A DNA stretch of 64,000 nt from Anaerococcus degeneri. Lineage in GTDB: Bacteria > Bacillota > Clostridia > Tissierellales > Peptoniphilaceae. Position numbers and translations under genes: made by a program. The notes beneath the pieces are model-generated. The model was not told the DNA's origin, did no database searches, and worked only from the letters and a program-made list of their open reading frames with translations. Within the stretch, counting starts at the first letter, position 1. Every line of letters starts with the position of its first letter. The stretch spans positions 62,001 through 126,000 of the forward strand of contig NZ_JAGGLO010000003.1 of the NCBI RefSeq assembly GCF_017874475.1, read 5' to 3'. Of the stretch, positions 1-64,000 are shown piece after piece.

Positions 1-713
1 AAACCTTCTGACGAAAGTACGTACATGTGAACTGCCATGGTCCTTGCAGACTTAAATAAGCCCTTTGGTATATCAGTATTAGTGCCCATTGTGAAAATTA
101 GGGCGGCTGATTCACCTACAATCCTACCTGTTGATAAGAATATTCCTCCTAGAATTCCGTCCATGGCATCTGGCAATATGACCTTAAAAATAGTTTGGAT
201 TTTTGTGGCCCCAAGGGCAAGGGAGGCGTGGGCTTGTAGAGGGTTAACTGTCAAAATAGCCTCCTCAGTTGTCCTTATTATGGTCGGAAGAACCATAATT
301 GCCACTGTCAAACATCCTGCTAGGAGGGAATACTTCGTTCCTAAGCCGAAGCCTGTTCCTGATACAAAAAACAAGTAACCAAAAAGACCGTAAACTATAG
401 AGGGAATTGATGATAGGATTTCAGTTGAAAACCTAACGGACTTGATAAGAAACTTATTTTTTGCATAGTTTGAAAGATAGATTGCAGTAAAAATTCCTAC
501 AGGAAGGGCAATTATCAAAGTCAATCCTATGGTCATCAAAGTTGTTATTAAGGCAGGCATGAGGGAAACATTTTCTGTAGTATATTTTATTTCAAATAAG
601 GATGGGCTGATATTTGGTATGCCCTTTATTAAAATATAGGCAATAATAATCCCAGCCATGGCATAGCCAAGAAATGTTAGACCTATTATTAAAGCCTTAT
701 AAATTTTACTCAT
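1..713 (-). CDS. pstA: phosphate ABC transporter permease PstA (partial, 3' end off window)
   Basis: Membrane permease subunit of the high-affinity phosphate importer, paired with PstC. The start at 711-713 reads MSKIYKALIIGLTFLGY and opens a first membrane helix. Hydrophobic helices and the typical ILSSIPSIVYGLFGYLF stretch follow. The frame stays open to the window edge, so about 237 residues of an expected 280 or so are present and the C-terminal part is missing. It lies 15 bp downstream of pstC in the order pstS-pstC-pstA, so pstB and phoU are expected just outside the window. Family assignment is firm from sequence and order. Confidence 0.93.
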   Translation of the reverse strand, partial: MSKIYKALIIGLTFLGYAMAGIIIAYILIKGIPNISPSLFEIKYTTENVSLMPALITTLMTIGLTLIIALPVGIFTAIYLSNYAKNKFLIKSVRFSTEILSSIPSIVYGLFGYLFFVSGTGFGLGTKYSLLAGCLTVAIMVLPTIIRTTEEAILTVNPLQAHASLALGATKIQTIFKVILPDAMDGILGGIFLSTGRIVGESAALIFTMGTNTDIPKGLFKSARTMAVHMYVLSSEG

Positions 714-728
714 AAAAATCTCCTATAA

Positions 729-1586
729 TCATTCTTCGGTTTTATTTCTTATAATATTAAAGATAATATTTATTATCAGGATAAAGACAAATAAAACCAT
801 GCCTGTGGCGATTAGGGATTGTCTATGCAAACCTGATGCATATCCCATTTCTAGGACTATATTGGTTGTTAAGGTCCTTGCACCTTTTAAGATTGAGCTT
901 GGCATTACTGGTTGGTTACCTATAACTAAGTAAACTGCCATGGTTTCACCTATGGCCCTACCGATGGCAAGGATTATTGACGAAAATATACCAGATCTAG
1001 CATAAGGCACTAAGATTTTTCTGATGGTTTCTTCCTTTGTAGCCCCAAGGGCGAGAGACCCCGTCATAAAGGTCTTAGGCACTTGCCTTAGGGAGTTTTC
1101 AGATATATTTACCATGGTTGGCAAAATCATAAAAGCTAGGAGGATGGATGCACTTAGCATATTCATACCTGATTTAGCATTAAAAATATCTTTTATTAGA
1201 GGCACAAGGACCATCATAGCAAAAAATCCATATACAACTGATGGTATAGCTGCCATAAGGTTCATTAGGGCCTTCAATACCCCATAGGATTTTTTTGCAT
1301 AATAGGCCATAAATATTGAAATTGCAAGACCAAATGGAAGTGCTATTAAGGTTGATAAGCTGGTTACTATTAAAGAACCTATAATCATTGGATAGATTCC
1401 AAATCTCGGATTGCCTGCAGTTGGTTTCCAAACCTTGCCGGTTACGAATTTTAAAAGTCCGTATTCATTTACAAACTTAATACCTTCAGAAAATATGAAG
1501 AAGATGATAAGTAGTATCAAAAATACGGACATTACTGCAGACAAGAGAAAAATTATTTCGCCAACTTTTTCTCTTATCTTTCCCAT
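729..1586 (-). CDS. pstC: phosphate ABC transporter permease PstC
   Basis: Second permease subunit of the Pst phosphate importer. At 285 residues it is the usual length. It has about six hydrophobic segments, a MAAIPSVVYGFFAMMVL stretch matching the equivalent PstA region, and the cytoplasmic coupling motif ALGATKEETIRKILVPYA that contacts the ATPase. Its start codon lies one base after the pstS stop, which indicates tight translational coupling. The N-terminal helix at about residues 12-34 is followed by an external loop. No anomalies seen. Confidence 0.95.
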   Translation of the reverse strand: MGKIREKVGEIIFLLSAVMSVFLILLIIFFIFSEGIKFVNEYGLLKFVTGKVWKPTAGNPRFGIYPMIIGSLIVTSLSTLIALPFGLAISIFMAYYAKKSYGVLKALMNLMAAIPSVVYGFFAMMVLVPLIKDIFNAKSGMNMLSASILLAFMILPTMVNISENSLRQVPKTFMTGSLALGATKEETIRKILVPYARSGIFSSIILAIGRAIGETMAVYLVIGNQPVMPSSILKGARTLTTNIVLEMGYASGLHRQSLIATGMVLFVFILIINIIFNIIRNKTEE

Positions 1587-1587
1587 T

Positions 1588-2538
1588 TTACTTTCCTAGT
1601 TCGCTTGTATTTCTAAGCTCGCCCTTAAAGATTTGTTTAAGTTCATCCATTGTTAGGTCTTCTACCTTGCTTGATGGATTTACTACTACTGCGATACCGT
1701 CTGTTGCGATTACTTCTACGGCAAGTTTATCTTTTTCTTCATCTTTTAGCTCTCTAGAGGCCATTGCTATATCAGCTGCTCCGTCGATTACTGCTTCTAT
1801 ACCTGCAGATGAACCTGTTGATTGGATTTCAATCTTAGCGTCTGGGTTAAGCTCTTGGTATTTTTCTGCCATTTTTTGCATAAGTGGGGTTACAGATGTA
1901 GAACCAGCTACTGTGAGGGTACCAGATACTTTAGCTGGTTCATATTTCTCTGTATCCTTTAGTGGAACATAACCTTCTTCTAAGGTAAGGGTTTGGGCTT
2001 GTTCTGATAGACAGAATTTTAAAAAGTCTTTGGCTAGATCATTTATTTCAGCTTCTTTGAAAGCTAAATTAAATGGTCTTGAAATTTTGTAGGTGCCATT
2101 TACTATATTTTCTTCTGTGGCTTCTACACCTTCGATTTTTACTGCTTTTACAGTATCATTTAGGGAGCCTAGGGAAATGTATCCGATAGCTTCTGTATCT
2201 TGGCTTACTGTCTGCATAACACCGTTAGTTGAGTTTTGGACAATGGCTTCCTGGGTTGTCATATCTTCCTTAGACCCGTCAACTTCTTCTTCAATGCCAA
2301 CAAGTTCTATGAAAGCACCCCTTGTACCTGAACCTTCTTCACGAGATACAACTGAGAAATCATAATCTTCTTGATTTGCTGTTTTAGTTGATTCTTCTTT
2401 TTCTGCTGGTGCTTCAGCAGTTTCAGTTGTTTCAGTTTTAGCTGGTTTTTCTTCTGCCTTTTGATCCTTACCACATCCAGCAAGGATAAGTCCAAGTGAA
2501 AGTGTTGCTGCTAGTATTTTTTTATTTGTGATTTTCAT
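1588..2538 (-). CDS. pstS: phosphate-binding lipoprotein PstS, circularly permuted domain order
   Basis: Extracellular phosphate receptor anchored as a lipoprotein: signal peptide with lipobox LILAGC (C22), then an acidic/Lys-rich linker to about residue 60. The mature part is in swapped order. The segment VVSREEGSGTRGAF, normally in the second half of PstS, comes first. The segment TLTVAGSTSVTPLMQKMAEK, normally at the N-terminus, starts near residue 205, followed by GSSAGIEAVIDGAADIAMASREL. The protein ends at LKQIFKGEL. Both phosphate-loop motifs (SGTRGAF and STSV/SSAG) are intact, so function is probably kept. I recall the same order in streptococcal PstS. First gene of the pst operon, with SD aaggag. 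Confidence 0.95.
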   Translation of the reverse strand: MKITNKKILAATLSLGLILAGCGKDQKAEEKPAKTETTETAEAPAEKEESTKTANQEDYDFSVVSREEGSGTRGAFIELVGIEEEVDGSKEDMTTQEAIVQNSTNGVMQTVSQDTEAIGYISLGSLNDTVKAVKIEGVEATEENIVNGTYKISRPFNLAFKEAEINDLAKDFLKFCLSEQAQTLTLEEGYVPLKDTEKYEPAKVSGTLTVAGSTSVTPLMQKMAEKYQELNPDAKIEIQSTGSSAGIEAVIDGAADIAMASRELKDEEKDKLAVEVIATDGIAVVVNPSSKVEDLTMDELKQIFKGELRNTSELGK

Positions 2539-2597
2539 TTTAATCTCCTTAAGTTTCTTAACTTTAAGTCTATGATACTAGGTCATTATTCGAAAGG

Positions 2598-2636
2598 TTT
2601 TAAATCTTTGTAAAACTTATGTAAAATAAATCATAA
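2598..2636 (-). promoter_or_regulatory. PhoP-box-like direct repeats upstream of pstS
   Basis: On the minus strand two exact TTTACA hexamers sit 11 bp apart (2620-2625 and 2609-2614). They are flanked at the same 11-bp spacing by TTATGA (2631-2636) and TTAAAA (2598-2603). Gram-positive PhoP boxes are TT(A/C/T)A(C/T)A repeats with 11-bp period, so this is a good candidate for PhoPR control. The pstS start is 60 bp downstream. The regulator genes are not in the window. Confidence 0.6.
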
Positions 2637-2660
2637 AAAAAGACGAAGATTTCCTCGCCT
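2634..2660 (-). terminator. intrinsic terminator of the NCS2 permease gene
   Basis: On the minus strand an 8-bp stem AGGCGAGG/CTTCGTCT (two G-U pairs) closes a 4-base loop and is followed by a run of seven T. It separates the permease transcript from the pst operon. Confidence 0.75.
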
Positions 2661-2677
2661 AAAAAATATTATTTTTC

Positions 2678-4063
2678 TTAATCAGCTATTACTTCATCAA
2701 GGGCTTTTTCTTGTCTTTTGTCCGCTTCTGTTTCTGGAATCATTACATTCATCAAAATTGATGTGAGAGCAGCAAGGACTACTGGTGATACACCGATTGC
2801 ATTTTTAAGAGCCTCTGGCATAAATGTTATGCCTGCAGATTCAGCAGTTGTAACTATGGTTGTAAAACCAAAACCAATTGCAATTGCGATTCCTACTATA
2901 GAAGTATTTCTCACTGTGAGTGGTTGTTCGGTTATCATCCTAATTCCATTCATAGTGATAGCTGCAAATACTGAAAGAGTTGCGCCTCCTACTACAGGTG
3001 CTGGGATGGTAGTTAGTAATGAAGATATTTTTGGCATAAAGCCTGCCACTAGGATAATCAAACCTGCCCCAAAAAATACTCTCCTATTAATAACCTTATT
3101 TACTGAGACTATTCCAACATTTTGTGAAAATGTAGCTGTTGGAAGACATCCTATAAAGGCACCTATAACATTTGCCACACCAAAACCTACAATTCCTCCC
3201 CTAAGCTCATCATCTGTTGGGTTTCTGTCCATACCGCCGATGGTTGTTGATGACATATCGCCAATTCCTTCTATACATGTAACCATAAAGATGATTACAA
3301 AGGAAATTATGGCTGATGGTTCAAATTTTATGCCAAAGTGAAGTGGAGCTGCTACTGATAACCAACCTGCTTCCCTAACTGGTGATAGGTCTACCATATC
3401 AAAGAAAAATGCTATGATATAGCCAACAACCATGGCAAATAATACTGAAGCAAGTTTAGTAATGCCCTTGCCAAAGTGGTTAAGACCAACATTTACAAGA
3501 AGGGTGATTATACCAACAAGCCAATATTGCCATGCTCCCCAACCTGGGGCCATAACTGATCCTGCTCCACCCATATTTGTAATAGCAACTGGATATAGGG
3601 TAAGGCCTATAGCCAAAACTACAGTTCCTGATACAAGTGGTGGAAAAAATGGTGTTATATATTTGAGGGCAAGGCCAAATACTATAGAAACAATAGCTCC
3701 TATTAATTGACTTCCTAAAACTACAGCCACAATTCCAGCAGGACCTGCTGATTCAAATTGACCACAAAGGGCAATCATGGTTGGCACATATGGGAAGGCT
3801 ACACCATAAATCATAGGTAATCTACTACCCAAAATCCCTATTGGATAAAGCATCAAAAATGAAGTAAGGGCTGAACCTATGAGGGCCATCTGGACAAGGA
3901 TAATGCTATCAGCGTGGCTAAGGCCTGCTGCATCAGCAAAGATCAAAGCTGGAGCTACACAACCTGCTATCATGGCGATTACGTGTTGTAAAGCTAGTGG
4001 GAAGGCTTCTTTGAAAGAAACTTTGCCTTCAAATTGAAACAATTCTTTAAATTTACTTTCCAT
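2678..4063 (-). CDS. NCS2 family uracil/xanthine permease
   Basis: Nucleobase:cation symporter of the NCS2 (uracil-xanthine permease) family, 461 residues, with 12-14 hydrophobic segments. The N-terminus has the conserved LALQHVIAMIAGCVAPALI. The middle has the family signature GIGDMSSTTIGGMDRNPTDDELRGG and the following CLPTATFSQNVGIVSVNK, which in this family line the substrate site. I chose the start at 4061-4063 because it follows AAAGGAGAGATA, a good SD. An upstream in-frame start (4114) would run through the terminator-like hairpin of the leader and lacks an SD. Xanthine or uric acid is likely because the closest motifs are of the PbuX/UacT side, but uracil cannot be excluded. Confidence 0.9.
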   Translation of the reverse strand: MESKFKELFQFEGKVSFKEAFPLALQHVIAMIAGCVAPALIFADAAGLSHADSIILVQMALIGSALTSFLMLYPIGILGSRLPMIYGVAFPYVPTMIALCGQFESAGPAGIVAVVLGSQLIGAIVSIVFGLALKYITPFFPPLVSGTVVLAIGLTLYPVAITNMGGAGSVMAPGWGAWQYWLVGIITLLVNVGLNHFGKGITKLASVLFAMVVGYIIAFFFDMVDLSPVREAGWLSVAAPLHFGIKFEPSAIISFVIIFMVTCIEGIGDMSSTTIGGMDRNPTDDELRGGIVGFGVANVIGAFIGCLPTATFSQNVGIVSVNKVINRRVFFGAGLIILVAGFMPKISSLLTTIPAPVVGGATLSVFAAITMNGIRMITEQPLTVRNTSIVGIAIAIGFGFTTIVTTAESAGITFMPEALKNAIGVSPVVLAALTSILMNVMIPETEADKRQEKALDEVIAD

Positions 4064-4089
4064 TATCTCTCCTTTTTTATTTTGGACAA

Positions 4090-4200
4090 AGAAAAAGCCA
4101 CCTACAGGTGACAAGCTTATTCATTTATCCTAGTTCTTTTTTTGAAATGGCTAGTATAAGTATGTATAATCAAAAATTTATTTCTACCATTTCTAGATAA
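4090..4200 (-). promoter_or_regulatory. structured 5' leader with attenuator-like hairpin (candidate riboswitch) of the NCS2 permease
   Basis: The roughly 130-nt leader starts with a nested stem: an outer arm 4193-4200 with 4125-4133 (one bulge) and an inner arm GAAATGG/CCATTTC (4187-4193 with 4144-4150; base 4193 can serve only one of the two stems). A separate hairpin, CACCT/AGGTG (4099-4110), is followed by TTTTT (4092-4096), ending about 30 nt before the start codon. A terminator-like hairpin inside a leader implies attenuation. I compared it by eye with purine, xanthine (NMT1), PreQ1 and PyrR leader signatures and found no match. Confidence 0.45.
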
Positions 4201-4228
4201 GTTATACAGTTAAAATCCCTTAAGTCAA
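4201..4228 (-). promoter_or_regulatory. sigma-A promoter of the NCS2 permease
   Basis: Minus strand TTGACT (4223-4228), 16-bp spacer, TATAAC (4201-4206). It is placed so that transcription would begin just before the structured leader. Confidence 0.6.
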
Positions 4229-4356
4229 GTTATTTCTAAGCCTTATTTTTTATGGTAATTTCAAAAGAAAATTTTAGTTTTGTACAATTTTTATTTTCCT
4301 ATAAAAGAAGTAAAATAGAAGAATAATAGCGAAAGATAAAAGACGGAGAATTAATA

Positions 4357-5364
4357 ATGAAATTACTAATACCAGAAGCTTACAAGTCAAACGAGGATCT
4401 TTACAGGACTCAAGTTTTAATAAAGGAAATAAAAGATTATTTTCAAATCAACCTTGCCAACAATTTAAATTTGAAAAGGGTATCTGCACCTCTTTTTGTA
4501 TCAAAAAAATCAGGTCTTAACGACAACCTAAATGGTGTAGAAGAACCTGTCTCATTCAATCTCCCAGAGGCTGATAACGAAGAAATGGAAATTGTCCACT
4601 CCCTTGCAAAATGGAAGAGATACGCCCTTATGGAGTACAAATTCAAAGTCCACGAAGGTTTATATACAGATATGAATGCCATTAGAGCAAGCGAAGAGCC
4701 TGACAACACCCATTCCTTTTATGTCGACCAATGGGATTGGGAAAAAATAATAGATAAGGACGATAGAAACGAAACCTATCTTAAACAAACTGTGGAAACC
4801 ATCTACAGGACAATGAAAAGCCTTGACGAATATCTTTGTGGCCTTATACCTACAAGGTCAAAACTTCTAAAAGATCAAATTAGATTTATTACAAGTCAAG
4901 AGCTTCTTGATATGTATCCTGATAAGGATGCTAAAGAGAGAGAAAAACTTGCGGCAAAAGAATTTGGTTCAATATTCTTATTACAAATAGGCTCTCTCCT
5001 ATCAAATGGCGAAAAACACGATGGTAGAGCCCCAGACTACGATGACTGGCTTTTAAATGGCGATATAATCGTCTACAATCCGGTTCTTGACGATGCCCTA
5101 GAGCTTTCCTCAATGGGTATCAGAGTCGATAGCTTTAGGTTAAATGAACAATTAAAACAGTCAGGCAATCTTGATAGGTTAAAATACGACTACCACAGAA
5201 TGCTCCTTGATGATAAGCTACCACAAACCATAGGTGGTGGTATCGGCCAATCAAGGCTTTGTATGTTCTTTTTACAAAAAGCCCACATCGGCGAAGTCCA
5301 AGTATCCTACTGGCCAGACGACCAAAGAAGAACACTAGCCAACAAAGGCATTCAACTATTATAG
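4357..5364 (+). CDS. asnA: aspartate--ammonia ligase AsnA
   Basis: ATP-dependent asparagine synthetase that uses ammonia: L-aspartate + NH3 + ATP to L-asparagine + AMP + PPi. At 335 residues it matches the usual length of about 330. Class-II aaRS-like fold motifs are visible: RVSAPLFVSKKSGLNDNLNGVE near the N-terminus, the HSFYVDQWDWEK segment, and the C-terminal GGGIGQSRLCMFFLQKAHIGEVQ motif 3 region. It is preceded by SD ggag and followed by its own terminator, so it appears monocistronic. No T-box or other leader element seen upstream. Confidence 0.97.
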   Translation: MKLLIPEAYKSNEDLYRTQVLIKEIKDYFQINLANNLNLKRVSAPLFVSKKSGLNDNLNGVEEPVSFNLPEADNEEMEIVHSLAKWKRYALMEYKFKVHEGLYTDMNAIRASEEPDNTHSFYVDQWDWEKIIDKDDRNETYLKQTVETIYRTMKSLDEYLCGLIPTRSKLLKDQIRFITSQELLDMYPDKDAKEREKLAAKEFGSIFLLQIGSLLSNGEKHDGRAPDYDDWLLNGDIIVYNPVLDDALELSSMGIRVDSFRLNEQLKQSGNLDRLKYDYHRMLLDDKLPQTIGGGIGQSRLCMFFLQKAHIGEVQVSYWPDDQRRTLANKGIQLL

Positions 5365-5371
5365 AAAAAGA

Positions 5372-5406
5372 GACCTTGATGATAAAAAATCATTCAAGGT
5401 CTTTTA
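5372..5406. terminator. bidirectional terminator between asnA and the iron operon
   Basis: GACCTTGA/TCAAGGTC stem extended by TGAT/ATCA with an A-rich loop. A T-run follows on the plus strand (TTTTATT), and on the minus strand TCTTTTTC follows, serving both convergent transcripts. Confidence 0.75.
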
Positions 5407-6054
5407 TTATTTATCTATAGATAAGATTAATAACATCTTAAATTTTGTAATTGCACTCACATTATGGATTACATTTGCTGGGAAAACTAATTGTTCACCA
5501 GCTTCAATCACAACTTCTTCATCTCCAACAAGAAGCTTTGCCTTTCCCTCAAGGGCCATGACAAGAGCATCTCCAGGAGCCTTGTGGGGTTTTAGACCCT
5601 CGTTTTCATCAAAAGCCATCATTACTACCCTAACATCATCTTTTGAAACAAGGTCAATATTGGCTATAGCTCCGTCTATATAATCCAAGTAGTCAACTAA
5701 TTTTATTTTCTTTCCCTTATCGATATTTTTCATCTCTTCCTCCTTTAAATTGATTCCTATTTCTAAAAAAATACTTTCCTTATCTGTCTCAATGCCAAAA
5801 AGCTTATTTTTTTCGAAAAATATTAATTCATTGTTAATAAGTTTTTCCTTATTAAAGTTAATTTCTCCTTTTAAAACAAGGTATATCCTCACTTGGTCAT
5901 AAAATTCTGGAGAAATGCTTGTATTTTGGCCAAGACTCATAAGTAAAATGTGTAAATCCTCCAAATCTATAAGTTTCTTGCTTATAGTTTGGTTTTCTCT
6001 TAGGGGAATCATCCCTTCTGCCTTTAAGATTACTCCCTTACTAATATTTTTCAT
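5407..6054 (-). CDS. bicupin protein, last gene of the iron ABC operon
   Basis: A 215-residue protein with two cupin-like halves. The N-terminal half (about 15-100) is degenerate. The C-terminal half (about 125-212) is a typical small cupin: HKAPGDALVMALEGKAKLLVGDEEVVIEAGEQLVFPANVIHNVSA, with candidate metal-site His in HKAPGD and IHNV. No signal peptide, so cytoplasmic. One base separates it from the ATPase gene. Its role is not known to me. Context suggests sensing, storing or breaking down the imported ligand or metal. It could also be a stress-type cupin of the YdbB/ChrR sort. Confidence 0.7.
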   Translation of the reverse strand: MKNISKGVILKAEGMIPLRENQTISKKLIDLEDLHILLMSLGQNTSISPEFYDQVRIYLVLKGEINFNKEKLINNELIFFEKNKLFGIETDKESIFLEIGINLKEEEMKNIDKGKKIKLVDYLDYIDGAIANIDLVSKDDVRVVMMAFDENEGLKPHKAPGDALVMALEGKAKLLVGDEEVVIEAGEQLVFPANVIHNVSAITKFKMLLILSIDK

Positions 6055-6055
6055 T

Positions 6056-6859
6056 TTAATCTCCTACTATACTAAGTGGAATAATTGTATTATAATATTC
6101 TTCATCTTTTTTTATTTTTTCAAGTATAACTTCTACCCCAAATGCTTCCCTTATATTTTCCTGGCAAATAATATCAGATGTTTTGCCAATTTTATACCTA
6201 GCATCTTTCATTAAAATCAAACACTTATCTGCTATTTCAAGAGCGTGGGCTGGATAATGTGTATTTATAATAACGCTAATATTTTCTTTTTTGGATAGGT
6301 TTTTGATTAAAGAAATTATTCTGAGTTGGTTTTTAAAATCAAGACCACTTTCTGGTTCATCTAGTATAATCAGGCTCGGATTAGAAATCAAAGCCCTTGC
6401 TATGAGAACCATCTGGAGCTCTCCCCCACTCATTACTGAACAAGACTTATCCTTAAGCTTTTCTATGGCTAAACTTTTCATGAGTTTTTCTGCCTTGTCA
6501 TAGTCTTTTTGACCCGGTTTTGCAAAAGGCCCAAGCTTACTAGCAAGACCTAGAACTACCATATCTATACCCGAATATTCAAAAGAAAATGACCTTTTTT
6601 GTGGAACGTATGATATATTGGACCATAATTCCCTTCGGCTAAAGGATGCAATATCCTTTCCGTCCAAATAACTTTTACCAAATTTCCATTTTTCAAAATC
6701 ACATATGCACCTTATAAGGCTTGTTTTGCCAACTCCATTAGGTCCTAATATTGATAAAACCTGACCTTGGTCTAGGCAAAAAGATAAATTTTTAAATAAT
6801 ACATGATTTTTATCATAATAAAATCCTGCATCTTTGAATTCTAATTTAATTGAAACCAC
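6056..6859 (-). CDS. iron/metallophore ABC transporter ATP-binding protein (FecE-type)
   Basis: A 267-residue cytoplasmic ATPase of the FecE/BtuD group. Walker A is GPNGVGKT near residue 40, the signature is MSGGELQMVLIARAL, Walker B is SLIILDEPESGLD, and the H-loop is INTHYPAHAL. It overlaps the permease gene by 14 bases. With the permease and binding protein it forms a complete importer for a chelated metal (ferric siderophore, haem or corrinoid). The Fur-type box upstream of the operon points to iron. Confidence 0.93.
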   Translation of the reverse strand: MVSIKLEFKDAGFYYDKNHVLFKNLSFCLDQGQVLSILGPNGVGKTSLIRCICDFEKWKFGKSYLDGKDIASFSRRELWSNISYVPQKRSFSFEYSGIDMVVLGLASKLGPFAKPGQKDYDKAEKLMKSLAIEKLKDKSCSVMSGGELQMVLIARALISNPSLIILDEPESGLDFKNQLRIISLIKNLSKKENISVIINTHYPAHALEIADKCLILMKDARYKIGKTSDIICQENIREAFGVEVILEKIKKDEEYYNTIIPLSIVGD

Positions 6860-7874
6860 CCCCAGTTTTTCTAATTAGGCTTATAAAAATAGGAGCACCT
6901 ATAATTGCTGTAAGGACTGAAATAGGTAATTCTATTACAGAAACCGTCCTTGATAAGGCTTCTATTAATACCATCAGGCTTGCTCCTAAAGATATACTAA
7001 AGGGGAGGGTGTGGGTGTTGTTTGCTCCCACCATCATCCTTGCCATGTGAGGAATTATCAAACCAATCCATCCAACTTGACCACACATTGATATGGATGA
7101 CGCTGTAATAAGAGTGGATGCAAATATGAAAAGAAGCCTAGTTCTTTTGACATTTACACCAAGACTCTTTGCTTCGTCTTCTGAAAGGCTCATAATATTT
7201 AATCTAAAAATCAAAAGTCTAATCAAAATTATACCAAAAATTATTAGTGGAGCTGAAAGCACCAAGTTTTTGTAAGATGATCTTGCAAAAGAACCCATGA
7301 GCCAATAGCTAATTGCTGGCAACTTGTCTGTAGGGTCAGCTGTATATTTTAATAAGGATGCAAAGGCGTTTGTTAAGGAAGAAACTACCAGACCTGCTAA
7401 GATAAGCATTATTGTTGATGACCTAGTCCTAGTCTTTCCTATATATAGGGTTAATACCACTCCAATTAATCCAAAAACTAAAGCTAAGGCTTGGATGGAT
7501 AGGGTTGAAAGTGATAGGAGTATGCCAATTACTGCCCCAAGACTTGCAGCAGAGCTTACTCCTAAAATATCTGGAGTTGCCAAGGGGTTTGAAAAAACCC
7601 CTTGAAAGGCAAGACCAGCTGTGGAAAGACCAGCTCCGACTACAAGGCCTGTAATAATTCTTGGCAGACGTACATTAATTATTACAGATTCAAGCATGGG
7701 ATCAAAGTCTCTACCACCTAAATAAGCACCTAAAAATTCTATAATCTGCCCTAGACTAAGTGGCATCCTACCTATGGCAAGTGCCATAATACTTATTAAT
7801 ATGGGTAGAATTATAAGTATTAGATATGAAGTTGATTTTATTTTTTTATCTTTGATAAAGATTTCTTTAATCAT
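6846..7874 (-). CDS. iron/metallophore ABC transporter permease (FecCD family)
   Basis: A 342-residue membrane protein with about ten hydrophobic helices. FecCD-family landmarks are PRIITGLVVGAGLSTAGLAFQGVFSNPLATPDILGVSSAASLGA and GWIGLIIPHMARMMVGANNTHTLP. There is only one permease gene, so it probably acts as a homodimer, as in BtuC and many FecCD systems. Start and stop overlap both neighbours (4 bases with the binding protein, 14 with the ATPase), a tightly coupled operon. Confidence 0.94.
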   Translation of the reverse strand: MIKEIFIKDKKIKSTSYLILIILPILISIMALAIGRMPLSLGQIIEFLGAYLGGRDFDPMLESVIINVRLPRIITGLVVGAGLSTAGLAFQGVFSNPLATPDILGVSSAASLGAVIGILLSLSTLSIQALALVFGLIGVVLTLYIGKTRTRSSTIMLILAGLVVSSLTNAFASLLKYTADPTDKLPAISYWLMGSFARSSYKNLVLSAPLIIFGIILIRLLIFRLNIMSLSEDEAKSLGVNVKRTRLLFIFASTLITASSISMCGQVGWIGLIIPHMARMMVGANNTHTLPFSISLGASLMVLIEALSRTVSVIELPISVLTAIIGAPIFISLIRKTGGGFN

Positions 7875-9073
7875 ATATCAAACATATCCTCGATTTGTTC
7901 ATCATTTAATTCATATCCATACCATTTTTGATAATATTCTTTAATCATAGACTTAAGGTCATAGTCTTTAAATTCATCTGGATAGGTTGATTTTGCAAGC
8001 CAAGCTAGGACAAGTGGACCATCTGGGTTTGGTGTGAACCAATTCCACATACCAAGTTTTGTATTGTAGACTTTTTTATCCTTGACTGCTTTCATATTTG
8101 AAAAATCTATACCTTCTACAGAATTTGCAAATACATCTTTTGTTGTTATATCAAGTAAACCAGGTCCATCAAGATAAAGTATATCTGGATTCCATTGGTA
8201 AATTTGCTCTACAGATACTTTAGCAAAGCCCTTTGCTTCTTCAGCCAGATTTTTGACCCCAATTCTCTTTAGCCAAAAATCTCCAAACACTCCCTTACCA
8301 GCAACCATTGGTACACCTTGAGTATATTTCCATAAAATCATGCCGGTTGGTTTTTTGCTATCATCTATTTTTGCAATTCTTTCTTCAACATCTTTTACAA
8401 TTTCTTGACCGGCTTTAATGAAATCATCTGTCTTTCCACTTTCACCAAAAACATCTTCTAGAAGTTTTAACCATTGGGTGTATCTATCTATTGGGTCAGC
8501 TGGACCATTGGTACCAACAGTGGCAAAACCAACACATGGTATGCCCGTTTTAGATAAGGCTTCATAATGTTCTTTATTTGATGCGTTGTAGAAAATAACA
8601 TCTGGTTTAAGCTTCATTATTTCCTCAATATTTATGTCAGATTGAGCTTGAACAGTATTTTGACTATCAAGAAGTTCTGGAGCAATGTCCTTTAAAACTG
8701 TATTTGAAATTACTTGCTTAAGTGAACCAGCATAACCTGCTATATATGGAGCCTTTCCATGATGGTAAGCCATATAAGTTGATAGAATCGGAATTTGATC
8801 TATAACTATTTTTTCAATTTTTTCTGGAACTTCAACCTTATTGCCTGCATGGTCTGTTATTGTCCTTGTTTTTTTACTTTCATCCTTATTTTCTTCAGGC
8901 TTTTCTTCTTTTTTATCTGCCTTTTCATCTTCTTTTTCTTCTTTATTTTCGCTTTGAACTACTTCCTTGCTTTCTGACTTTTGTTCGGTTTTTTCCTTAC
9001 CACAAGCTGTCATACTTGTTAAAGCAAAGGCTTGTAAACATAAAATTAATAGTATTTTTTTAATATTTTTCAT
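7871..9073 (-). CDS. iron/metallophore ABC transporter substrate-binding lipoprotein
   Basis: A 400-residue lipoprotein with lipobox SMTAC (C24), then a highly charged Glu/Lys linker (about 26-68). The mature part begins TRTITDHAGNKVEVPEKIEKIVI, the start typical of the type III periplasmic-binding (FepB/BtuF) fold. The IEEIMKLKPDVIFY segment is also typical. The C-terminal extension to YYQKWYGYELNDEQIEDMFDI is found in the anaerobe-type Fe/Ni/Co binding proteins. The ligand cannot be read from sequence. Iron or a ferric chelate is favoured by the Fur-type site. Confidence 0.9.
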   Translation of the reverse strand: MKNIKKILLILCLQAFALTSMTACGKEKTEQKSESKEVVQSENKEEKEDEKADKKEEKPEENKDESKKTRTITDHAGNKVEVPEKIEKIVIDQIPILSTYMAYHHGKAPYIAGYAGSLKQVISNTVLKDIAPELLDSQNTVQAQSDINIEEIMKLKPDVIFYNASNKEHYEALSKTGIPCVGFATVGTNGPADPIDRYTQWLKLLEDVFGESGKTDDFIKAGQEIVKDVEERIAKIDDSKKPTGMILWKYTQGVPMVAGKGVFGDFWLKRIGVKNLAEEAKGFAKVSVEQIYQWNPDILYLDGPGLLDITTKDVFANSVEGIDFSNMKAVKDKKVYNTKLGMWNWFTPNPDGPLVLAWLAKSTYPDEFKDYDLKSMIKEYYQKWYGYELNDEQIEDMFDI

Positions 9074-9832
9074 CTAATCCTCCTTTTTACTTGCCAAAAC
9101 TATATATGAATTATTTGAGCTCTTAGACCTTTCTAGCATTTTTGTAAACCTTGCCCTATTTTCTTCGGAATAAGCATTTCTATAAAAATTTGCAGCCCCA
9201 ACTGGTCCCTCATCCTTTATGATTGTATCCCTGTCTAAAAGAATCATCCTGCCGGTCCTTTGTGAAAAAGGTCTAAAAGAATTTTCTATAAATACTTTAT
9301 TCCAATTTTCTACGGTTAGAGGATAAACATTCATATTTGTAAATTTTGAAAGTTGCCTTCTTATATCTTCACTTTCATTTTCAACTGCCACATCATGAGT
9401 TAGTAAGTAACCACCCTTTTTTAAAACTCTGTGATAATTTTTAAGAGCCTTTGCTTTGTCTTCATTTGTAAGCATGGTAAGCATGGCCTCATTAATTATT
9501 AAATCAAATGTTTCATCCTCAAAATCTAAATTTAAGGCATCCATATTCACGACTTCAATTTCCTTATCTAAACTCAAGAGATTTATATTCTCCAGAGCTT
9601 GGTCTATGGCAACTTGATCAATGTCTATACCTATTATTTTACATTTATATTTAGTATAAACTCTTATTAGGTTATCTCCTCTATTGCAAGCTACTTCCAA
9701 AACTTTCATATCTTTATCAATTTGGACCTGATCTAATAACCAATCGGTCATAAGACCTCCTCCTGGTCTTAATCTTGTCCTACCAAGCATCTTTAAAAAA
9801 TCATGTCCAAATGTAATTTTATTTTGTTCCAT
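9074..9832 (-). CDS. class I SAM-dependent methyltransferase leading the iron operon
   Basis: A 252-residue cytoplasmic methyltransferase. The SAM-binding motif I is KVLEVACNRGDNLI, unusual in having ACNRG instead of the common GxGxG. It is followed by the acidic end of strand 2 (IIGIDID) and NMDALNLDFEDETFDLIINEA. A basic Gly-rich segment GRTRLRPGGG lies near the N-terminus. It is the first gene of the transport operon, one base from the binding-protein gene, with SD ggag. The substrate is unknown. Modification of a metallophore, corrinoid or haem-derived ligand is an inference from location. Confidence 0.8.
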   Translation of the reverse strand: MEQNKITFGHDFLKMLGRTRLRPGGGLMTDWLLDQVQIDKDMKVLEVACNRGDNLIRVYTKYKCKIIGIDIDQVAIDQALENINLLSLDKEIEVVNMDALNLDFEDETFDLIINEAMLTMLTNEDKAKALKNYHRVLKKGGYLLTHDVAVENESEDIRRQLSKFTNMNVYPLTVENWNKVFIENSFRPFSQRTGRMILLDRDTIIKDEGPVGAANFYRNAYSEENRARFTKMLERSKSSNNSYIVLASKKED

Positions 9833-9846
9833 TTATTTTCTCCTTC

Positions 9847-9875
9847 TTGATAACGATAATCATTACACATATAAT
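9847..9875 (+). promoter_or_regulatory. promoter of the Crp/Fnr-type regulator gene
   Basis: TTGATA (9847-9852), 17-bp spacer, TATAAT (9870-9875). The spacer is almost fully occupied by the Fur-like box, so Fur binding would block this promoter. Confidence 0.65.
9849..9867. promoter_or_regulatory. Fur-box-like operator
   Basis: GATAACGATAATCATTACA matches the classical 19-bp Fur consensus at 16 of 19 positions. It lies between the iron operon and the divergent crp/fnr-type gene and overlaps the -35 region of the plus-strand promoter. Confidence 0.75.
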
Positions 9876-9900
9876 TATAACATAGATAATTTTTATTGCA

Positions 9901-9914
9901 GTTGCTAAAGCAAC
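9901..9914. promoter_or_regulatory. GTTGC-N4-GCAAC dyad, candidate Crp/Fnr-type operator
   Basis: A perfect 5-4-5 palindrome, GTTGC TAAA GCAAC, lies just upstream of the regulator's ribosome site. The 5-4-5 geometry is that of Fnr-type sites, so it may bind the product of the adjacent gene. Confidence 0.45.
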
Positions 9915-9927
9915 AAGAGAGGATTTT

Positions 9928-10521
9928 ATGGAAGAAATTATTTTAAAAAGTGAATTATTTAATGGTTTAGATGAGGCTACTATAAAACATATTTTTTCAT
10001 GTATAGACCATAAAATCTTAAATTTCTCTAAAGACGAATACATGTATGACTTTTCCACAGGTTTTAAGGCTGGTATCGTCCTAAGGGGAAGGATTGATTT
10101 ATGTACCATAGATGATGACAGGGAAATTATAGACAGGATTTATAGGGTTTCTGATTCTTTTTCTATTAATTTTTCTTCCCTAGCTGATAGGTTTATGGTT
10201 TGTAAAAAAGATTGTAAAGTATTGGTCCTTGATGTTTGCAAGGTATTCGAAAAGCATAAAAGGGCCTGCACAAGCAGACCACTTTTTATGGAAAATATTA
10301 TAGAATTGTATGATGAGCAAATTTCATACTTGGCTTACAAATTAGATATATATTCCAAGCCAAAAATCAGGGAAAGAATCAACAAATATATTGATAAATA
10401 TGGTGTAAATTCTCTATTTTCTAATAACTTATCGAGGGAAGATTTGGCTAAATTTTTAGCTTGCAATAGGTCTGCTCTTTCAAGAGAGCTATCCCTTATG
10501 AAAAAAGAAGGTTTGATATAA
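9928..10521 (+). CDS. Crp/Fnr family transcriptional regulator
   Basis: A 197-residue regulator. The N-terminal cyclic-nucleotide-binding-type beta-barrel (about 10-110) is degenerate. It is followed by the dimer helix and a C-terminal winged HTH: LSREDLAKFLACNRSALSRELSLMKKEGLI, with the recognition helix NRSALSRELS. Several Cys (in FSCIDH, DLCTID, VCKKDCK, VCKVF, RACTS) could bind a metal cluster or haem, but no standard Fnr spacing is seen. It is divergent from the iron operon with a 95-bp gap holding the Fur box, the promoter and a dyad. The likely target is that operon or itself. Confidence 0.85.
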   Translation: MEEIILKSELFNGLDEATIKHIFSCIDHKILNFSKDEYMYDFSTGFKAGIVLRGRIDLCTIDDDREIIDRIYRVSDSFSINFSSLADRFMVCKKDCKVLVLDVCKVFEKHKRACTSRPLFMENIIELYDEQISYLAYKLDIYSKPKIRERINKYIDKYGVNSLFSNNLSREDLAKFLACNRSALSRELSLMKKEGLI

Positions 10522-10527
10522 AATTAT

Positions 10528-10556
10528 GGACTGATTAAGCAAAAAATAATCAGTCC
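10528..10556. terminator. bidirectional hairpin between the regulator gene and recQ
   Basis: A GGACTGATTA/TAATCAGTCC perfect 10-bp stem overlaps the recQ stop codon. The T-runs next to the stem are weak, so efficiency is uncertain. Confidence 0.5.
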
Positions 10557-12364
10557 TCCGAATCTTTATTTTTTAAAATCAAATAATCTTTTATTTCTTC
10601 AATAAACAAGTCCCCATATTGGATTAGTTTCTTTTCTCCTACACCCTTTACCCCTAAAAATTCTTCTTCATTCTTTGGTTTTTTGATTGCCATATCCTTT
10701 AGGGTTTGATCTGAAAATATAATAAAAGGTGGGATTTTCCTAAGTTTTGATAGGTCTAACCTTAATTTTTTTAGTTTTTCAAATAGATCTTGGTCGCCTT
10801 GGCTTCCTAGATTTTGCTCTTTATGTTTGACCGATTTTTTAGCTTCAGTCTTCCTTGCATAAAATTTGGTCTTAGAAAATAAAATATCCTTAGATTTTTC
10901 TGTAAGTGCAAGGACTGGATAATCAAGACCAACGACTTTGATATAGCCATCTGCAATCAAAACCCCAATCAAATCTTTAATCTCTTCGGCAGATTTTTCT
11001 TTCATGATGCCGTAGGTGGAGATATTTTCAAGCTCCTTCTCCCTAGCATTTTTATTTTTCGACCCCTTAAGACAGTCAACAACTGTACTTATCCCATACT
11101 TTTGATCAAGCCTAAAGATACAGGATAGGATTTTTTGGGCATCGACAGTCTTATCTTCTTTTTTAATATCATCAAGACAATTTGAACAAAAATCGCAAGG
11201 TCCTTCATATTCTTGGCCGAAATATTCAAGTATAAAGGCCCTGAGACATTTATTTGTGTTGACGTAATTTATAATTGTCTGAAGCTTTTCAAGTTGAATT
11301 TTCCTGTAGGCAAGGTTACTGCTTTGATTTATCAGGTGCTTATTTATAATAATATCCTGGGCAGAATAAAGAAGGATACAATCAGCATCTTCTCCGTCCC
11401 TGCCAGCACGACCTGCCTCTTGGTAGTAGGATTCCATGTCTTTGGGCATATTGTAATGGATAACAAAGTTCACATTTGACTTATCAATCCCCATACCAAA
11501 GGCATTTGTAGCAACAACCAAATCTTTTTTATCAAAAATAAAATCTTCCTGGGCCCTTTTTCTCTCGGCCTCACTAAGGCCAGCGTGGTATTTGGTCACG
11601 CTTAAGCCTCCAGCAGCCAAGTATCTCTGGAGCTTATCGACCCTATTTCTAGTAGAGGCATAAATTATGCCTGATTTTCCCTGGCGATCTTCCAAATAAT
11701 CTTTCAAAAATTTAAGCTTGTCTTTGGGTTTTCTTACGATAAATTTTAAATTCGGCCTGTCAAAACCAGTCACTTTCACAAAAGGATCTTTAAGAGATAA
11801 ATTATTTATGATATCATCTCTTACTTCCCTGGTTGCTGTGGCTGTAAAGGCTGCTATTTGCACATGAGGTCCAATAATATTATAAAGGTCAGCAATTAAT
11901 TTGTAGGAAGGCCTAAAATCGTGGCCCCATTGGGAAATACAATGGGCCTCATCGACTGCCACAAAAGATAGGTTAATATTCCTCAAAAAATCCCTAAAAA
12001 ACTCATTATCTAGCCTTTCTGGAGAAATATAAAGGAGTTTTATTTTCCCTTTTCTAACATCTTCTAGGGTATCGATATAGGTTTCAAAATCAAGGCTTGA
12101 ATTAATAAAACTTGCATCAATCCCATCTTCCCTTAGGGCATCGACCTGGTCTTTCATAAGGCTAATTAAGGGAGAAATCACTAGGGTTAGCCCATCTTTC
12201 ATAAGGGCTGGAAGCTGATAACAAATCGACTTGCCCCCTCCTGTTGGTAAAACTCCCAAAACATCCTTGCCCTCTAGGATTTTTTCTATAATTTCCCTTT
12301 GTCCCTTCCTAAAGGTGTCAAAACCAAAATATTTTTTTAAATTACTTGTGATTTGTCTTGTCAT
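10550..12364 (-). CDS. recQ: ATP-dependent DNA helicase RecQ
   Basis: A 604-residue 3'-5' DNA helicase of recombination repair. Helicase motifs are GVLPTGGGKSICYQLP (I), VDEAHCISQWGHDFRPSY (II and the aromatic-rich loop) and QEAGRAGRDGEDADCILLY (VI). The RecQ zinc site follows (KCLRAF, then CDFCSNC), then the winged-helix RQC region. A C-terminal HRDC domain lies at about 525-600 (LRKIPPFIIFSDQTLKDMAIKKP). Length and order match bacterial RecQ. SD is AGGAAAA. It sits 34 bp after a DUF4097-like gene, behind an intrinsic terminator. Confidence 0.97.
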   Translation of the reverse strand: MTRQITSNLKKYFGFDTFRKGQREIIEKILEGKDVLGVLPTGGGKSICYQLPALMKDGLTLVISPLISLMKDQVDALREDGIDASFINSSLDFETYIDTLEDVRKGKIKLLYISPERLDNEFFRDFLRNINLSFVAVDEAHCISQWGHDFRPSYKLIADLYNIIGPHVQIAAFTATATREVRDDIINNLSLKDPFVKVTGFDRPNLKFIVRKPKDKLKFLKDYLEDRQGKSGIIYASTRNRVDKLQRYLAAGGLSVTKYHAGLSEAERKRAQEDFIFDKKDLVVATNAFGMGIDKSNVNFVIHYNMPKDMESYYQEAGRAGRDGEDADCILLYSAQDIIINKHLINQSSNLAYRKIQLEKLQTIINYVNTNKCLRAFILEYFGQEYEGPCDFCSNCLDDIKKEDKTVDAQKILSCIFRLDQKYGISTVVDCLKGSKNKNAREKELENISTYGIMKEKSAEEIKDLIGVLIADGYIKVVGLDYPVLALTEKSKDILFSKTKFYARKTEAKKSVKHKEQNLGSQGDQDLFEKLKKLRLDLSKLRKIPPFIIFSDQTLKDMAIKKPKNEEEFLGVKGVGEKKLIQYGDLFIEEIKDYLILKNKDSED

Positions 12365-12373
12365 ATTTTTCCT

Positions 12374-12407
12374 AAAAAAAATAATTAAGCCCTAGGACCT
12401 AATTATT
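12374..12407 (-). terminator. intrinsic terminator between the DUF4097-like gene and recQ
   Basis: Minus strand stem AATAATTA/TAATTATT with CCTAGG in the loop, then seven T. It covers the stop codon of the upstream gene and ends about ten bases before the recQ start. Confidence 0.65.
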
Positions 12408-13574
12408 TTCTTCTTCCTCATTAGAAGATTCGTCTAATTCTTCATCTATATCTTCTGAATCTTCCTCATTTTTTTCTTTTTCTTTACGCTTTTTATTTTC
12501 CTTTTCAGTATTTTTGACATTTCTCTCTAGGGCATTTTCTTCAGCATCCTTGATTTTAGAATCATTGGTTAGGTATTCCTCGTTTTCAATCTTGGCACCC
12601 TCGCCCTTATTAAAGACAATATCACCAATTTTTGTCCTAAGATCAATGTTATTTTTGGCCTTATTATTAGCCTGGTAACCGTCTGTGATGTTCCTGTAAG
12701 AAATATTTCCTAGTACAAAATTACCAACTTCTAGGTAGGCATTTATATTGTAATTGTCAATAGTATCCTTAGCATCAATTAAAATATCACCTGTAGATGT
12801 GGTGAAATCAAGTCTATTTCCTAGCTTTGATTCCTTGATGATAATGTCACCTGCAACTGTAGATAGTTTGGTATTTGACAATTCACTTTTATTAAGATTT
12901 ATAGATCCTGATTCGTTTTTGATAGAACCTTGGAAAAATCCATTATTAAGACTGATATTACCGGATTTTATCCTTAGGTCAAAGTTTTTCACTTCAAGGT
13001 CATCAATTTTGACATCACCAGCACCGATTGTGCCCTTGATTTCTTCAATACCGCCCTCGGAAGGAAGGAAAATCCTTACTATCGGAATTTTATCCTTCAT
13101 ATAAAGTTCCTTGCCTTCAACCTTATTTTTAAGCTTTAGAACACCTTCCTCAAAGCTCACATCAAGCCTGTAGGCATTGTCTTCTCCTCTGAAAAGCTCT
13201 GTGTATTCTATATATGGATTAGTATTGGACCTTTGGATTCTTACATCTGATGAACCAAGGTCAAAGTCAATTGACTTTATCTTGTTTAAATCAACCCTCA
13301 TGATACGGGACTGGTTATAAGAGTTTTCATCAATTTGACTAGTTGTTGCTGCATTTTGGATTGAAGCATTTTTCTTTGAAGAAATCATGAAAATCACAAG
13401 GATAAATAAGACTAGGCCAACTAAGCCAAAAATCAAATTCCTCTTATTAACTCCATCAAGCCACTTAAAAGGATTTGGCTTTTCACTTTCCTTGTTAGTC
13501 TTTTCCTTATTTTCTTCTTTTTCTTCGATTAATTCTTCATCTATCTTTATTTTCTTATCGTCCACTCTTACCAC
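12399..13574 (-). CDS. DUF4097-like beta-repeat protein with one membrane helix
   Basis: A 391-residue protein. A charged cytoplasmic N-terminus (1-45) and one helix, LIFGLVGLVLFILVIFMIS, are followed by an external domain of short alternating strands of the DUF4097 (putative adhesin) type: KIKSIDFDLGSSDVRIQRS, KGTIGAGDVKIDDLEVKNFDLRIKSGNISL, AGDIIIKESKLGNRLDFTTSTGDILIDA. The tail from about 335 is almost all Glu, Lys, Asp and Asn. The family is common in Firmicutes stress and envelope operons, but its role is unknown. It overlaps the preceding membrane gene by 20 bases. Confidence 0.7.
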   Translation of the reverse strand: MVRVDDKKIKIDEELIEEKEENKEKTNKESEKPNPFKWLDGVNKRNLIFGLVGLVLFILVIFMISSKKNASIQNAATTSQIDENSYNQSRIMRVDLNKIKSIDFDLGSSDVRIQRSNTNPYIEYTELFRGEDNAYRLDVSFEEGVLKLKNKVEGKELYMKDKIPIVRIFLPSEGGIEEIKGTIGAGDVKIDDLEVKNFDLRIKSGNISLNNGFFQGSIKNESGSINLNKSELSNTKLSTVAGDIIIKESKLGNRLDFTTSTGDILIDAKDTIDNYNINAYLEVGNFVLGNISYRNITDGYQANNKAKNNIDLRTKIGDIVFNKGEGAKIENEEYLTNDSKIKDAEENALERNVKNTEKENKKRKEKEKNEEDSEDIDEELDESSNEEEENN

Positions 13575-13947
13575 CGCCTAGTTTCTCTAAAAGTATAAGT
13601 CCTGATGTCAGGGCAAATAGCCATCCTATATATAAAATAGTTTGGTCTTTTTCTATAAAAACACTAAAAACTTTTTCTAAAAGTTTAGAAGATATATCTC
13701 CTTGTATTAAATATTGTATCACAAAAAGCAAAGTAAATACATTAAGACTTGCAATTATTAAATAAAAAATATTTTTACTTATAACAAGGTCATTGACCCT
13801 GATATAAAAACTAAGTCCAAAGAGAAATACAGAAATTACCCCGAAGAGGATTGTCATGTAGGATTCTTTTACAAGAAAAACTGACAATACGCAAAATATT
13901 AAGATTATAAGAGCCTTAAGCTCCTTAAAAATGTCTATTACAATCAA
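13555..13947 (-). CDS. small membrane protein, function unknown
   Basis: About 130 residues with four hydrophobic segments (ALIILIFCVLSVFLV, TILFGVISVFLFGLSFYI, NIFYLIIASLNVFTLLFVI, TILYIGWLFALTSGLILL). I recognise no family. The start is probably TTG at 13945-13947, because GGGAGG lies six bases before it; the ATG 15 bases further up would itself contain the SD. The TTG overlaps the truA stop (TTGA), indicating coupling. The 3' end overlaps the DUF4097-like gene, so the two may work together. Confidence 0.6.
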   Translation of the reverse strand: MIVIDIFKELKALIILIFCVLSVFLVKESYMTILFGVISVFLFGLSFYIRVNDLVISKNIFYLIIASLNVFTLLFVIQYLIQGDISSKLLEKVFSVFIEKDQTILYIGWLFALTSGLILLEKLGGGKSGR

Positions 13948-14684
13948 TATTCTACCTCCCATAGGTAAAGACCAGCTGGGCTTAGGGCAGGATTTGCCCT
14001 CACATTTGACTCTGGGTCAAAATAAGCCTTAAAATCTTCTAGAGAATTTTTCCCTCTGGCAAGTTCAATCAAGCTCCCCGTCATAATCCTCACCTGATTA
14101 TGGAGAAAGGATTCTGCCTTAAAGAAAATCTCTAGCCTATTTTTTTCTCTTTTGAAATAACAATCGTCTATTCTTCTATTTGTATTTATCTCAATATCCT
14201 TATCTTCCTTCATAAAAAGCCTAAAATCATGGTCACCCTTAAGGACCTGAAGGCCCTGGTCAAGCTTGTCATAATCAAGCTTGTAGGTTATATTTTCCAT
14301 ATAGGTCCTATAGATTGGGTGGGGATTTTTTTCCTGGTTTATTACATACTTATAAGTTTTTGACTTACAAGAAAACCTAGCATGAAAACCAAGGCCTACT
14401 TCTTTTGAAGATAAGGCCAAAATATCATCTGGAAGATATGGCTGGATATGGTAGGCAAAACCTTTTGGGGAAACATGGCTGGCTGTGAGAAAATTTACAT
14501 AAAAACTTCTCGCATGGACACCCGCATCTGTCCTACCACAGGCTATAATCCTATTATCTTCGCCAGTCACCTCGTGGATGGCTTTTTTAAGCTCTTCATC
14601 TACTGTTCTTTGGTCTATCTGGTACTGGTAACCCTTAAAGTCCCTACCGTCAAAACACAAATTTACCAATACATTTTTTATCAT
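13944..14684 (-). CDS. truA: tRNA pseudouridine synthase TruA
   Basis: Converts U38-40 of the tRNA anticodon stem-loop to pseudouridine. 246 residues from the ATG at 14682-14684, which overlaps the ecfT stop as ATGA. A longer in-frame start adds 20 residues inside ecfT and is unlikely. The catalytic Asp is in IIACGRTDAGVHARS. Other family motifs are FHARFSCKSKTYKYVI and FLHNQVRIMTGSLIELARGK. In many Firmicutes truA follows ecfA1-ecfA2-ecfT and precedes rplM-rpsI. Here the first part of that order is kept, while rplM-rpsI lies about 23 kb away. Confidence 0.97.
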   Translation of the reverse strand: MIKNVLVNLCFDGRDFKGYQYQIDQRTVDEELKKAIHEVTGEDNRIIACGRTDAGVHARSFYVNFLTASHVSPKGFAYHIQPYLPDDILALSSKEVGLGFHARFSCKSKTYKYVINQEKNPHPIYRTYMENITYKLDYDKLDQGLQVLKGDHDFRLFMKEDKDIEINTNRRIDDCYFKREKNRLEIFFKAESFLHNQVRIMTGSLIELARGKNSLEDFKAYFDPESNVRANPALSPAGLYLWEVEY

Positions 14685-15475
14685 AGGAAGTATAAAACAA
14701 TTATAATGACACAAAAGATTGTGAAACCAATAATAGAAATCCAATCAGTCTTCGCCATATAAATCTCGTTGAGTTTTGTTCTTTCTTCACCAATCCTGTA
14801 AAGTCTCGCTTCCATAGCGGTTGCAAGATCTCCAGACCTTTTTAAGGCATTTATAAAAAGTGGGACCAAAAGTGGGATCATAGACATGGCCCTGTCAAAG
14901 ATATTTCCAGATTCAAAGTCCGCTCCCCTTGCCATTTGGGCCATCTTAATCTTGTTTGCCTCATCGAAAAGGGTTGGGATAAATCTTAGGGAAATTGAAA
15001 TCATCATTGCAAGTTCCCCTGCTGGAAAACCAAATCTTTTCATTGGTGAGAAAAGTTTTTCAAGGCCATAGGTTAATTCCATTGGGCTTGTGGTGTAGGT
15101 TAAAACTGATGTTGAAAGGATAATCAAGACTAGCCTTAGGATTGTAAAAGCAGTCCTAAATACGCCTTCTTCAGTTATAGAAAACTTCCAAATGGTGAAG
15201 ATTTCCCTACCTGGTGTTGTGACTAAGTTAATTACACCTGTCAAGACAATAATAAATATCAAGGGTTTTAAAGACTTTACAATCGCCTTAAAAGGGATCT
15301 TTGCTATAGCCAAAAGGGCAATCAATAGGACTATAAAAGGTATATAAGTGATAAAGTCCTTTACAAAAAATATGGTAATTATATATAAAAATACTCCTAT
15401 GATTTTGACCCTTGGATCTAGCCTATGGACAAAACTATCAAAAGGGAGGTATTGACCTATGGATATATTAGTCAT
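14681..15475 (-). CDS. ecfT: ECF transporter transmembrane protein EcfT
   Basis: Shared membrane subunit of group II energy-coupling-factor vitamin and metal transporters, 264 residues. Hydrophobic segments are followed by the cytoplasmic coupling helices with the family's Ala-Arg-Gly motifs: ANKIKMAQMARGADFESG and GDLATAMEARLYRIGEERTKL. It begins with a good AGGAGG inside ecfA2 (8-base overlap) and ends in a 4-base overlap with truA. No S component (substrate-binding subunit) lies nearby, consistent with a pool of S proteins encoded elsewhere. Confidence 0.95.
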   Translation of the reverse strand: MTNISIGQYLPFDSFVHRLDPRVKIIGVFLYIITIFFVKDFITYIPFIVLLIALLAIAKIPFKAIVKSLKPLIFIIVLTGVINLVTTPGREIFTIWKFSITEEGVFRTAFTILRLVLIILSTSVLTYTTSPMELTYGLEKLFSPMKRFGFPAGELAMMISISLRFIPTLFDEANKIKMAQMARGADFESGNIFDRAMSMIPLLVPLFINALKRSGDLATAMEARLYRIGEERTKLNEIYMAKTDWISIIGFTIFCVIIIVLYFL

Positions 15476-16325
15476 TTTCGCCTCCTAAGTGTTTGTATAA
15501 TTCATTAATAGCAGCGTCCACTGTGTAGATTTTTTCATCCACATCTGGATTTTTCTTTTTGTAAGCTCTCATAAATTTAGTTATCTGTGGCACATCTAGG
15601 CCTATTGTATCAAGGTCGACTGATGTGAAAGTATCAAATGTAGACTTATCTGAATAAACCTTGCCACCATTCATAACTATGACCCTATCAACATATTCTG
15701 CTACATCTTCCATAGAATGGCTAACGAGGACAATACTTAGCTCATCATCGGCTTCGTAGATTTTCATAAGTTCCTTAAAAATTTCCTGGCGCCCTATTGG
15801 GTCAAGGCCAGCTGTTAGTTCGTCAAGGACAAGGACTTTTGGATTCATGGATAAAATTCCTGCTACAGCCACCCTTCTTTGTTGGCCGCCGGATATTTCA
15901 AATGGTGATACATCCTTGTAGGTTTCATAATCAAGGCCAACTTTTTCCATAGCTGACTTTACTCTTGCGTGAATTTCATCTTCCTTTAGGCCCATATTTT
16001 TTGGACCAAAGGCAATGTCTCTGGCAATAGTCTCTTCAAATAATTGGTTTTCTGGATATTGGAAAACTAGGCCAACCTTAAATCTTGCAGCCTTTCTCTT
16101 GGATTTTTCCTTAGAATTTATACCGTCAATTATAACATCACCGTTTGTAGGGATTAAAAGGCCATTTAAAAGCTGGACTAGGGTTGATTTACCAGATCCA
16201 GTTTGGCCAATAAGGCCAATTATTTCCCTGCTATTTATTTCTAAATTTATATCTTTTAGGGCATAAACCTCGTTGGGAAGGCCCTGGTTGTAGATATAGT
16301 CAACGTTTTTTATCTCTATTTTCAT
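15468..16325 (-). CDS. ecfA2: ECF transporter ATPase EcfA2
   Basis: A 285-residue ATPase of the EcfAA'T module. Walker A is GQTGSGKS, then the Q-loop in LVFQYPENQLFEETIARDIAFGP, signature ISGGQQRRVAVAGIL, Walker B VLVLDELTAGLD and switch His in LVSHSMED. The C-terminal extension after about 230 is the EcfA dimer region. Asn in PENQ and the longer tail place it with EcfA2. It overlaps ecfA1 by 4 bases and ecfT by 8. Confidence 0.95.
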   Translation of the reverse strand: MKIEIKNVDYIYNQGLPNEVYALKDINLEINSREIIGLIGQTGSGKSTLVQLLNGLLIPTNGDVIIDGINSKEKSKRKAARFKVGLVFQYPENQLFEETIARDIAFGPKNMGLKEDEIHARVKSAMEKVGLDYETYKDVSPFEISGGQQRRVAVAGILSMNPKVLVLDELTAGLDPIGRQEIFKELMKIYEADDELSIVLVSHSMEDVAEYVDRVIVMNGGKVYSDKSTFDTFTSVDLDTIGLDVPQITKFMRAYKKKNPDVDEKIYTVDAAINELYKHLGGEND

Positions 16326-17146
16326 AAGCTTTCTAAAAACTCCTCGACAGTCAAAGGAAGCCTGTCAAATTTTATTCCCTTTTGGCTTAGGCCATAGGCT
16401 ACTTCTGTAACTTGTGGAACTGTAAGGCCTAATTCTTTCATCTTTTTAACTTGGGAAAAAACTTCCCTGCTATTACCTTCGAGTGCCTTCTTGCCCCTGT
16501 CTAAAACTACAATTTTATCAGCAAGAACTGCCTCCTCCATGTAGTGGGTGATGTAAATTATGGTTTTGCCATAATCTTTATTTAGACTTTTGATTAGCTC
16601 AATTACATCCTTCCTACCTTGGGGATCAAGCATGGCTGTTGGCTCGTCAAAGATTATATAGTCTGATAGCATTGCAATTACACCCGCTATTGACACTCTT
16701 TGTTTTTGGCCACCTGAAAGATTCGATGGATTTCTATGCTTAAAGTTAGACATACCTACTTGTTCGATTGCCCTATCAACCCTCTGTCTTAATTCAGGGT
16801 GTTCTACCCTTAGATTTTCAGGACCAAAGGCTACTTCTTCTTCAACCGTGGTTGCAACCATCTGGTTGTCTGGGTTTTGGAAAACCATTGAACATTTTTT
16901 TCTAATATCCCATTCACTTCCCTCAGTAGAGGAAGAAATATCATCTACGAGGATTTCTCCACTTGTTGGTTTGATTTGGGCATTTAAAAGCTTGCCTAAG
17001 GTTGACTTGCCGGAACCATTGTGGCCTAAAATTGCCACAAAGTCTCCCTTATTTATATCTATTGATAGATCATCAAGAGCAGTTTTTCCCTGGCTACCCT
17101 CATCAATTCCAGGGTAGGTGTAAGTTACATTTTTTATTTTTATCAT
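16322..17146 (-). CDS. ecfA1: ECF transporter ATPase EcfA1
   Basis: A 274-residue ATPase partner of EcfA2. Walker A is GHNGSGKS, Q-loop MVFQNPDNQMVATTVEEEVAFGPEN, signature [15 protein letters not shown], Walker B YIIFDEPTAMLD and H-loop YITHYMEEA. It starts 8 bp after the L,D-transpeptidase stop with SD AGGAT, so it probably shares that transcript. Confidence 0.95.
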   Translation of the reverse strand: MIKIKNVTYTYPGIDEGSQGKTALDDLSIDINKGDFVAILGHNGSGKSTLGKLLNAQIKPTSGEILVDDISSSTEGSEWDIRKKCSMVFQNPDNQMVATTVEEEVAFGPENLRVEHPELRQRVDRAIEQVGMSNFKHRNPSNLSGGQKQRVSIAGVIAMLSDYIIFDEPTAMLDPQGRKDVIELIKSLNKDYGKTIIYITHYMEEAVLADKIVVLDRGKKALEGNSREVFSQVKKMKELGLTVPQVTEVAYGLSQKGIKFDRLPLTVEEFLESL

Positions 17147-17154
17147 TTTTAATC

Positions 17155-18600
17155 CTAATAGCTCATTGCTGGGCTGTAATTTGTACTTGATTCATAAACA
17201 ACTACTGGGGTGCCGTGAGGAGCGAGCTCAAATAATTTTCCTGCAATAGCTGGTGGCATATTTAAGCATCCGTGGCTGCCATTTGTGAAATAGATTCCTC
17301 CACCAAAGGCCCCTCTCCAAGGTGCATCGTGGAAGCCTTCGCCGTCCCAACCTATTGGCATCCAGTATTTTACTGGGGTTTCATATCTTGAACCATCAAA
17401 GCCAGCGCCTCTTAGGGTTTGGTTGGCTGCTTTTGAAAGGATTGAGCCAACACCAACATTGGTTGCCCATTGGGTTGTGTTTGGCATGCCTGAAACAATA
17501 TTAGTTTCTAGAACAACTTCTCCATCCAAATAAAACCACATGTATTGGCGGGAAAGGTCTACTTCTATATAGGTGTTGCCTATATCAGTTCCATCGGCTT
17601 CTCTCCTAAAACCTGTTCTTTCGTAAACTGGTTCTACATTTCCAGATTTTCTTTCATTTACTAATTTATAAACAGCATCAACTGTGCCTGGCACATCAAG
17701 AATAAATCCATAAACCCCTGGATTTACGGTGATTTTACCAATGCCTGTAGCATTGAAGTTCCTATTTTTTCCGTAGGTATCAGTTTGATCTGCAATTTCT
17801 TTGACATATGAAGTTAGCTTGTCATAATTTAGCTCAAAACTTCCCTTTTCTGTATCAAACATATCAATTAACTTTTCGCCTTCAAGTTTAAAGTCAAAAC
17901 CATTGAAATTAAAACCGATTTTCATCCCTTCTATGGTCTTACCATCCTCAAGAAGGGCTGCAAGTTCCTTAGAATTATTCTTTACTGTAGGATTTATATA
18001 ATCATTGTCATCAAGGACAATCTCATCCTTGTGATTATAGATAGCGTCCTTAATCTTTGCAGAAAGTTTTCCAAAGTCAACCTTGTTTCCCATCACTTCT
18101 GGAAGGATTTTAAAGGCGCCATTTTCATACTTAAGACTAGCATTTTCTGGTTCTTTGACATTGGCCAAAAGCGCTTGGCTTTTTAGGTTTTTGTCAAGTT
18201 TCGCTTCGTTATATTTAACATTATAATCAAATGTAAAATCATCGTTTGCGATATTTGCAAAGGCAAGTGGCCATTTAAAAGGATTTTGATCAATAGATGC
18301 AGATTTTGGAATACTCGCACTATAGTCAATTTCCCTTAGGTCAATTGTAGCCTTTCTTTCATCCCTGCCTACTACAGTGATTGTAAAAGGTTCAGCTGGT
18401 TTTCTAAGGGCCTCATCTTTTGAGGCATAGGAAATATCCCTGCCGTTTACCTTAGTGTTTGGTAGGGCTATAAAAGTAAATATTACTGTAACTATTAAAT
18501 AAAGTGCTATTATTACAAGAATAAATAGGGTTAGGGCCCTAGATTTCTTTTTGTTGTTTGCTTCTGTTATGACGTCCTCCTTAATCCGGTCTCTTGCCAA
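17155..18600 (-). CDS. L,D-transpeptidase (YkuD) with peptidoglycan-binding region
   Basis: Wall-crosslinking enzyme forming 3-3 or related bonds by a Cys protease-like mechanism. About 470-481 residues: short cytoplasmic tail, one membrane helix (ALTLFILVIIALYLIVTVIF), a PG_binding_4-like region of roughly 250 residues with two repeats, then a C-terminal YkuD domain. Its catalytic motif is FHDAPWRGAFGGGIYFTNGSHGCLNM (split across positions 17250-17350), containing the His and Cys. The start is uncertain. The upstream TTG at 18598-18600 has no SD, while a perfect AAGGAGG (18576-18582) points at an ATA codon (18568-18570). It overlaps the end of the upstream methyltransferase gene. Confidence 0.9.
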   Translation of the reverse strand: MARDRIKEDVITEANNKKKSRALTLFILVIIALYLIVTVIFTFIALPNTKVNGRDISYASKDEALRKPAEPFTITVVGRDERKATIDLREIDYSASIPKSASIDQNPFKWPLAFANIANDDFTFDYNVKYNEAKLDKNLKSQALLANVKEPENASLKYENGAFKILPEVMGNKVDFGKLSAKIKDAIYNHKDEIVLDDNDYINPTVKNNSKELAALLEDGKTIEGMKIGFNFNGFDFKLEGEKLIDMFDTEKGSFELNYDKLTSYVKEIADQTDTYGKNRNFNATGIGKITVNPGVYGFILDVPGTVDAVYKLVNERKSGNVEPVYERTGFRREADGTDIGNTYIEVDLSRQYMWFYLDGEVVLETNIVSGMPNTTQWATNVGVGSILSKAANQTLRGAGFDGSRYETPVKYWMPIGWDGEGFHDAPWRGAFGGGIYFTNGSHGCLNMPPAIAGKLFELAPHGTPVVVYESSTNYSPAMSY

Positions 18601-19702
18601 AATACTGGTAAAAATCTACCTTTTGGCCTCCATTGTATAATTTTCTTTTCTTAGATATTTTTCTCTTAAAGGCTCTATCAAATTTCTCGTCAGCTGTTAT
18701 AAAATAAAGTGACCAGGTATCAAGTCCTGCCAATTTATTGTTGATTTTTTTATAAATATCAGCTAGATCATTGTCTGATAACCTCATTCCGTAGGGTGGG
18801 TTTGAAATAAAAACCCCATAGTCATCGCCTAGGGCAACAGAGCCAAAATCTCTTGTGATAAAAGAAATATCTTCACCAACTCCCGCATTTATGGCGTTTT
18901 GCTTGGCTAGTGAGATTGCCCTACCTGATATATCCGAACCTAGGATATTTAACTTTTTGGAATAGTCGATTTTTTCCATCGCTTCTTTTTTAGCATCCTT
19001 AAAATATTTGGAATCCATAAATTTAAAGCTTGTAAAATCAAAGTCCCTATCGATGCCAGGTGCAATATTTCGAGCAAGCCTAGCTGCTTCTATAAGTATT
19101 GTCCCAGACCCGCAAAATCCGTCAAACAAAAACCTGTCCGGATTATAAAATGATAGGTCAACTAAGGCTGCTGCCAAGTTTTCCCTAAGAGGAGCTTTGA
19201 CAGTGCCTTCCCTGTAGCCTCTTTTGTGAAGGCCATCTCCAGATGTGTCTAGGCAAACTTTGGCAATATTTTTTTCTATCATTATTTCGATATTAACTCT
19301 TTCGGCTGATTTTTCAAAAAAAGATTTTTTATAGTAAGTTTTTAACTTATCTATAATTGCCTTTTCGCTTATGGACTGAATCGACCTTAAAGAAAATAAT
19401 TTTGACTTATAGGATCTTGCATTTACAATAAAGTTGCTATCCTCATTTAAAATATCCTGCCAATCTATTTTATTTACATTTTCAAAAAGCTCTTCAAAGT
19501 CCATGGCCTTAAAACTTTTTACTTCTAAATAGACCCTGTCAGCGTGTTTTAGGTTTATATTTAATTTTGCTAAGTCGGATAGACCACCTTTAAGGCTAAT
19601 CAATCCATCACTTACTTCAAAATCCTTGTAGCCCATATCCCTAAGTTGGAACTTAACTAGGCTTTCTAGACCGAAGCTTGTGGTAATTAGTATTTTTTCC
19701 AT
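18581..19702 (-). CDS. THUMP-domain class I RNA methyltransferase (RlmL/YpsC type)
   Basis: Probable 23S rRNA (guanine-N2) methyltransferase of the RlmL N-terminal/YpsC group, 373 residues. The N-terminal ferredoxin-like and THUMP part (about 1-155) includes ADRVYLEVKSFKAMDFEELF. The following Rossmann domain has FDGFCGSGTILIEAARLARNIAPG (motif I), ILGSDISGRAISLAKQNA and the catalytic FISNPPYGMRL (NPPY). The stop overlaps the SD of the L,D-transpeptidase gene. There is no clear SD before its ATG, and TATAAT lies only six bases upstream. Confidence 0.92.
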   Translation of the reverse strand: MEKILITTSFGLESLVKFQLRDMGYKDFEVSDGLISLKGGLSDLAKLNINLKHADRVYLEVKSFKAMDFEELFENVNKIDWQDILNEDSNFIVNARSYKSKLFSLRSIQSISEKAIIDKLKTYYKKSFFEKSAERVNIEIMIEKNIAKVCLDTSGDGLHKRGYREGTVKAPLRENLAAALVDLSFYNPDRFLFDGFCGSGTILIEAARLARNIAPGIDRDFDFTSFKFMDSKYFKDAKKEAMEKIDYSKKLNILGSDISGRAISLAKQNAINAGVGEDISFITRDFGSVALGDDYGVFISNPPYGMRLSDNDLADIYKKINNKLAGLDTWSLYFITADEKFDRAFKRKISKKRKLYNGGQKVDFYQYFGKRPD

Positions 19703-19750
19703 ACTTGTATTATAACTGATTTTTGACTCTTTTCATCTTTTTTTACAAAG

Positions 19751-19769
19751 GAAAAGCCACTTTCGTGGC
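19751..19769 (-). terminator. intrinsic terminator after the hydrolase gene
   Basis: Minus strand GCCAC-GAAA-GTGGC followed by TTTT. It sits 2 bases after the hydrolase stop and separates it from the RNA methyltransferase unit. Confidence 0.7.
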
Positions 19770-19771
19770 GA

Positions 19772-20593
19772 TTAATTTTCTTCAAAAAAATTATAGGACA
19801 TTTCGTAGAGAGTTTTTCTCTGATCTTCGTTAGTAAAGGAGTGATCAGCACCTTCAATTTCAAAATATCTAGAATTTGGGTAGGCGTCTCTGAGTTTTTC
19901 ATTTGAGTCTCTAAATACTAAAGTATCATCTGTACCCCTTATGATTAAAACATTGCCGTCATATTTTCTTGCTGACCCATATATATCTTTTACAATAAAA
20001 TCTATTAGGAAATTTATGTGAATTTTAACTCCACCTATGTCAGCTTCTTTAACTTTTGAAATTAAGCTTTCATATGGCATGTTGCTTTCCAACTTGGTTT
20101 TGCCTGAAACCTCTCCTTCAAAAACAGTTTTAGCCATAACTTTCAAATAATCTTTGTTATTCATGTCGCTTGCAGGGGCTAAAAGTGCCATGGCCCTTGG
20201 TTTTAATTTAAAGGCCATAAGGCTTGCTAGAACTCCACCTAAGGAATGACCAATCCAATAAAGCCTATCCTTATCTACATAATATTTCATCTTGGCAAAA
20301 TCATGGATCATTTCAAGTTCTTTTTCTTCACGGCTTACAGTCATGTCATAAAAAGACCCGTCAGATTCACCAGAACCTGAAAAATCAAACCTAAAGACCA
20401 CATAGCCCCTCTCTGTAAGGTACTTGGCGTGGTTTAGCCTGAAATTTACACTACCATTCCTATCTCCACCAAAACCGTGGAAAATTATTACACTTGGGTA
20501 TTTTTTATTTTCGTCAAAGTCATCTGGGGTGTTTATCACACCCCTCATGACTATGCCATCTTCTTTTTTTATCTGTTCATAAAAATATTTCAT
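19772..20593 (-). CDS. alpha/beta hydrolase (serine esterase type)
   Basis: A 273-residue cytoplasmic alpha/beta-hydrolase. The oxyanion region is IFHGFGGDR. The nucleophile Ser is in YWIGHSLGGVLAS, the acid is probably the Asp in IRGTDDTLV, and the catalytic His is in EIEGADHSFT. FDFSGSGESDGSF is typical of feruloyl-esterase/peptidase S9-like BAAT hydrolases. The substrate is unknown. Its start overlaps the oxidoreductase stop as TAATG, so the two are coupled, and a terminator follows. Confidence 0.88.
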   Translation of the reverse strand: MKYFYEQIKKEDGIVMRGVINTPDDFDENKKYPSVIIFHGFGGDRNGSVNFRLNHAKYLTERGYVVFRFDFSGSGESDGSFYDMTVSREEKELEMIHDFAKMKYYVDKDRLYWIGHSLGGVLASLMAFKLKPRAMALLAPASDMNNKDYLKVMAKTVFEGEVSGKTKLESNMPYESLISKVKEADIGGVKIHINFLIDFIVKDIYGSARKYDGNVLIIRGTDDTLVFRDSNEKLRDAYPNSRYFEIEGADHSFTNEDQRKTLYEMSYNFFEEN

Positions 20594-21963
20594 TAAGCAA
20601 GTACCCTAGCAACTTCAATACCGCACGCAGAGGCTTGGGATAAAGAGTGAGTCGCACCTGAACCGTCGCCTACACAGTAAAGTCCCTTTTGTTTTGATTC
20701 GAATTTCTCATCTACTTCTATTTCTGAATTGTAGAACTTAACTTCGATTCCATATAAAAGTGTATCGTCATTTGCCATACCTGGGGCAATCTTGTCTAGC
20801 TGGTAGATCATCTCGATTATATCGTCAAGCTGCCTTTTTGGCATAACAAGAGAAAGGTCGCCGGCAGTTGCATTCATAGTTGGCTTGGTGAAAGATTTTT
20901 CCATCCTTCTTTCCGAAGAACGACGACCTTTGACAAGGTCACCAAATCTTTGCATCAAAACTCCTCCGCCTAACATATTAGACAGTCTTGCTATTGATTC
21001 ACCATATTCATTTGAATCTTTAAATGGCTCTGTAAACCTATTTGTAACCAATAGGGCAAAGTTGGTATTTTGTGATTGAAGTTTTGGGTCTGTAAAGGAA
21101 TGGCCATTTACAGTTAGGATGCCATTGGTGTTTTCTGTTACAACGTGGCCATAAGGATTCATACAAAATGTCCTTACGATGTCGTTGTATTGCTTGGTTT
21201 GATACATTATTTTAGCTTCGTAAACATCATCTGTAATGTGTTTAAATACCTCTGCTGGCACTTCTATTCTAAGACCTATATCCACCCTGTTTCTCTTAGA
21301 TTCGATGCCAAATTTGTCGCAAACATCACCTATCCATTTAGATCCAGACCTTCCTGCCGCAAGAACTAAATCATCAGCCGAAAATTCCTCGCCCTTGTTG
21401 GTTTTAACTATGTACTTTCCATTTTCATAATCCACGTCTTCTACCATGGTAGAAAATTCAAAATCTACTGTATCTTTCACATAATCGTAGATTTTTTGTA
21501 GGATTATCTTGTTTCTGTCTGTACCAAAATGACGAACTTTTGCATCTAATAAATGTAGGTCGTGACGTAGACATTTGGTCTTAAGGTCGTTTTTATCTGT
21601 GCTATATAATTCCAAATCGTCTCCACCATCAAAGGCCATTAAGACGCTATCAACATATTCCATAAGTTCCATGGCTTTTTTCTCGCCAACATAGCGGTGA
21701 AGGTCGCCACCAAAATTAGTTGTGATATTGTATTTACCATCAGATAGGGTACCTGCACCACCAAAGCCGTACATGATATTACATGGTTTGCAGCCTATAC
21801 AATGGCCAACCTTGCCTTCTGTGATAGGGCAAGTTCTGTGTTCGACCTTGCGGCCCCCATCAATTACAAGGACCTTTTTCTTTGTATTTAATTTTGTAAG
21901 CTCATAAGCAAGAAAAGCTCCAGAAGCCCCTGCTCCTACTACAATAATGTCATAGTTTTTCAT
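20593..21963 (-). CDS. FAD-dependent oxidoreductase (COG2509-type dehydrogenase)
   Basis: A 456-residue flavoprotein. The N-terminal FAD-binding Rossmann motif is DIIVVGAGASGAFLAYEL. A Cys-rich segment follows, CPITEGKVGHCIGCKPCNIMYGFGG, characteristic of the uncharacterised FAD dehydrogenases of COG2509 and possibly a metal or disulfide site. The C-terminal end has GLYCVGDGSGATHSLSQASACGIEVAR, closing the FAD site. No signal peptide. The reaction is unknown. It forms a two-gene operon with the hydrolase downstream. Confidence 0.85.
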   Translation of the reverse strand: MKNYDIIVVGAGASGAFLAYELTKLNTKKKVLVIDGGRKVEHRTCPITEGKVGHCIGCKPCNIMYGFGGAGTLSDGKYNITTNFGGDLHRYVGEKKAMELMEYVDSVLMAFDGGDDLELYSTDKNDLKTKCLRHDLHLLDAKVRHFGTDRNKIILQKIYDYVKDTVDFEFSTMVEDVDYENGKYIVKTNKGEEFSADDLVLAAGRSGSKWIGDVCDKFGIESKRNRVDIGLRIEVPAEVFKHITDDVYEAKIMYQTKQYNDIVRTFCMNPYGHVVTENTNGILTVNGHSFTDPKLQSQNTNFALLVTNRFTEPFKDSNEYGESIARLSNMLGGGVLMQRFGDLVKGRRSSERRMEKSFTKPTMNATAGDLSLVMPKRQLDDIIEMIYQLDKIAPGMANDDTLLYGIEVKFYNSEIEVDEKFESKQKGLYCVGDGSGATHSLSQASACGIEVARVLA

Positions 21964-22067
21964 GATTTCTCCTATCCTCTTTAATAAAAATTCAGGACAT
22001 TTTTCTAATTTAGCCTGCTATATTATACAAGTTAAATGCCTAATTTCAAACTATCCTTTACATTTTG

Positions 22068-22131
22068 AAAATATATGTTAAAATATATGTAATTTATTGA
22101 ATCACTTGTAAGTACTAAGTAAAATATATGT
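22068..22131. promoter_or_regulatory. three copies of AAAATATATGT upstream of azlC
   Basis: Exact 11-mers at 22068-22078, 22080-22090 and 22121-22131. The last one overlaps the predicted -10 box. It could be an operator array or just AT-rich coincidence. Confidence 0.4.
22097..22125 (+). promoter_or_regulatory. azlCD promoter
   Basis: TTGAAT (22097-22102), 17-bp spacer, TAAAAT (22120-22125), about 55 bp before the azlC start codon. Confidence 0.5.
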
Positions 22132-22180
22132 AAATACCTACATAGGATCTCAAGAAAAATTCACTTAGAAAGGAAAGCTA

Positions 22181-22864
22181 ATGAAAAAAGCATTCAAAAA
22201 AGCCTTCCCTTATACTATACCCGTTATAATCGGTTATATGTTTTTGGGAATCACCTATGGCATAATGGTTAGCAAAGAAGGTTTCAATCCCCTATTTGCT
22301 CCATTAATGTCACTGACAATGTATGCTGGCAGCATGCAATTTGTAATCCTACCCCTTCTCAAATCCGATATTTCTATTATTGCAATTATTATTCTAACCC
22401 TATCGGTTAATTTTAGGATGATGTTTTACGGGGTAAGCTTATTAAAAGAATATAAGGATTCAAGATCAAAATTTCTCTTTATCCTGACCCTTTCAGACGA
22501 AACTTTCGCCCTTGATACATCAATCAAACCACCAGCAGATGTAAATAAAGCTGATTTTTTCCTTGCTATAGGAATAATTAACTACCTAGTTTGGATTCTA
22601 GCTTCCTACATTGGGGCCTTGCTAGGAACTTTAATTAGCTTTAATACCATGGGTATGGATTTTGTCCTTACAGCCCTTTTCCTAGTTTTACTAGTTGAAC
22701 AATACTACTCAACACCAAACCACAAACCTCTTAAACTAGGTCTTTGCCTATCAATAATTGCCCTTTTAATCTTTAAACCAGGCAATTTTATGATTCCAGC
22801 CCTACTTTTGATAGCCTTAAGTTTGTTTGGTCTTAGAAAAAGAATTGAGGAAGTAAATGACTAA
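22181..22864 (+). CDS. azlC: AzlC family branched-chain amino acid exporter, large subunit
   Basis: A 227-residue membrane protein. AzlC/YgaZ proteins pair with a small AzlD/YgaH subunit to export branched-chain amino acids or analogues. Family features are FPYTIPVIIGYMFLGITYGIMV at the N-terminus, MSLTMYAGSMQFVILPLL (YAGSxQF motif), LSVNFRMMFYGVSLL and the DETFAL motif. SD is aaagga. It overlaps azlD by 8 bases. Divergent from the FAD oxidoreductase. Confidence 0.93.
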   Translation: MKKAFKKAFPYTIPVIIGYMFLGITYGIMVSKEGFNPLFAPLMSLTMYAGSMQFVILPLLKSDISIIAIIILTLSVNFRMMFYGVSLLKEYKDSRSKFLFILTLSDETFALDTSIKPPADVNKADFFLAIGIINYLVWILASYIGALLGTLISFNTMGMDFVLTALFLVLLVEQYYSTPNHKPLKLGLCLSIIALLIFKPGNFMIPALLLIALSLFGLRKRIEEVND

Positions 22865-23177
22865 GATTTTAATTTTAATACTAGCATCATCAATTACAAC
22901 TTTTTTAATAAGGTCAACCCCATTTTTCTTTTTCTCGAAAAAAGAAATCCCAGACTTAATACAGTATTTTGGTAAGTACCTACCTTTTGCCCTCATGCCA
23001 CTTTTAGTGGTCTTTGCCCTTAGAAATATAAACCTATCGGCATATCCATATGGCTTGCCTGAAATAATAGCTAGTGCTTCAGTTATAATCCTTCATGCCA
23101 AGTTCAAAAAGCTATTCCTTTCAATTTCTTTTGGAACTTTTATATATATGGTCCTCATTCAATTAGTTTTTGTCTAA
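22857..23177 (+). CDS. azlD: AzlD family branched-chain amino acid exporter, small subunit
   Basis: A 106-residue membrane protein with three to four helices. Family features are ITTFLIRSTPFFFFSKKEIP (TxxxRxxPF motif) and YFGKYLPFALMPLLVVFAL. It is the obligate partner of AzlC. It starts inside the end of azlC, a typical AzlCD arrangement. Confidence 0.92.
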   Translation: MTKILILILASSITTFLIRSTPFFFFSKKEIPDLIQYFGKYLPFALMPLLVVFALRNINLSAYPYGLPEIIASASVIILHAKFKKLFLSISFGTFIYMVLIQLVFV

Positions 23178-23228
23178 AATTGTAGTAAAGTATTATTATA
23201 GAAAAGAATTAATAAAAATGAGGTTAAT

Positions 23229-24965
23229 ATGAAAAAAGATATAAGTATATCAAACAATAAGGCCGTGATTAACTTTTCAAAGGCCTTTTTTAATGACACA
23301 GACGACTTATTAAGAAGCAAAGGATTCTTTGATGTAATCTGCTCCTTTGTAGCCTACCACAAGGAAAACCAAACAAGAATCTATACCTACCTAGAAAAAT
23401 TTTTTAGGGCAAGCGATATAGAAATTCTTGCAGGAGAGATTAGGGATATTACCAAAATCTTAACTGTAATGAGCCTTGATGAGATTTCCGAAAAAATCAA
23501 CAAGTACCACGACCTAGACAAGGAAAGAGATGCCCTAATTAGGATTGTAGAAGACATCTATGACTATTGGAGAAAGCTTGAAAGGTATTCTATTATCGAG
23601 CAGTCTGACTATGACAGGGGTATAGAAGTAGAAAACTTCCTTTCTTCAAACATCAATTTCAAGGACCTAATCCTTGATATCTACAGAAAAGCAGAATTTT
23701 CTGTCACAGGCAAGACACCAAAAGTCTTTAGACAAGTACCAGCAGGAGCCAATGCTTCAATAATTGTCAAAAATTTTGAAATTAACTACCCTGAAGACCT
23801 AAGGTTTTTAAATGAAATTCCATTTATAACCAAGGTAATGATCGAAACTCCTTACATAACCTACACCAAGTCCAACAAAAGGGATGGGTTCTTTGAGGAA
23901 GTTTATGAAAATCCAATCAAAGATTTAGATATAGATACAGACGAATTTTTGTGTTATCCTGCAAAAGTAGGTGACAACCTAGTATATATCTACTTCCACC
24001 ACAACCTAATCACCCACGGCATATCTGCCTCAAACCTCTTTGACCTAGCCGATGAAGAGGAAATCCAATCCAAAAGACCAGACGCAATTTATTTATTCGG
24101 TGGAGAAAATTCTAAGAATCAAAATGTTTTCTATGAAAATAAAAACGGCCTTCTAATCGGATATGTAAACTATACAGACAAGAAAGACTACTTTGGCTAT
24201 CTAAAAAAGATGTGCCTAACCCTTTCAAATATCATCTCAATGAAAAAATCCTACCTCCCAATCCACGGAGCTGGGGTAAATGTTGTTTTACAAAATGGAA
24301 AATCAGCCAACGTTGTAATCCTAGGTGACTCTGGAGCTGGTAAAAGCGAATCTATCGAAGCTTTCAGAACTCTTGCCAAGGACTACATCAAGGACATGAC
24401 AGTAATCTTTGACGACATGGGAACTTTTAGGCTCAAAGACGATAAGGTTTTAGCCTTCGGTACTGAAATCGGTGCCTTTGTAAGGCTTGACGACCTAGAT
24501 GCTGGATATGCCTTTAAGCAAATAGACAGGTCCATCTTCATGAACCCGGATAAGGTAAATGCAAGGTTAATTATGCCAGTTGCTGACTACAACCAAATAA
24601 TGGCAGGCTATGAAGTTGACTTCTTCCTATATGCAAATAACTATGACAAACTAAAAAATGGTGAAGACTCTATTTCAATCCTAGATGACGAAAAAGAGGC
24701 CATCAAGATTTTTAAAAGAGGAGCGAGATTTGCCAAGGGTACAACTACAGAAACTGGCCTAGTAGAATCCTACTTTGCCAACCCATTCGGCCCTTACCAA
24801 AAGCAAGATACTTGCGATAAGTTAATCGAAACCTACTTTAACAAACTTTATGAAAACAATAAAAAAGTCGGCCAAATCAAAACCCAACTTGGCGTAGAAG
24901 GAATGGAAACAGATGGCCCACTAAAATCAGCTAAGGAACTTTTTGAAATAATCAAGGCCCTTTAA
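23229..24965 (+). CDS. HPr-kinase/PEP-carboxykinase-like P-loop protein with long N-terminal region
   Basis: A 578-residue cytoplasmic protein. The N-terminal part (about 1-150) looks helical and acidic, with no family I recognise. The C-terminal part has LPIHGAGVNVVLQNGKSANVVILGDSGAGKSESIEAFR (written across about 24260-24365), in which GDSGAGKSES closely resembles the P-loop of HPr kinase/phosphorylase. It is followed by a DDMGTF acidic motif typical of the HprK/PEPCK superfamily. It is almost twice HprK length and lacks a clear HprK C-terminal signature, so it is not HprK itself. Substrate unknown. It stands alone after azlCD and ends at a strong terminator. Confidence 0.65.
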   Translation: MKKDISISNNKAVINFSKAFFNDTDDLLRSKGFFDVICSFVAYHKENQTRIYTYLEKFFRASDIEILAGEIRDITKILTVMSLDEISEKINKYHDLDKERDALIRIVEDIYDYWRKLERYSIIEQSDYDRGIEVENFLSSNINFKDLILDIYRKAEFSVTGKTPKVFRQVPAGANASIIVKNFEINYPEDLRFLNEIPFITKVMIETPYITYTKSNKRDGFFEEVYENPIKDLDIDTDEFLCYPAKVGDNLVYIYFHHNLITHGISASNLFDLADEEEIQSKRPDAIYLFGGENSKNQNVFYENKNGLLIGYVNYTDKKDYFGYLKKMCLTLSNIISMKKSYLPIHGAGVNVVLQNGKSANVVILGDSGAGKSESIEAFRTLAKDYIKDMTVIFDDMGTFRLKDDKVLAFGTEIGAFVRLDDLDAGYAFKQIDRSIFMNPDKVNARLIMPVADYNQIMAGYEVDFFLYANNYDKLKNGEDSISILDDEKEAIKIFKRGARFAKGTTTETGLVESYFANPFGPYQKQDTCDKLIETYFNKLYENNKKVGQIKTQLGVEGMETDGPLKSAKELFEIIKAL

Positions 24966-24976
24966 GAGAAAAAATT

Positions 24977-25004
24977 ATCACCTGGAAGACCAGGTGATTT
25001 TTTT
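24977..25004 (+). terminator. strong intrinsic terminator after the P-loop gene
   Basis: ATCACCTGG-AAGA-CCAGGTGAT, a perfect 9-bp stem, then a run of six T. Confidence 0.9.
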
Positions 25005-25361
25005 ATCCCTAATAAAAATCCTAGCAAAATTTATACTAGTTTTTTTAAAATATATCAATTTTAAAAGCACAACTAAGCTTGGCTTATCCCAGCGCCATCC
25101 AGAATATTTTGCCATGAAGGAAGAGGAATAGAAATGTTTTTCTATATTTTTTATTAACAAAATAATTTCTAAGACTAAAATCTTGCTGATGGTGCTGGTT
25201 TTAAGCCAAAGGCTAGAGGTTAAATTTTCATTTCTTTTAAAACTTTTTAGCTCAATCTCTTGTATTTAATTAATATGCTATTTTCTATTATCTTTTATTT
25301 AAATTTTGCATTTATAGACTTTAAACCATAAAGCTTCTAGGACCTTAAAAAATTTCTTCTC
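25005..25361. other. gene-free intergenic stretch
   Basis: 357 bases, very AT-rich. No ORF with an SD and coding character. A 60-codon minus-strand frame here runs through the terminator and has no SD. Short readable bits (YSGWRWDKPSL on the minus strand, LADGAGFKPKARG before a stop on the plus strand) could be remnants of a decayed gene, but I cannot identify them. Confidence 0.4.
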
Positions 25362-26882
25362 TTATCCCCTACCCATAAATGATAGAACCTTTTCGTAGAG
25401 TGGCCCTGAAAATGAATAATCTATTACTGTCTTATCCCAGTCTAAAATACTATTTGCATCTATTATCTCTGGGTTTAGGCCAGTAAGATTGCCATTTTTA
25501 TCTAAACTTACAAGGCTTTCTATTTCCTTATCCCTGTAGGCGATTTTGATTTTCACACTTGGAGTGTCTTTTTCTTGACTCTGGCAAATAAGTACGGTTG
25601 ACCTCTGGCAAATCCCATCAAGAAAGTCATTATCTTTTTCAATGACCCTTCCATTATCTGCCTTCTCAACAGACCTTAGACTTACAAGAGCATTCTCCCA
25701 TTTTGGAACGACTAGGTAAAAATCATTACCAGTTAGAAAAGCCTCATAATTTTCAGGATCTCTCTGACCTTCTAGGATTAGTCTTGGGTCTTTATAGTCT
25801 GCAAAACATGCTTGCCAGGCAAATAGTTTACTCATTACATTAGGTAGAGTATCTTCAGCATTGGCCCTGCCCATATAGATTATAAAGGCATTTACCTTTT
25901 CATCATCTGGGTCTATGCCAAGCCATGCAGCCATCCTTACAAAGTCATCTGAATATCGGTTAGTTTTATAATCAGGTCCAGCTAGGGTTTGGGTTTCTGT
26001 TGCTACCCCTATGCCTGCATCTGTATAGATTTTGCTAAAAAACATTAGCCTACCTACTTCGTTTACATAAAATATATTAGGATTTTCTTGCCACAAGTCT
26101 TTGATGGCAAAACCCTCTTTATTGCCCATGTCATACTGGTAGGAAGGATTTGAAATATAACTGTCATAATGGTCAATTATGTGCCTATAGTAGTCCGCTA
26201 GGCTTTTTTCCATGAGGTCTAATATCTCATCAGGACTAATATCAAAATAGGATAATAGCTCATCATCTGTAAGACGCTTGCCATCTTTTATTGAAAAATT
26301 ATAGGTCCTATATACTTGAAAACCTGAGTCAATATTATTGTAGAGATGGATAAAGAGGCTTAGGATTTCTTCGTCTTGGTAGGTTGAAAACTCAGCATGA
26401 ACAAAGGGTTCATCGCTATCTTTAGAATATTCATCCGCATCCTTGTACATGGCCTTTAGGTTTTCGAGGTCCTTTTCTATTTCCTCATTGGCTAGGTCCG
26501 CATCCTTTGAATCTAGCAAAATTTTTGGTAGGTGGATACCAAAGATGGGTCCCTTGGCCTTTTCCATTTGCTTGTCAATCACAAAGTCTTTCCAAACCTC
26601 CCTATCTTCAACAAGAGTAGAGTTACTTCCTGCTAGAGCGCCTGTTACAGGATGCCCCTTAATTGGCTCTCTCTTTGCTATTTCACTTTCAGAAGGCTTA
26701 TCCAAATTATTTTGACTTTCTCCTGAAGATTTACCCAGACTTTCATTGTCATTATTTTTATTTACTGGTTTTTCTTCTTGGCTTATTGGCTTCGGATCAT
26801 CAGTTTTGCCTTCTTTATTAGCACAAGCAGTCAAGGCTAAGCCTAAGCAAAGGATAAGGATTTTATACTTTTTCATCACCAT
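25362..26882 (-). CDS. lipoprotein with DUF3298-like domain
   Basis: About 506 residues. The signal peptide ends at lipobox LALTAC (C20 from the chosen start), followed by a polar Lys/Glu/Ser/Asn linker to about residue 75. The segment EILSLFIHLYNNIDSGFQVYRTYNFSIKDGKRLTDDELL resembles the RsiV/PdaC-type DUF3298 fold. Otherwise unrecognised. The start is ambiguous (GTG 26888, ATG 26882, ATG 26876). I chose 26882 because AAGGA lies 7 bases before it. It overlaps the zinc-ribbon gene by 20 bases and completes a three-gene envelope operon. It is exported, probably to watch or stabilise the outer membrane face. Confidence 0.75.
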   Translation of the reverse strand: MVMKKYKILILCLGLALTACANKEGKTDDPKPISQEEKPVNKNNDNESLGKSSGESQNNLDKPSESEIAKREPIKGHPVTGALAGSNSTLVEDREVWKDFVIDKQMEKAKGPIFGIHLPKILLDSKDADLANEEIEKDLENLKAMYKDADEYSKDSDEPFVHAEFSTYQDEEILSLFIHLYNNIDSGFQVYRTYNFSIKDGKRLTDDELLSYFDISPDEILDLMEKSLADYYRHIIDHYDSYISNPSYQYDMGNKEGFAIKDLWQENPNIFYVNEVGRLMFFSKIYTDAGIGVATETQTLAGPDYKTNRYSDDFVRMAAWLGIDPDDEKVNAFIIYMGRANAEDTLPNVMSKLFAWQACFADYKDPRLILEGQRDPENYEAFLTGNDFYLVVPKWENALVSLRSVEKADNGRVIEKDNDFLDGICQRSTVLICQSQEKDTPSVKIKIAYRDKEIESLVSLDKNGNLTGLNPEIIDANSILDWDKTVIDYSFSGPLYEKVLSFMGRG

Positions 26883-28341
26883 GATCACATCCTTCTTTGT
26901 TAAATTTTATCTTATTTCCCTTGATTTCACAGCTATTTTCTCCATCAATACAATAGTTTTCAAGGCCGTATTCATGCCTTATAAATTCATCAAGGCTTAT
27001 AAGATTAGTCACTTCGTGTTTACTTTCAACCTCATAGGAGTGCCTTGCATCCTGGTTCCTATATTTGCTGTAGACATTATAATAATATATGAAACCAGCA
27101 ACTAAGAGTAACCAGAAAAAGTCTTTGGAATCTTGAAACTTTGTATCATCAAATATATCAAAGGCTGCAACGAACCATAGGACAAGGGCTATTAAGAAGC
27201 TTATAACTTCCACAAGGGCTGATGCCATAAATAGTTTTTTGAAATTTATAGGCACTGATCCCATGGTTTCCTTAGTCCTTGCATTTACTGCAACATAGTG
27301 TAAAACGTGTTTATCACCCTTATTTTCCATATAGGAGTAAAGCCAAACCGGCAAATAGGAAGCCTTCCAAGAATCGCCTTTTACAATAAATTCTTCTTCT
27401 TCCCAGTTAACTCCTCTGTCATATTCTTCGATGGTATCTTTGATGGCAAATCTAGCCACATCTGAGCCCCACACGTCTGTAATTTTTTTAAGATCAGATA
27501 CATTGGTATCTCTCTTTTCGGATGTATAGCCTTTTAGGTAGTTGGCATTGTATTTGACACAATTTTCTGTATCAAAAGGCATGATAGAATTTATGATATT
27601 TGTTGTCTTTTCCTTTGATGAATAGTCAAGCTTATCCATACTTGATTCTATTGATAAATCATCAATGCTTATGTCAAAGTCCCTGCCTACCCTGTAAAGA
27701 TCAGCATCATAAACGGTTTTTTCATTATCACCATCTTTTACTGTCCTAGTATCGGTTAAGATTTCTCCCTTGCCACTAAGTTTCATATGGCCGTTTATAT
27801 CAACAAGCATATATGGAAAATACACCCCACATATATTTTCGGCATTAAATTCCTTAATAAATTGTGGGTGAGCAAAGGTCTTTCTTTGACCAACAAAATT
27901 TTCAATCTCTTCTTTTGCTTCATTCTTAGTCACAGCAAATGGCAAAATTACGTCAGGTACAGCTCCATTATCAATTTTAGAATTTATTGAAAGGGTATTT
28001 CTGCACCAATGACACCTGGCTTGGGTAGAAGTTGCTGTATCGATAACTACTTCAGCCCCACAACTCTCACATTTTAAGGTTATAATATCATCAGCATTTG
28101 AATCTATATCTGCCGCTCCTGTCCCTAGGTAATTTCCTTGTAAACTAGAAATATCAGCATCTTCTTCCGCAAGTTCTGGGTCAAATTCATGCCTGCAGAA
28201 ATTGCACCTAAGCTTGCCAGTCTTGGTATTTGTAGAAATATCAGTAGAACCACACTTTGGACACTTAACCTGGCCATCTTTTACTTGGTCTGTATCTTTA
28301 ATTATGTTTATGTTTTCATTATTATCTCTTTCGCCTGCCAT
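26863..28341 (-). CDS. TFIIB-type zinc-ribbon membrane protein (YdjG-like)
   Basis: A 492-residue protein with two N-terminal zinc ribbons: CPKCGSTD...CNFC (about 24-50) and CESCGAEV...CHWC (about 91-115). A long soluble middle follows, then two membrane helices at about 370-420 (FMASALVEVISFLIALVLWFV and FFWLLLVAGFIYYY) and a short C-terminal tail. This layout is that of Bacillus YdjG, which acts with YdjH, YdjI (SPFH) and PspA at stressed membranes. Here it follows the SPFH gene by ten bases with a strong SD (aaggaggagg). No pspA homologue is nearby. Confidence 0.82.
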   Translation of the reverse strand: MAGERDNNENINIIKDTDQVKDGQVKCPKCGSTDISTNTKTGKLRCNFCRHEFDPELAEEDADISSLQGNYLGTGAADIDSNADDIITLKCESCGAEVVIDTATSTQARCHWCRNTLSINSKIDNGAVPDVILPFAVTKNEAKEEIENFVGQRKTFAHPQFIKEFNAENICGVYFPYMLVDINGHMKLSGKGEILTDTRTVKDGDNEKTVYDADLYRVGRDFDISIDDLSIESSMDKLDYSSKEKTTNIINSIMPFDTENCVKYNANYLKGYTSEKRDTNVSDLKKITDVWGSDVARFAIKDTIEEYDRGVNWEEEEFIVKGDSWKASYLPVWLYSYMENKGDKHVLHYVAVNARTKETMGSVPINFKKLFMASALVEVISFLIALVLWFVAAFDIFDDTKFQDSKDFFWLLLVAGFIYYYNVYSKYRNQDARHSYEVESKHEVTNLISLDEFIRHEYGLENYCIDGENSCEIKGNKIKFNKEGCDHGDEKV

Positions 28342-28351
28342 AGCCTCCTCC

Positions 28352-29578
28352 TTAGAATCCTAAAAGATCAGATTTAGCCTTATCAAATTCTTCCTGGCTA
28401 ATAACTCCTGCATCTAAAAGTTTTTTCATTTGGATTAATTTTTCTGTTGGATCGACTTGTGCGTTATTTGACGCTTGTTGGTTTTGTTGATTTTGGTTTG
28501 GAATATTTTGTCCTACTCCAAAATTAGGTTGGTAAGAATTTGCTCCCCCTGGCTGGTTAAGTCCACCTGCCATGGATCCTGCAGCATTCATTCCCATGCC
28601 CATAAAGGCCATTCCTGCACCACCGCCATTTTCTCCTGCACTTTGCATACCCCTAGCAACTGATTGTTGGAAGAATGAATTTCCACGATTTCCAGAAAGA
28701 GCATCCGCTTTTTTGACATCTGATAATAATTTTTTTGTATCTTCGTCATATTCGATAGCAAGGATTGCTGTCTTTATAATTTCAAGTCCCCTATCTGTCT
28801 TCCATTGGTAGGCATCCTCAACAGCCTTGGTTAGGGACTTCGCAAAACCAATTTGATCACCCTGGATTTTGCTCATCCTATTTCCCCTTGAAGGGTCATT
28901 TGTATAATTAGAAAAAGCTGCGGATAGGCTGCCTACAACTTCGTTAAAGAGTTGTTCACCTAGCTCATTATCTATATCACCAAAGTCAAAAACAGGTGCA
29001 TCCTCAATTAAGTATTTTTGAGGAAGGAAATTTTTGACAAAAAGAAGGGGATCGACAATCTTAAGTGTATATGTTCCCCTGGTTACAGCCCCTACTTGGG
29101 TGCCAAGATAGGCATCATCCCAATAAATTTCACTTTGAGTTCCAAAACGGTTGTTTGGTATTTCTTTTAAATTTACATAAAAAGCAAGTTGCTCTGCCCC
29201 TGGTTGGCCGCCAAACTTAATCTTTTCCCAAGATGACTGAATTAGCGAACCCATGACTCCATCACCTACGAAAATTGACTTGGAACTTGTTTCGTCACTT
29301 GAATATATAAAGCCACCGGCTTCTGCAACTACGCCAGTAATCATCCCATTTTCGATGGTAATGAGAGCTGTGCCTTCAGGGACGATTATCTTAGACCCAT
29401 TAGAAATAACATTTTCACTTGACCTGGTGTTTGAGCCTCTACCTTGATTAGTTCCTTGGCTAACAGCTGGAAATATACCTGCTGTTGCTGGTATGCCTGG
29501 CATAGGTTTGTAAAAATCTAGCCATTGGTCTGCAAAACTTCCTCCGAGTGCTCCTGTAAATGCTTTTATAAATCCCAT
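28352..29578 (-). CDS. SPFH-domain protein with SHOCT tail (YdjI-like)
   Basis: A 408-residue protein. It starts MGFIKAFTGALGGSFADQWLDFYKP, typical of the YdjI/virion-core-like SPFH group. The SPFH/band-7 region spans about 60-270 (IIVPEGTALITIENGMITGVV, then YTLKIVDPLLFVKNFLP). A Gly/Met/Asn/Gln-rich linker (about 315-370) joins a C-terminal SHOCT motif, EKLIQMKKLLDAGVISQEEFDKAKSDLL. SPFH proteins form membrane-associated scaffolds. First gene of the operon with the zinc-ribbon and lipoprotein genes. SD is taggagg. Confidence 0.87.
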   Translation of the reverse strand: MGFIKAFTGALGGSFADQWLDFYKPMPGIPATAGIFPAVSQGTNQGRGSNTRSSENVISNGSKIIVPEGTALITIENGMITGVVAEAGGFIYSSDETSSKSIFVGDGVMGSLIQSSWEKIKFGGQPGAEQLAFYVNLKEIPNNRFGTQSEIYWDDAYLGTQVGAVTRGTYTLKIVDPLLFVKNFLPQKYLIEDAPVFDFGDIDNELGEQLFNEVVGSLSAAFSNYTNDPSRGNRMSKIQGDQIGFAKSLTKAVEDAYQWKTDRGLEIIKTAILAIEYDEDTKKLLSDVKKADALSGNRGNSFFQQSVARGMQSAGENGGGAGMAFMGMGMNAAGSMAGGLNQPGGANSYQPNFGVGQNIPNQNQQNQQASNNAQVDPTEKLIQMKKLLDAGVISQEEFDKAKSDLLGF

Positions 29579-29670
29579 TTTTACCTCCTAATTTTTATCT
29601 TGGATTTAAGTAAAATATTTTTTTACTCTTGTTCTTAGTTTTATTAAATCACATTAAATTGATAAAATAA

Positions 29671-29724
29671 ATAGACCAGAGGTCAATCTTTGGCTAAATT
29701 TACAAAGATAGACCTTTGGTCTAT
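29671..29724. promoter_or_regulatory. nested palindromes GACC-N3-GGTC upstream of the SPFH operon
   Basis: Two 11-bp dyads, GACCAGAGGTC (29674-29684) and GACCTTTGGTC (29711-29721), are themselves the arms of a 22-bp inverted repeat with two mismatches and a 10-bp loop. It may be an operator, a cruciform or a terminator. It lies about 90-145 bp upstream of the SPFH start codon. Confidence 0.5.
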
Positions 29725-29744
29725 ATAAAAAAACCTATTAAAAT

Positions 29745-29792
29745 AAAAAAACACCTCCCTATTGCTAGCATAATTACTAAAATAAGGAAGTG
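29745..29792 (-). terminator. intrinsic terminator of the LuxR-type sensor gene
   Basis: Minus strand 12-bp stem (CACTTCCTTATT with AATAGGGAGGTG, two G-U pairs) followed by seven T. Confidence 0.7.
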
Positions 29793-29807
29793 GTTTATAA
29801 CTTTCTT

Positions 29808-31415
29808 TTATTCTATTTTTTCATTGACCTGGTCATTTTCTTCATTAACATTTCCTATTATCTGATCAACCATTCCACAGCCTTTAATAAGGTCAAGGTA
29901 AAGAAGTAATTCTCCCCTAGATGATACATTAAGTTTTTTATAAATTTTCAAAATATGGTGTTTGGCAGTACTCTTGCTAATATAAAGTATTTCTGGAAGC
30001 TGGTCTACGTCATAACCCTTTATCAAAAGAACTAAAACATTTAACTCAGCGGGAGTGAGGCTTGAGGTTGCTTCAATAAATTTCTTGAACTTGTATCCTA
30101 GATAAGGAGGTAGCCCCTTGATTGGCCTATCTTTAATTTTTTCCCTAACATTTTCCAAAAACTTATTTATCTCGTAAAAACCAGAGTCTAAAATGTCTTG
30201 CCTGTAGTCTTCGTCTAAGATTTTCTCCTGGTTTTCTATTAGGGAAAGTCCATCTGTAATTGGGCTTATGTACCTTCTAGTAAAATTCCAGCTAATGACT
30301 ATAGCAAAAAATAAAAATAAGACAACAGAAATTGCAATATTGGATATATTTTTAAAAATATCCCTATTATATTCATCAAGAGGAACCATAGAAATAATTA
30401 AGGACTTATCCCCGTTTTCTATTAGGGAAACTTCTCTCAATAAACCTATGTATTTGGATTTTGAGCCTACAAATTCCTTTAAGTCCCTACCATGATCTTT
30501 GATTTCTAAAATATCATCTGGTAGAAAATAATATCCCTCCTGGGTTCCGCTGCTAAGGGCCTTTTCGGTATCTATTTTACTATCAGCCACAGGCAAAAAT
30601 ACAGAACTTAACCTCTTCATCTTGGATGGTTGGGCAATTTTTTCCTTAAAATACATTTCTTCTACTTCAAAGCCACAGACTCCATAAAGCTTGCCATCCC
30701 TACTCGCAATAGGAAGGCTTATTAACATGACCTTTTCACTTGTTCCAGGTAGGGTAAATACTTTGGTCATCCTATAGGAATCATAAATAGACTTATTTAC
30801 ATTTTTAGCAAGGAGAGCGTAGGCAGGTAGATTTGATAAATCATATTCTAACTTCCACTTCCTATGGGGCATTGCCGAGTGTTTCTTAGCCACATCTGCA
30901 TCTCCCCTATATACAGTAACAGACGATTCCTTCAAGCTCCTAGAATCAAGTTTTAAATACAAACCAGACCTAGAATCTTTTGCCCCCTTATTTTTAGAAT
31001 TAACAGTTGTATTGAACAAGACAAAGGCTCCTGATGTATCTGCGTAAAACATGGAGCTTTTCAGGTTTTCGAATATCCTATCCTGTATTTGATTAAGGAG
31101 TTTTTGATTATCTCTCAAATCTTCAAAAGAAATTTTTTCCTCATCCAAAATCTCTTCTAGGATGTCACTTGTATCTTGGGATAAGTGCATAGCAGAAATA
31201 GCTGACTTATCAAAATAACCCTTTATTTCCTTATCCAGCATAGATACTTGGATATCAAGGCTCTTTACATAATCTTTTCTGACATTTTTGTATTGGTCAA
31301 ATAAAACCAAAGCCAAAACTATGAAAAATAGCAAAAGCCCAGCAAAAATAATCATATAGGAAAAAAGCTTTCTATACATTGAATTTTTTTGATATTTCTT
31401 ATTTATATCAAACAA
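29808..31415 (-). CDS. membrane-bound one-component sensor with LuxR-type HTH
   Basis: A 535-residue protein. An N-terminal helix (MIIFAGLLLFFIVLALVLF) is followed by an external sensory region of about 300 residues of Cache-like type (SKSSMFYADTSGAFVLF-like strands, GKLYGVCGFEVEEMYF), a second helix (IAISVVLFLFFAIVISW) and a short HAMP-like linker. The C-terminal LuxR HTH (about 455-515) reads SLTPAELNVLVLLIKGYDVDQLPEILYISKSTAKHHILKIYKKL (across 29920-30060). There is no kinase or receiver domain. The start is TTG with AGGAG six bases before it. It lies 15 bp after a binding-protein gene, so the pair probably forms one signalling unit. Confidence 0.82.
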   Translation of the reverse strand: MFDINKKYQKNSMYRKLFSYMIIFAGLLLFFIVLALVLFDQYKNVRKDYVKSLDIQVSMLDKEIKGYFDKSAISAMHLSQDTSDILEEILDEEKISFEDLRDNQKLLNQIQDRIFENLKSSMFYADTSGAFVLFNTTVNSKNKGAKDSRSGLYLKLDSRSLKESSVTVYRGDADVAKKHSAMPHRKWKLEYDLSNLPAYALLAKNVNKSIYDSYRMTKVFTLPGTSEKVMLISLPIASRDGKLYGVCGFEVEEMYFKEKIAQPSKMKRLSSVFLPVADSKIDTEKALSSGTQEGYYFLPDDILEIKDHGRDLKEFVGSKSKYIGLLREVSLIENGDKSLIISMVPLDEYNRDIFKNISNIAISVVLFLFFAIVISWNFTRRYISPITDGLSLIENQEKILDEDYRQDILDSGFYEINKFLENVREKIKDRPIKGLPPYLGYKFKKFIEATSSLTPAELNVLVLLIKGYDVDQLPEILYISKSTAKHHILKIYKKLNVSSRGELLLYLDLIKGCGMVDQIIGNVNEENDQVNEKIE

Positions 31416-31430
31416 GGGCTGCTCCTAAAA

Positions 31431-32750
31431 TTATCCTATCAGCTTTTCCCAGCATTCTTCTATCAGACTATTAACATCTTCGCCATTTTTATATCTTTCT
31501 TCAAAGGATTTTTGATTAGCCCTAAGCCAATCATAAAAATTTAAAACCTTATTATAATCATAAGACTCTGAGAGAAAGCTGTAGTCTTTTTCCATCTTTG
31601 ATAAGCTATGGTATAACTCCTTATAATCGTGGTTTTCAAATTCCATAGTTAAAACTTTGTTAAAGGCCTCATTTCTTACAGGCATATAGCCAGTTTTTGT
31701 AACAAAGTCTAAGTTTCTCCCACTTTCTGTAATCCATTTGGCAAATATGGCTGCCGCCTTTGCCTTTTCATCAGTAGTCTTATAGGCGCAAAGCCCTGTA
31801 CCAGCTAGGGTATCAAACTTATTTCCACTCTTATTTATTGGCAAAGCTAAAACTTTTAGATCCATAGGCTCAGACCTATTGTCTGGGTAGGTCACCATAT
31901 CATTATAATACAAAACAGCGGCAGATGAACTTATCCCTGCTAGGGTCTCCCCTGTCATCATCTGGGTATTGGCATAAAGATCTGACACAATGATATGGCC
32001 CTTTACTAGGGAGGTCATAAATTTATCAAATTCCTTTTTAAATTCCATGTTATTTTTATCATACCAGCCCTGGTCGTTATGGAGTTTGGCATTTGGATTT
32101 GTTGAAAGATTGGCCAATTCGATTTCCCTTAAAATGTAGTCCATGGCACAAAAAGCCTTGCCATTAGACCATTCATAAAATTTCTCAGCTGCATCAAAAA
32201 ATCCATCCCAAGTTAATAAATCTTCATAATCAAGGCCTGTATCTTTAGAAAACCTAGCAAACATAGACCCATTAATAAAGAGCATATGGGTCGATTTTGA
32301 GATAGGAAAAACTAAAAGCTTATCTCCCACCTTGCCATCTTCTAAAAAATCTTCCTGATAATCACTGAGTTCTTCTTTTGTAAAATAATCTTGCCAATCA
32401 ATTAGGTTTTCACTCCCCAAATCATCGGCATTTCCACTATGGCAAAAGAACAAATCTGGCATTTTTTTTGCCCCGGACTTGCCCGCCTGAGAATCTAAAA
32501 GCTCATCTCCAATTTCTGCTGAATTACTTGTCGCAGTAACATTTATAACAATTCCTTCCTTACTACCCACAGTTTCGTTAAAGTCATCAACGAGCTTATC
32601 CATAGGCGATGAAGCCTGTTCGCCATAAACGTGCCACATTGTGAGGCTTACAGGTTCTTTTTTATTTCTTGAAAAAATAATGAATATAGTAATAATAATA
32701 AAAATTAATAAAAAAATTATTCCCACATTCTTGTATTTACTATTTTTCAT
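31431..32750 (-). CDS. family 1 extracellular solute-binding protein, membrane-anchored
   Basis: A 439-residue protein of the sugar-type family 1 binding proteins (VSLTMWHVYGEQASSPMDKLVDDFNE start, TLAGTGLCAYKTTDEKAKAAAIFAKWIT and FVTKTGYMPVRNEAFNK near the C-terminus). The N-terminal segment IIFLLIFIIITIFIIFSRNKKEP has no lipobox Cys and no obvious cleavage site, so it is likely held by an uncleaved helix. No permease or ATPase genes adjoin. Instead a membrane LuxR sensor follows in the same transcript. Sugar or glycan fragment as ligand is an inference from the family. Confidence 0.85.
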   Translation of the reverse strand: MKNSKYKNVGIIFLLIFIIITIFIIFSRNKKEPVSLTMWHVYGEQASSPMDKLVDDFNETVGSKEGIVINVTATSNSAEIGDELLDSQAGKSGAKKMPDLFFCHSGNADDLGSENLIDWQDYFTKEELSDYQEDFLEDGKVGDKLLVFPISKSTHMLFINGSMFARFSKDTGLDYEDLLTWDGFFDAAEKFYEWSNGKAFCAMDYILREIELANLSTNPNAKLHNDQGWYDKNNMEFKKEFDKFMTSLVKGHIIVSDLYANTQMMTGETLAGISSSAAVLYYNDMVTYPDNRSEPMDLKVLALPINKSGNKFDTLAGTGLCAYKTTDEKAKAAAIFAKWITESGRNLDFVTKTGYMPVRNEAFNKVLTMEFENHDYKELYHSLSKMEKDYSFLSESYDYNKVLNFYDWLRANQKSFEERYKNGEDVNSLIEECWEKLIG

Positions 32751-32927
32751 CCTATCCTCGATTCAAAATTAAAAACATCTTCCTATATTAAAACTATCAT
32801 AGTTAATCCACCTTGTCAAGATAAGCTTATAAAGAACTTGGTTAATTTTCTTCTAATTTTCTTTGATATTTTACTTTAAAAATAATTCCCAAAATATTTT
32901 TAAAATAATTAAGAAAAATTTCTAAAC

Positions 32928-32975
32928 AAAAAAAGATGAAGTCCTCAAATAGTATTAACTATTCTAACCTTCATC
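32928..32975 (-). terminator. intrinsic terminator of the ogg-srtB unit
   Basis: Minus strand outer stem GATGAAG/CTTCATC with inner AATAGT/ACTATT, followed by seven T. Confidence 0.75.
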
Positions 32976-32998
32976 TTTTATTGGTATTAAATTTGATT

Positions 32999-33901
32999 TT
33001 ACTTTCCTATAGCATTTTCTCTTCCATAATAAAATAGGTATTGTTGGGCATAACCTGCAAGGTCTCCGAATATTTCTCTGGCATAGTCGTCTACTTGTTT
33101 TTTTGGTACTTCCTTGCCGATAAAAAGTGTTTCCATCACCCTTTTAATCCACACATCAACAGGGAATGTCTCCCTCCTATGGTAGGCAAAAAGCATGATG
33201 CAATCCGCAACCTTTGGGCCAATGCCTGGGAGCTCTTTTAATTTGTTGTGGAGGGCCTTGTCTGTAAGATTTTTTTCATCTTCAAAATTTAAGTATCCAT
33301 CCACAAAGGCCTTTGCAGTTTCAACTATCCTTACATCACGAAAACCAACTCTGGCATGTTCCCTTAAATCTATTGGGTCAACCTTTGCTAAAACTTCCGG
33401 ACTTGGGAAGGAATAATATTCTTCTCCCATATATTCTCCCAGATAATCTCCGTACCTTTCAGAAATTATCCTGACAGCTTTTTTTATCCTTGGAATTTGA
33501 TTGTTGGCTGAAATTATAAATGAAATTGTAGTTTCAAATAATTCTTGGTTTAAAATCCTAATGCCGTATCCATAGCCTGTGGCCTTATTTAGAATTTCTG
33601 ATTCTGACAAGGCTTCTTTTATCATTCCATAATCTGTGCCTAGGTCAAAGTAATCATAAAAAATTTCGTAAAATTCATCAAGACTTACATTTCTAATTAG
33701 GGTATAGCCGTCGCATTCAAGAAGGTTTATAATTTTTCCCAAAAATACGGCTGTATATGACCCGTCGTCATTTTTTCTAAAATTAAAACATTGACCACAT
33801 TCGAAAATATGGTCAACTTTAAAAGAGTCTTCCCTGAGGATAAGACCACGAGGAGACTCTTCTATATTTAATTTTCTCTTTTCACTTGTTTGGTATCTCA
33901 T
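32999..33901 (-). CDS. ogg: 8-oxoguanine DNA glycosylase/AP lyase (Ogg1 type)
   Basis: Base-excision repair enzyme removing oxidised guanine. 300 residues. The N-terminal OGG domain has HIFECGQCFNFRKNDDGSYTAVF. A helix-hairpin-helix GPD motif follows: LKELPGIGPKVADCIMLFAYHRRETFPVDVWIKR (across 33140-33245), with the catalytic Asp in PVDVW and the HhH GIGPK. The active-site Lys expected just before DCIM-like helices corresponds to the K of GPKVADC. SINNQIPRI-like ISANNQIPRIKKAV is also typical. It starts in a TAATG overlap with srtB. Confidence 0.93.
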   Translation of the reverse strand: MRYQTSEKRKLNIEESPRGLILREDSFKVDHIFECGQCFNFRKNDDGSYTAVFLGKIINLLECDGYTLIRNVSLDEFYEIFYDYFDLGTDYGMIKEALSESEILNKATGYGYGIRILNQELFETTISFIISANNQIPRIKKAVRIISERYGDYLGEYMGEEYYSFPSPEVLAKVDPIDLREHARVGFRDVRIVETAKAFVDGYLNFEDEKNLTDKALHNKLKELPGIGPKVADCIMLFAYHRRETFPVDVWIKRVMETLFIGKEVPKKQVDDYAREIFGDLAGYAQQYLFYYGRENAIGK

Positions 33902-34683
33902 TATTTAATCCTAACAGCGTGGATAGCTAGCCTTTGATCTTCATAATCATATTGGCATGTTGATAGGGTAATGATTTTGTCATCATCTGTAAAAGGTCGG
34001 GTATCAAGTTTTACTTCAGAATTTGACCTAAGTTTGTTAAAGTAAGGCACCTTATCTCCATCATAGGTAAAGTCTAAGGTCCTATAGTCAGAGCTTGATG
34101 GTGTACCATAGGCTGAAAAGATTAGATATTCCCTAAGTCCTTCTTCTGTAGTTAGGTAAATTGTCCTATTTTTTTCGGCAAATTCTTGCTTCCTAAATTG
34201 GTCTAGAGGAGTAAACATTGAGTCAATCTCTAGATGGTGACCATAAATTACAGAGTTGTCATCGTTTATATCTGCTGAATTGTAGACATCCATAAAGATA
34301 GAACCTGCTATGTCGTATTCCTTATTAAGGCCCTTTCTAAGGTAGAATTCATTATCAGGTCCTTGGAGTATCGGGTATTTTATCCCAGTTCCAGGAATTT
34401 CTAAAACTGCTATTACATCAGAATTTTGCTCTTTTAATTTTTTTAATAAGGTCAAGTGGATTTTTTCAAGCCTAGCTAGGGGATCCTTGATTTCTTCTGT
34501 TGGAACATTTGCATAATCATTAGAATCCACATCCGCTTCTGCTTGTTTGGATAAGTCCTCTATATATCTATTGTTTTTCATGTTTGTCCAATAATCAAGA
34601 CCTCTCTTGCCTAAGATACTAATGCAGGCTAGGATTATTAAAATTAGGACAAATCTAATGAATGCCATTATTTTTGATTTCAT
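33901..34683 (-). CDS. srtB: class B sortase
   Basis: A 260-residue membrane transpeptidase that attaches surface proteins to the wall. N-terminal anchor helix (FIRFVLILIILACISILG). The catalytic His is in VIYGHHLEIDSMF, the Cys in TLSTCQYDYEDQRLAIHAVRIK (C243), and the Arg is in the same tail. SSDYRTLDFTYDGDK and the long N-terminal helix favour class B. The start at 34681-34683 follows AAAGGTGG; a longer frame adding 15 residues has no SD. No sorting-signal substrate is visible in this window. Coupled to ogg by a one-base overlap, with no obvious functional link. Confidence 0.92.
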   Translation of the reverse strand: MKSKIMAFIRFVLILIILACISILGKRGLDYWTNMKNNRYIEDLSKQAEADVDSNDYANVPTEEIKDPLARLEKIHLTLLKKLKEQNSDVIAVLEIPGTGIKYPILQGPDNEFYLRKGLNKEYDIAGSIFMDVYNSADINDDNSVIYGHHLEIDSMFTPLDQFRKQEFAEKNRTIYLTTEEGLREYLIFSAYGTPSSSDYRTLDFTYDGDKVPYFNKLRSNSEVKLDTRPFTDDDKIITLSTCQYDYEDQRLAIHAVRIK

Positions 34684-34772
34684 TTTACCACCTTTAAAAA
34701 GTTTCGTTTCATTAGTATAATATACCATAAGAGAGAGTAAATAAAAGTTTTTTGTAAAAAAAAGGAGGACCT

Positions 34773-35009
34773 ATGAAAGATTACAAGTTATATGTAGGAA
34801 CAGTATGTAGATTTTGTAAAAAAGTTGAAGATTTCATGAAAGAAAATAATATAGATATTCCCCTAGTAAATATAAACGAAGACCGCAAGGCCATGATGGA
34901 ATTAATGGAAAAAGGCGGCAAGAGACAAATTCCTTGCCTCTACCACGATGGCGAGTACCTCTATGAATCCGATGATATCATAGAATATCTAAAAGAAAAT
35001 TACAAATAA
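34773..35009 (+). CDS. glutaredoxin-like protein
   Basis: A 78-residue thioredoxin-fold protein with the redox motif CRFC (residues 12-15), the cis-Pro site KRQIPCLYHDGEYLYESDDIIEYLKENY, and an overall glutaredoxin/GST-N layout. Probably a thiol-disulfide exchanger of unknown partner. Strong SD (aaaggagga). The HAD phosphatase gene starts 8 bp after it. Confidence 0.88.
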   Translation: MKDYKLYVGTVCRFCKKVEDFMKENNIDIPLVNINEDRKAMMELMEKGGKRQIPCLYHDGEYLYESDDIIEYLKENYK

Positions 35010-35017
35010 GGATAAAA

Positions 35018-35824
35018 ATGATTAAACTAATAGCATCTGATATTGATGAAACCATAATAAGTAAGGACCAAAAAGTACCAGAAAGAAATAAAAAAGCTAT
35101 TAAACAAGCAATTGAAAAAGGCCTAATAGTCACACTTGCAACAGGCAGAGGCCCATACGAAATTTTCGATATACCACAACAAGCTGGTGTCATTGCTGAT
35201 GATAGGTATATAATTTGTTGTAACGGCGCAGTTATAATGAATGTTAAGACTAAGGAAATTATTGATGTGGTTGACTTAGACTTTGCCTATGCAAAAAATG
35301 TTTTTTCCTATGCCTACGAGAACAAACTCACTTTTTACCTATATACCCTAGATAAAAAATACGGTATCAATTTAACTGACGATACAATAGTTGCAGAAAA
35401 GCATATTAATATATTAGATACTGACAATATTGATTTTCTAAAGGATGAAACCATTCTCAAGCTAATAATCAAAAATGAAGATATGAACCATCTCCAGGCT
35501 TTGGAAGTTGATATAGCAAGACTTACTAACTATGACCTTGAGATTTCTTATTCTTCAAATATGTATATGGAAATAAATGCCAAAGGCGTAAATAAGGCCG
35601 TAGCACTAAAAAAAGTCTGCGACCATTATGGAATAGATATGAAAGATGTCTTAGCCATTGGTGATAACTACAACGACGTGGCTATGCTAGAAGAAGCTGG
35701 CAGGTCTGTAGCAGTAAAAAACGCAAGACTCCAAGTAAAACAAACAGCCGACTATGTCACAAGCCTTGATCACAGCAAGGGTGCAGTTGGGGAAGCAATA
35801 GAAAAATTTGTCTTAAACTTATAG
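35018..35824 (+). CDS. Cof-type HAD phosphatase
   Basis: A 268-residue cytoplasmic sugar- or nucleotide-phosphatase of HAD subfamily IIB. Motif I is IASDIDETIIS (nucleophile Asp and acid Asp), motif II TLATGRG, and motif IV AIGDNYNDVAMLEEAG. Motif III Lys lies in the KGVNKAVALKKV region. The cap is the Cof type C2. Specific substrate unknown. In an operon with the glutaredoxin gene, ending at the palindromic repeat element. Confidence 0.93.
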   Translation: MIKLIASDIDETIISKDQKVPERNKKAIKQAIEKGLIVTLATGRGPYEIFDIPQQAGVIADDRYIICCNGAVIMNVKTKEIIDVVDLDFAYAKNVFSYAYENKLTFYLYTLDKKYGINLTDDTIVAEKHINILDTDNIDFLKDETILKLIIKNEDMNHLQALEVDIARLTNYDLEISYSSNMYMEINAKGVNKAVALKKVCDHYGIDMKDVLAIGDNYNDVAMLEEAGRSVAVKNARLQVKQTADYVTSLDHSKGAVGEAIEKFVLNL

Positions 35825-35837
35825 AAAATTTACAAAG

Positions 35838-36000
35838 AAAAAGGGGCTGTTGCAGAATGAATAAATCGTCCCAATATCACCAGAGGAACCTCTTAGAAAA
35901 TTTTGCCTCCATGAGCCGGCAGGCTATATAAAAAATTTTCTAAGAGAGCCCTCTGCTGATGGGACGATAGTTATTCACAATTTGCAACAGCCTCTTATTT
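35838..36000. repeat. long palindromic element, copy 1 (MITE/REP-like, bidirectional terminator)
   Basis: An A-run, left arm GGGGCTGTTGCAGAATGAAT (35843-35862) continuing to CGTCCC, a centre with GAGCCGGCAGGC, then a right arm that reads back GGGACGAT..ATTCACAATTTGCAACAGCC to about 35994, and a T-rich end. The whole about 155-bp unit can fold on itself. It sits between convergent genes. A second copy lies at 57351-57551. Confidence 0.85.
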
Positions 36001-36012
36001 TTATCCAAAATA

Positions 36013-36267
36013 TTAATAATAATCCCTATTTGTCATATACCTATATCCAAAATAGATAAGTCCCCCAAAGATAATTAGAGGTAGAAGGTGGGTTAGGATA
36101 CCAAAGATAATTACTATTGGTAAGATTATAAGACCACCAATTAGTAAAAATGGCAGGCTTACAAGGCCAAGAGTAAGACCTAGGACTCCTAAGATCAATT
36201 TAAAAACTAATTTTATAAGTGGGATGCCAATGAAAAAGGCCCCTATAATTAAAAGTAAGGTTAACAT
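36013..36267 (-). CDS. small hydrophobic membrane protein, function unknown
   Basis: 84 residues, nearly all hydrophobic, with three helices (LTLLLIIGAFFIGIPLI, GVLGLTLGLVSLPFLLIGGL, LPIVIIFGILTHLLPLIIFG) and a short polar tail FGYRYMTNRDYY. No named family recognised. SD is aaaggag, with a clear sigma-A promoter upstream and TATCTTAA repeats around it, which supports a real, regulated gene. LiaI/PspC-type small stress membrane proteins look similar in layout, but similarity is not enough to assign it. Confidence 0.7.
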   Translation of the reverse strand: MLTLLLIIGAFFIGIPLIKLVFKLILGVLGLTLGLVSLPFLLIGGLIILPIVIIFGILTHLLPLIIFGGLIYFGYRYMTNRDYY

Positions 36268-36287
36268 ATTGAACTCCTTTTGATAAT

Positions 36288-36315
36288 ATTATACATATCT
36301 TAAGTTTTGTGTCAA
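36288..36315 (-). promoter_or_regulatory. promoter of the small membrane protein gene
   Basis: Minus strand TTGACA (36310-36315), 16-bp spacer, TATAAT (36288-36293): both hexamers match the consensus exactly. The 12-mer ATATCTTAAGTT occurs at 36295-36306 inside the promoter and again at 36346-36357. Confidence 0.8.
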
Positions 36316-36380
36316 GTATCTTAATATTATTTTTAATATTTTTTTATATCTTAAGTTCGATTTCAATATATGTAAGGGAC

Positions 36381-36402
36381 AAAAAAAGGGAGCCTAGCTC
36401 CC
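36381..36402 (-). terminator. intrinsic terminator of the ferritin gene
   Basis: Minus strand GGGAGC-TAG-GCTCCC followed by seven T, 6 bases after the ferritin stop codon. Confidence 0.88.
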
Positions 36403-36408
36403 CTAAAA

Positions 36409-36888
36409 TTATTTTCTATAACCAAGTTCATGGTCAAGGATGTAGATTCCACCCCAGTTTCCGTTGATTCTTTCAAGTCTTGTTACGATTTTACCTACAG
36501 AATTTTCTTCTTCAACTTGTTCGTCGATGAAGCCTTTGATGAAAGAAAATACTCTAAGATCTTCATCTTTAGCAACTTCTGCTATTTCGTGAATTCTTCT
36601 TGTGACTTCTTGTTCATGAGCAAGAGCAGCCTTAAATACATCTACTAGGCTTTCGTAGTCATATTGTGGTTCAGGAATTGCTTTATATCTAACATCATAT
36701 CCTACTTCTTGAAGGAAATGTTTCATTGCTTCACCGTGTCCGATTTCTTCTTTAACTTGTTCATCAAACCAGTTGGTGATTCCATCAAGTTCAAGCCTAT
36801 CTGTATAAGCAGCCATTGCCTTATATACATAAGCTGATTCATATTCAAAGTTCATTTGTTCATTTAATAAATCTAATACTTTACTCAT
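36409..36888 (-). CDS. ftn: ferritin
   Basis: A 159-residue non-haem bacterial ferritin that oxidises and stores iron. The four-helix bundle shows the ferroxidase ligands: E in NFEYESAYVY, EEIGHGEAMKHF (Glu and His) and the later EQEVTRRIHEI and EQVEEENSVGKIV. The C-terminal helix ends in LERINGNWGGIYILDHELGYRK. SD aaaggag lies inside the end of the preceding small gene (8-base overlap). Iron control was not seen at this site, although the iron-import operon at 5-10 kb has a Fur-type box. Confidence 0.93.
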   Translation of the reverse strand: MSKVLDLLNEQMNFEYESAYVYKAMAAYTDRLELDGITNWFDEQVKEEIGHGEAMKHFLQEVGYDVRYKAIPEPQYDYESLVDVFKAALAHEQEVTRRIHEIAEVAKDEDLRVFSFIKGFIDEQVEEENSVGKIVTRLERINGNWGGIYILDHELGYRK

Positions 36889-37186
36889 TTATTTCTCCTT
36901 TTTCTAGCATCTCGCCGTATGGGATATACACTCCGTATATCTCTAAGTTTCTGGCCAAAATCTCCTTTATTACTTGTGTCGTATTTTCGGAGTTTATTTT
37001 AACTGTAAAAGTCTTATCCTTAATCATAAACTCATCCTCAGTTACTATACCCTTTGATTTTAGGGCGCAAAAAATTTCCATTGCCTCCTTCTTAGTTAAT
37101 TTGTCATCTAACTGGAAGCTAAAGGGAAAAACTTCTGCATTTTCTTCTAAAGGATTTATTTTTTTTATTAAAAGTAAGTCTTTCAT
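36881..37186 (-). CDS. hypothetical protein overlapping ferritin
   Basis: 101 residues, soluble, with mixed alpha/beta character (DLLLIKKINPLEENAEVFPFSFQ; TKKEAMEIFCALKSKGIVT; TFTVKINSENTTQVIKEILARNLEIYGVYIPY). No family recognised. The start at 37184-37186 follows AGGAG by six bases; an ATG two codons earlier sits on the SD itself. Translational overlap with ferritin suggests a linked role in iron or redox metabolism, which is inference. Confidence 0.65.
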   Translation of the reverse strand: MKDLLLIKKINPLEENAEVFPFSFQLDDKLTKKEAMEIFCALKSKGIVTEDEFMIKDKTFTVKINSENTTQVIKEILARNLEIYGVYIPYGEMLEKGEINE

Positions 37187-37227
37187 AGCCATCTCCTATT
37201 AGTAAAGATACCCATTTTTCAAAAAAC

Positions 37228-37851
37228 TTAACAATTATTTTCTTCCATCTCTTTTTTTGAAAAAATACAGCCACAATATTCTTGCCTATAAATCCCATAT
37301 TCTTTGGAAAGCTCGATTGATTTTTTGTAACCGTCCCTTTTCTTAAAGTCAGCGAAAAGATATTTAACCCCATATTCTTTTTCGAGTTCTTCGCCTATTT
37401 CATTAAGCCACTGGGCGTTTTTGTAAGGAGAAATTGAAAGGCTGGTTGTAAAATAATCATAGGATTTTTCCTTGGCAAGCCTTGCAGTTTCTCTTAGCCT
37501 GAGCTTATAACAATCATAGCAAGCCTCTCCAAACTCCTTATCGTCCTTTCTTTTTCGGGCGATATGGTCAAAGTCTTTCATATCATTAGATGGGATTATC
37601 ACTTGTCCACCAAAGTGAGATTTCTCCGCCACTATCTTTAAATTTTCAGCACGCTTATTAAGTTCTTCCCTTGGATAGATCATAGGATTATAAAAATATA
37701 GGTCCATGTCAAAATGGTCCCTAAGCCTTTCTATAACCTCAGTTGAGCAAGGCCCACAGCAAACCTGGAGCAAGAGCTTTGGTTTTTCGCCATTTTTATC
37801 AAGTTTTTTTATAATATCTTCCATGACCTTATTGTAGTTAATCTTGTTCAT
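37228..37851 (-). CDS. queH: epoxyqueuosine reductase QueH
   Basis: Last step of queuosine tRNA modification: reduces epoxyqueuosine to queuosine, the iron-sulfur-dependent alternative to QueG. About 207 residues. Cysteine ligands are in LLLQVCCGPCSTEV (C31, C32, C35), EACYDCYKLRLRETA and QEYCGCIFSKKE. All family motifs are present. The start at 37849-37851 follows AAAGG; a frame starting 18 bases earlier overlaps the ribosomal terminator. No other queuosine genes in the window. Confidence 0.94.
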   Translation of the reverse strand: MNKINYNKVMEDIIKKLDKNGEKPKLLLQVCCGPCSTEVIERLRDHFDMDLYFYNPMIYPREELNKRAENLKIVAEKSHFGGQVIIPSNDMKDFDHIARKRKDDKEFGEACYDCYKLRLRETARLAKEKSYDYFTTSLSISPYKNAQWLNEIGEELEKEYGVKYLFADFKKRDGYKKSIELSKEYGIYRQEYCGCIFSKKEMEENNC

Positions 37852-37867
37852 ATAAAACCTTTCAAGC

Positions 37868-37900
37868 AAAAAAATCGCAAGAATAAAATTCCTGCGATTT
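37868..37900 (-). terminator. intrinsic terminator of rplM-rpsI
   Basis: Minus strand AAATCGCA/TGCGATTT stem extended by GGAAT/ATTCT with a short loop, then seven T. Confidence 0.85.
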
Positions 37901-37911
37901 GCCTTTGTATA

Positions 37912-38304
37912 TTATCTCTTTGAGAATTGTGAAGATTTTCTTGCCTTTTTGAAACCAGGTTTCTTTCTTTCTTTTTTACGTGAATCACGTGTTAAGAAAC
38001 CAGCTCTCTTTAGGGCAATTCTTAGGTCAGGGTTTGCTTCAACTAAAGCTCTTGCGATAGCGTGTCTGATAGCTCCTGCTTGACCATTAAATCCACCACC
38101 GTTAACATTTACCCTAATGTCATAGCTTGTTAGGTTTTCTGTTAATGTTAGTGGGCTTCTTACAATAATTTTAAGAGATTCAAAATCAAAATATTGATCT
38201 AAATCTTTTCCGTTTACGATTATATTTCCAGATCCTGGTACCATTGTTACTCTTGCAACAGAGGTTTTTCTTCTACCAGTTGATTGAATAATGTTTCCTG
38301 CCAT
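37912..38304 (-). CDS. rpsI: 30S ribosomal protein S9
   Basis: A 130-residue small-subunit protein. Family motifs are [18 protein letters not shown] at the N-terminus, [21 protein letters not shown], and the C-terminal basic tail ending [12 protein letters not shown], which reaches the P-site tRNA. It follows rplM by 10 bp in the usual L13-S9 operon. Confidence 0.98.
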
Positions 38305-38314
38305 ATTTTACTCC

Positions 38315-38755
38315 TTACTTAAGATCCAAAGCTTCTGGGAATTGTGCTTCATGACCGTGGTCGCTACCAGCATAAACTCTTAGTTTCTTTGCCATAGCAC
38401 GACCTAGTTTGTTGTGTGGAAGCATTCCTACGATTGCATGTTCAACAATTCTTTCTGGATATTTAGCCTTCATATCTTTGAATTTAGTGATTTTTAGACC
38501 ACCTGTGTATCCAGAATATCTCTTGTATTCTTTTTGATCTTCTTTGTTTCCTGTAAGCACTACCTTGTCAGCGTTGATTACTATTACATAATCTCCTGTG
38601 TCAAAGTGTGGAGTAAAGGTTGGTTTGTTCTTTCCTCTTAGTATTGCTGCAACTTGACTAGCTAGTCTACCTAGAACCATGCCTTCTGCATCAACAACAT
38701 ACCATTTTCTTTCGATGTTTGATGGAGTCGCAGTCCATGTCTTTTGATGTTTCAT
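38315..38755 (-). CDS. rplM: 50S ribosomal protein L13
   Basis: A 146-residue large-subunit protein. Motifs are [53 protein letters not shown] and [20 protein letters not shown]-like [15 protein letters not shown]. It starts after SD aggagg and a structured leader. First gene of the rplM-rpsI operon. Confidence 0.98.
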
Positions 38756-38891
38756 CTCATCCTCCTATAATTTTTTCGGCTACTATATTTAGACACCGCA
38801 CTAGTAGCTTGCGGCTGTACTCGTCCTGGCATTTTTATATCGCTCCCAGGATATGCGATCGTCTCGATTCCTTATGAAGGTCTGAGTCGAC
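38756..38891 (-). ncRNA. L13-type ribosomal leader
   Basis: About 130 nt between the promoter and rplM. Several short complementary arms are visible, for example CCTGG/CCAGG around the GAGCGATAT loop and GCCGCAAGC..GTGCGG. Firmicutes carry an autoregulatory L13 leader (Rfam L13_leader) here. Assigned from position and structure, not from a covariance search. Confidence 0.6.
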
Positions 38892-38897
38892 TGATAT

Positions 38898-38926
38898 ATA
38901 ATACTTGCTTTTGAAGCTTTTGTCAA
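38898..38926 (-). promoter_or_regulatory. rplM-rpsI promoter
   Basis: Minus strand TTGACA (38921-38926), 17-bp spacer, TATTAT (38898-38903), a near-consensus strong promoter. Confidence 0.85.
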
Positions 38927-38933
38927 GATTTTC

Positions 38934-40394
38934 TTATTTTTTTGCCATCCTTTTGTAAGAATATGGAGAAAATAGCAAGAGCATTGGATAAAGCTCTAGC
39001 CTTCCAAATAGCATGGCCAAAGTTAGGGTGAATTTAGAAATTGGTGCCATTGATGCAAAGGAAGATACTGGCCCAAAATCTTTAAGTCCAGGTCCCACGT
39101 TGTTGTAAGTTGTGGCAACAGCTGCAAAGGCCGATTCAAAATTCTCAACATCACGGCTAACTATTATCATAAAGAGGATAAATAAAAGTATATATAGGAC
39201 CAAATACTTATTAACCGCCTCTTCGAGGTCATCGTCCATCCTCTTTCCATCAAGCTTGGTAATGGTAACTCTCTTTGGGTTTATTACTTTTTTGATGTGG
39301 TTGATTGTAGATTTAAAAAGGATTAAAAACCTTGAAACCTTAAAACCACCTGCAGTTGATCCAGCAGATGCTCCTATAAACATTAACAAAATTAAGATAT
39401 TTCTAGAAAACATCGGCCAAGAACCGTAGTCTGCCGATACATAGCCCGTAGTTGTCATTATGGACGAGACCGTAAAGAGAGACTGGATTCCTGTATAAAC
39501 AAGGTCCCCATAATAGTCTCTGATATTATAAAATATTAGGCCTGTCGCAAGGGCTACAATACCAAAATACCAATAAAGCTCTTCAGATTTAAAGCCTTCC
39601 CTAACTGACCTAATTAGGGCAAAGTAGTATAGATTGAAGTTTACTCCAAATAAGAGCATGGCAACAGAAAGGACAATTTCTATATACCTAGAATCATAGT
39701 ATCCTACTGATAATCCCTTGTTGGCAAATCCTCCAGTTCCTGCCGCTCCCATGGCATAAATTATCGAATCAAACAAATCCATACCGCCAAAAAGTAAAAA
39801 TATTACAGTTATTAGGGTCATTACGAGATAGATTATGTATAAGACTCTAGCTGTATAAGTAAGTTTTGGAGCAATTTTTCCAAAAGATGGTCCTGGCATT
39901 TCTGCTTTTAAGAGGCTTGATGATTCCTTGTTTGATTTTGGAAGTATAGCAAGGGTGAAAACCAAAATTCCCATACCTCCAATCAAGTGGGATAGGGACC
40001 TCCAAATAATTATTGAATGTGAAAGTAATTCCACATCATTTGCTACAGATGCCCCACAGGTTGTAAAACCACTGGCCATCTCAAAAAAGGCATCTAAAAA
40101 GGTGGGATAATTTGTCGGTGTCAAATACAAGGGTATAGCCCCAATTATAGAAAATAGGACCCAAGCGGCAGCTGTTGTAAATAAACCCTCCCTGGTATAA
40201 ATATGACCTTGTTCGTCACCGATTTTAACTAAGATACTTCCTGTAAAGCTTGCTATTAAAATTGGTATAAGAAAATATAATTTATCATAAAATCCTTCTC
40301 GGTAGATAAATGCCACCATTAATGGCACCAACATTAGTAGGGCCAACACTTGGAGCAATCTACCTAGGATGTAATTTATAACCTTACGATTCAT
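38934..40394 (-). CDS. trkH: Trk/Ktr potassium uptake protein, membrane subunit TrkH
   Basis: A 486-residue K+ channel-like membrane protein. It has four pore repeats of the TrkH type with filter-like segments: ASGFTTCGASVANDVE, GAAGTGGFANKGLSVG, SIMTTTGYVSADYGSWP and AVATTYNNVGPGLKDFG. SHLIGGMGILVFTLAILP also matches. Works with the cytoplasmic TrkA ring. It starts two bases after the trkA stop. The 3' end lies at 38934, next to the rplM promoter. Confidence 0.95.
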   Translation of the reverse strand: MNRKVINYILGRLLQVLALLMLVPLMVAFIYREGFYDKLYFLIPILIASFTGSILVKIGDEQGHIYTREGLFTTAAAWVLFSIIGAIPLYLTPTNYPTFLDAFFEMASGFTTCGASVANDVELLSHSIIIWRSLSHLIGGMGILVFTLAILPKSNKESSSLLKAEMPGPSFGKIAPKLTYTARVLYIIYLVMTLITVIFLLFGGMDLFDSIIYAMGAAGTGGFANKGLSVGYYDSRYIEIVLSVAMLLFGVNFNLYYFALIRSVREGFKSEELYWYFGIVALATGLIFYNIRDYYGDLVYTGIQSLFTVSSIMTTTGYVSADYGSWPMFSRNILILLMFIGASAGSTAGGFKVSRFLILFKSTINHIKKVINPKRVTITKLDGKRMDDDLEEAVNKYLVLYILLFILFMIIVSRDVENFESAFAAVATTYNNVGPGLKDFGPVSSFASMAPISKFTLTLAMLFGRLELYPMLLLFSPYSYKRMAKK

Positions 40395-40396
40395 AT

Positions 40397-41758
40397 TTAC
40401 TCCAATATATCATCTAAAACCTTGAAGCTGTGGTTGGTTGTTGCTACTAGGACTGAGTCGCCAAGGTTTATTTTTGACCTACCATTTGGGATTTCTATCT
40501 CAACCTGACCGTGGTCTATAGCAAGAACTAGGCTGTCGTCCCTGATATTTAGGTCTTTTAGAGGAGTGTCAAGGATTTTGGAATGGTCTATGGCCTTAAA
40601 TTCTATTACTTCAACTGCCCCATCCTCTAATCTATACAAGGACGAAATAGAAGATCCTCTTGCATTTACCTTAGACCTTACACGCCTGTTAATGACATCT
40701 GATGCAGCCATTTTTGGCGCAAATGTCGTATCATTATCCAAAATTCCAGTCATTTTCAAAAGTTTTGTCCTATTTACTTTTGCAATTACCTTCTCAAGTC
40801 CAGATTTTTGAGCAAGTAAGGAAATTAAAATATTTTCCTCATCTATACCTGTGAGGGCTAAAAGCGCATCAAAATGGTTTAGCCTTAGTTCTTCTAAGAC
40901 TTCTGGGCTTGTACCATCGGCGTTAATAACGACCGCTTCTTCATGCATTTCGCTAATGTCTTCGGCTTTTTTTCTGTCAATTTCTACGACTGTTACCTTA
41001 AAGCCCCTTTCGATTAAAAGACCAACTAGGTATTTAGAAATATTTCCAGCTCCTATTACCAGGATGTTTTTTATATCGTAGGCACCTTTCTGTTCATACC
41101 TGTAGAAGATATCCACATCTTCTTTTTCGCCTATGACATAAATTTTATCCCCGCTTTTAAGGACGTCATAACCGTGAGGTATATTTACTTTTCCGTCAGA
41201 GTTTATAATACCAATTAGGGTGTGGTAGTTTTCCGAATATGAAGTTAGGTCAGAAAGCTTCTTTCCATCAAGGGCAGAGCCTTCTTCTATAACTAATTCC
41301 ATCATGATTGCCCTGTCTTTAAAGAAGGACTCAACATTAAGGGCATGGGAGTATTTCAAGGTCCTTTGTAAGTCCTTGGCTGCTATGTATTCTGGGTTTA
41401 CTATTGACATGGCATCGGTAACCTGGCCTATAAATTTCCTATGCTTAACATAGCGAGGTTCCCTCATCCTTATAATTATATTCTTTGCTCCCAGATTTTT
41501 GGCAAAGGTCGATGCAATTAGGTTTACATCGTCAGATTGGCTGATGGCTATGAAAAGATCACAATCTTCTGCCCCAGCCTCGATTAGGGCTTCAACATCA
41601 CGGCCGTCTCCAACTAGGCCCATAACGTCGTTGGTTGCCAAAAGTTCATCTAAAACTTCCTTGTCTCTATCGATTACAACTATATCATGACCTTCATTTG
41701 ATAGGTCTTGTGTCACAAAAGAGCCGACTTTGCCGGCTCCCAAAATAATTATTTTCAT
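40397..41758 (-). CDS. trkA: Trk system potassium uptake regulator TrkA
   Basis: A 453-residue cytoplasmic gating subunit with two RCK modules. The first NAD-binding Rossmann starts MKIIILGAGKVGSFVTQDLSNEGHDIVVIDRD. A TrkA-C domain lies at about 140-215. The second Rossmann reads KNILVIGAGNISKYLVGLLIERGFKVTVVEID, with a second TrkA-C at about 370-450. It precedes trkH in a two-gene operon. SD is aaggag. Confidence 0.96.
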   Translation of the reverse strand: MKIIILGAGKVGSFVTQDLSNEGHDIVVIDRDKEVLDELLATNDVMGLVGDGRDVEALIEAGAEDCDLFIAISQSDDVNLIASTFAKNLGAKNIIIRMREPRYVKHRKFIGQVTDAMSIVNPEYIAAKDLQRTLKYSHALNVESFFKDRAIMMELVIEEGSALDGKKLSDLTSYSENYHTLIGIINSDGKVNIPHGYDVLKSGDKIYVIGEKEDVDIFYRYEQKGAYDIKNILVIGAGNISKYLVGLLIERGFKVTVVEIDRKKAEDISEMHEEAVVINADGTSPEVLEELRLNHFDALLALTGIDEENILISLLAQKSGLEKVIAKVNRTKLLKMTGILDNDTTFAPKMAASDVINRRVRSKVNARGSSISSLYRLEDGAVEVIEFKAIDHSKILDTPLKDLNIRDDSLVLAIDHGQVEIEIPNGRSKINLGDSVLVATTNHSFKVLDDILE

Positions 41759-41829
41759 TAAAGCTCCTTGGGAATTTTAAAAATCTACTAATATCTTACC
41801 GCTTTTATAAATTTCCCCATAAGATTTGC

Positions 41830-43023
41830 TTATTTCTCTAGATAATCGTAGGCATAACGAGCTAAAAGTTCAGCCCCGTATTTCATTGCCCTTTCATCTG
41901 GATTGAAGTCTGTGGCGTGATTTTGTGGGTAGGTCGCCTTATTTTCTGGGTCCCTACCGCCTATAAACATATAGGTTCCAGCCACACCTGGCACTTCCTT
42001 GTAGCCTGATAAATAAAACCCAAAATCTTCAGAGCCTGCTAGTTTTAAATCTGTTTGAACATTGTCTTCGCCAAATATTTCCTTGGCGATTTTTACAGAT
42101 AGGTCCGTAGACTTTTCCTCATTTATAACAGCCCCAGCTCCCATATGGTAATCAAATTCAGCACTTCCACCGTAGATTTCTGCAGAAAGTTTTGCTGCTT
42201 TTTCTAATTGTCTTACCATAAAGTCAACTGACTCATTAGAAAAGGACCTGAAAGACCCATCGAGTTTTATATCAGCTGCAACTGCATTTGCTGCTGATCC
42301 GCCTTCTACAACTCCTAGGTTTAATACAACTGGGTGGAAAACATTGTCAATTTTTCTTGCCTGTATAGCATAGGCTACATTTATGAAGTTCGCAAGCATA
42401 AGCATGGCGTCATTTCCTTGATAAGGAGTAGATGAATGTGCAGATGTGCCTTTAAATTTCACTGTAAAGAAGGTGTTATTTGCCATCACTTCGCCATAAC
42501 CAGTTGAGGCCTTGCCCAGATCCCAGCCTGTGTGGATGTGAATGGCAAAGGCTGAATCAACGTCCTTGGTGTAGCCTCCACTTACAACGGCCCTGCCACC
42601 CTCGCCTGTTTCTTCGCCAGGTTGGAAAATTATCCTCACCCTGCCATTTAATTCATCTTTTACTTTCAAAAGTGCTTTTGTAGCGTTTAAAAGCATGGCA
42701 GCATGGATATCGTGCCCGCAAGCGTGGCTTAGCCCTTCGGTTTGACTTTTAAAGTCAAAATCATTTGTTTCCTTTATTGGAAGGGCATCTATATCCGCCC
42801 TTAGGAGAACAGTTTTGCCATCGCTTTCTGGATTTATCTCAACCATAAGACCAGTCGGGTCAATTTCGACTGGGTCAAAGCCCATAGCCTCCAGTTCTTT
42901 TTTGATAAAGGCAGTTGTCTTTACCTCCTCCATAGCAAGTTCTGGGTGGGCGTGCATATATCTTCTATCGTCTATCATTTTTTCTTCATTTTCTAAAATT
43001 GATTGTTTAATTATGTCTGTCAT
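41830..43023 (-). CDS. M20 family metal-dependent amidohydrolase
   Basis: A 397-residue cytoplasmic hydrolase of the hippurate/IAA-amino-acid/N-acetyl-diaminopimelate group. Metal-site motifs are RYMHAHPELAMEEVKT, LRADIDALPIKET, GLSHACGHDIHAAMLL, IFQPGEETGEGGRAV and, near the end, LAGSEDFGFYL and NHATDFNPDE. The dimerisation domain in the middle has VKFKGTSAHSSTPYQGNDA. The start at 43021-43023 follows GGAAGGG; a start five codons up lies on that SD. The exact substrate (N-acyl amino acid or dipeptide) cannot be told. Confidence 0.92.
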   Translation of the reverse strand: MTDIIKQSILENEEKMIDDRRYMHAHPELAMEEVKTTAFIKKELEAMGFDPVEIDPTGLMVEINPESDGKTVLLRADIDALPIKETNDFDFKSQTEGLSHACGHDIHAAMLLNATKALLKVKDELNGRVRIIFQPGEETGEGGRAVVSGGYTKDVDSAFAIHIHTGWDLGKASTGYGEVMANNTFFTVKFKGTSAHSSTPYQGNDAMLMLANFINVAYAIQARKIDNVFHPVVLNLGVVEGGSAANAVAADIKLDGSFRSFSNESVDFMVRQLEKAAKLSAEIYGGSAEFDYHMGAGAVINEEKSTDLSVKIAKEIFGEDNVQTDLKLAGSEDFGFYLSGYKEVPGVAGTYMFIGGRDPENKATYPQNHATDFNPDERAMKYGAELLARYAYDYLEK

Positions 43024-43062
43024 ATCCCTTCCTTTCATTTTCTAACTTATATATACCCAAAC

Positions 43063-43110
43063 AAAAAGACTTGGTTATAAATAAGCATTATTTTTGCTTA
43101 ACCAAGTCTT
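43063..43110 (-). terminator. intrinsic terminator of potABCD
   Basis: Minus strand AAGACTTGGTTA/TAACCAAGTCTT perfect 12-bp stem with an inner AAGCA/TGCTT hairpin, then TTTTG. Confidence 0.85.
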
Positions 43111-43115
43111 ATTAG

Positions 43116-44195
43116 CTAATCTGCTTGTGGGGCTATTTTTAAGTCTAAAAACAAGTCATTGTACAAAATAGTAGTTTCCTTGCCGAGATGTTTGAAAACT
43201 GCCAATTTATCGATAACGTCGTCATCTGGATAGATGGTCTTGTCTGCCCTGGATTCTGGGTCGATTAAATCCATTGCTTTTTTATTTGGGGTAGCATACC
43301 TGATATAGTCAGCATTTCTTGCAGCCACTTCTGGCCTTAGAAGATAGTTAATAAGGGCATAGGCCCCTTCTTTATTCTTGCTAGTTTTTGGTATAACCAT
43401 GGTATCAAACCAAATATTCGACCCTTCCTTAGGGATAATATAGGAAAGATTTTCATTCATACTTTCAGCTATTGCAGCCTCACCAGAGAAGGTAATTCCT
43501 ATATCGGCCTCTTCTTTAGCCATATACATCCTAATCTCATCCGCCAAAAGAGCCTTGACATTCTTCATAAAAGGCACAAGGTCGTTTTTGACTTTTCTTA
43601 AAATTTTTTCATTTTTTTCATTTATATCATAGCCATCTGTCAAAAGTCCAATGCCTAATGTTTCCCTGGCCCCATCGAAGCAAAGAATTTCCCCTTCAAA
43701 CTTAGGGTCCCAAAGTTTTTTCCAAGAATCAAGGTCTTCTGGATTGTATTTTTCACTATTGTAAATTATTCCAAAAGTTCCCCAAAAATATGGAATTGAA
43801 TATTCATTACCAGGGTCATAGACCTGGTCTAAAAATCTCTGGTCAATGTTATCTAGTCCCTTGATTTTTGAGTGGTCTAGCTTTTCCAAAAGCCCCTTTT
43901 CTCTCATCATTTCAACTGTGTATTCAGATGGGAAGGCAATGTCGTAGTGGGTCTTTCCTTGTTCAATTTTAGCCATCATAGCCTCATTGGAATCGAAAGT
44001 TTCATAGATTATCTTATAACCAGTTTCCTTTTCAAAATCGCTTAGGATTTCTGGATCTACATAGTCGCCCCAGTTATAAAAATATATATCCTTATCATTG
44101 GTCCCATTTGAGCTTGAATTTAATCTTTCCTTGCCAAAAACTAGAAGTAGGGTTAGGGTCAAAATCCCTAGGACAAATTTATAAACCTTGTTCAT
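43116..44195 (-). CDS. potD: spermidine/putrescine-binding protein PotD
   Basis: A 359-residue polyamine receptor of the importer. Motifs are IYFYNWGDYVDPEILSDFEKETGYKIIYETFDSNEAMMAKIEQG, IPYFWGTFGIIYN and WDPKFEGEILCFDGARETLGIGL. The N-terminal hydrophobic segment FVLGILTLTLLLVFGKE lacks a lipobox Cys, so unlike many Gram-positive PotD it is likely held by the uncleaved helix, or is released. It overlaps potC by 17 bases. Last gene of the operon, followed by a strong terminator. Confidence 0.94.
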   Translation of the reverse strand: MNKVYKFVLGILTLTLLLVFGKERLNSSSNGTNDKDIYFYNWGDYVDPEILSDFEKETGYKIIYETFDSNEAMMAKIEQGKTHYDIAFPSEYTVEMMREKGLLEKLDHSKIKGLDNIDQRFLDQVYDPGNEYSIPYFWGTFGIIYNSEKYNPEDLDSWKKLWDPKFEGEILCFDGARETLGIGLLTDGYDINEKNEKILRKVKNDLVPFMKNVKALLADEIRMYMAKEEADIGITFSGEAAIAESMNENLSYIIPKEGSNIWFDTMVIPKTSKNKEGAYALINYLLRPEVAARNADYIRYATPNKKAMDLIDPESRADKTIYPDDDVIDKLAVFKHLGKETTILYNDLFLDLKIAPQAD

Positions 44196-44982
44196 ATTTC
44201 TTTGCCTCCCTTCTTTCTATCATGTAATAAATAACCACCATAATAAGTGATATAGCAAACATTAGGGCAGATAGGGCGTTGATTTCAAGGGAAATTCCTG
44301 TTCTCACCCTAGAATAAATTTCTATAGAAAGGGTCGAAAAACCGGAACCCGTTACGAAAAATGTCACCGCAAAATCATCTAGGGAATAAGTCAACGCCAT
44401 AAAAAAGCCTGCAAAAATACCGCTTGCGATATTTGGCAAAATTATCTTATTTAAGATAGTCATATCATTTGCCCCCAAGTCTTCGGCAGCCCTTATCATA
44501 TCTTCATTAAGGGCATAGAGCCTTGGAAGGATCATTAAAACTACAATAGGGATTGAAAAAGCTATGTGGGCCAAAAGGACCGACAAAAATCCCATAGGAA
44601 TTTTTATTAACATGGAAAATAAAATCAAGAAACTCGCACCCATCATGATGTCTGGGAGGACCATCAAAACTGAATTTAAGCTCAGGATTCGTTTCCTAAT
44701 TTTTTTGTTTTTTGTATAATAAATCGAAATCGCACCTAAAGTACCGATAACACTTGCAATTAAGGATGACAAAAGGGCCAAAATAAGCGTATTTAAAACT
44801 ATATTTATAAGCCTCTTATCAGAAAAAACTGCCAAGTAGTGGTCTAGAGTGAAGGATTCGAAAGTATTCATGTTGCCGCCGCTATTGAAGGAATAAAAAA
44901 TCAAATATCCCAGAGGTAGGTACATAATTACAAAAACGAAAATCAAAAATAAATTTGAAAATTTAGTTGATCTATTTTCCAT
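44179..44982 (-). CDS. potC: spermidine/putrescine ABC transporter permease PotC
   Basis: A 267-residue membrane permease with about six helices. Start is NLFLIFVFVIMYLPLGYLIFYSFNSGG. The coupling motif is AAEDLGANDMTILNKIILPNIASGI, then SLDDFAVTFFVTGSGFSTLSIEIYS, typical of PotC. It overlaps both neighbours (11 bases with potB, 17 with potD). SD is gagggggg. Confidence 0.95.
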   Translation of the reverse strand: MENRSTKFSNLFLIFVFVIMYLPLGYLIFYSFNSGGNMNTFESFTLDHYLAVFSDKRLINIVLNTLILALLSSLIASVIGTLGAISIYYTKNKKIRKRILSLNSVLMVLPDIMMGASFLILFSMLIKIPMGFLSVLLAHIAFSIPIVVLMILPRLYALNEDMIRAAEDLGANDMTILNKIILPNIASGIFAGFFMALTYSLDDFAVTFFVTGSGFSTLSIEIYSRVRTGISLEINALSALMFAISLIMVVIYYMIERREAKKYEQGL

Positions 44983-45769
44983 TTACGTCCCCCCTCCTGT
45001 TCAAAAATGAAATCACTGCAAACATGATTCCGATTAGGACAAGGCCAATAGTTGATCCCATGCCCCAGTTTTGGGTCACTAGATAGTGCTGTTCGACAGC
45101 TGTTCCCAGTGTAATTATCTTATTGCCCCCGATTATCCTTGTGATTAAAAATAGGGATAGGGATGGGATAAAAACCGCTTGAAAACCAGCTATAACCCCA
45201 TCCATTGAAAGAGGCAAAATTATCTTCCTAAAGGTTTGGAACTTAGTCGCTCCCAAATCTTCGCTTGCGATTATATATTCCCTTGGAATTGTATCTATGG
45301 ACCTAAATATAGGCAAGATCATAAAGGGAAGTTCTACATAAGATGCAACCATGATGAAGGCTGGGTTCGTAAAAAGAAAACCCTGGCTTGCTAGGCCCAA
45401 AAGTCCTACGATTGTTCCGTTTTTGTTAAAAAGTCCGATAAAGGCATATGCCTTAAGAACTAGATTTATCCAGGTTGGCAAAATTACCAAGAGCAAAATC
45501 AAATCCTTGTGCTTAGCCTTGGTCAAAAAATATGAAAAAGGATAAGCCCACAAAAGGGTAAAGGAAGTGATTAAAAAGGCTGTCAAGAATGAATTTAGGG
45601 TCATTATTATATAGTTTTTGCTCGTAAAATAGGCTATATAATTATCAAAGGTAAAATTGCCATAAATATCAAAAAATGACTGGTAGAGCAAAAGGAGGAT
45701 TGGCGCAATTATAAATACTAAAATCCAAATATAGTAAATAAAGGTTAATTTTTGGTATTTTTTAGCCAT
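44972..45769 (-). CDS. potB: spermidine/putrescine ABC transporter permease PotB
   Basis: A 265-residue membrane permease. The start [21 protein letters not shown] at 45767-45769 overlaps the potA stop by 8 bases. A frame 20 codons longer lies wholly inside potA and is less likely. The coupling motif is [28 protein letters not shown], then [25 protein letters not shown]. Pairs with PotC. Confidence 0.95.
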
Positions 45770-46874
45770 CGCTTTCTCCTGTAGCATATTTTTCGATTCT
45801 CTTATCAAAGGCCTCTTCGGATTCGCCATATCTCATAACGTGGATATTATCAGGATCTATCTTGATTCCAATGTCATCTCCCTCTTCAAAACGCCTAGTT
45901 GTGTGGATTTTCCAAGAAAAATTCCTCTTATCAATTGCTATAAGTTCGTTAAATACCCCACGATAAAGGATATTGTCTATATTTACCACAATATCAGCGC
46001 CTTGGGCTGGGACAAGCTCTATATCTTCAGGTCTTATAACGACTTCTACCCTTTCGCCCTTTGCAATACCAGCGTCAGAACAATCAAAGACCTTGCCCGC
46101 AAATTCTACCTTGTAGTCATCTACCATTTTAGCCTTTAGGATATTGGATTCGCCGATAAACTGAGCAACATAGCGGTTAATTGGCTCATCGTATATGTCT
46201 TTTGGTGGTCCTTGTTGGACAATTTTCCCCTTATCCATAACAAAAATATGGTCGCTTAAAGCTAAGGCCTCTTCCTGGTCGTGGGTTACAAAAACGAAGG
46301 TAATCCCCAACTCCCACTGGATATCAGAAAGAAGGACCTGCATGGACTTTCTTAATTTCATATCAAGGGCTGAAAGTGGCTCGTCTAAAAGGAGAACGTC
46401 TGGTTTATTGACAATAGCACGAGCAATAGCCACCCTTTGCTTTTGCCCACCAGACATTTGGCTTACCTCACGCTTTTCAAAACCAGCTAGGTTTACCATA
46501 GCAAGGGCTTTTTTAACTTCTTTTTGTATTATGGCCTTATCAGTTTTTTTGATTTCAAGGCCAAAGGCCACGTTGTCGTAAACATTCATGTGAGGAAAAA
46601 GCGAATAGTTTTGAAAAACCGTATTTACAGTCCTCTTACTTGCTGGGACATCTCCCACATTTTTTCCATTTATGTAAACAGAGCCACTTGTCGGCTCCAA
46701 AAATCCTGCTATTAAATTTAAAATAGTAGTCTTGCCGCAACCAGAAGGACCTAAAAGGGTATAAAATTTCCCTTTTTCAAGCTCTAGGTCGACAGATTTT
46801 AGGACTTCCTCATCGCCAAAAGACTTGGAAACCCCGTCAAGAACTACCGAATATTTTTCAAAATTTTTATCCAT
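45762..46874 (-). CDS. potA: spermidine/putrescine ABC transporter ATPase PotA
   Basis: A 370-residue ATPase. Walker A is [10 protein letters not shown]-loop [23 protein letters not shown], signature [15 protein letters not shown], Walker [17 protein letters not shown] and H-loop [12 protein letters not shown]-terminal TOBE regulatory domain follows from about 285. The start at 46872-46874 has GGGGGG seven bases upstream; the in-frame ATG six codons earlier is in front of that SD. First gene of potABCD. Confidence 0.96.
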
Positions 46875-46900
46875 TTGACAACCCCCCAACATTTTCTCAT

Positions 46901-46929
46901 TATAAAAAGTATACCGCTTTTTATGTCAA
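46901..46929 (-). promoter_or_regulatory. potABCD promoter
   Basis: Minus strand TTGACA (46924-46929), 17-bp spacer, TTTATA (46901-46906), 26 bases before the potA start. Confidence 0.55.
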
Positions 46930-46988
46930 TTATTAGAAGCATTTGTAAAACTTCTTAGACTTATTAATTTTTTTCACCAAAAATGGGC

Positions 46989-47022
46989 AAAAAAAATGTA
47001 CCGGACCTAGGCCCAGTACATT
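46989..47022 (-). terminator. intrinsic terminator of the flavoprotein reductase gene
   Basis: Minus strand AATGTACTGG/CCGGTACATT (one G-U) around a CCTAGG-containing loop, then eight T. Confidence 0.88.
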
Positions 47023-47030
47023 TTCTATTC

Positions 47031-49322
47031 TTATTTATTATCTTCTACGACTGTCTTTGCTGCAGTCCTACCTGATGCAATTATTTCTGTAATAGCATTG
47101 CCGCCAAGCCTGTTACCACCGTGGATACCGCCTGTAACTTCTCCTGCTGCATATAGACCTGTAATTGGTCTTCCTTCCTTATCTAAAACTCTTCTGTTCT
47201 CGTCAACTTTGAGTCCGCCCATGGTGTGGTGGGTTGAAGGAGCCAAAAATCTTACTCTAATTTTGCCAATCTTGTAAGTATCTGGTTTATATTTTCCATT
47301 TTCGTCCTTTTCAGCTATTCCTATTAAAGACCTATAAGATTCTTTAGAAACTTCCAAGTGATCAGTTTGACCCATTACGTAAGAGTCGTATTCTTTAATG
47401 GCATCTTCTATTTGTTTGCCTGTAAGGTCTATTTTTAGCTCTTTGAATAGGTCATCAAGTTCGCTTATTTCTCTTACGTATTGTCTTAAGTTTACATCTT
47501 CATCCTTGTATGGATATGGTCCAGGAATTGGGCTTTCAACATTTCCTACTTCTACAAAGACACCCTTTGTGCCATTTATTTCTATACCATTTTCAAAGGC
47601 ACCCTTAGATAAAACGTCACGTTCTGCAGATTCGTCTACATACCTCTTGCCAGTTTTTGGTGAAATATAAATTACATCTTCACCGCCACCAAAGGCAAGG
47701 TTGCCGTCTTGGATCCAAGAAATTGGCATCATTTGAGTAAAGCCTTCGCCTGTAGTGTCAGCTCCAACTTCCTTACCCATTCTAATACCATCACCCATTA
47801 GGGAATTTCTATTGGTGGTCTTTAGAGAGCCTTCTAGAGCTTCTGGGTCCCAGTATTCGTTGGTTTCCTTAACCATTTCTATATTAGCTGCATAACCACC
47901 AGTTGCAAGGATTACCCCCTTATTTGCCTTAAGAGTGAAAGGTGTGCCGTCAAAGAGCTCGCCTTCTACACCTGCTACCTTACCATTTTCTTCTATAAGT
48001 TTTTTAGCTTCGGCTCTTCTGTAGATTTTGTTTTCTTTGTTTAATTCTTCAAACTTGTGGATAGGTGCCTTAAAGTAGGTTGCCCATCTTCCTTCTTCCA
48101 TTTGACCGTCAATTTCTGAACCTATGAATTGATTTTCTCTTTGCCATAAGCAACCGATTAGGGTTCTTTGAGTTGAATCATCAAATTTTGATCCCATTTC
48201 ATTTAACCATGGCTTAATTTCTTGGCCTTCATTTATAAATTGGCTAACTAATCCTTCATTTCCATAAATCCAAGCTGTTCTTTCGAAGTTTGGTCTGATT
48301 CCACCGTAATAGGTTTGGAAAATGTGGAGATTGATGGTTGAGAAAAGAGTTAGGTCAGTTTCTTGCTTACCAGCTTCTAGTTGTGGTTTGGCCCAGTCAA
48401 GATAAGCCTTGATTTCTTCTTTTAGGGACTTCAACACTGGTAGGTATTCTTCGTGAACACCTCTTTTTGAAAGGGCTTCGATGTCGCCAATTACAAATTC
48501 TTCCCCATCTTCAAGTTTTTCGTTAAATGGTTCTTCTGACCAGTTGTAAATGGTCTCTAGGGTGTGAATCCTACCATTATCTGATTTTACTTTTTCAAAT
48601 TTTTCGCCATTGTGTTCGCCTTCTGTAGCGTCAGGATTTTCCTTATCCCAAACTAGGTAAGGCATTACTGATTGGTATTGACCTCCTGAAACTAAGGTGT
48701 TGCCACCGATTTCAACGTTCTTTTCAATAATTGCAACCTTATTTCCTGCTTGGGCTGCTTCTACAGCTGCTGATACACCGGCACCACCTGCACCTACAAC
48801 TACCACGTCATAAGTTTCTTCGATGGCTTCTTGTGGCTTAACTTCGATTGTATTTTTCTTAAAGCCTTCAAGGTCAGAAACTTCTGCCTCTTCTGCCGCC
48901 TTGTTAATTGCAGCTTTAAATCCAGCTGAAGTGATTGTTGCACCTGATACATTGTCAACTCCAGTACCATTTGCAGCTATAACATCTGCTTTTATAATAT
49001 CAAAAGCAGGTGTACCTACATGGTCTGTTTCGACATTTTCTACTACTTCGATATCTTCAATCTTATTTTCGGCAAATTTAACAGAGACCTTCATTGGGCC
49101 ATTGCAGCCATTTGCCTCCGCCTCATATGTGCCTGGTTTGAAGGTCAATTCTGTGGTTTGGGCTTTTTCTCCCTCTTCCTTTCCTTCTTCTTTCACTTCT
49201 TCGGCCTTTTCTTCTACCTTTGCATCTTCCTTAGGCTCTTCTTTTTTGTCAGCCTCGTTTTGGCAAGCGGTCAGTGAAAGGCCAGCGATTAACATAATCG
49301 CCAAGAGTTTCGATTTTTTCAT
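47031..49322 (-). CDS. extracellular FMN/FAD-binding fumarate-reductase-like lipoprotein
   Basis: A 763-residue surface flavoenzyme. The signal peptide ends in lipobox LSLTAC (C20), then an acidic linker to about 60. The FMN_bind domain (about 60-150) has the covalent-flavin motif DNVSGATITS. The FAD_binding_2 domain runs from about 168 (TYDVVVVGAGGAGVSAAVEAAQAGNKVAIIEKN) to the end (GLYAAGEVTGGIHGGNRLGGNAITEIIASGR). HHTMGGLKVDENRRVL is typical of fumarate and urocanate reductases. It probably reduces an alpha,beta-unsaturated acid outside the cell using electrons passed through FMN. The acceptor is not readable from sequence. It stands alone. Confidence 0.9.
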   Translation of the reverse strand: MKKSKLLAIMLIAGLSLTACQNEADKKEEPKEDAKVEEKAEEVKEEGKEEGEKAQTTELTFKPGTYEAEANGCNGPMKVSVKFAENKIEDIEVVENVETDHVGTPAFDIIKADVIAANGTGVDNVSGATITSAGFKAAINKAAEEAEVSDLEGFKKNTIEVKPQEAIEETYDVVVVGAGGAGVSAAVEAAQAGNKVAIIEKNVEIGGNTLVSGGQYQSVMPYLVWDKENPDATEGEHNGEKFEKVKSDNGRIHTLETIYNWSEEPFNEKLEDGEEFVIGDIEALSKRGVHEEYLPVLKSLKEEIKAYLDWAKPQLEAGKQETDLTLFSTINLHIFQTYYGGIRPNFERTAWIYGNEGLVSQFINEGQEIKPWLNEMGSKFDDSTQRTLIGCLWQRENQFIGSEIDGQMEEGRWATYFKAPIHKFEELNKENKIYRRAEAKKLIEENGKVAGVEGELFDGTPFTLKANKGVILATGGYAANIEMVKETNEYWDPEALEGSLKTTNRNSLMGDGIRMGKEVGADTTGEGFTQMMPISWIQDGNLAFGGGEDVIYISPKTGKRYVDESAERDVLSKGAFENGIEINGTKGVFVEVGNVESPIPGPYPYKDEDVNLRQYVREISELDDLFKELKIDLTGKQIEDAIKEYDSYVMGQTDHLEVSKESYRSLIGIAEKDENGKYKPDTYKIGKIRVRFLAPSTHHTMGGLKVDENRRVLDKEGRPITGLYAAGEVTGGIHGGNRLGGNAITEIIASGRTAAKTVVEDNK

Positions 49323-49478
49323 ATTTCCTCCTAATAATATTAAATGAATATTTCGTCAATCAAACGTTTTCATATCTGTCAGAAAATTAGAAATATCCAC
49401 CTGTTCCTTATGATTAGAGTATAACACAAAAATGTATAGGCTGTATAAAATATTATTAACATTTTGAAAAATTTCCCT

Positions 49479-49507
49479 AAAAAAATACTGGCCACTAGGA
49501 CCAGTAT
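49479..49507 (-). terminator. intrinsic terminator of the 250-residue membrane protein gene
   Basis: Minus strand ATACTGG/CCAGTAT around TCCTAGTGG, then seven T, 4 bases after the stop. Confidence 0.85.
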
Positions 49508-49510
49508 AAT

Positions 49511-50260
49511 TTATGCTTCAATTCCGTATTTGTCATCTAAATATACATCAGAAAATCTTACCATAAGGATAATACTTGTTATCAAAATAGTAATTACAAA
49601 GCCAACTATAAATATTGCAAGATAGACAACGACTAGCATTTCATCTTTTACTAATAGCATAGATAACATTAAGCCTATGAGGACTAAAAGTGGTATACCT
49701 ATCCATTTTAAACCTAGGATTAGAGTCTTCTTAAAAAGTCTCTTTCCTTGGCTAAAAATTTTACCAATTATTTCCATAACCCCATCTTCTGTATCGTAAT
49801 GATCTGCTAGATAGAAGTTTGAATAGGCAAAAAACATAGCAATTACTAAAAATATTATTAATAATACAATAGGCAATACAATCGCACCTATTACAAAAAC
49901 CGAACTATTGCTTGGGCTTGCCATGGCTTTAAATACACTAATAGCCCCGCTTGCTGAAAAAGCGTATTGGCAAATAGCTTGGGCAATAGAAATAATAAAT
50001 CCTACTGTAAGGACCTTCATATTTAAGTAATTTACCTGGTTTAGATAGTCTCCAACTGATCCCATCCTATTTCTTATAAGACCGCTTGATATAGAGAACA
50101 CAAATACAAAGGAAATTATTCCTGTAATTAAGTCTCCTAAAAATTCTAGGATGAAATTATCTTTACCAAGGGCTGTAATAAGGTTATATAAAAGGTAATT
50201 TGTAATTCCACCTATAATAACTATCAAAAGTATAGATGAAAATTTATATTCTCTTTTCAT
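49511..50260 (-). CDS. multi-pass membrane protein, function unknown
   Basis: 249 residues with six hydrophobic segments (ILLIVIIGGITNYLLYNLI, LITGIISFVFVFSISSGLI, VLTVGFIISIAQAICQYAF, VIGAIVLPIVLLIIFLVIAM and so on) and a conserved-looking loop YLADHYDTEDGVMEIIGKIFSQGKRLFKKTLILGLKW. The layout is reminiscent of DUF975/DUF4013-type proteins, but I cannot place it firmly. The start at 50258-50260 follows GGAG by six bases. Single gene with its own terminator. Confidence 0.65.
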   Translation of the reverse strand: MKREYKFSSILLIVIIGGITNYLLYNLITALGKDNFILEFLGDLITGIISFVFVFSISSGLIRNRMGSVGDYLNQVNYLNMKVLTVGFIISIAQAICQYAFSASGAISVFKAMASPSNSSVFVIGAIVLPIVLLIIFLVIAMFFAYSNFYLADHYDTEDGVMEIIGKIFSQGKRLFKKTLILGLKWIGIPLLVLIGLMLSMLLVKDEMLVVVYLAIFIVGFVITILITSIILMVRFSDVYLDDKYGIEA

Positions 50261-50362
50261 AAAATTCTCCAATTCTTAAATTTGTCACTTATAATTTACT
50301 ACATTTAATAATTATTTACCACAAAAATTTATAATTGGGTATTAATCTACTGAGGTGATATA

Positions 50363-50641
50363 ATGATAAAAGTAAAAATGAATCCAGATAAATTTAGGGC
50401 TGAAGCCCTTGATGATGAAAAAATAATAGGCCTTTGCGAATACAAGATAAATGGTGATGTCCTTGATGTCTACCACACAGAGGTCGACAAGGCCTATGGC
50501 GGAAAGGGTCTTGCAGGAAAACTCCTAGACCAAGTAGTAGACTTTGCAAGAGCTGAAAAGAAAAAAATATATCCAACTTGCTCCTACGTCCTTAAAAAAT
50601 TCGACCAAGACGAATCATATAAGGACCTTGATGCAAGATAG
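50363..50641 (+). CDS. small GNAT-family acetyltransferase (YjdJ/NATD1 type)
   Basis: 92 residues, a minimal GNAT fold. LCEYKINGDVLDVYHTEVDKAYGGKGLAGKLLDQVVDFARAEKKKIYPTCSYVLKKF (split over 50420-50610) shows the acetyl-CoA loop GGKGLAGKLL and the PxCSYV strand typical of this group. Substrate unknown. Monocistronic, with terminator directly downstream. Confidence 0.9.
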   Translation: MIKVKMNPDKFRAEALDDEKIIGLCEYKINGDVLDVYHTEVDKAYGGKGLAGKLLDQVVDFARAEKKKIYPTCSYVLKKFDQDESYKDLDAR

Positions 50642-50647
50642 GAACTA

Positions 50648-50674
50648 GACCCAGCTATGGTTGGGTCATTTTCT
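50648..50674 (+). terminator. intrinsic terminator after the GNAT gene
   Basis: GACCCA/TGGGTC stem with an 8-base loop followed by ATTTTCTTT. Confidence 0.75.
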
Positions 50675-50751
50675 TTGTGAATAATTTCCCTTATCTAGCC
50701 ATAAGGATTTTTAGGTGGTATTATAAGGGTAGTTAACAAGGGAGGTGAAAA

Positions 50752-51912
50752 ATGGAAAATTCAAATAAACATAGGTTTAGAAAAGAGGGAATCTTATCAG
50801 TTTCTCTAATCTTGGCAGTAAACGCCATCATCAGCGGGGCTTTGATTTTTATCAAGGACGAGCTTGGCATAAGCCTAGCTAGCGCAGAATTTCTTTTGAG
50901 CCTTCCATCAATTACAACCATTATCGCAATCCTTTTAAGCGAACCAATTAGCCAAAAAATTGGCATTAAAAAATGTGTGAGCTTGGGGCTTTTTTTAGTT
51001 GGTACATCTGCTTTTTTGCCAATTTTTATTAGGACCTACCCAAGTGTATTCATCTCAAGACTCATACTTGGTTTTGGAGTCGGCCTTTATAACGGCCATG
51101 CAGCAAGTCTTATAAATATTTTCTACAAAGGCGACGAGGCGGCAAGCCTCCATGGAATTAGAAATTCCTGTGAACACATAGGCCTAATGTTGCTTTTATT
51201 TATAGCAGGCCTTATTATAAAAATATCCTGGCACTATGTATTTTTAACCTACACCTTTGCCTTTTTGATTTTGATAATTTTTAACCTTACAGTAGAAGAC
51301 GTGGTCCACCCAAAGACCCTAGCTGAAGAAAAATTTAAAATCACCCTTCAAACTATCTTCTTTATGGTCTTTGCAGGTGTGATTTTGATGGACACAACAG
51401 CTGTCACAGTCAGGTTTTCAACCATAGCCACAGCAAATCTAGGAGCAAATGCCAACATCAACATGCTAACCATGATTTTCCCAATTTTTGGAATGACAAC
51501 AGGATTTTTCTTTGGAAAAATAAATAGGAGATTAAGGTCAAAAACTATTTTATTAGGCCTCCTCCTCTATATATTTAAAGATCTAACACTCGCCATATTC
51601 GGCCAAAACCTTTATATTTACATGATCTGCATAGCACTTACAGCCATCTCCCAAAGTCTGTGCTTCCCATATATCTTTGCGGAAGTAGCGAGAGTCACCA
51701 GGTCCTCTTCATCAAGGATAGTAAACAACCTCATCTTTGTGGGTTCTAATATCGGAGGATTTTTGGCATCAAGCTTTTTAAGTATCATAACTCTAATATT
51801 TAACATAAAGAGCCCAACAACAGCCTTCATGGGCTTTTCAGTCCTCTATTTAGGATTTTTCGCAGTTTACTTCTACGAATACCTAAGTGTTAGGTCTTTT
51901 AGGAGAATATAA
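50752..51912 (+). CDS. major facilitator superfamily transporter
   Basis: A 386-residue membrane protein with twelve predicted helices. The N-terminal half has LNLPSITTIIAILLSEPI-like SLPSITTIIAILLSEPISQKIGIKKCVSLGLFL (MFS loop 2-3 region) and SRLILGFGVGLYNGHAASLINIFYKGDEAASLHG. The halves are divided at about residue 185. Likely an efflux or uptake carrier; the substrate cannot be inferred. SD is gggaggtg. Confidence 0.88.
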   Translation: MENSNKHRFRKEGILSVSLILAVNAIISGALIFIKDELGISLASAEFLLSLPSITTIIAILLSEPISQKIGIKKCVSLGLFLVGTSAFLPIFIRTYPSVFISRLILGFGVGLYNGHAASLINIFYKGDEAASLHGIRNSCEHIGLMLLLFIAGLIIKISWHYVFLTYTFAFLILIIFNLTVEDVVHPKTLAEEKFKITLQTIFFMVFAGVILMDTTAVTVRFSTIATANLGANANINMLTMIFPIFGMTTGFFFGKINRRLRSKTILLGLLLYIFKDLTLAIFGQNLYIYMICIALTAISQSLCFPYIFAEVARVTRSSSSRIVNNLIFVGSNIGGFLASSFLSIITLIFNIKSPTTAFMGFSVLYLGFFAVYFYEYLSVRSFRRI

Positions 51913-51915
51913 ATA

Positions 51916-51949
51916 AAAATCTCGGAAAATATAGCTTCCCAAGATTTTT
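51916..51949 (+). terminator. intrinsic terminator after the MFS gene
   Basis: AAAATCT/AGATTTT with an inner GGAA/TTCC and an 8-base loop, ending in TTTTTAATT. Confidence 0.6.
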
Positions 51950-52155
51950 AATTGATTATTTATTTAAAAAATATAAATAGGGTCAATTTATAATTATAGA
52001 CCTAAATTTTAATAAATATATATGAAGCCTAACTCCTATTGGAAAAACATCTTTAAAAATCTTATATTAGATTTATTTTTAAGATTTTTTCTCTTTGTAG
52101 AGCTTAATTCCAACTAGGAATAAACTTTTATAAAAATTGTTAAAGTTTATATTTT

Positions 52156-53622
52156 TTAATTAGCTAAAATATTATATCCTATTAGTGTAGCCCCTATTCC
52201 TGATAGCACAACCATTAATATTCCAATTCTTATAATCAAATTAGAATCCGAATTATCGTCAGCATGCAACATAGCTATAGGAGCAAATGAAGATGGCAAT
52301 ACATATGCTAAAGATCCACACATAGTTGTTGTTATGCATAAGGCCTGTGGACTAAGGCTAGGTGAAACCATAGCTATGCTTGCAGCAACCCCTGTCATTA
52401 TTGTAATTGTTGATACATTAGATGAAAAATTTGTTAAGGTACATGTTCCTAATGCAAACAAAAGTACAACAAGCATTGTTGATGAATTATCTATTATTGG
52501 TCTAAGCTTAAGAATTACAAAATCATTTAGGCCTACACCTTCATTAGATACTGCACTCCCCAATAATACTCCTATCGATATAAAAAATATTGTTGCCCAT
52601 GGAATTTTCTTATTCATCTCTCCTTTTAAATCTATTAGAGGCTCATTATCTATCCTTATAAAAGCCAGCAAAATAACAGATAAGAAGGCCCAGAAGGTTA
52701 TGGAGTATTTTTTAAACATCATGAGGATTTGATTGTCTTTTGGCAGTAATATTTGTAAAATACCTGGCAGAACCCAAAACAAAACAGTTATAAAAAATAT
52801 ACTTGCTATTGTTTTTTCTCTTAATTGCATAGGTTTTATATCTTCCGAAAACTTGTCAACATCTAAATCTTTCGCTTTTTCAACATCTGGTTTTATTATA
52901 AACCTGATTATCGCAAAAAGTGAAGCTAGTAATATTAGTGTTGTAGGAACTGCATAGACCATATACTCAAATAAACTTATCTCCATCTGTGTAGTTTGTT
53001 CAAATATACCAATACCCAAAATTGCTAAGGGATGGGAAATAGGTGTTGCGGCTCCTCCTAAGATTACGGAAAAAATTGATCCAAGTACTAAGGTGTTGGA
53101 AAATTTACTTTTTTCCTCATATCCAATTTTATTGATTATTTCATTGGAAAATGCTAAGAAGAAAGCTGTCGCAGGAACTTGGTCCATAAAACATCCTACC
53201 AAATAGCATATTCCAAAATATACAAACATGAAGGACCAAGGACTTTTTCTGGAAATCTTCATAGTAAGAATTTTGCTAGTAAGCCTAGCGGTAAATCCAG
53301 ACTCATTCAAAGCATTTGTCATTATCATGCTTGCTACAACGAAAGCAAATATCCAATTACCTAAAGATCCTTGTATAACTTCATTTAAACTCATTACCCC
53401 TGTCATGGACAACAAAAGAAAGCTAAGAAAAACCGGCCAAATTGTATCTACTATTGAAAGTAATAAAACCGTTCCTATGAAAACTCCTATAACTTTCATC
53501 CCCATTGATGTGATTGGCTCAACAGGAGGTAATATCCAAAATATAAATATTACTAAAAGGCAAATAAAAGTTTTTACTAAATATTTTATATCCCATTTAA
53601 AACTTTCTTTTTTATTAATCAT
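52156..53622 (-). CDS. SLC13/DASS family carboxylate transporter
   Basis: A 488-residue membrane protein. SLC13/DASS features: paired helical repeats with re-entrant segments FAFVVASMIMTNALNESGF and LGSIFSVILGGAATPISHPLAI, and the C-terminal counterparts TCTLTNFSSNVSTITIMTGVAASI and CGSLAYVLPSSFAPIAMLHADD. The substrate is probably a short-chain or keto-carboxylate, because it follows CoA-transferase and thiolase genes. It takes the place that AtoE has in the E. coli ato operon, but is from a different family. About 9 bases after the thiolase gene. Confidence 0.85.
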   Translation of the reverse strand: MINKKESFKWDIKYLVKTFICLLVIFIFWILPPVEPITSMGMKVIGVFIGTVLLLSIVDTIWPVFLSFLLLSMTGVMSLNEVIQGSLGNWIFAFVVASMIMTNALNESGFTARLTSKILTMKISRKSPWSFMFVYFGICYLVGCFMDQVPATAFFLAFSNEIINKIGYEEKSKFSNTLVLGSIFSVILGGAATPISHPLAILGIGIFEQTTQMEISLFEYMVYAVPTTLILLASLFAIIRFIIKPDVEKAKDLDVDKFSEDIKPMQLREKTIASIFFITVLFWVLPGILQILLPKDNQILMMFKKYSITFWAFLSVILLAFIRIDNEPLIDLKGEMNKKIPWATIFFISIGVLLGSAVSNEGVGLNDFVILKLRPIIDNSSTMLVVLLFALGTCTLTNFSSNVSTITIMTGVAASIAMVSPSLSPQALCITTTMCGSLAYVLPSSFAPIAMLHADDNSDSNLIIRIGILMVVLSGIGATLIGYNILAN

Positions 53623-53630
53623 AATATCAC

Positions 53631-54875
53631 CTATTTTTTGTAATTACCATTTTCTAGTAATAATGCTATACCTTGTCCTCCTCCTATACAAGCACTCACA
53701 ACTGCATATCTTAAGTTTGGATTTTCTTTAAATTCATATAAGGCTGTTGTTATAATTCTAGCACCTGTCATTCCTAATGGATGTCCTAAAGCTACCGCTC
53801 CACCATGTATATTGAAATTGTTTTTATAGTAATCGCTATCTAAATATATCTCTAATTCTTTTAAACATCCTAATGTTTGACCAGAAAAAGCTTCATTTAT
53901 TTCAAGCATTCCAATATCTTGTTTTAAATCTAAATTGTTTCTTTTTAGAAGGTTATTTATTGCTGGTACTGGACCCATCCCCATGTAGGCTGGATCTACG
54001 CCAGCAATTTCATAGTCGACTAATTTTCCCATTACCTCTAATCCATGCTCTTTTGCATAAGATAAGGTTGTTAAAATTTCGAAAGCTGCCCCATCGTTAA
54101 GGCCAGAAGCGTTTCCTGCAGTCACTGTGCCATCTTTTTCAAACACAGGTCTAAGTTTTGCAAGTTTTTCTAAAGTTGTATCAGGCTTAGGATGTCCATC
54201 CTTGTCTACAATATGAGTTTCTTTTCTGGATTTAACTTCTACTGGTACAATCTCTTTGGCAAATCTTCCAGACTCCATAGCTTTCTTGGATTTCATTTGA
54301 CTTTCATAAGCAAACAAGTCTTGATCTTCTCTTGAAATTTCATACTTTCTTACTACATTTTCGGCAGTATTACCCATATGATTAATCCCAGAATTTGCTC
54401 CAGACGCTGTTCTATGGCCTTCATCATTTGCGTCAATTAATCTTGAATCTCCCATCCTAAAGCCTTTAAATCTAGCTTCTTCTGGCAACATATATGGTGC
54501 CCTAGATAAAGATTCAGCTCCGCCTACAGCAATTACCTTTTTATTGCCTCTTAATAATTCTAATGCACCAGATACAGCCGATTGCATACCAGAACCACAA
54601 ATCCTGTTTACTGTCATACCTGTCGCTTCGAATTTAACCCCTGCGTCTATTCCTATTATATTACCCAAATTATTTGTTGTTTGTGAACCTGTAACATGAC
54701 CAACTATAACTTCATCAATATCAGTAATATCTATATTAGCCCTTTTTACTGCCTCTTTTAGGGCGATTACGCCTAGTTCTTGCACTTTAACAGTTTTTAA
54801 ATCTCCTAAATAAGCTCCAACTGGTGTTCTGGCTGCGCCTACAAATACTACTTCATCTTTTAAAAATTCTAACAT
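53631..54875 (-). CDS. atoB: acetyl-CoA acetyltransferase (thiolase)
   Basis: Interconverts 2 acetyl-CoA and acetoacetyl-CoA + CoA. 414 residues, slightly longer than the usual 390. Catalytic Cys93 in NRICGSGMQSA. Other motifs are GGAESLSRAPYMLP, EINEAFSGQTLGCLKEL (usual NEAFA), ALGHPLGMTGARI (His) and SACIGGGQG (second Cys). SD is aaggag. It follows the CoA-transferase genes, so acetoacetate taken up can be activated and split to acetyl-CoA, or the reverse. thlA is an equally valid name. Confidence 0.95.
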   Translation of the reverse strand: MLEFLKDEVVFVGAARTPVGAYLGDLKTVKVQELGVIALKEAVKRANIDITDIDEVIVGHVTGSQTTNNLGNIIGIDAGVKFEATGMTVNRICGSGMQSAVSGALELLRGNKKVIAVGGAESLSRAPYMLPEEARFKGFRMGDSRLIDANDEGHRTASGANSGINHMGNTAENVVRKYEISREDQDLFAYESQMKSKKAMESGRFAKEIVPVEVKSRKETHIVDKDGHPKPDTTLEKLAKLRPVFEKDGTVTAGNASGLNDGAAFEILTTLSYAKEHGLEVMGKLVDYEIAGVDPAYMGMGPVPAINNLLKRNNLDLKQDIGMLEINEAFSGQTLGCLKELEIYLDSDYYKNNFNIHGGAVALGHPLGMTGARIITTALYEFKENPNLRYAVVSACIGGGQGIALLLENGNYKK

Positions 54876-54886
54876 TATTATTCTCC

Positions 54887-55564
54887 TTAGTCTACTATCA
54901 TTTCTTCTAAATTATCGCTGATTACTACATCAGCTTCGACTTCACTAATTATTTCTTCTACTGAAAAATTTGGATTATAAGCGGTTAACAAAAGCTTTCC
55001 ATTATCAACATTAAACACAGCTTTTTCTGTTACAATCATTGTCGCAGCTTTTTGTGCTGTAAGTGGCAGTTTACATTCTTTTAAAATTTTTGCCCTACCA
55101 TTATTAGTGTGGTAGCTTGCTATAATAACTTCTTTTGCACCAATACATAGGTCCATAGCTCCCCCCATACCCACGACTAACTTGCCTGGTATAGTGTAAT
55201 TGGCTATATTCCCATATTGATCTACTTCCATAGTTCCCAATACAGTAGCCGCCAAGTGTCCACCTCTAATAATCCCAAATGAAATTGATGAGTCAAAGAA
55301 GGAAGCACCTTTTTTGTATTTTGTTGGAAATCCTGATGAACTTATAACGCCAGGAATATAGGCTGGATCATCGTATCCAATATCACCTATGGCTCCAATC
55401 ATTCCATTTTCAGAATGAATATTTATATTTTGTTCATCCGTTACAAATTTTGATACTAGTGTAGGAAGACCAACTCCTAGGTTTACATAAGAATTATTTT
55501 TTAATCTAACAGCAATATTTTTTGCAATAATTTCTTTCATTTCTTGCTTACTTAATTCCATCAT
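54887..55564 (-). CDS. atoA: acetate/acetoacetate CoA-transferase subunit B
   Basis: 225-residue beta subunit. YVNLGVGLPTLVSKFV at the N-terminus and the active-site Glu (E52) in NIHSENGMIGAIG. LVVGMGGAMDLCIGAKEVIIA and YNPNFSVEEI are family features. It transfers CoA from acyl-CoA to acetoacetate or acetate. It overlaps subunit A by 17 bases. Equivalent to CtfB. Confidence 0.95.
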   Translation of the reverse strand: MMELSKQEMKEIIAKNIAVRLKNNSYVNLGVGLPTLVSKFVTDEQNINIHSENGMIGAIGDIGYDDPAYIPGVISSSGFPTKYKKGASFFDSSISFGIIRGGHLAATVLGTMEVDQYGNIANYTIPGKLVVGMGGAMDLCIGAKEVIIASYHTNNGRAKILKECKLPLTAQKAATMIVTEKAVFNVDNGKLLLTAYNPNFSVEEIISEVEADVVISDNLEEMIVD

Positions 55565-56231
55565 CTCCGCCCCCTTTTACAATATAATCAATAAAGATTC
55601 CTGGGATTTTGACATCATTAGGCTCAATTTCTCCATTTTCAACTATTTCATCAGCCTGCACAATAGTTATATCAGCAGCTGTTGTCATCATTGCTGAGTG
55701 AGAAGTTGCTGAACCAAAAAATATCACATTCCCCATTTTATCTGCTTTTCTAGCCCTAACTATACAAACATCAGCTCTTAGAGGTTTTTCAAGTAGGTAA
55801 TCTTTACCATCCACATTTATAATTTCCTTACCTTCTGCTATATCAGTACCTATCCCTGTAGGTGTTAGAACCCCACCTAAACCAAAACCGCCTGCGCGAA
55901 TTCTCTCAACAAGAGTACCTTGAGGAACAAACTCAACCTCAATTTCTCCTTTATTAAACTGATCAACCGTAAATTTATTCATTCCGATGTGGGAAACGAT
56001 TGCCTTTTTGATGCAATGATTTGGTGTTAGTATCCCAACATGTTCGCCTGGTATATTTAGATCTCCCGTATCATTGCAAATCAAAGTCAAATCTTTTATC
56101 CCCTCTTTTACTATTCCTTGGATAATTTCATTTGGTGCTTCAGACCCAGCAAATCCACCTATCATAAGGGTTGAACCAGATTTAATCATAGAAACAGCTT
56201 CATTCATAGAAATAATTTTGCTACCATCCAT
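55548..56231 (-). CDS. atoD: acetate/acetoacetate CoA-transferase subunit A
   Basis: 227-residue alpha subunit with LMIGGFAGSEAPNEIIQGIVKEG (CoA-transferase family I site), NHCIKKAIVSHIGMN, VEFVPQGTLVERIRAGGFGLGGVLTPTGIGTDI, and DVCIVRARKADKMGNV. First gene of the ato-like operon, with SD aaggagg. Divergent from a LysR-type gene 131 bp away. Equivalent to CtfA. Confidence 0.95.
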   Translation of the reverse strand: MDGSKIISMNEAVSMIKSGSTLMIGGFAGSEAPNEIIQGIVKEGIKDLTLICNDTGDLNIPGEHVGILTPNHCIKKAIVSHIGMNKFTVDQFNKGEIEVEFVPQGTLVERIRAGGFGLGGVLTPTGIGTDIAEGKEIINVDGKDYLLEKPLRADVCIVRARKADKMGNVIFFGSATSHSAMMTTAADITIVQADEIVENGEIEPNDVKIPGIFIDYIVKGGGDDGIK

Positions 56232-56319
56232 ATAAGTAACCTCCTTCTTATAAAATTATTATTTTCTTTTTGATATAATAATTGTATAATGTATGGTAAA
56301 ATAAAACCACGATATAATA

Positions 56320-56336
56320 GTTATGAAAACCATAAC
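56320..56336. promoter_or_regulatory. LysR-type operator candidate between atoD and the lysR gene
   Basis: A GTTATG-AAAAC-CATAAC dyad, with a weaker GGT..ACC dyad close by at about 56295-56308. LysR-type sites are T-N11-A dyads in divergent promoters, which fits this position. Confidence 0.45.
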
Positions 56337-56362
56337 CTAGCTTTATGCAAAAGGAGGTATAA

Positions 56363-57271
56363 ATGGATATTAACCAAATGAAATACATAATATGTATAGC
56401 TGAAAATAATTTTAATATCACTAAGGCTGCTGATAAGCTATATGTAAGTCAGCCAGCTCTTAGCAAAACAATAAAGACTCTTGAGGAAAATTTAGGCATA
56501 GATATCTTCAAACGTAAAAAAGGTAGACTGGTTGATTTTAGTGATATTGGAAAAATACTATATCAAAATGCCTTAGAAATTATAGACCTTGAAAATAAAA
56601 TTCAAAAATCAATACTAGAATACAAGAAGAAATCAAAATCTTACATATCTATTGGGATACTCTCAGTATTTATGCCTATTGTATATAAGCAAATAAACTC
56701 TATACTTAATAAGTACTTCCAAGACGAAGATCTTATGATAGATATAGTTGAATACAATTATTGGGACCTTATAAAAAAATTTGAAGATGGACAAATTGAT
56801 ATTATTATAACTATAAGTACTTTTTAAGAAAATGAAAATATTATCAATAAAAATATTGTAAATAGTTCTTATGTGGCAATATACGATAAAAATAAATATG
56901 AATTTGATGATAAAATAAAATACTCAGACTTAAACAATAAAAACCTCATATATCCGTCTACCCTAAGCAAATCAAAGTTATTGATAGATGAAATGCTTGA
57001 TAAGTCAGAAGTAGTCAGCAAAAGAAAAATCCATCTTATGGATCCCCACGCTGTATTAGAGACTTTGCTAAATACAGAATTTATTGCAATTTTGCCAGAA
57101 TTTTTTTATACTTTACTCTATCAAAAATATGGACAATCATTAAAAACAAGTAATTTCACAAATCCAATATCTTGGCAAATGGATATAAGTGCAAATAAAG
57201 AAAATATTAAATCAAATGAAAAATTTAATAATATTTTTAATGAACTTTACAGAAATTTAAAAACCTTGTAA
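56363..57271 (+). pseudogene. LysR family regulator interrupted by one in-frame stop
   Basis: Two pieces read as one frame: 56363-56827 and 56828-57271, joined across a single TAA at 56825-56827. The total of 303 codons including both stops is the normal LysR length. The first part holds the winged HTH (MDINQMKYIICIAENNFNITKAADKLYVSQPALSKTIKTLEENLG, across 56363-56500). The second part carries the rest of the effector domain (ENENIINKNIV...SYVAIYDKNKYEF, then HLMDPHAVLETLLNTEFIAILPEFFY). The break falls early in the effector domain, so a 154-residue product would bind DNA but not sense ligand. Divergent from the ato-like operon. Confidence 0.88.
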
Positions 57272-57350
57272 GCATCCTGCTTATTAAATTAAAACAGTGC
57301 ATTTTCATAATTTTGATTTGATTAGTTGAAAATAATAATACTAGCTTGAC

Positions 57351-57551
57351 AAAAAAGGTCTGTTGCAAAATGAATAAATCGTCCCCATATCATCATAGGA
57401 TCTCCATGAGCCGACGGACTATTTTCTCGTGAAGTTTCGCCTCCATTAGCCGGCGGGTCACATGTGGCATGTCTGCAATAAGAGGCATACTATGAGAGAG
57501 CCCTATGATGATGGGACGATAATTATTCACAATTTGTAAAACACCCTTTTT
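57351..57551. repeat. long palindromic element, copy 2 (MITE/REP-like, bidirectional terminator)
   Basis: A-run, left arm GGTCTGTTGCAAAATGAATA (57357-57376) continuing to CGTCCC, an inner unit CTCCATGAGCCGAC repeated as CTCCATTAGCCGGC, then a right arm reading GGGACGAT..ATTCACAATTTGTAAAACACC and a T-run to 57551. About 35 bp longer than copy 1 and with a duplicated core. Also between convergent genes (lysR remnant and glsA). Confidence 0.85.
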
Positions 57552-57554
57552 TTC

Positions 57555-58487
57555 TTACCTTATAAAAATATTCAAATCCAATTCATAAGAAAGAATCTTA
57601 AGTAATTCCATGCCCCTTACGGAATTTCCTGTTTTATCTAGTCTTGGTGAATATACTCCTATGCCGCATAGGCCTGGGACTATGCCGAGTATTGCCCCAC
57701 TTACTCCTGATTTTGATGGGATGCCTACGTCCATTAGGTAGCGGCCGGAGTTTTCGTACATACCGCAAGATGACATTTGGCTTACTATGATAGATACTAT
57801 TGATTCTGGGATTAAATCCCTGGTTTCATAAAGACCAAAACCTTTATTGGCAAGTACTGCCCCGAAGTGGGAGAGGTCCACGACATTTGTTCCTATGGAA
57901 CAAGATCTTATATAAAGGTCCAAAATCTCATTTGGATCTTCATTAAAAATATCCTTTGATTTTAGATAATAGGCTATGGCCTTGTTTCTGTCAGATGTTT
58001 CCATCTCTGACTTATAAATATCTTCCATAAGCCTTGCCTTATCTGTCCCTGAAATCATCTTATAAAAATCAAGTATCCTCTGAAATTTATCTTCCGCATC
58101 CCTTCCCCTTATCATAGAGGAAGTTGTGATTGCACCTGCATTTATAAATGGATTTGCTGGTTTATCTGTAATTGGCACAAGTGAATTAAACTCAAACTTG
58201 GTTGGCTCGCTGCCGACCTTTGAATAAACTTCTCCTATGGTATTATCGTGGAGGGCAACTAGGAGGTCCAAGATTTTAGAAATCGACTGGATTGAAAATT
58301 CTTTGTCAATCTCTCCATAGCTGTAGGTATCCCCAGTTGTAGATGTGATGGCAAGGGCAAAAGTCTCAGGGTCCACATTTAACAATTCAGGTATATAAGA
58401 AGCCACTTCACCTTGGCCAATAAATTTTTCACTCTTAACAATAGATTGCCTAATTCTCCTATCAATTTCATTTCTATCAAAAAACAT
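57555..58487 (-). CDS. glsA: glutaminase
   Basis: Hydrolyses L-glutamine to glutamate and ammonia. 310 residues, the usual length. The serine-dependent beta-lactamase-like fold has the S-x-x-K motif in IQSISKILDLL, the asparagine and substrate-site motif NPFINAGAITTSSMIRG, and VSGAILGIVPGLCGIGVYSPRLDKTGNSVRGMEL near the C-terminus. SD aggag. It ends at the palindromic element, which supplies its terminator. Confidence 0.96.
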   Translation of the reverse strand: MFFDRNEIDRRIRQSIVKSEKFIGQGEVASYIPELLNVDPETFALAITSTTGDTYSYGEIDKEFSIQSISKILDLLVALHDNTIGEVYSKVGSEPTKFEFNSLVPITDKPANPFINAGAITTSSMIRGRDAEDKFQRILDFYKMISGTDKARLMEDIYKSEMETSDRNKAIAYYLKSKDIFNEDPNEILDLYIRSCSIGTNVVDLSHFGAVLANKGFGLYETRDLIPESIVSIIVSQMSSCGMYENSGRYLMDVGIPSKSGVSGAILGIVPGLCGIGVYSPRLDKTGNSVRGMELLKILSYELDLNIFIR

Positions 58488-58572
58488 AAAGTCACTCTCC
58501 TAAATAATTATCACTTACTATTATCCTACTCTATTTTCAATTTATATTAATTTACTTAAGATTGCTATATTA

Positions 58573-60163
58573 TCACAAATACTTATCATTCTCATTCATA
58601 TCTATAACTAAATCAAACTTATCTTTGTAATCACCTATATCATGGCTTACATAAATAAAAGTTAAGTCTTTATCATTTAAAAAGTAATTTAATATATAGT
58701 TTCTTAAATCTTTCTGAACTTGGTTTAGACCTTCGTCAATAACTAATATCTGCTTGTCCCTTACAAGTGCCCTTAATAAGGCAATTCTTTGTTTTTCTCC
58801 TCCTGAAAGAGATTGAGATGTTTGATCTGTTTTTGAAATTTCATCATAGTGGACTAAGTCAAAATACTCTTTAAAATCGTTAAAATCTATTGGAGAATAA
58901 AGACAAATGTTATTTTCAGGACTCATATTAAAAATATATTGATTTTGGTTAATTATTGAAAAATAATTGCTCAGATACATATAATCCAAATCTTTTATAC
59001 TATATCCATTAAAATATACCTCTCCCTCAAAATCTTTAATATTGCCTGTCAAAATTCTCAAAAGTGTGGATTTTCCACTACCATTATTTCCCTTTATCAA
59101 TACTTTATCAGCCTTATTTATTTTAATATCTCTTAAATTGATATTTAAATTGTCAGGATAGGAAAACTTAAGATTTTCAATTTCTATATTATTAAAATCC
59201 TCAGCATTATTTAATTTTTTTATCTCTTTAACTTTTTCTATTTTTTTGCCATATCTTTTATCTATTGTCTTATAAGCCACTCTACCTGAATTTAGAGTAT
59301 TTATAGAAGTAATCAACCTGATTAATGGGCTTATAATTATATCAGAAAACTGTATAGCCGCTATGAAGGCGCCGACAGTCATCTTGCTATTATATATAGA
59401 CATGGATCCATAGGCTATAAGAATAAATAAACCCATGTATGAAACAAGGCCTATACATATCTCTAGAAGACTTTCAAACTTTCCTAATTTCATTTCTGAC
59501 CATAATTTTTTACTCAAACTCTTATTTACTTCATTCTTGAAAGCGGATGTTGCTAGCATATTCTTTATTACATTTATACCTAAAGTGTAATCTAATACCT
59601 TGCTATTGAAATATTTGTTAAACTCAATATTATTAGTCTTGTATTCTTCAATCTTATTCCTAAAAAAATAAGGTATTAATAAAGTCATTATATTAGGCGC
59701 TAGAATTAATACAATGAGCACAAAGTCTAAATTAATTATGGCAAAACTATAGATGAAAATATTAATCAAAAGAATTATTATGTCTAATTTATTAATGTAA
59801 TAATCATTAATAAAATCTTCAATATTTGTATTAATATCAACATTTATACTTGCTAAAATAGTCGTGGTTTTTCACTAATGATTCGTCACTGTCCACATAG
59901 TCTATAATTTGACTTATCATAAGTTTTTTTATACTTACTTGTAATTTTATCATGAATATTTTAATGCCATATTCAGATAAAATAATTCCTATGATAGCTA
60001 GACCGTATAAAAGTATATAGGTTTTTATTGTTGAAAAGTTTTTATAATTATCTATTATATTTTTTATCAAATATGGCTGAATAGAAGCTACAACAGCTAA
60101 AAAGATTGATAAAATAATATAAATAAGTGAAATTAGTTTAGTTTTTCTATTTTTATAAGTCAT
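58573..60163 (-). pseudogene. ABC exporter (membrane plus ATPase half-transporter), frameshifted
   Basis: The first 108 codons (59837-60163) and 398 codons (58573-59769) come from one gene. The joined length of 1591 bases is 530 codons plus one base, so a single-base insertion breaks the frame, near 59848 (SKYKC then stop; the other frame continues NVDINTNIEDFINDYYINKL). N-terminal ABC_membrane helices, then an ATPase with GNNGSGKST, SLSGGEKQRIALLRAL, and VIDEGLNQVQ in place of the usual DEATSALD. H-loop YVSHD. Possible peptide/bacteriocin-type exporter. It may be real decay or a sequencing error. Confidence 0.85.
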
Positions 60164-60323
60164 AATTCCTCTGCTTGTCTATTTGTAAATTGCTATCAAG
60201 CTGTCATGGAGTATTTTACAAAAGGTTAATATATTTAGCTACTCCTATTAATGTACTTTATGAGGATAAATGATACAATATTGGGTATAAATTATAGGAA
60301 ATAAATCATGAAAGGAGCTTTTT

Positions 60324-60914
60324 ATGAGAATTATTGATATATTAGAAAATGAGGCTTGGGTTAGGTCTTATCCATTTATAGATGACTTTGTAAAATCAGA
60401 CTACTTTGAGATCTTGAAGGATTCTTACAAGAGATTAAATACCCATATCCTTTTTGATTCCCATATTCACGGCCAGGACCACATTGAAAGGGTGATTTTC
60501 TTTGCCCATCTTTTGGCTTTCCATTATAAACTTGACCAGAGGGATACAGATGTCCTAAGAAATGCTGCTAGTCTTCACGATACAAAAAGGGTCAACGATG
60601 GTTGGGATACAGAACACGGTCACAGGGCTGCCTTAGAATCAATTTCTTATTCCTATGCAGATAAGGCTGACGATAGGGTTATCCAAGCTGTTATTGCTGC
60701 ACATTCTACAGATGATAAAATAATGGATGAGACAATTAGGGAATTTATAAAAGATACTGACGACTTTGAAAGGACAAAGAGACTTGCCAAGCTTTTTAAA
60801 GATGCAGATGGACTTGATAGGGTAAGGATTAACCACCTTGACCCGGCTTATTTGAGAAATGACTTTTCAAAGGACTTGGTTGACTTTGCCTATGACCTAT
60901 ATGACCGCTTTTAG
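60324..60914 (+). CDS. HD-domain phosphohydrolase
   Basis: A 196-residue cytoplasmic protein with the metal-dependent HD motifs: H in HIHGQDHIERVIFFAHLLA, HD in AASLHDTKRVNDGWDTEHGHRAA and D in AKLFKDADGLDRVRI. Similar small HD proteins act on nucleotides, but the substrate here is unknown. SD is aaggag. The gene has 160 bp of upstream sequence without a confident promoter. Confidence 0.88.
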   Translation: MRIIDILENEAWVRSYPFIDDFVKSDYFEILKDSYKRLNTHILFDSHIHGQDHIERVIFFAHLLAFHYKLDQRDTDVLRNAASLHDTKRVNDGWDTEHGHRAALESISYSYADKADDRVIQAVIAAHSTDDKIMDETIREFIKDTDDFERTKRLAKLFKDADGLDRVRINHLDPAYLRNDFSKDLVDFAYDLYDRF

Positions 60915-60917
60915 CTA

Positions 60918-60946
60918 TTGACTTTTTCTCCAAAAAATTATAAAAT
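60918..60946 (+). promoter_or_regulatory. promoter of the NlpC/P60 gene
   Basis: TTGACT (60918-60923), 17-bp spacer, TAAAAT (60941-60946), 22 bases before the ATG. It excludes a longer reading of the gene that would start at the TTG of the -35 box. Confidence 0.75.
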
Positions 60947-60968
60947 TGTAGTGTATAAGGAGAATTAT

Positions 60969-62126
60969 ATGCTAAAAAGACCAAAAGCATATCTCGCTGG
61001 TATATTTTTAGGCCTGGGCCTCTTATTTCCAAAGACCGCTCTTGCGGATTCTGTAATGATAAATAAAGAAGTCACCGATTCTTCAAACTTCTATACCGAA
61101 GAAAATGGCGGACTTAGCCCAAATGCAAGTATCGATACTACCGACCTATATAATATGGTTAGCGAGGATAATTTTTATTATAAAATAGAATATGAGGGAA
61201 AAATTGGTTATGTAGAAAAAAATCATTTCTACAAACTAAACCACACCAGCCTTGTCAGGGATGCGAATATAAAAAAAGATCCTTCTGATGATGCTGATGA
61301 CCTCACTTCCTATAAGCTTAAAAAAGGAACTAAGGTCACTATCCTTGAATTTATAAATATAGATGATTTTGTAAAAGTTTCCTATGAGCAAAATCGCTTT
61401 GACAATAAATTTATAAACCTAGCCGACAGGGTGACTAAGGCCAAGAAGGGGTTTGTAGAAACCCTAACCCTTGACCCAGTTCCTGTTGAAACCATTGGAA
61501 GAGATGACATAAGAACTGTTACCGTTGACGATGAAGTGGCAAATGCAGAAGAAAAAATCGGTTACGTCCACTTTAAGGACCTAGCCCTTTCTTACAGGGA
61601 CCAAGAAATCATTGATAAATTTTATGACTATTATAATTTGCTAAATGCGTCAATGACCTACAGGCAAACCCCTATCTTTGACCAGGGTCCAGTTTATAAC
61701 CTAAGCAATGGTGAGACCTACGAAGCAACCAGCGATTTACCAGAAATAACTGTCCACATGACAGGTTCTCAAACTGGTATCGACCTATATTCTTATGCAG
61801 TTAAGTTTTTGGGCAATCCTTATGTTTTCGGTGGCGAAGACCTTTATAATGGAATTGACTGCTCAGGCTTTACCATGAGAGTTTACCAAACAATTGGCAT
61901 TAGCCTTCCACACTTTGCCCAAAGCCAGCAAAGGTATGGTATTGAAGTGCCATTTGGCCAAGAAAAGGCCGGAGACTTGGTATTCTTTGGAACAAGCCTA
62001 TACAACATAACCCACGTTGGTATAGCTGATGGCTACGGCAACATGGTCCACGCCTCATCTCCAAGGACAGGCATAATCATAAGCCCAATTAGAAACCCAA
62101 TCTCAATTAAAAGAATAGTGAACTAA
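60969..62126 (+). CDS. secreted NlpC/P60 peptidoglycan endopeptidase with SH3-like repeats
   Basis: A 385-residue exported wall hydrolase. Signal peptide LKRPKAYLAGIFLGLGLLFPKTALA. The region to about residue 230 is two or three bacterial SH3-like segments (YNMVSEDNFYYKIEYEGKIGYVEKNHFY; KLKKGTKVTILEFINIDDFVKVSYE). A C-terminal NlpC/P60 domain follows from about 270: NGIDCSGFTMRVYQTIGISLPHFAQSQQRYG (catalytic Cys), then GDLVFFGTSLYNITHVGIADGYGNMVHA (His). It cleaves stem-peptide bonds during growth or separation. The ATG follows AAGGAG. Monocistronic with a shared terminator. Confidence 0.95.
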   Translation: MLKRPKAYLAGIFLGLGLLFPKTALADSVMINKEVTDSSNFYTEENGGLSPNASIDTTDLYNMVSEDNFYYKIEYEGKIGYVEKNHFYKLNHTSLVRDANIKKDPSDDADDLTSYKLKKGTKVTILEFINIDDFVKVSYEQNRFDNKFINLADRVTKAKKGFVETLTLDPVPVETIGRDDIRTVTVDDEVANAEEKIGYVHFKDLALSYRDQEIIDKFYDYYNLLNASMTYRQTPIFDQGPVYNLSNGETYEATSDLPEITVHMTGSQTGIDLYSYAVKFLGNPYVFGGEDLYNGIDCSGFTMRVYQTIGISLPHFAQSQQRYGIEVPFGQEKAGDLVFFGTSLYNITHVGIADGYGNMVHASSPRTGIIISPIRNPISIKRIVN

Positions 62127-62130
62127 AAAA

Positions 62131-62171
62131 ATTGCTGAACGAGGGAATTTCCTGAGTCAGCAATTTTTTAT
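62131..62171. terminator. bidirectional terminator between the NlpC/P60 and DUF1002 genes
   Basis: ATTGCTGA/TCAGCAAT stem with inner complementarity, an A-run on the left and a run of T on the right. Confidence 0.8.
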
Positions 62172-62177
62172 TTATTA

Positions 62178-63185
62178 TTAGTTATTTGAATTGTCAGCTT
62201 CTTTATTAAAGACAGAAATTATAGAATTAAAAACATCCTTTAGGAAGTTTATAAACTTATCAAGTAGGCCTGAGTCTTTTGCATCTTGGGCAATTTTTTC
62301 AAAATTTTCCTTGTTGTCTTTAGCAAATTTATCTATAGAATCCTTGTTATCTTCATAAAATTTACCAGCTTTGCTTCCAATATCTTTAGCAAGTTTAAAA
62401 AGATTGTCCTTTACTTCCTTGCTATCGATGGCGGAAGTATTTTGGTAAGAAGAAAAATAATTTACCAAGACATTAATATTATTTTCTGAAAGGACCTTGT
62501 CCATATCTACATTTTTAAGGGCATTTATTACATATGTCCCTATTTGTTCTTCTGAAGCGGTCTCGCCATTTTTTTCCTTATATTCAGCTAGGTTTTGCTT
62601 TACTTCAATCACAGCTGCATCTAGTTTTTTGCTATCAAATTCAGGATTGCCTTCGTTTTCCTTTGAGACTTCTATCACTGTCTTTAGCTCATCTTGGGCG
62701 GTTTTTGTCCTTTCTGGGTCAAGATTTTCTCCATGGAGTTCTTCTGATTTATAAACACCAACAAGGGCAGATTCGCCAGTAACAGGTTTTGGACTTGCAA
62801 CGCAAATTTCCGCATCGGTAATACCTGCAGTAATGGCTGCATTTGTGTATTGGGCTTCGGTAATTTGGTTGATGTTGCCAGGAGTCTTGATCATAACCCT
62901 GATACCAGAACCTTTTTCAAGCCTTTTTACAACTATGGATGAAATCATGTTATAATCATCAGTTCCATAGCCAAGATATTTTTTAAGATCAGCACCGTTT
63001 ACAGTACCAACATTTAGTTCACTTGCATCAATTCCTACAGCATTGTCTACAATTTTTCTTTGTTGGTCATTTAAGGCGACACCATAAATTACATCGTCCT
63101 TATTTTTATCAAAACCTGCCGCAAAGGCAAGATTTGATAGGATTAGTGAAAAGGCCAAACATAAGCCAAATATTTTCTTTTTCAT
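62178..63185 (-). CDS. secreted DUF1002-domain protein
   Basis: A 335-residue exported protein of unknown function. Signal peptide KKKIFGLCLAFSLILSNLAFA. The DUF1002 domain reads VIYGVALNDQQRKIVDNAVGI, GYGTDDYNMISSIVVKRLEKGSGIRVMIKTPGNINQITEAQYTNAAITAGITDAEICVASPKPVTGESALVGVYK (across 62740-63000). A Lys/Asp-rich helical tail (about 225-335) may associate with wall or membrane. Its start codon directly follows the Mrp stop, so the two are co-transcribed. Confidence 0.9.
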   Translation of the reverse strand: MKKKIFGLCLAFSLILSNLAFAAGFDKNKDDVIYGVALNDQQRKIVDNAVGIDASELNVGTVNGADLKKYLGYGTDDYNMISSIVVKRLEKGSGIRVMIKTPGNINQITEAQYTNAAITAGITDAEICVASPKPVTGESALVGVYKSEELHGENLDPERTKTAQDELKTVIEVSKENEGNPEFDSKKLDAAVIEVKQNLAEYKEKNGETASEEQIGTYVINALKNVDMDKVLSENNINVLVNYFSSYQNTSAIDSKEVKDNLFKLAKDIGSKAGKFYEDNKDSIDKFAKDNKENFEKIAQDAKDSGLLDKFINFLKDVFNSIISVFNKEADNSNN

Positions 63186-63977
63186 TTATTTTAGTCCTTC
63201 TATTTTTTCTACAATTGGATTTAACATTTCATTATTAATCTCAGTTGCCATTCCTGCATCAATTTTAGATGCAATTGTTGGGTCAATTGGAAGTTTTACT
63301 AATGTATCTACTCCGTATTTTTTAGCAACTTCTTCTATATTTGACTTGCCAAAAATTTCGTGCTTACTTCCACAATCAGGGCATTCAAAGTAGGACATAT
63401 TTTCAACTATGCCTATAATATTTTTGCCCATCATCTTGGCCATCTTTAATGATTTTTCTACAACCATCTCAACAAGGCCTTGAGGAGTCGCCACAGCCAC
63501 AACCCCGTCAATTGGAAGGGATTGGAAGACTGTAAGAGGCACGTCTGCGGTTCCTGGAGGCATATCTACAACCATGTAGTCAATTTTCCCCCAGTCAACA
63601 TCTGTATAAAATTGCTTGATGACCCCTGTCACAATTGATGCCCTCCAAATAACTGGATCAGTTTTTTTAGGCAAAATCATGTTGGTTGAAATAATCTTAA
63701 TTCCATTACAAGCCTTGGCAGGATCCATAATTCCCTCTGCTGTACCACTGACAGCTTCATCAATACCAAAGGCTTCGGCAATTGATGGACCAGTGATGTC
63801 TGCATCAAATAGGCCCACTTCATAGCCTTTGTTTTTAAGGCTTACAGCAAGTTGGCTTGCCACAGAAGACTTGCCTACCCCTCCCTTACCACTCATAACA
63901 GCGATAATCTTTCCGATTTGAGTGCCTGGTTGGGTTTCTATTTTAAATTTATCAAAATTCATTTTTTTATTTTCCAT
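63186..63977 (-). CDS. Mrp/NBP35-family iron-sulfur carrier ATPase
   Basis: A 263-residue cytoplasmic ATPase of the ApbC/Mrp group that builds or carries Fe-S clusters. The deviant Walker A is SGKGGVGKSSVASQLAVSL, switch I DADITGPSIAEAFGI and Walker B VDMPPGTADVPLTVFQSLP. A CxxC pair YFECPDCGSKHEIFG binds the bridging cluster. No N-terminal DUF59 domain. SD is aggag. It precedes the DUF1002 gene in the same transcript. The upstream part of this operon is off the window. Confidence 0.93.
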   Translation of the reverse strand: MENKKMNFDKFKIETQPGTQIGKIIAVMSGKGGVGKSSVASQLAVSLKNKGYEVGLFDADITGPSIAEAFGIDEAVSGTAEGIMDPAKACNGIKIISTNMILPKKTDPVIWRASIVTGVIKQFYTDVDWGKIDYMVVDMPPGTADVPLTVFQSLPIDGVVAVATPQGLVEMVVEKSLKMAKMMGKNIIGIVENMSYFECPDCGSKHEIFGKSNIEEVAKKYGVDTLVKLPIDPTIASKIDAGMATEINNEMLNPIVEKIEGLK

Positions 63978-64000
63978 TTTATCTCCTAATTCATTTTTAT

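Follow-up and report, generated by a model that had tools for sequence, protein, structure and literature searches.

The 64,000-nucleotide stretch of Anaerococcus degeneri DNA analysed here (the window) raises the question of what a solute-binding protein (SBP) does when its gene lies 15 bp from that of a membrane receptor ending in a LuxR-type DNA-binding domain. The original prediction held that the binding protein serves the membrane sensor, and the comparative analysis supports this interpretation. We consider it probable that the pair constitutes a transcription factor, tethered to the membrane and gated by the SBP, that controls an envelope regulon through short dyads.

The receptor gene (29808..31415, minus strand) codes for a 535-aa membrane receptor–transcription factor consisting of a first transmembrane helix (TM1), a dCache domain, a second helix (TM2), a linker and a GerE domain. 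TM1 (residues 21–39; 31299..31355, minus strand) and TM2 (residues 357–375; 30291..30347, minus strand) have hydropathies of 3.21 and 2.57, respectively. The external domain between them (approximately residues 44–356; 30348..31286, minus strand) is matched by sequence to dCache_1 weakly, at an E of 0.0054 that is below the Pfam cut-off. When the AlphaFold2 model of the receptor (mean pLDDT 72.5) was compared with the PDB, the best match was Tlp1 (4wy9; Z 16.8, rmsd 4.0, 254 residues) and the matches shown were mostly chemoreceptor ligand-binding domains; on this model, the outer domain has a dCache fold. The LuxR/GerE DNA-binding domain (residues 451–505; 29901..30065, minus strand) is matched by PF00196 with an E of 5.7e-10 and 39.1 bits against a cut-off of 23.5, and its recognition helix, STAKHHILKIYKKL, is identical in genomes G013, G016, G017 and G037. 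The protein thus displays the predicted architecture originally proposed for it, that is, two helices, a large external domain and a cytoplasmic LuxR helix-turn-helix (HTH). An extracytoplasmic ligand-binding domain between two transmembrane helices is also the layout of SBP-stimulated receptors. A REC or autoinducer domain, a feature of many classical LuxR/NarL (GerE) regulators, was not among the four Pfam families listed up to an E of 1.

The proposed co-receptor (31431..32750, minus strand; 439 aa) belongs to Pfam SBP_bac_8 (E 1.2e-19), so that the earlier assignment to 'family-1' was right about an SBP and close, yet inexact, about the family. A hydropathy scan detected a single hydrophobic segment (residues 9–27; 32670..32726, minus strand; hydropathy 3.24), the putative membrane anchor that replaces the lipobox of its relatives. 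An N-terminal helix without a lipobox had been predicted, and inspection of the sequences indeed revealed no lipobox cysteine in the SBPs of the window, G013, G016 and G017; the cysteine is present in those of G037, G079, G092, G094 and G095. A pattern scan recovered the lipobox in 32 of the 39 SBPs of the fetched loci, the exceptions being L015, L016, L017 and L115 together with L095, L104 and L121, whose SBP starts are cut or uncertain. Since relatives carry the lipobox, its loss in the window SBP is, on this comparison, a derived state. The predicted model of the SBP is poor (pLDDT 61), and an NCBIfam search with the SBP sequence gave no match. Among solved structures, a profile of 26 relatives matched sugar SBPs and those of the UgpB type, with 7c0f as the best (E 5.8e-15); from this distant kinship only, the ligand may be a glycan or glycerophosphate compound derived from the envelope.

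The receptor was detected in 49 genomes spanning 17 families, and all 49 fetched loci retain the GerE end, with at least 3 kb on both sides of the receptor in just 28 of them. A same-strand SBP gene lies within 250 bp upstream in 42/49. Four of the other seven loci are at contig edges, with 0–123 bp upstream of the receptor; in L095 the receptor is frame-broken and its first piece adjoins the SBP; and in L120 and L125, where the receptor is truncated or broken, neither an SBP across more than 8 kb nor an SBP remnant was found. Within the family, the pair is kept in 10/10 genomes having a full receptor (the window counted; G068 and G027, HTH-only matches, left out, and G046 outside the fetched loci). 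A search of genome contigs gave one locus, that of Anaerococcus lactolyticus. The expected conservation of the neighbourhood was therefore borne out, and comparison of the loci shows that the pair recurs class-wide. Among LuxR pairs, SBP identity co-varies with ectodomain identity (rho 0.87, descent not removed). In a quick tree without bootstrap, the LuxR-partner SBPs form one side of a single branch (26/26, SH-aLRT 95), and two permease-linked SBPs (L189, L195) fall outside this group.

For more distant SBPs (E 1.5e-125 to 2.6e-95), 17 loci were fetched, and in 15 of them the neighbouring gene encodes a dCache protein. Ten such dCache proteins were scanned, nine from these 15 loci plus that of L196, and their outputs are GGDEF, GGDEF-EAL (L170, L172, L174 and L196), HK-REC or GGDEF-HK-REC. 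Weak-score SBP matches (L184–L191 and L194) have no dCache neighbour. Because related pairs end in GGDEF, GGDEF-EAL and histidine-kinase outputs, the SBP and dCache domain look like an exchangeable input unit. These pairs are consistent with an SBP serving the outer domain of its receptor.

Permease or ATPase genes had been predicted to be missing from the pair, and the neighbouring genes scanned with Pfam are indeed neither; the gene upstream of the window pair is OGG-like, judged by its relative. In the relatives, adjacency of such genes proved irregular. Pfam on ten chosen neighbours and phmmer with ten queries identified 4/49 loci in which membrane genes of a transporter come within 6 kb of the pair, in every case on the opposite strand. 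Three unrelated kinds are represented: L111 and L122 have CbiQ, L097 has a peptide-type set and L100 has an ABC-2 exporter. The four sugar-type permease queries alone gave one match, at 9.3 kb, and no same-strand permease-like gene was seen beside the SBP in the 49 loci. The L097 set, immediately downstream and encoded on the other strand, has its own SBP_bac_5, and the ABC set of the window (43116–46892, approximately 10 kb from the pair) also has its own SBP. Genes resembling ABC ATPases (cluster c6) are no more than 5.2 kb away in L097, L099, L100, L110, L111 and L122, the ATPase of L110 adjoining an FtsX gene, and 8.4 kb off in L018. Across the scanned neighbourhoods, no transporter type shows a recurrent association with the pair.

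Upstream of the genes that follow the pair, alignment of six genomes from two genera revealed a proposed operator, ATAGACC-TTT-GGTCTAT (29708..29724, no strand assigned), within 19 consecutive invariant columns in a region of 55% mean column identity. There is also an imperfect second copy, ATAGACC-AGA-GGTCAAT (29671..29687, no strand assigned), of which G017 has an altered version and G079 a degenerate one. The exact 15-bp core of the first occurs seven times in those six genomes, six times at the pair; at one mismatch, the Anaerococcus-type dyad gives 27 sites against seven in the control, which is not clean. The same 17-bp geometry (7-N3-7) takes the form ATAGACC-N3-GGTCTAT in the group of the window and ATCACCC-N3-GGGTGAT in 27 of 39 other pair genomes, where up to one mismatch yields 66 sites against one for the reversed pattern. 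Nine of the 66 were left unfetched (G329:C62; G316:C36 and C101; G607:C222; G562:C191; G421 at 3879956; G412:C214; G507:C30 and C84). In one class sample, the exact ATCACCC dyad is present in 16/32 pair genomes and 6/359 others (Fisher p 3e-15), although this test, like the co-variation of SBP and ectodomain, overstates independence because genomes share ancestry.

The ATCACCC dyad accompanies the recognition helix NT[ILV]KTH in 27/31 genomes, being absent from G166, G402, G521 and G554 despite their KTH helix, and it is found in 0/8 pair genomes with other helices, including G330, whose STVKTH is little different. These comparisons show that the form of the predicted operator goes with the recognition-helix type and with the pair. 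The dyad is missing from 7 of the 21 upstream regions listed, and other families mostly have one dyad upstream of the pair. A shared dyad was sought in g31/g32, f35/f46 and other HTH groups and none was found; consequently, an operator is proposed for just two HTH groups. In the window, the two dyads combine into an inverted repeat of 25 nt with 88% complementarity and a loop of 10 nt, for which an Rfam scan returned only sub-threshold microRNA hairpin models. A promoter and terminator scan gave a match count no higher than in shuffles.

The window dyads stand upstream of an operon resembling ydjI/ydjG. Its first gene (28352..29578, minus strand) encodes a YdjI-like SPFH/SHOCT protein with Band_7_1 and SHOCT above the Pfam cut-offs (PF13421, 25.2 bits against 24). 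The second proposed target (26863..28341, minus strand) has a YdjG-like make-up, with a Zn_Ribbon_TF match below the cut-off (PF08271, E 1e-4, 22.2 bits against 29) and one C-terminal hydrophobic segment (376–394). A lipoprotein with an LTAC lipobox (25362..26888, minus strand; weak PdaC match, E 0.042) is a possible third gene, and its homologue adjoins the operon in G013, G016, G017 and G079. The SPFH and zinc-ribbon genes are near the pair in 10/10 family genomes that have it; in G095, the SPFH gene is divergent from the pair, with two small genes between. In Bacillus subtilis, the pspA-ydjGHI operon is controlled by SigW.

Distant copies of the dyad were also found upstream of envelope genes: 31 of 33 remote dyads are followed by an ORF within 200 bp, compared with 14.8% of random positions. 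Among the 33, the DUF6591 sites G356:C29 and G173:C80, both on other contigs, are not counted as independent, because they are at contig ends and may belong to a split pair locus. Of 18 strong DUF6591 matches, 14 adjoin the pair; a literature search found no paper naming this family, and the window SPFH, L089 DUF6591 and L111 DUF4870 proteins were all without an NCBIfam match. Neighbour tallies draw on 65/72 upstream and 64/87 downstream neighbours and list the leading 25 families out of 80 and out of 103. The genes linked to the pair are predominantly envelope genes and not sugar-use operons, and they lend no support to the glycan ligand guessed at in the original prediction. A glycan-catabolism regulator was rejected as the main reading, because sugar-use operons did not recur in these tallies or among the remote targets; glycoside hydrolase genes do occur singly.

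Could the SBP be an ordinary transport protein for a distant permease, with the receptor sensing directly through its dCache domain and the adjacency reflecting shared regulation? Direct binding of small ligands is the usual role of dCache domains, and the structural matches, mostly chemoreceptor domains, agree with this. SBPs of the superfamily usually serve ABC transporters, and permeases adjoin L189 and L195; however, the LuxR-partner SBPs cluster away from these two. The ABC sets approximately 10 kb away in the window and downstream, on the other strand, in L097 might provide the permease, but both own their SBPs. Transporter membrane genes in only 4/49 loci, none on the same strand, and an SBP adjacency that survives across families and output swaps make this explanation quite improbable in our view.

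Two further alternatives concern the dyads. They might be the sites of a different envelope-gene regulator, with the pair as one more member of its regulon, which we regard as unlikely. A dyad upstream of the pair itself is what a regulated gene would have, but autoregulation likewise predicts a site there. An AraC gene (L220, Pfam) and, by eye, Crp- and MalT-like genes (L203, L212) occur beside sites, six genomes without the pair have the dyad, and for several HTH groups no dyad was found. Against this, the dyad is enriched in pair genomes, its type tracks the recognition helix, and the Anaerococcus group has a different half-site in the same 7-N3-7 geometry at the pair in 6/6 genomes. That the double dyad of the window is instead a hairpin, either a terminator or an RNA element, seems very improbable. 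The 25-nt inverted repeat and the sub-threshold matches to generic hairpin models are compatible with such a structure, yet other families mostly have a single dyad upstream of the pair, and in G079, where the second copy is degenerate and the large hairpin is therefore lost, the single 17-bp dyad is kept intact. Moreover, a separate hairpin-like stretch with T following it was seen by eye right after the receptor stop, although the scan did not report it.

In the preferred reading, that of an SBP-gated, membrane-tethered transcription factor, the SBP, anchored at the outward-facing side of the membrane, would bind a small ligand and, loaded or empty, would dock on the receptor dCache domain, a contact that we infer. 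The signal would pass through TM1 and TM2 and alter the dimerisation or pose of GerE, which, still membrane-bound, would bind the 17-bp dyads (7-N3-7) and activate or repress transcription. The window target would be the adjoining SPFH/zinc-ribbon operon. Putative targets in other families are lipoproteins, among them DUF6591, together with membrane proteins of the DUF4870 type, SLH proteins and a flippase, and the regulon would usually include the promoter of the pair itself.

The following comparisons draw on excerpts of the cited accounts. In SBP-stimulated receptors, the outer domain is bound by the loaded SBP, as would be the case here; the types named in the excerpt are chemoreceptors, sensor kinases, Ser/Thr kinases and diguanylate cyclases/phosphodiesterases, and membrane transcription factors are not among them (PMC9602780). 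The pair suggests that such a factor, through the presumed contact, can be added to them. In NspS-MbaA of Vibrio cholerae and Sinorhizobium meliloti, an SBP senses for a co-encoded two-TM GGDEF-EAL receptor, a layout shared by the GGDEF-EAL cousins; that system differs in its c-di-GMP turnover output, its PotD-like SBP and its proteobacterial hosts (PMC9993111). CuaD-CuaS-CuaR of Ruminiclostridium cellulolyticum is likewise clostridial and has an SBP that binds a sensor for signalling; however, it has three components, including a histidine kinase and a response regulator, and governs sugar uptake, whereas the window receptor carries the DNA-binding domain itself and its linked genes are envelope genes (PMC10384115). 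VtrA/VtrC and ToxR/ToxS are also two-gene cassettes of a membrane transcription factor and an outside partner, with a lipocalin-like partner, an N-terminal HTH and one TM helix, and the text of this co-component account mentions LuxR 0 times (PMC9214523). Unlike VtrA/VtrC, the window pair has an SBP_bac_8 partner and a factor with a C-terminal GerE domain (451–505), two TM helices and a dCache domain.

A word-based literature search found no paper describing an SBP with a membrane LuxR factor. On balance we favour, with some reserve, the joint reading of an undescribed class-wide system of SBP-gated membrane LuxR factors with a 7-N3-7 envelope regulon, forming part of a larger SBP-dCache cassette in which DNA binding, c-di-GMP turnover and phosphorelay outputs are swapped. 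If this is true, the pair would link a binding protein to a promoter in very few steps, a little-known way of switching genes straight from the cell surface. Uncharacterised families such as DUF6591 would also gain a regulator and a place in a functional class, and anaerobes of a kind found on people would gain an envelope-regulation pathway. The predicted operator and the target list make the pair directly testable. The dyads, the linked envelope operon and the wider family had no place in the original prediction. The proposed target operon itself is like the pspA-ydjGHI operon of B. subtilis, as excerpted, in co-encoding a Band-7 protein and a zinc-ribbon membrane protein, the latter putative in the window, a likeness judged by make-up (PMC8581546, PMC9239133).

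The solute-binding protein (SBP) gene (31431-32750, minus strand; SBP_bac_8, E 1.2e-19) comes first and is separated by 15 bp from the receptor gene (29808-31415, minus strand; GerE, E 5.7e-10). The SBP has a single hydrophobic segment (residues 9-27) and the receptor two (residues 21-39 and 357-375); when the receptor was modelled with AlphaFold2 (pLDDT 72.5), its residues 44-356 resembled ligand-binding domains of the dCache type (best match Z 16.8 with rmsd 4.0 over 254 residues). Pfam matches, hydropathy and modelled fold thus bear out the original prediction of a helix-anchored SBP beside a two-helix receptor with an external domain and a LuxR HTH. The SBP does lack a lipobox, as predicted, but this absence is a derived loss: the lipobox cysteine is present in relatives from G037, G079, G092, G094 and G095; a pattern scan found a lipobox in 32 of 39 SBPs of the fetched loci. 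The receptor is 97% identical to that of Anaerococcus lactolyticus, to which the window's genome (2.17 Mb) is close. Among proteins of solved structure, the SBP is nearest in sequence to sugar and glycerophosphate-type SBPs, which are too distant for a ligand to be named from them. Elsewhere in the window, a 578-aa protein (23229-24965) without a Pfam match at E 1e-6 keeps its position in G013, G016 and G017.

Among 130 genomes of the family, receptor matches at E 1e-5 were found in 12 (G068 and G027 by the HTH alone) and SBP matches at E 1e-10 in 13. All ten full family receptors, the window's being the tenth, adjoin an SBP gene, with SPFH and zinc-ribbon genes nearby; in G095 the SPFH/zinc-ribbon operon is divergent and two small genes separate it from the pair. 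A wider search with a TM1-dCache-TM2 profile matched 19 genomes of the order (249 searched) and 37 of the class (391 searched). GerE stands at the end of 32 of the 37; the other five (G336, G426, G532, G536, G599) lie in frames of about 1000 aa, and the two scanned (L172, L174) are both GGDEF-EAL proteins. The GerE-form receptor is present in 49 genomes from 17 families in total. Across 49 loci fetched from 48 genomes, the window left out, a same-strand SBP gene lies within 250 bp upstream of the receptor in 42, in agreement with the expected conservation of the pair. As to the rest, the receptor of L095 is broken and the SBP adjoins its leading fragment, L112, L114, L122 and L123 offer only 0-123 bp of upstream DNA, and no SBP was found across more than 8 kb in L120 and L125. 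Internal stops in three SBP genes (L023:9460-10791 in G091, L175:8110-9573 in G583, L182:8945-10129 in G501) and the frame break splitting the L095 receptor (1854-3357, G172) represent pseudogenes or sequencing errors.

The same 49 loci, 28 of them with at least 3 kb on both sides of the receptor, were scanned with ten permease-type queries. Four loci have transporter membrane genes no more than 6 kb from the receptor, all on the opposite strand: CbiQ in L111 and L122, an ABC-2 protein in L100 and, in L097, peptide-type permeases that bring their own SBP_bac_5. A further one, also on the opposite strand, is 9.3 kb away in L117. Beyond the two CbiQ loci no kind of transporter recurs beside the pair, and ABC ATPase-like genes occur within 5.2 kb in six loci. 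The window also holds a complete ABC set (43116-46892; SBP, two permeases and ATPase by Pfam), its own SBP included.

At E 1e-40, an SBP profile built from 26 rows had matches in 49 of the 391 class genomes. The SBP adjoins a dCache-type protein in 15 of the 17 fetched loci scoring E 1.5e-125 to 2.6e-95, the exceptions being L168 (contig end) and L183. Ten large dCache partners were scanned, nine from these loci and L196 from the family; their outputs are GGDEF (L169, L171, L177, L182), GGDEF-EAL (L170, L172, L174, L196), HisKA-HATPase-REC (L176) and GGDEF with HisKA-HATPase-REC (L175). The chief argument for the SBP and dCache ectodomain acting together is that these two are the part common to LuxR and other-output cassettes. 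SBP and ectodomain identities give a rho of 0.87 within the LuxR set and 0.76 in all 40, values that shared descent alone could yield. A quick tree built from 51 SBPs has a branch (SH-aLRT 95) that separates all 26 LuxR partners from the remainder, the two permease-linked SBPs included. Weaker-scoring SBPs (L184-L191, L194) have no dCache neighbour; that of L189 has permeases nearby. Three genomes hold two SBP-dCache cassettes each: G421 (LuxR-ended L105, GGDEF-ended L169), G336 (L177, L179) and G599 (L176 with HK-REC, L180 with a 997-aa protein). Family f33 has a related orphan SBP without a dCache partner (L184:8208-9647, L185:7092-8531, L186:7817-9280, L190:7914-9344), and in L184 YmdB-like and RNase Y genes come before it and a sodium:solute symporter after it (Pfam); the other three resemble this arrangement, judged from gene lengths only.

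The stretch that separates the receptor gene from the SPFH gene contains two dyads, predicted operators (29671-29687 and 29708-29724). Alignment of six intergenic stretches (G000, G013, G016, G017, G037, G079) revealed 19 consecutive invariant columns, ATATAGACCAAAGGTCTAT, against a mean identity of 55%. G079 belongs to another genus and its operon is rearranged: the zinc-ribbon gene there stands first, and the site lies ahead of it. The six genomes hold seven exact copies of TAGACC-N3-GGTCTA, one at each pair and a further one away from the pair in G016; allowing one mismatch weakens the signal (27 sites versus 7 for the control). In other families ATCACCC-N3-GGGTGAT, of the same 7-N3-7 geometry, was present in 14 of 21 SBP upstream regions examined and, at up to one mismatch, in 27 of 39 pair genomes (66 sites versus one for the reversed pattern). 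A control search for the exact dyad across the 391 class genomes found it in 22, namely 16 among the 32 that carry a GerE receptor and 6 among the 359 that do not (Fisher p 3e-15, uncorrected for kinship). The six genomes without a pair in this sample carry it in G296:C112, G321:C1, G340:C97, G451:C11, G510:C87 and G612:C83; G612 carries two, 155 bp apart. Recognition-helix type goes with dyad type: 27 of the 31 genomes (out of 39) with an NT[ILV]KTH helix have the ATCACCC dyad, the eight with other helices have none, and the window's group combines STAKHH with ATAGACC. In the remaining HTH groups the dyad search found no shared site.

Sequence comparison shows the parts, their neighbourhoods and the sites; contact between SBP and receptor, DNA binding, the sign of control and the ligand are inferred. 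In the simplest account, the anchored SBP would dock on dCache according to ligand state, and docking would alter the GerE dimer, held at the membrane, where it sits on its dyads. The outer side would then work like NspS-MbaA and the inner side like co-component factors. The pair lacks two features that define the VtrA/VtrC superfamily, a lipocalin-like partner and an N-terminal HTH followed by one TM helix, and is therefore kept out of it. Membrane transcription factors are not among the SBP-stimulated receptors listed in the available portion of PMC9602780. Comparative genomics gives the pair good support as a system, one that lends itself to direct test.

Recurring neighbours of the pair are DUF6591 lipoproteins (18 matches at E <=1e-40 in 42 pair genomes, 14 adjoining the pair), DUF4870 membrane proteins (13 matches in these genomes, 10 adjoining), zinc-ribbon proteins and SPFH. 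Outside the fetched pair loci, 33 remote dyads were collected in 32 stretches (L218 overlaps the end of L088); 31 lie outside ORFs and within 200 bp upstream of one, versus 1420 of 9600 random positions in the same stretches. Their putative targets, read from sequence with ten proteins checked by Pfam (five without a match), are for the most part envelope proteins: lipoproteins, DUF4870 proteins on other contigs (L220-L223), an SLH protein (L197), a phosphodiester glycosidase (L201) and a polysaccharide flippase (L207; L208, L209 and L211 similar by eye). Others are regulators, such as an AraC regulator (L220), or of no known function. In G421 a dyad lies upstream of a large protein (L212:2424-4700) that, judged by eye, resembles MalT-type ATPase regulators.

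The targets proposed within the window are the SPFH/SHOCT protein and the zinc-ribbon membrane protein; a Band-7 protein and a zinc-ribbon membrane protein are likewise encoded together in Bacillus subtilis pspA-ydjGHI, according to the available text of PMC9239133. Of the 130 family genomes, 42 encode an SPFH homologue and 32 of these lack the pair; the gene is thus the more widespread of the two, and the pair resembles a control module that was joined to it. Genus g31 encodes a second GerE protein (232-238 aa; L020:3965-4663, L021:13486-14184, L023:4082-4798) on the opposite strand beyond the zinc-ribbon gene, preceded by a 422-447 aa protein, and the two perhaps form a two-component system near the SPFH/zinc-ribbon operon.
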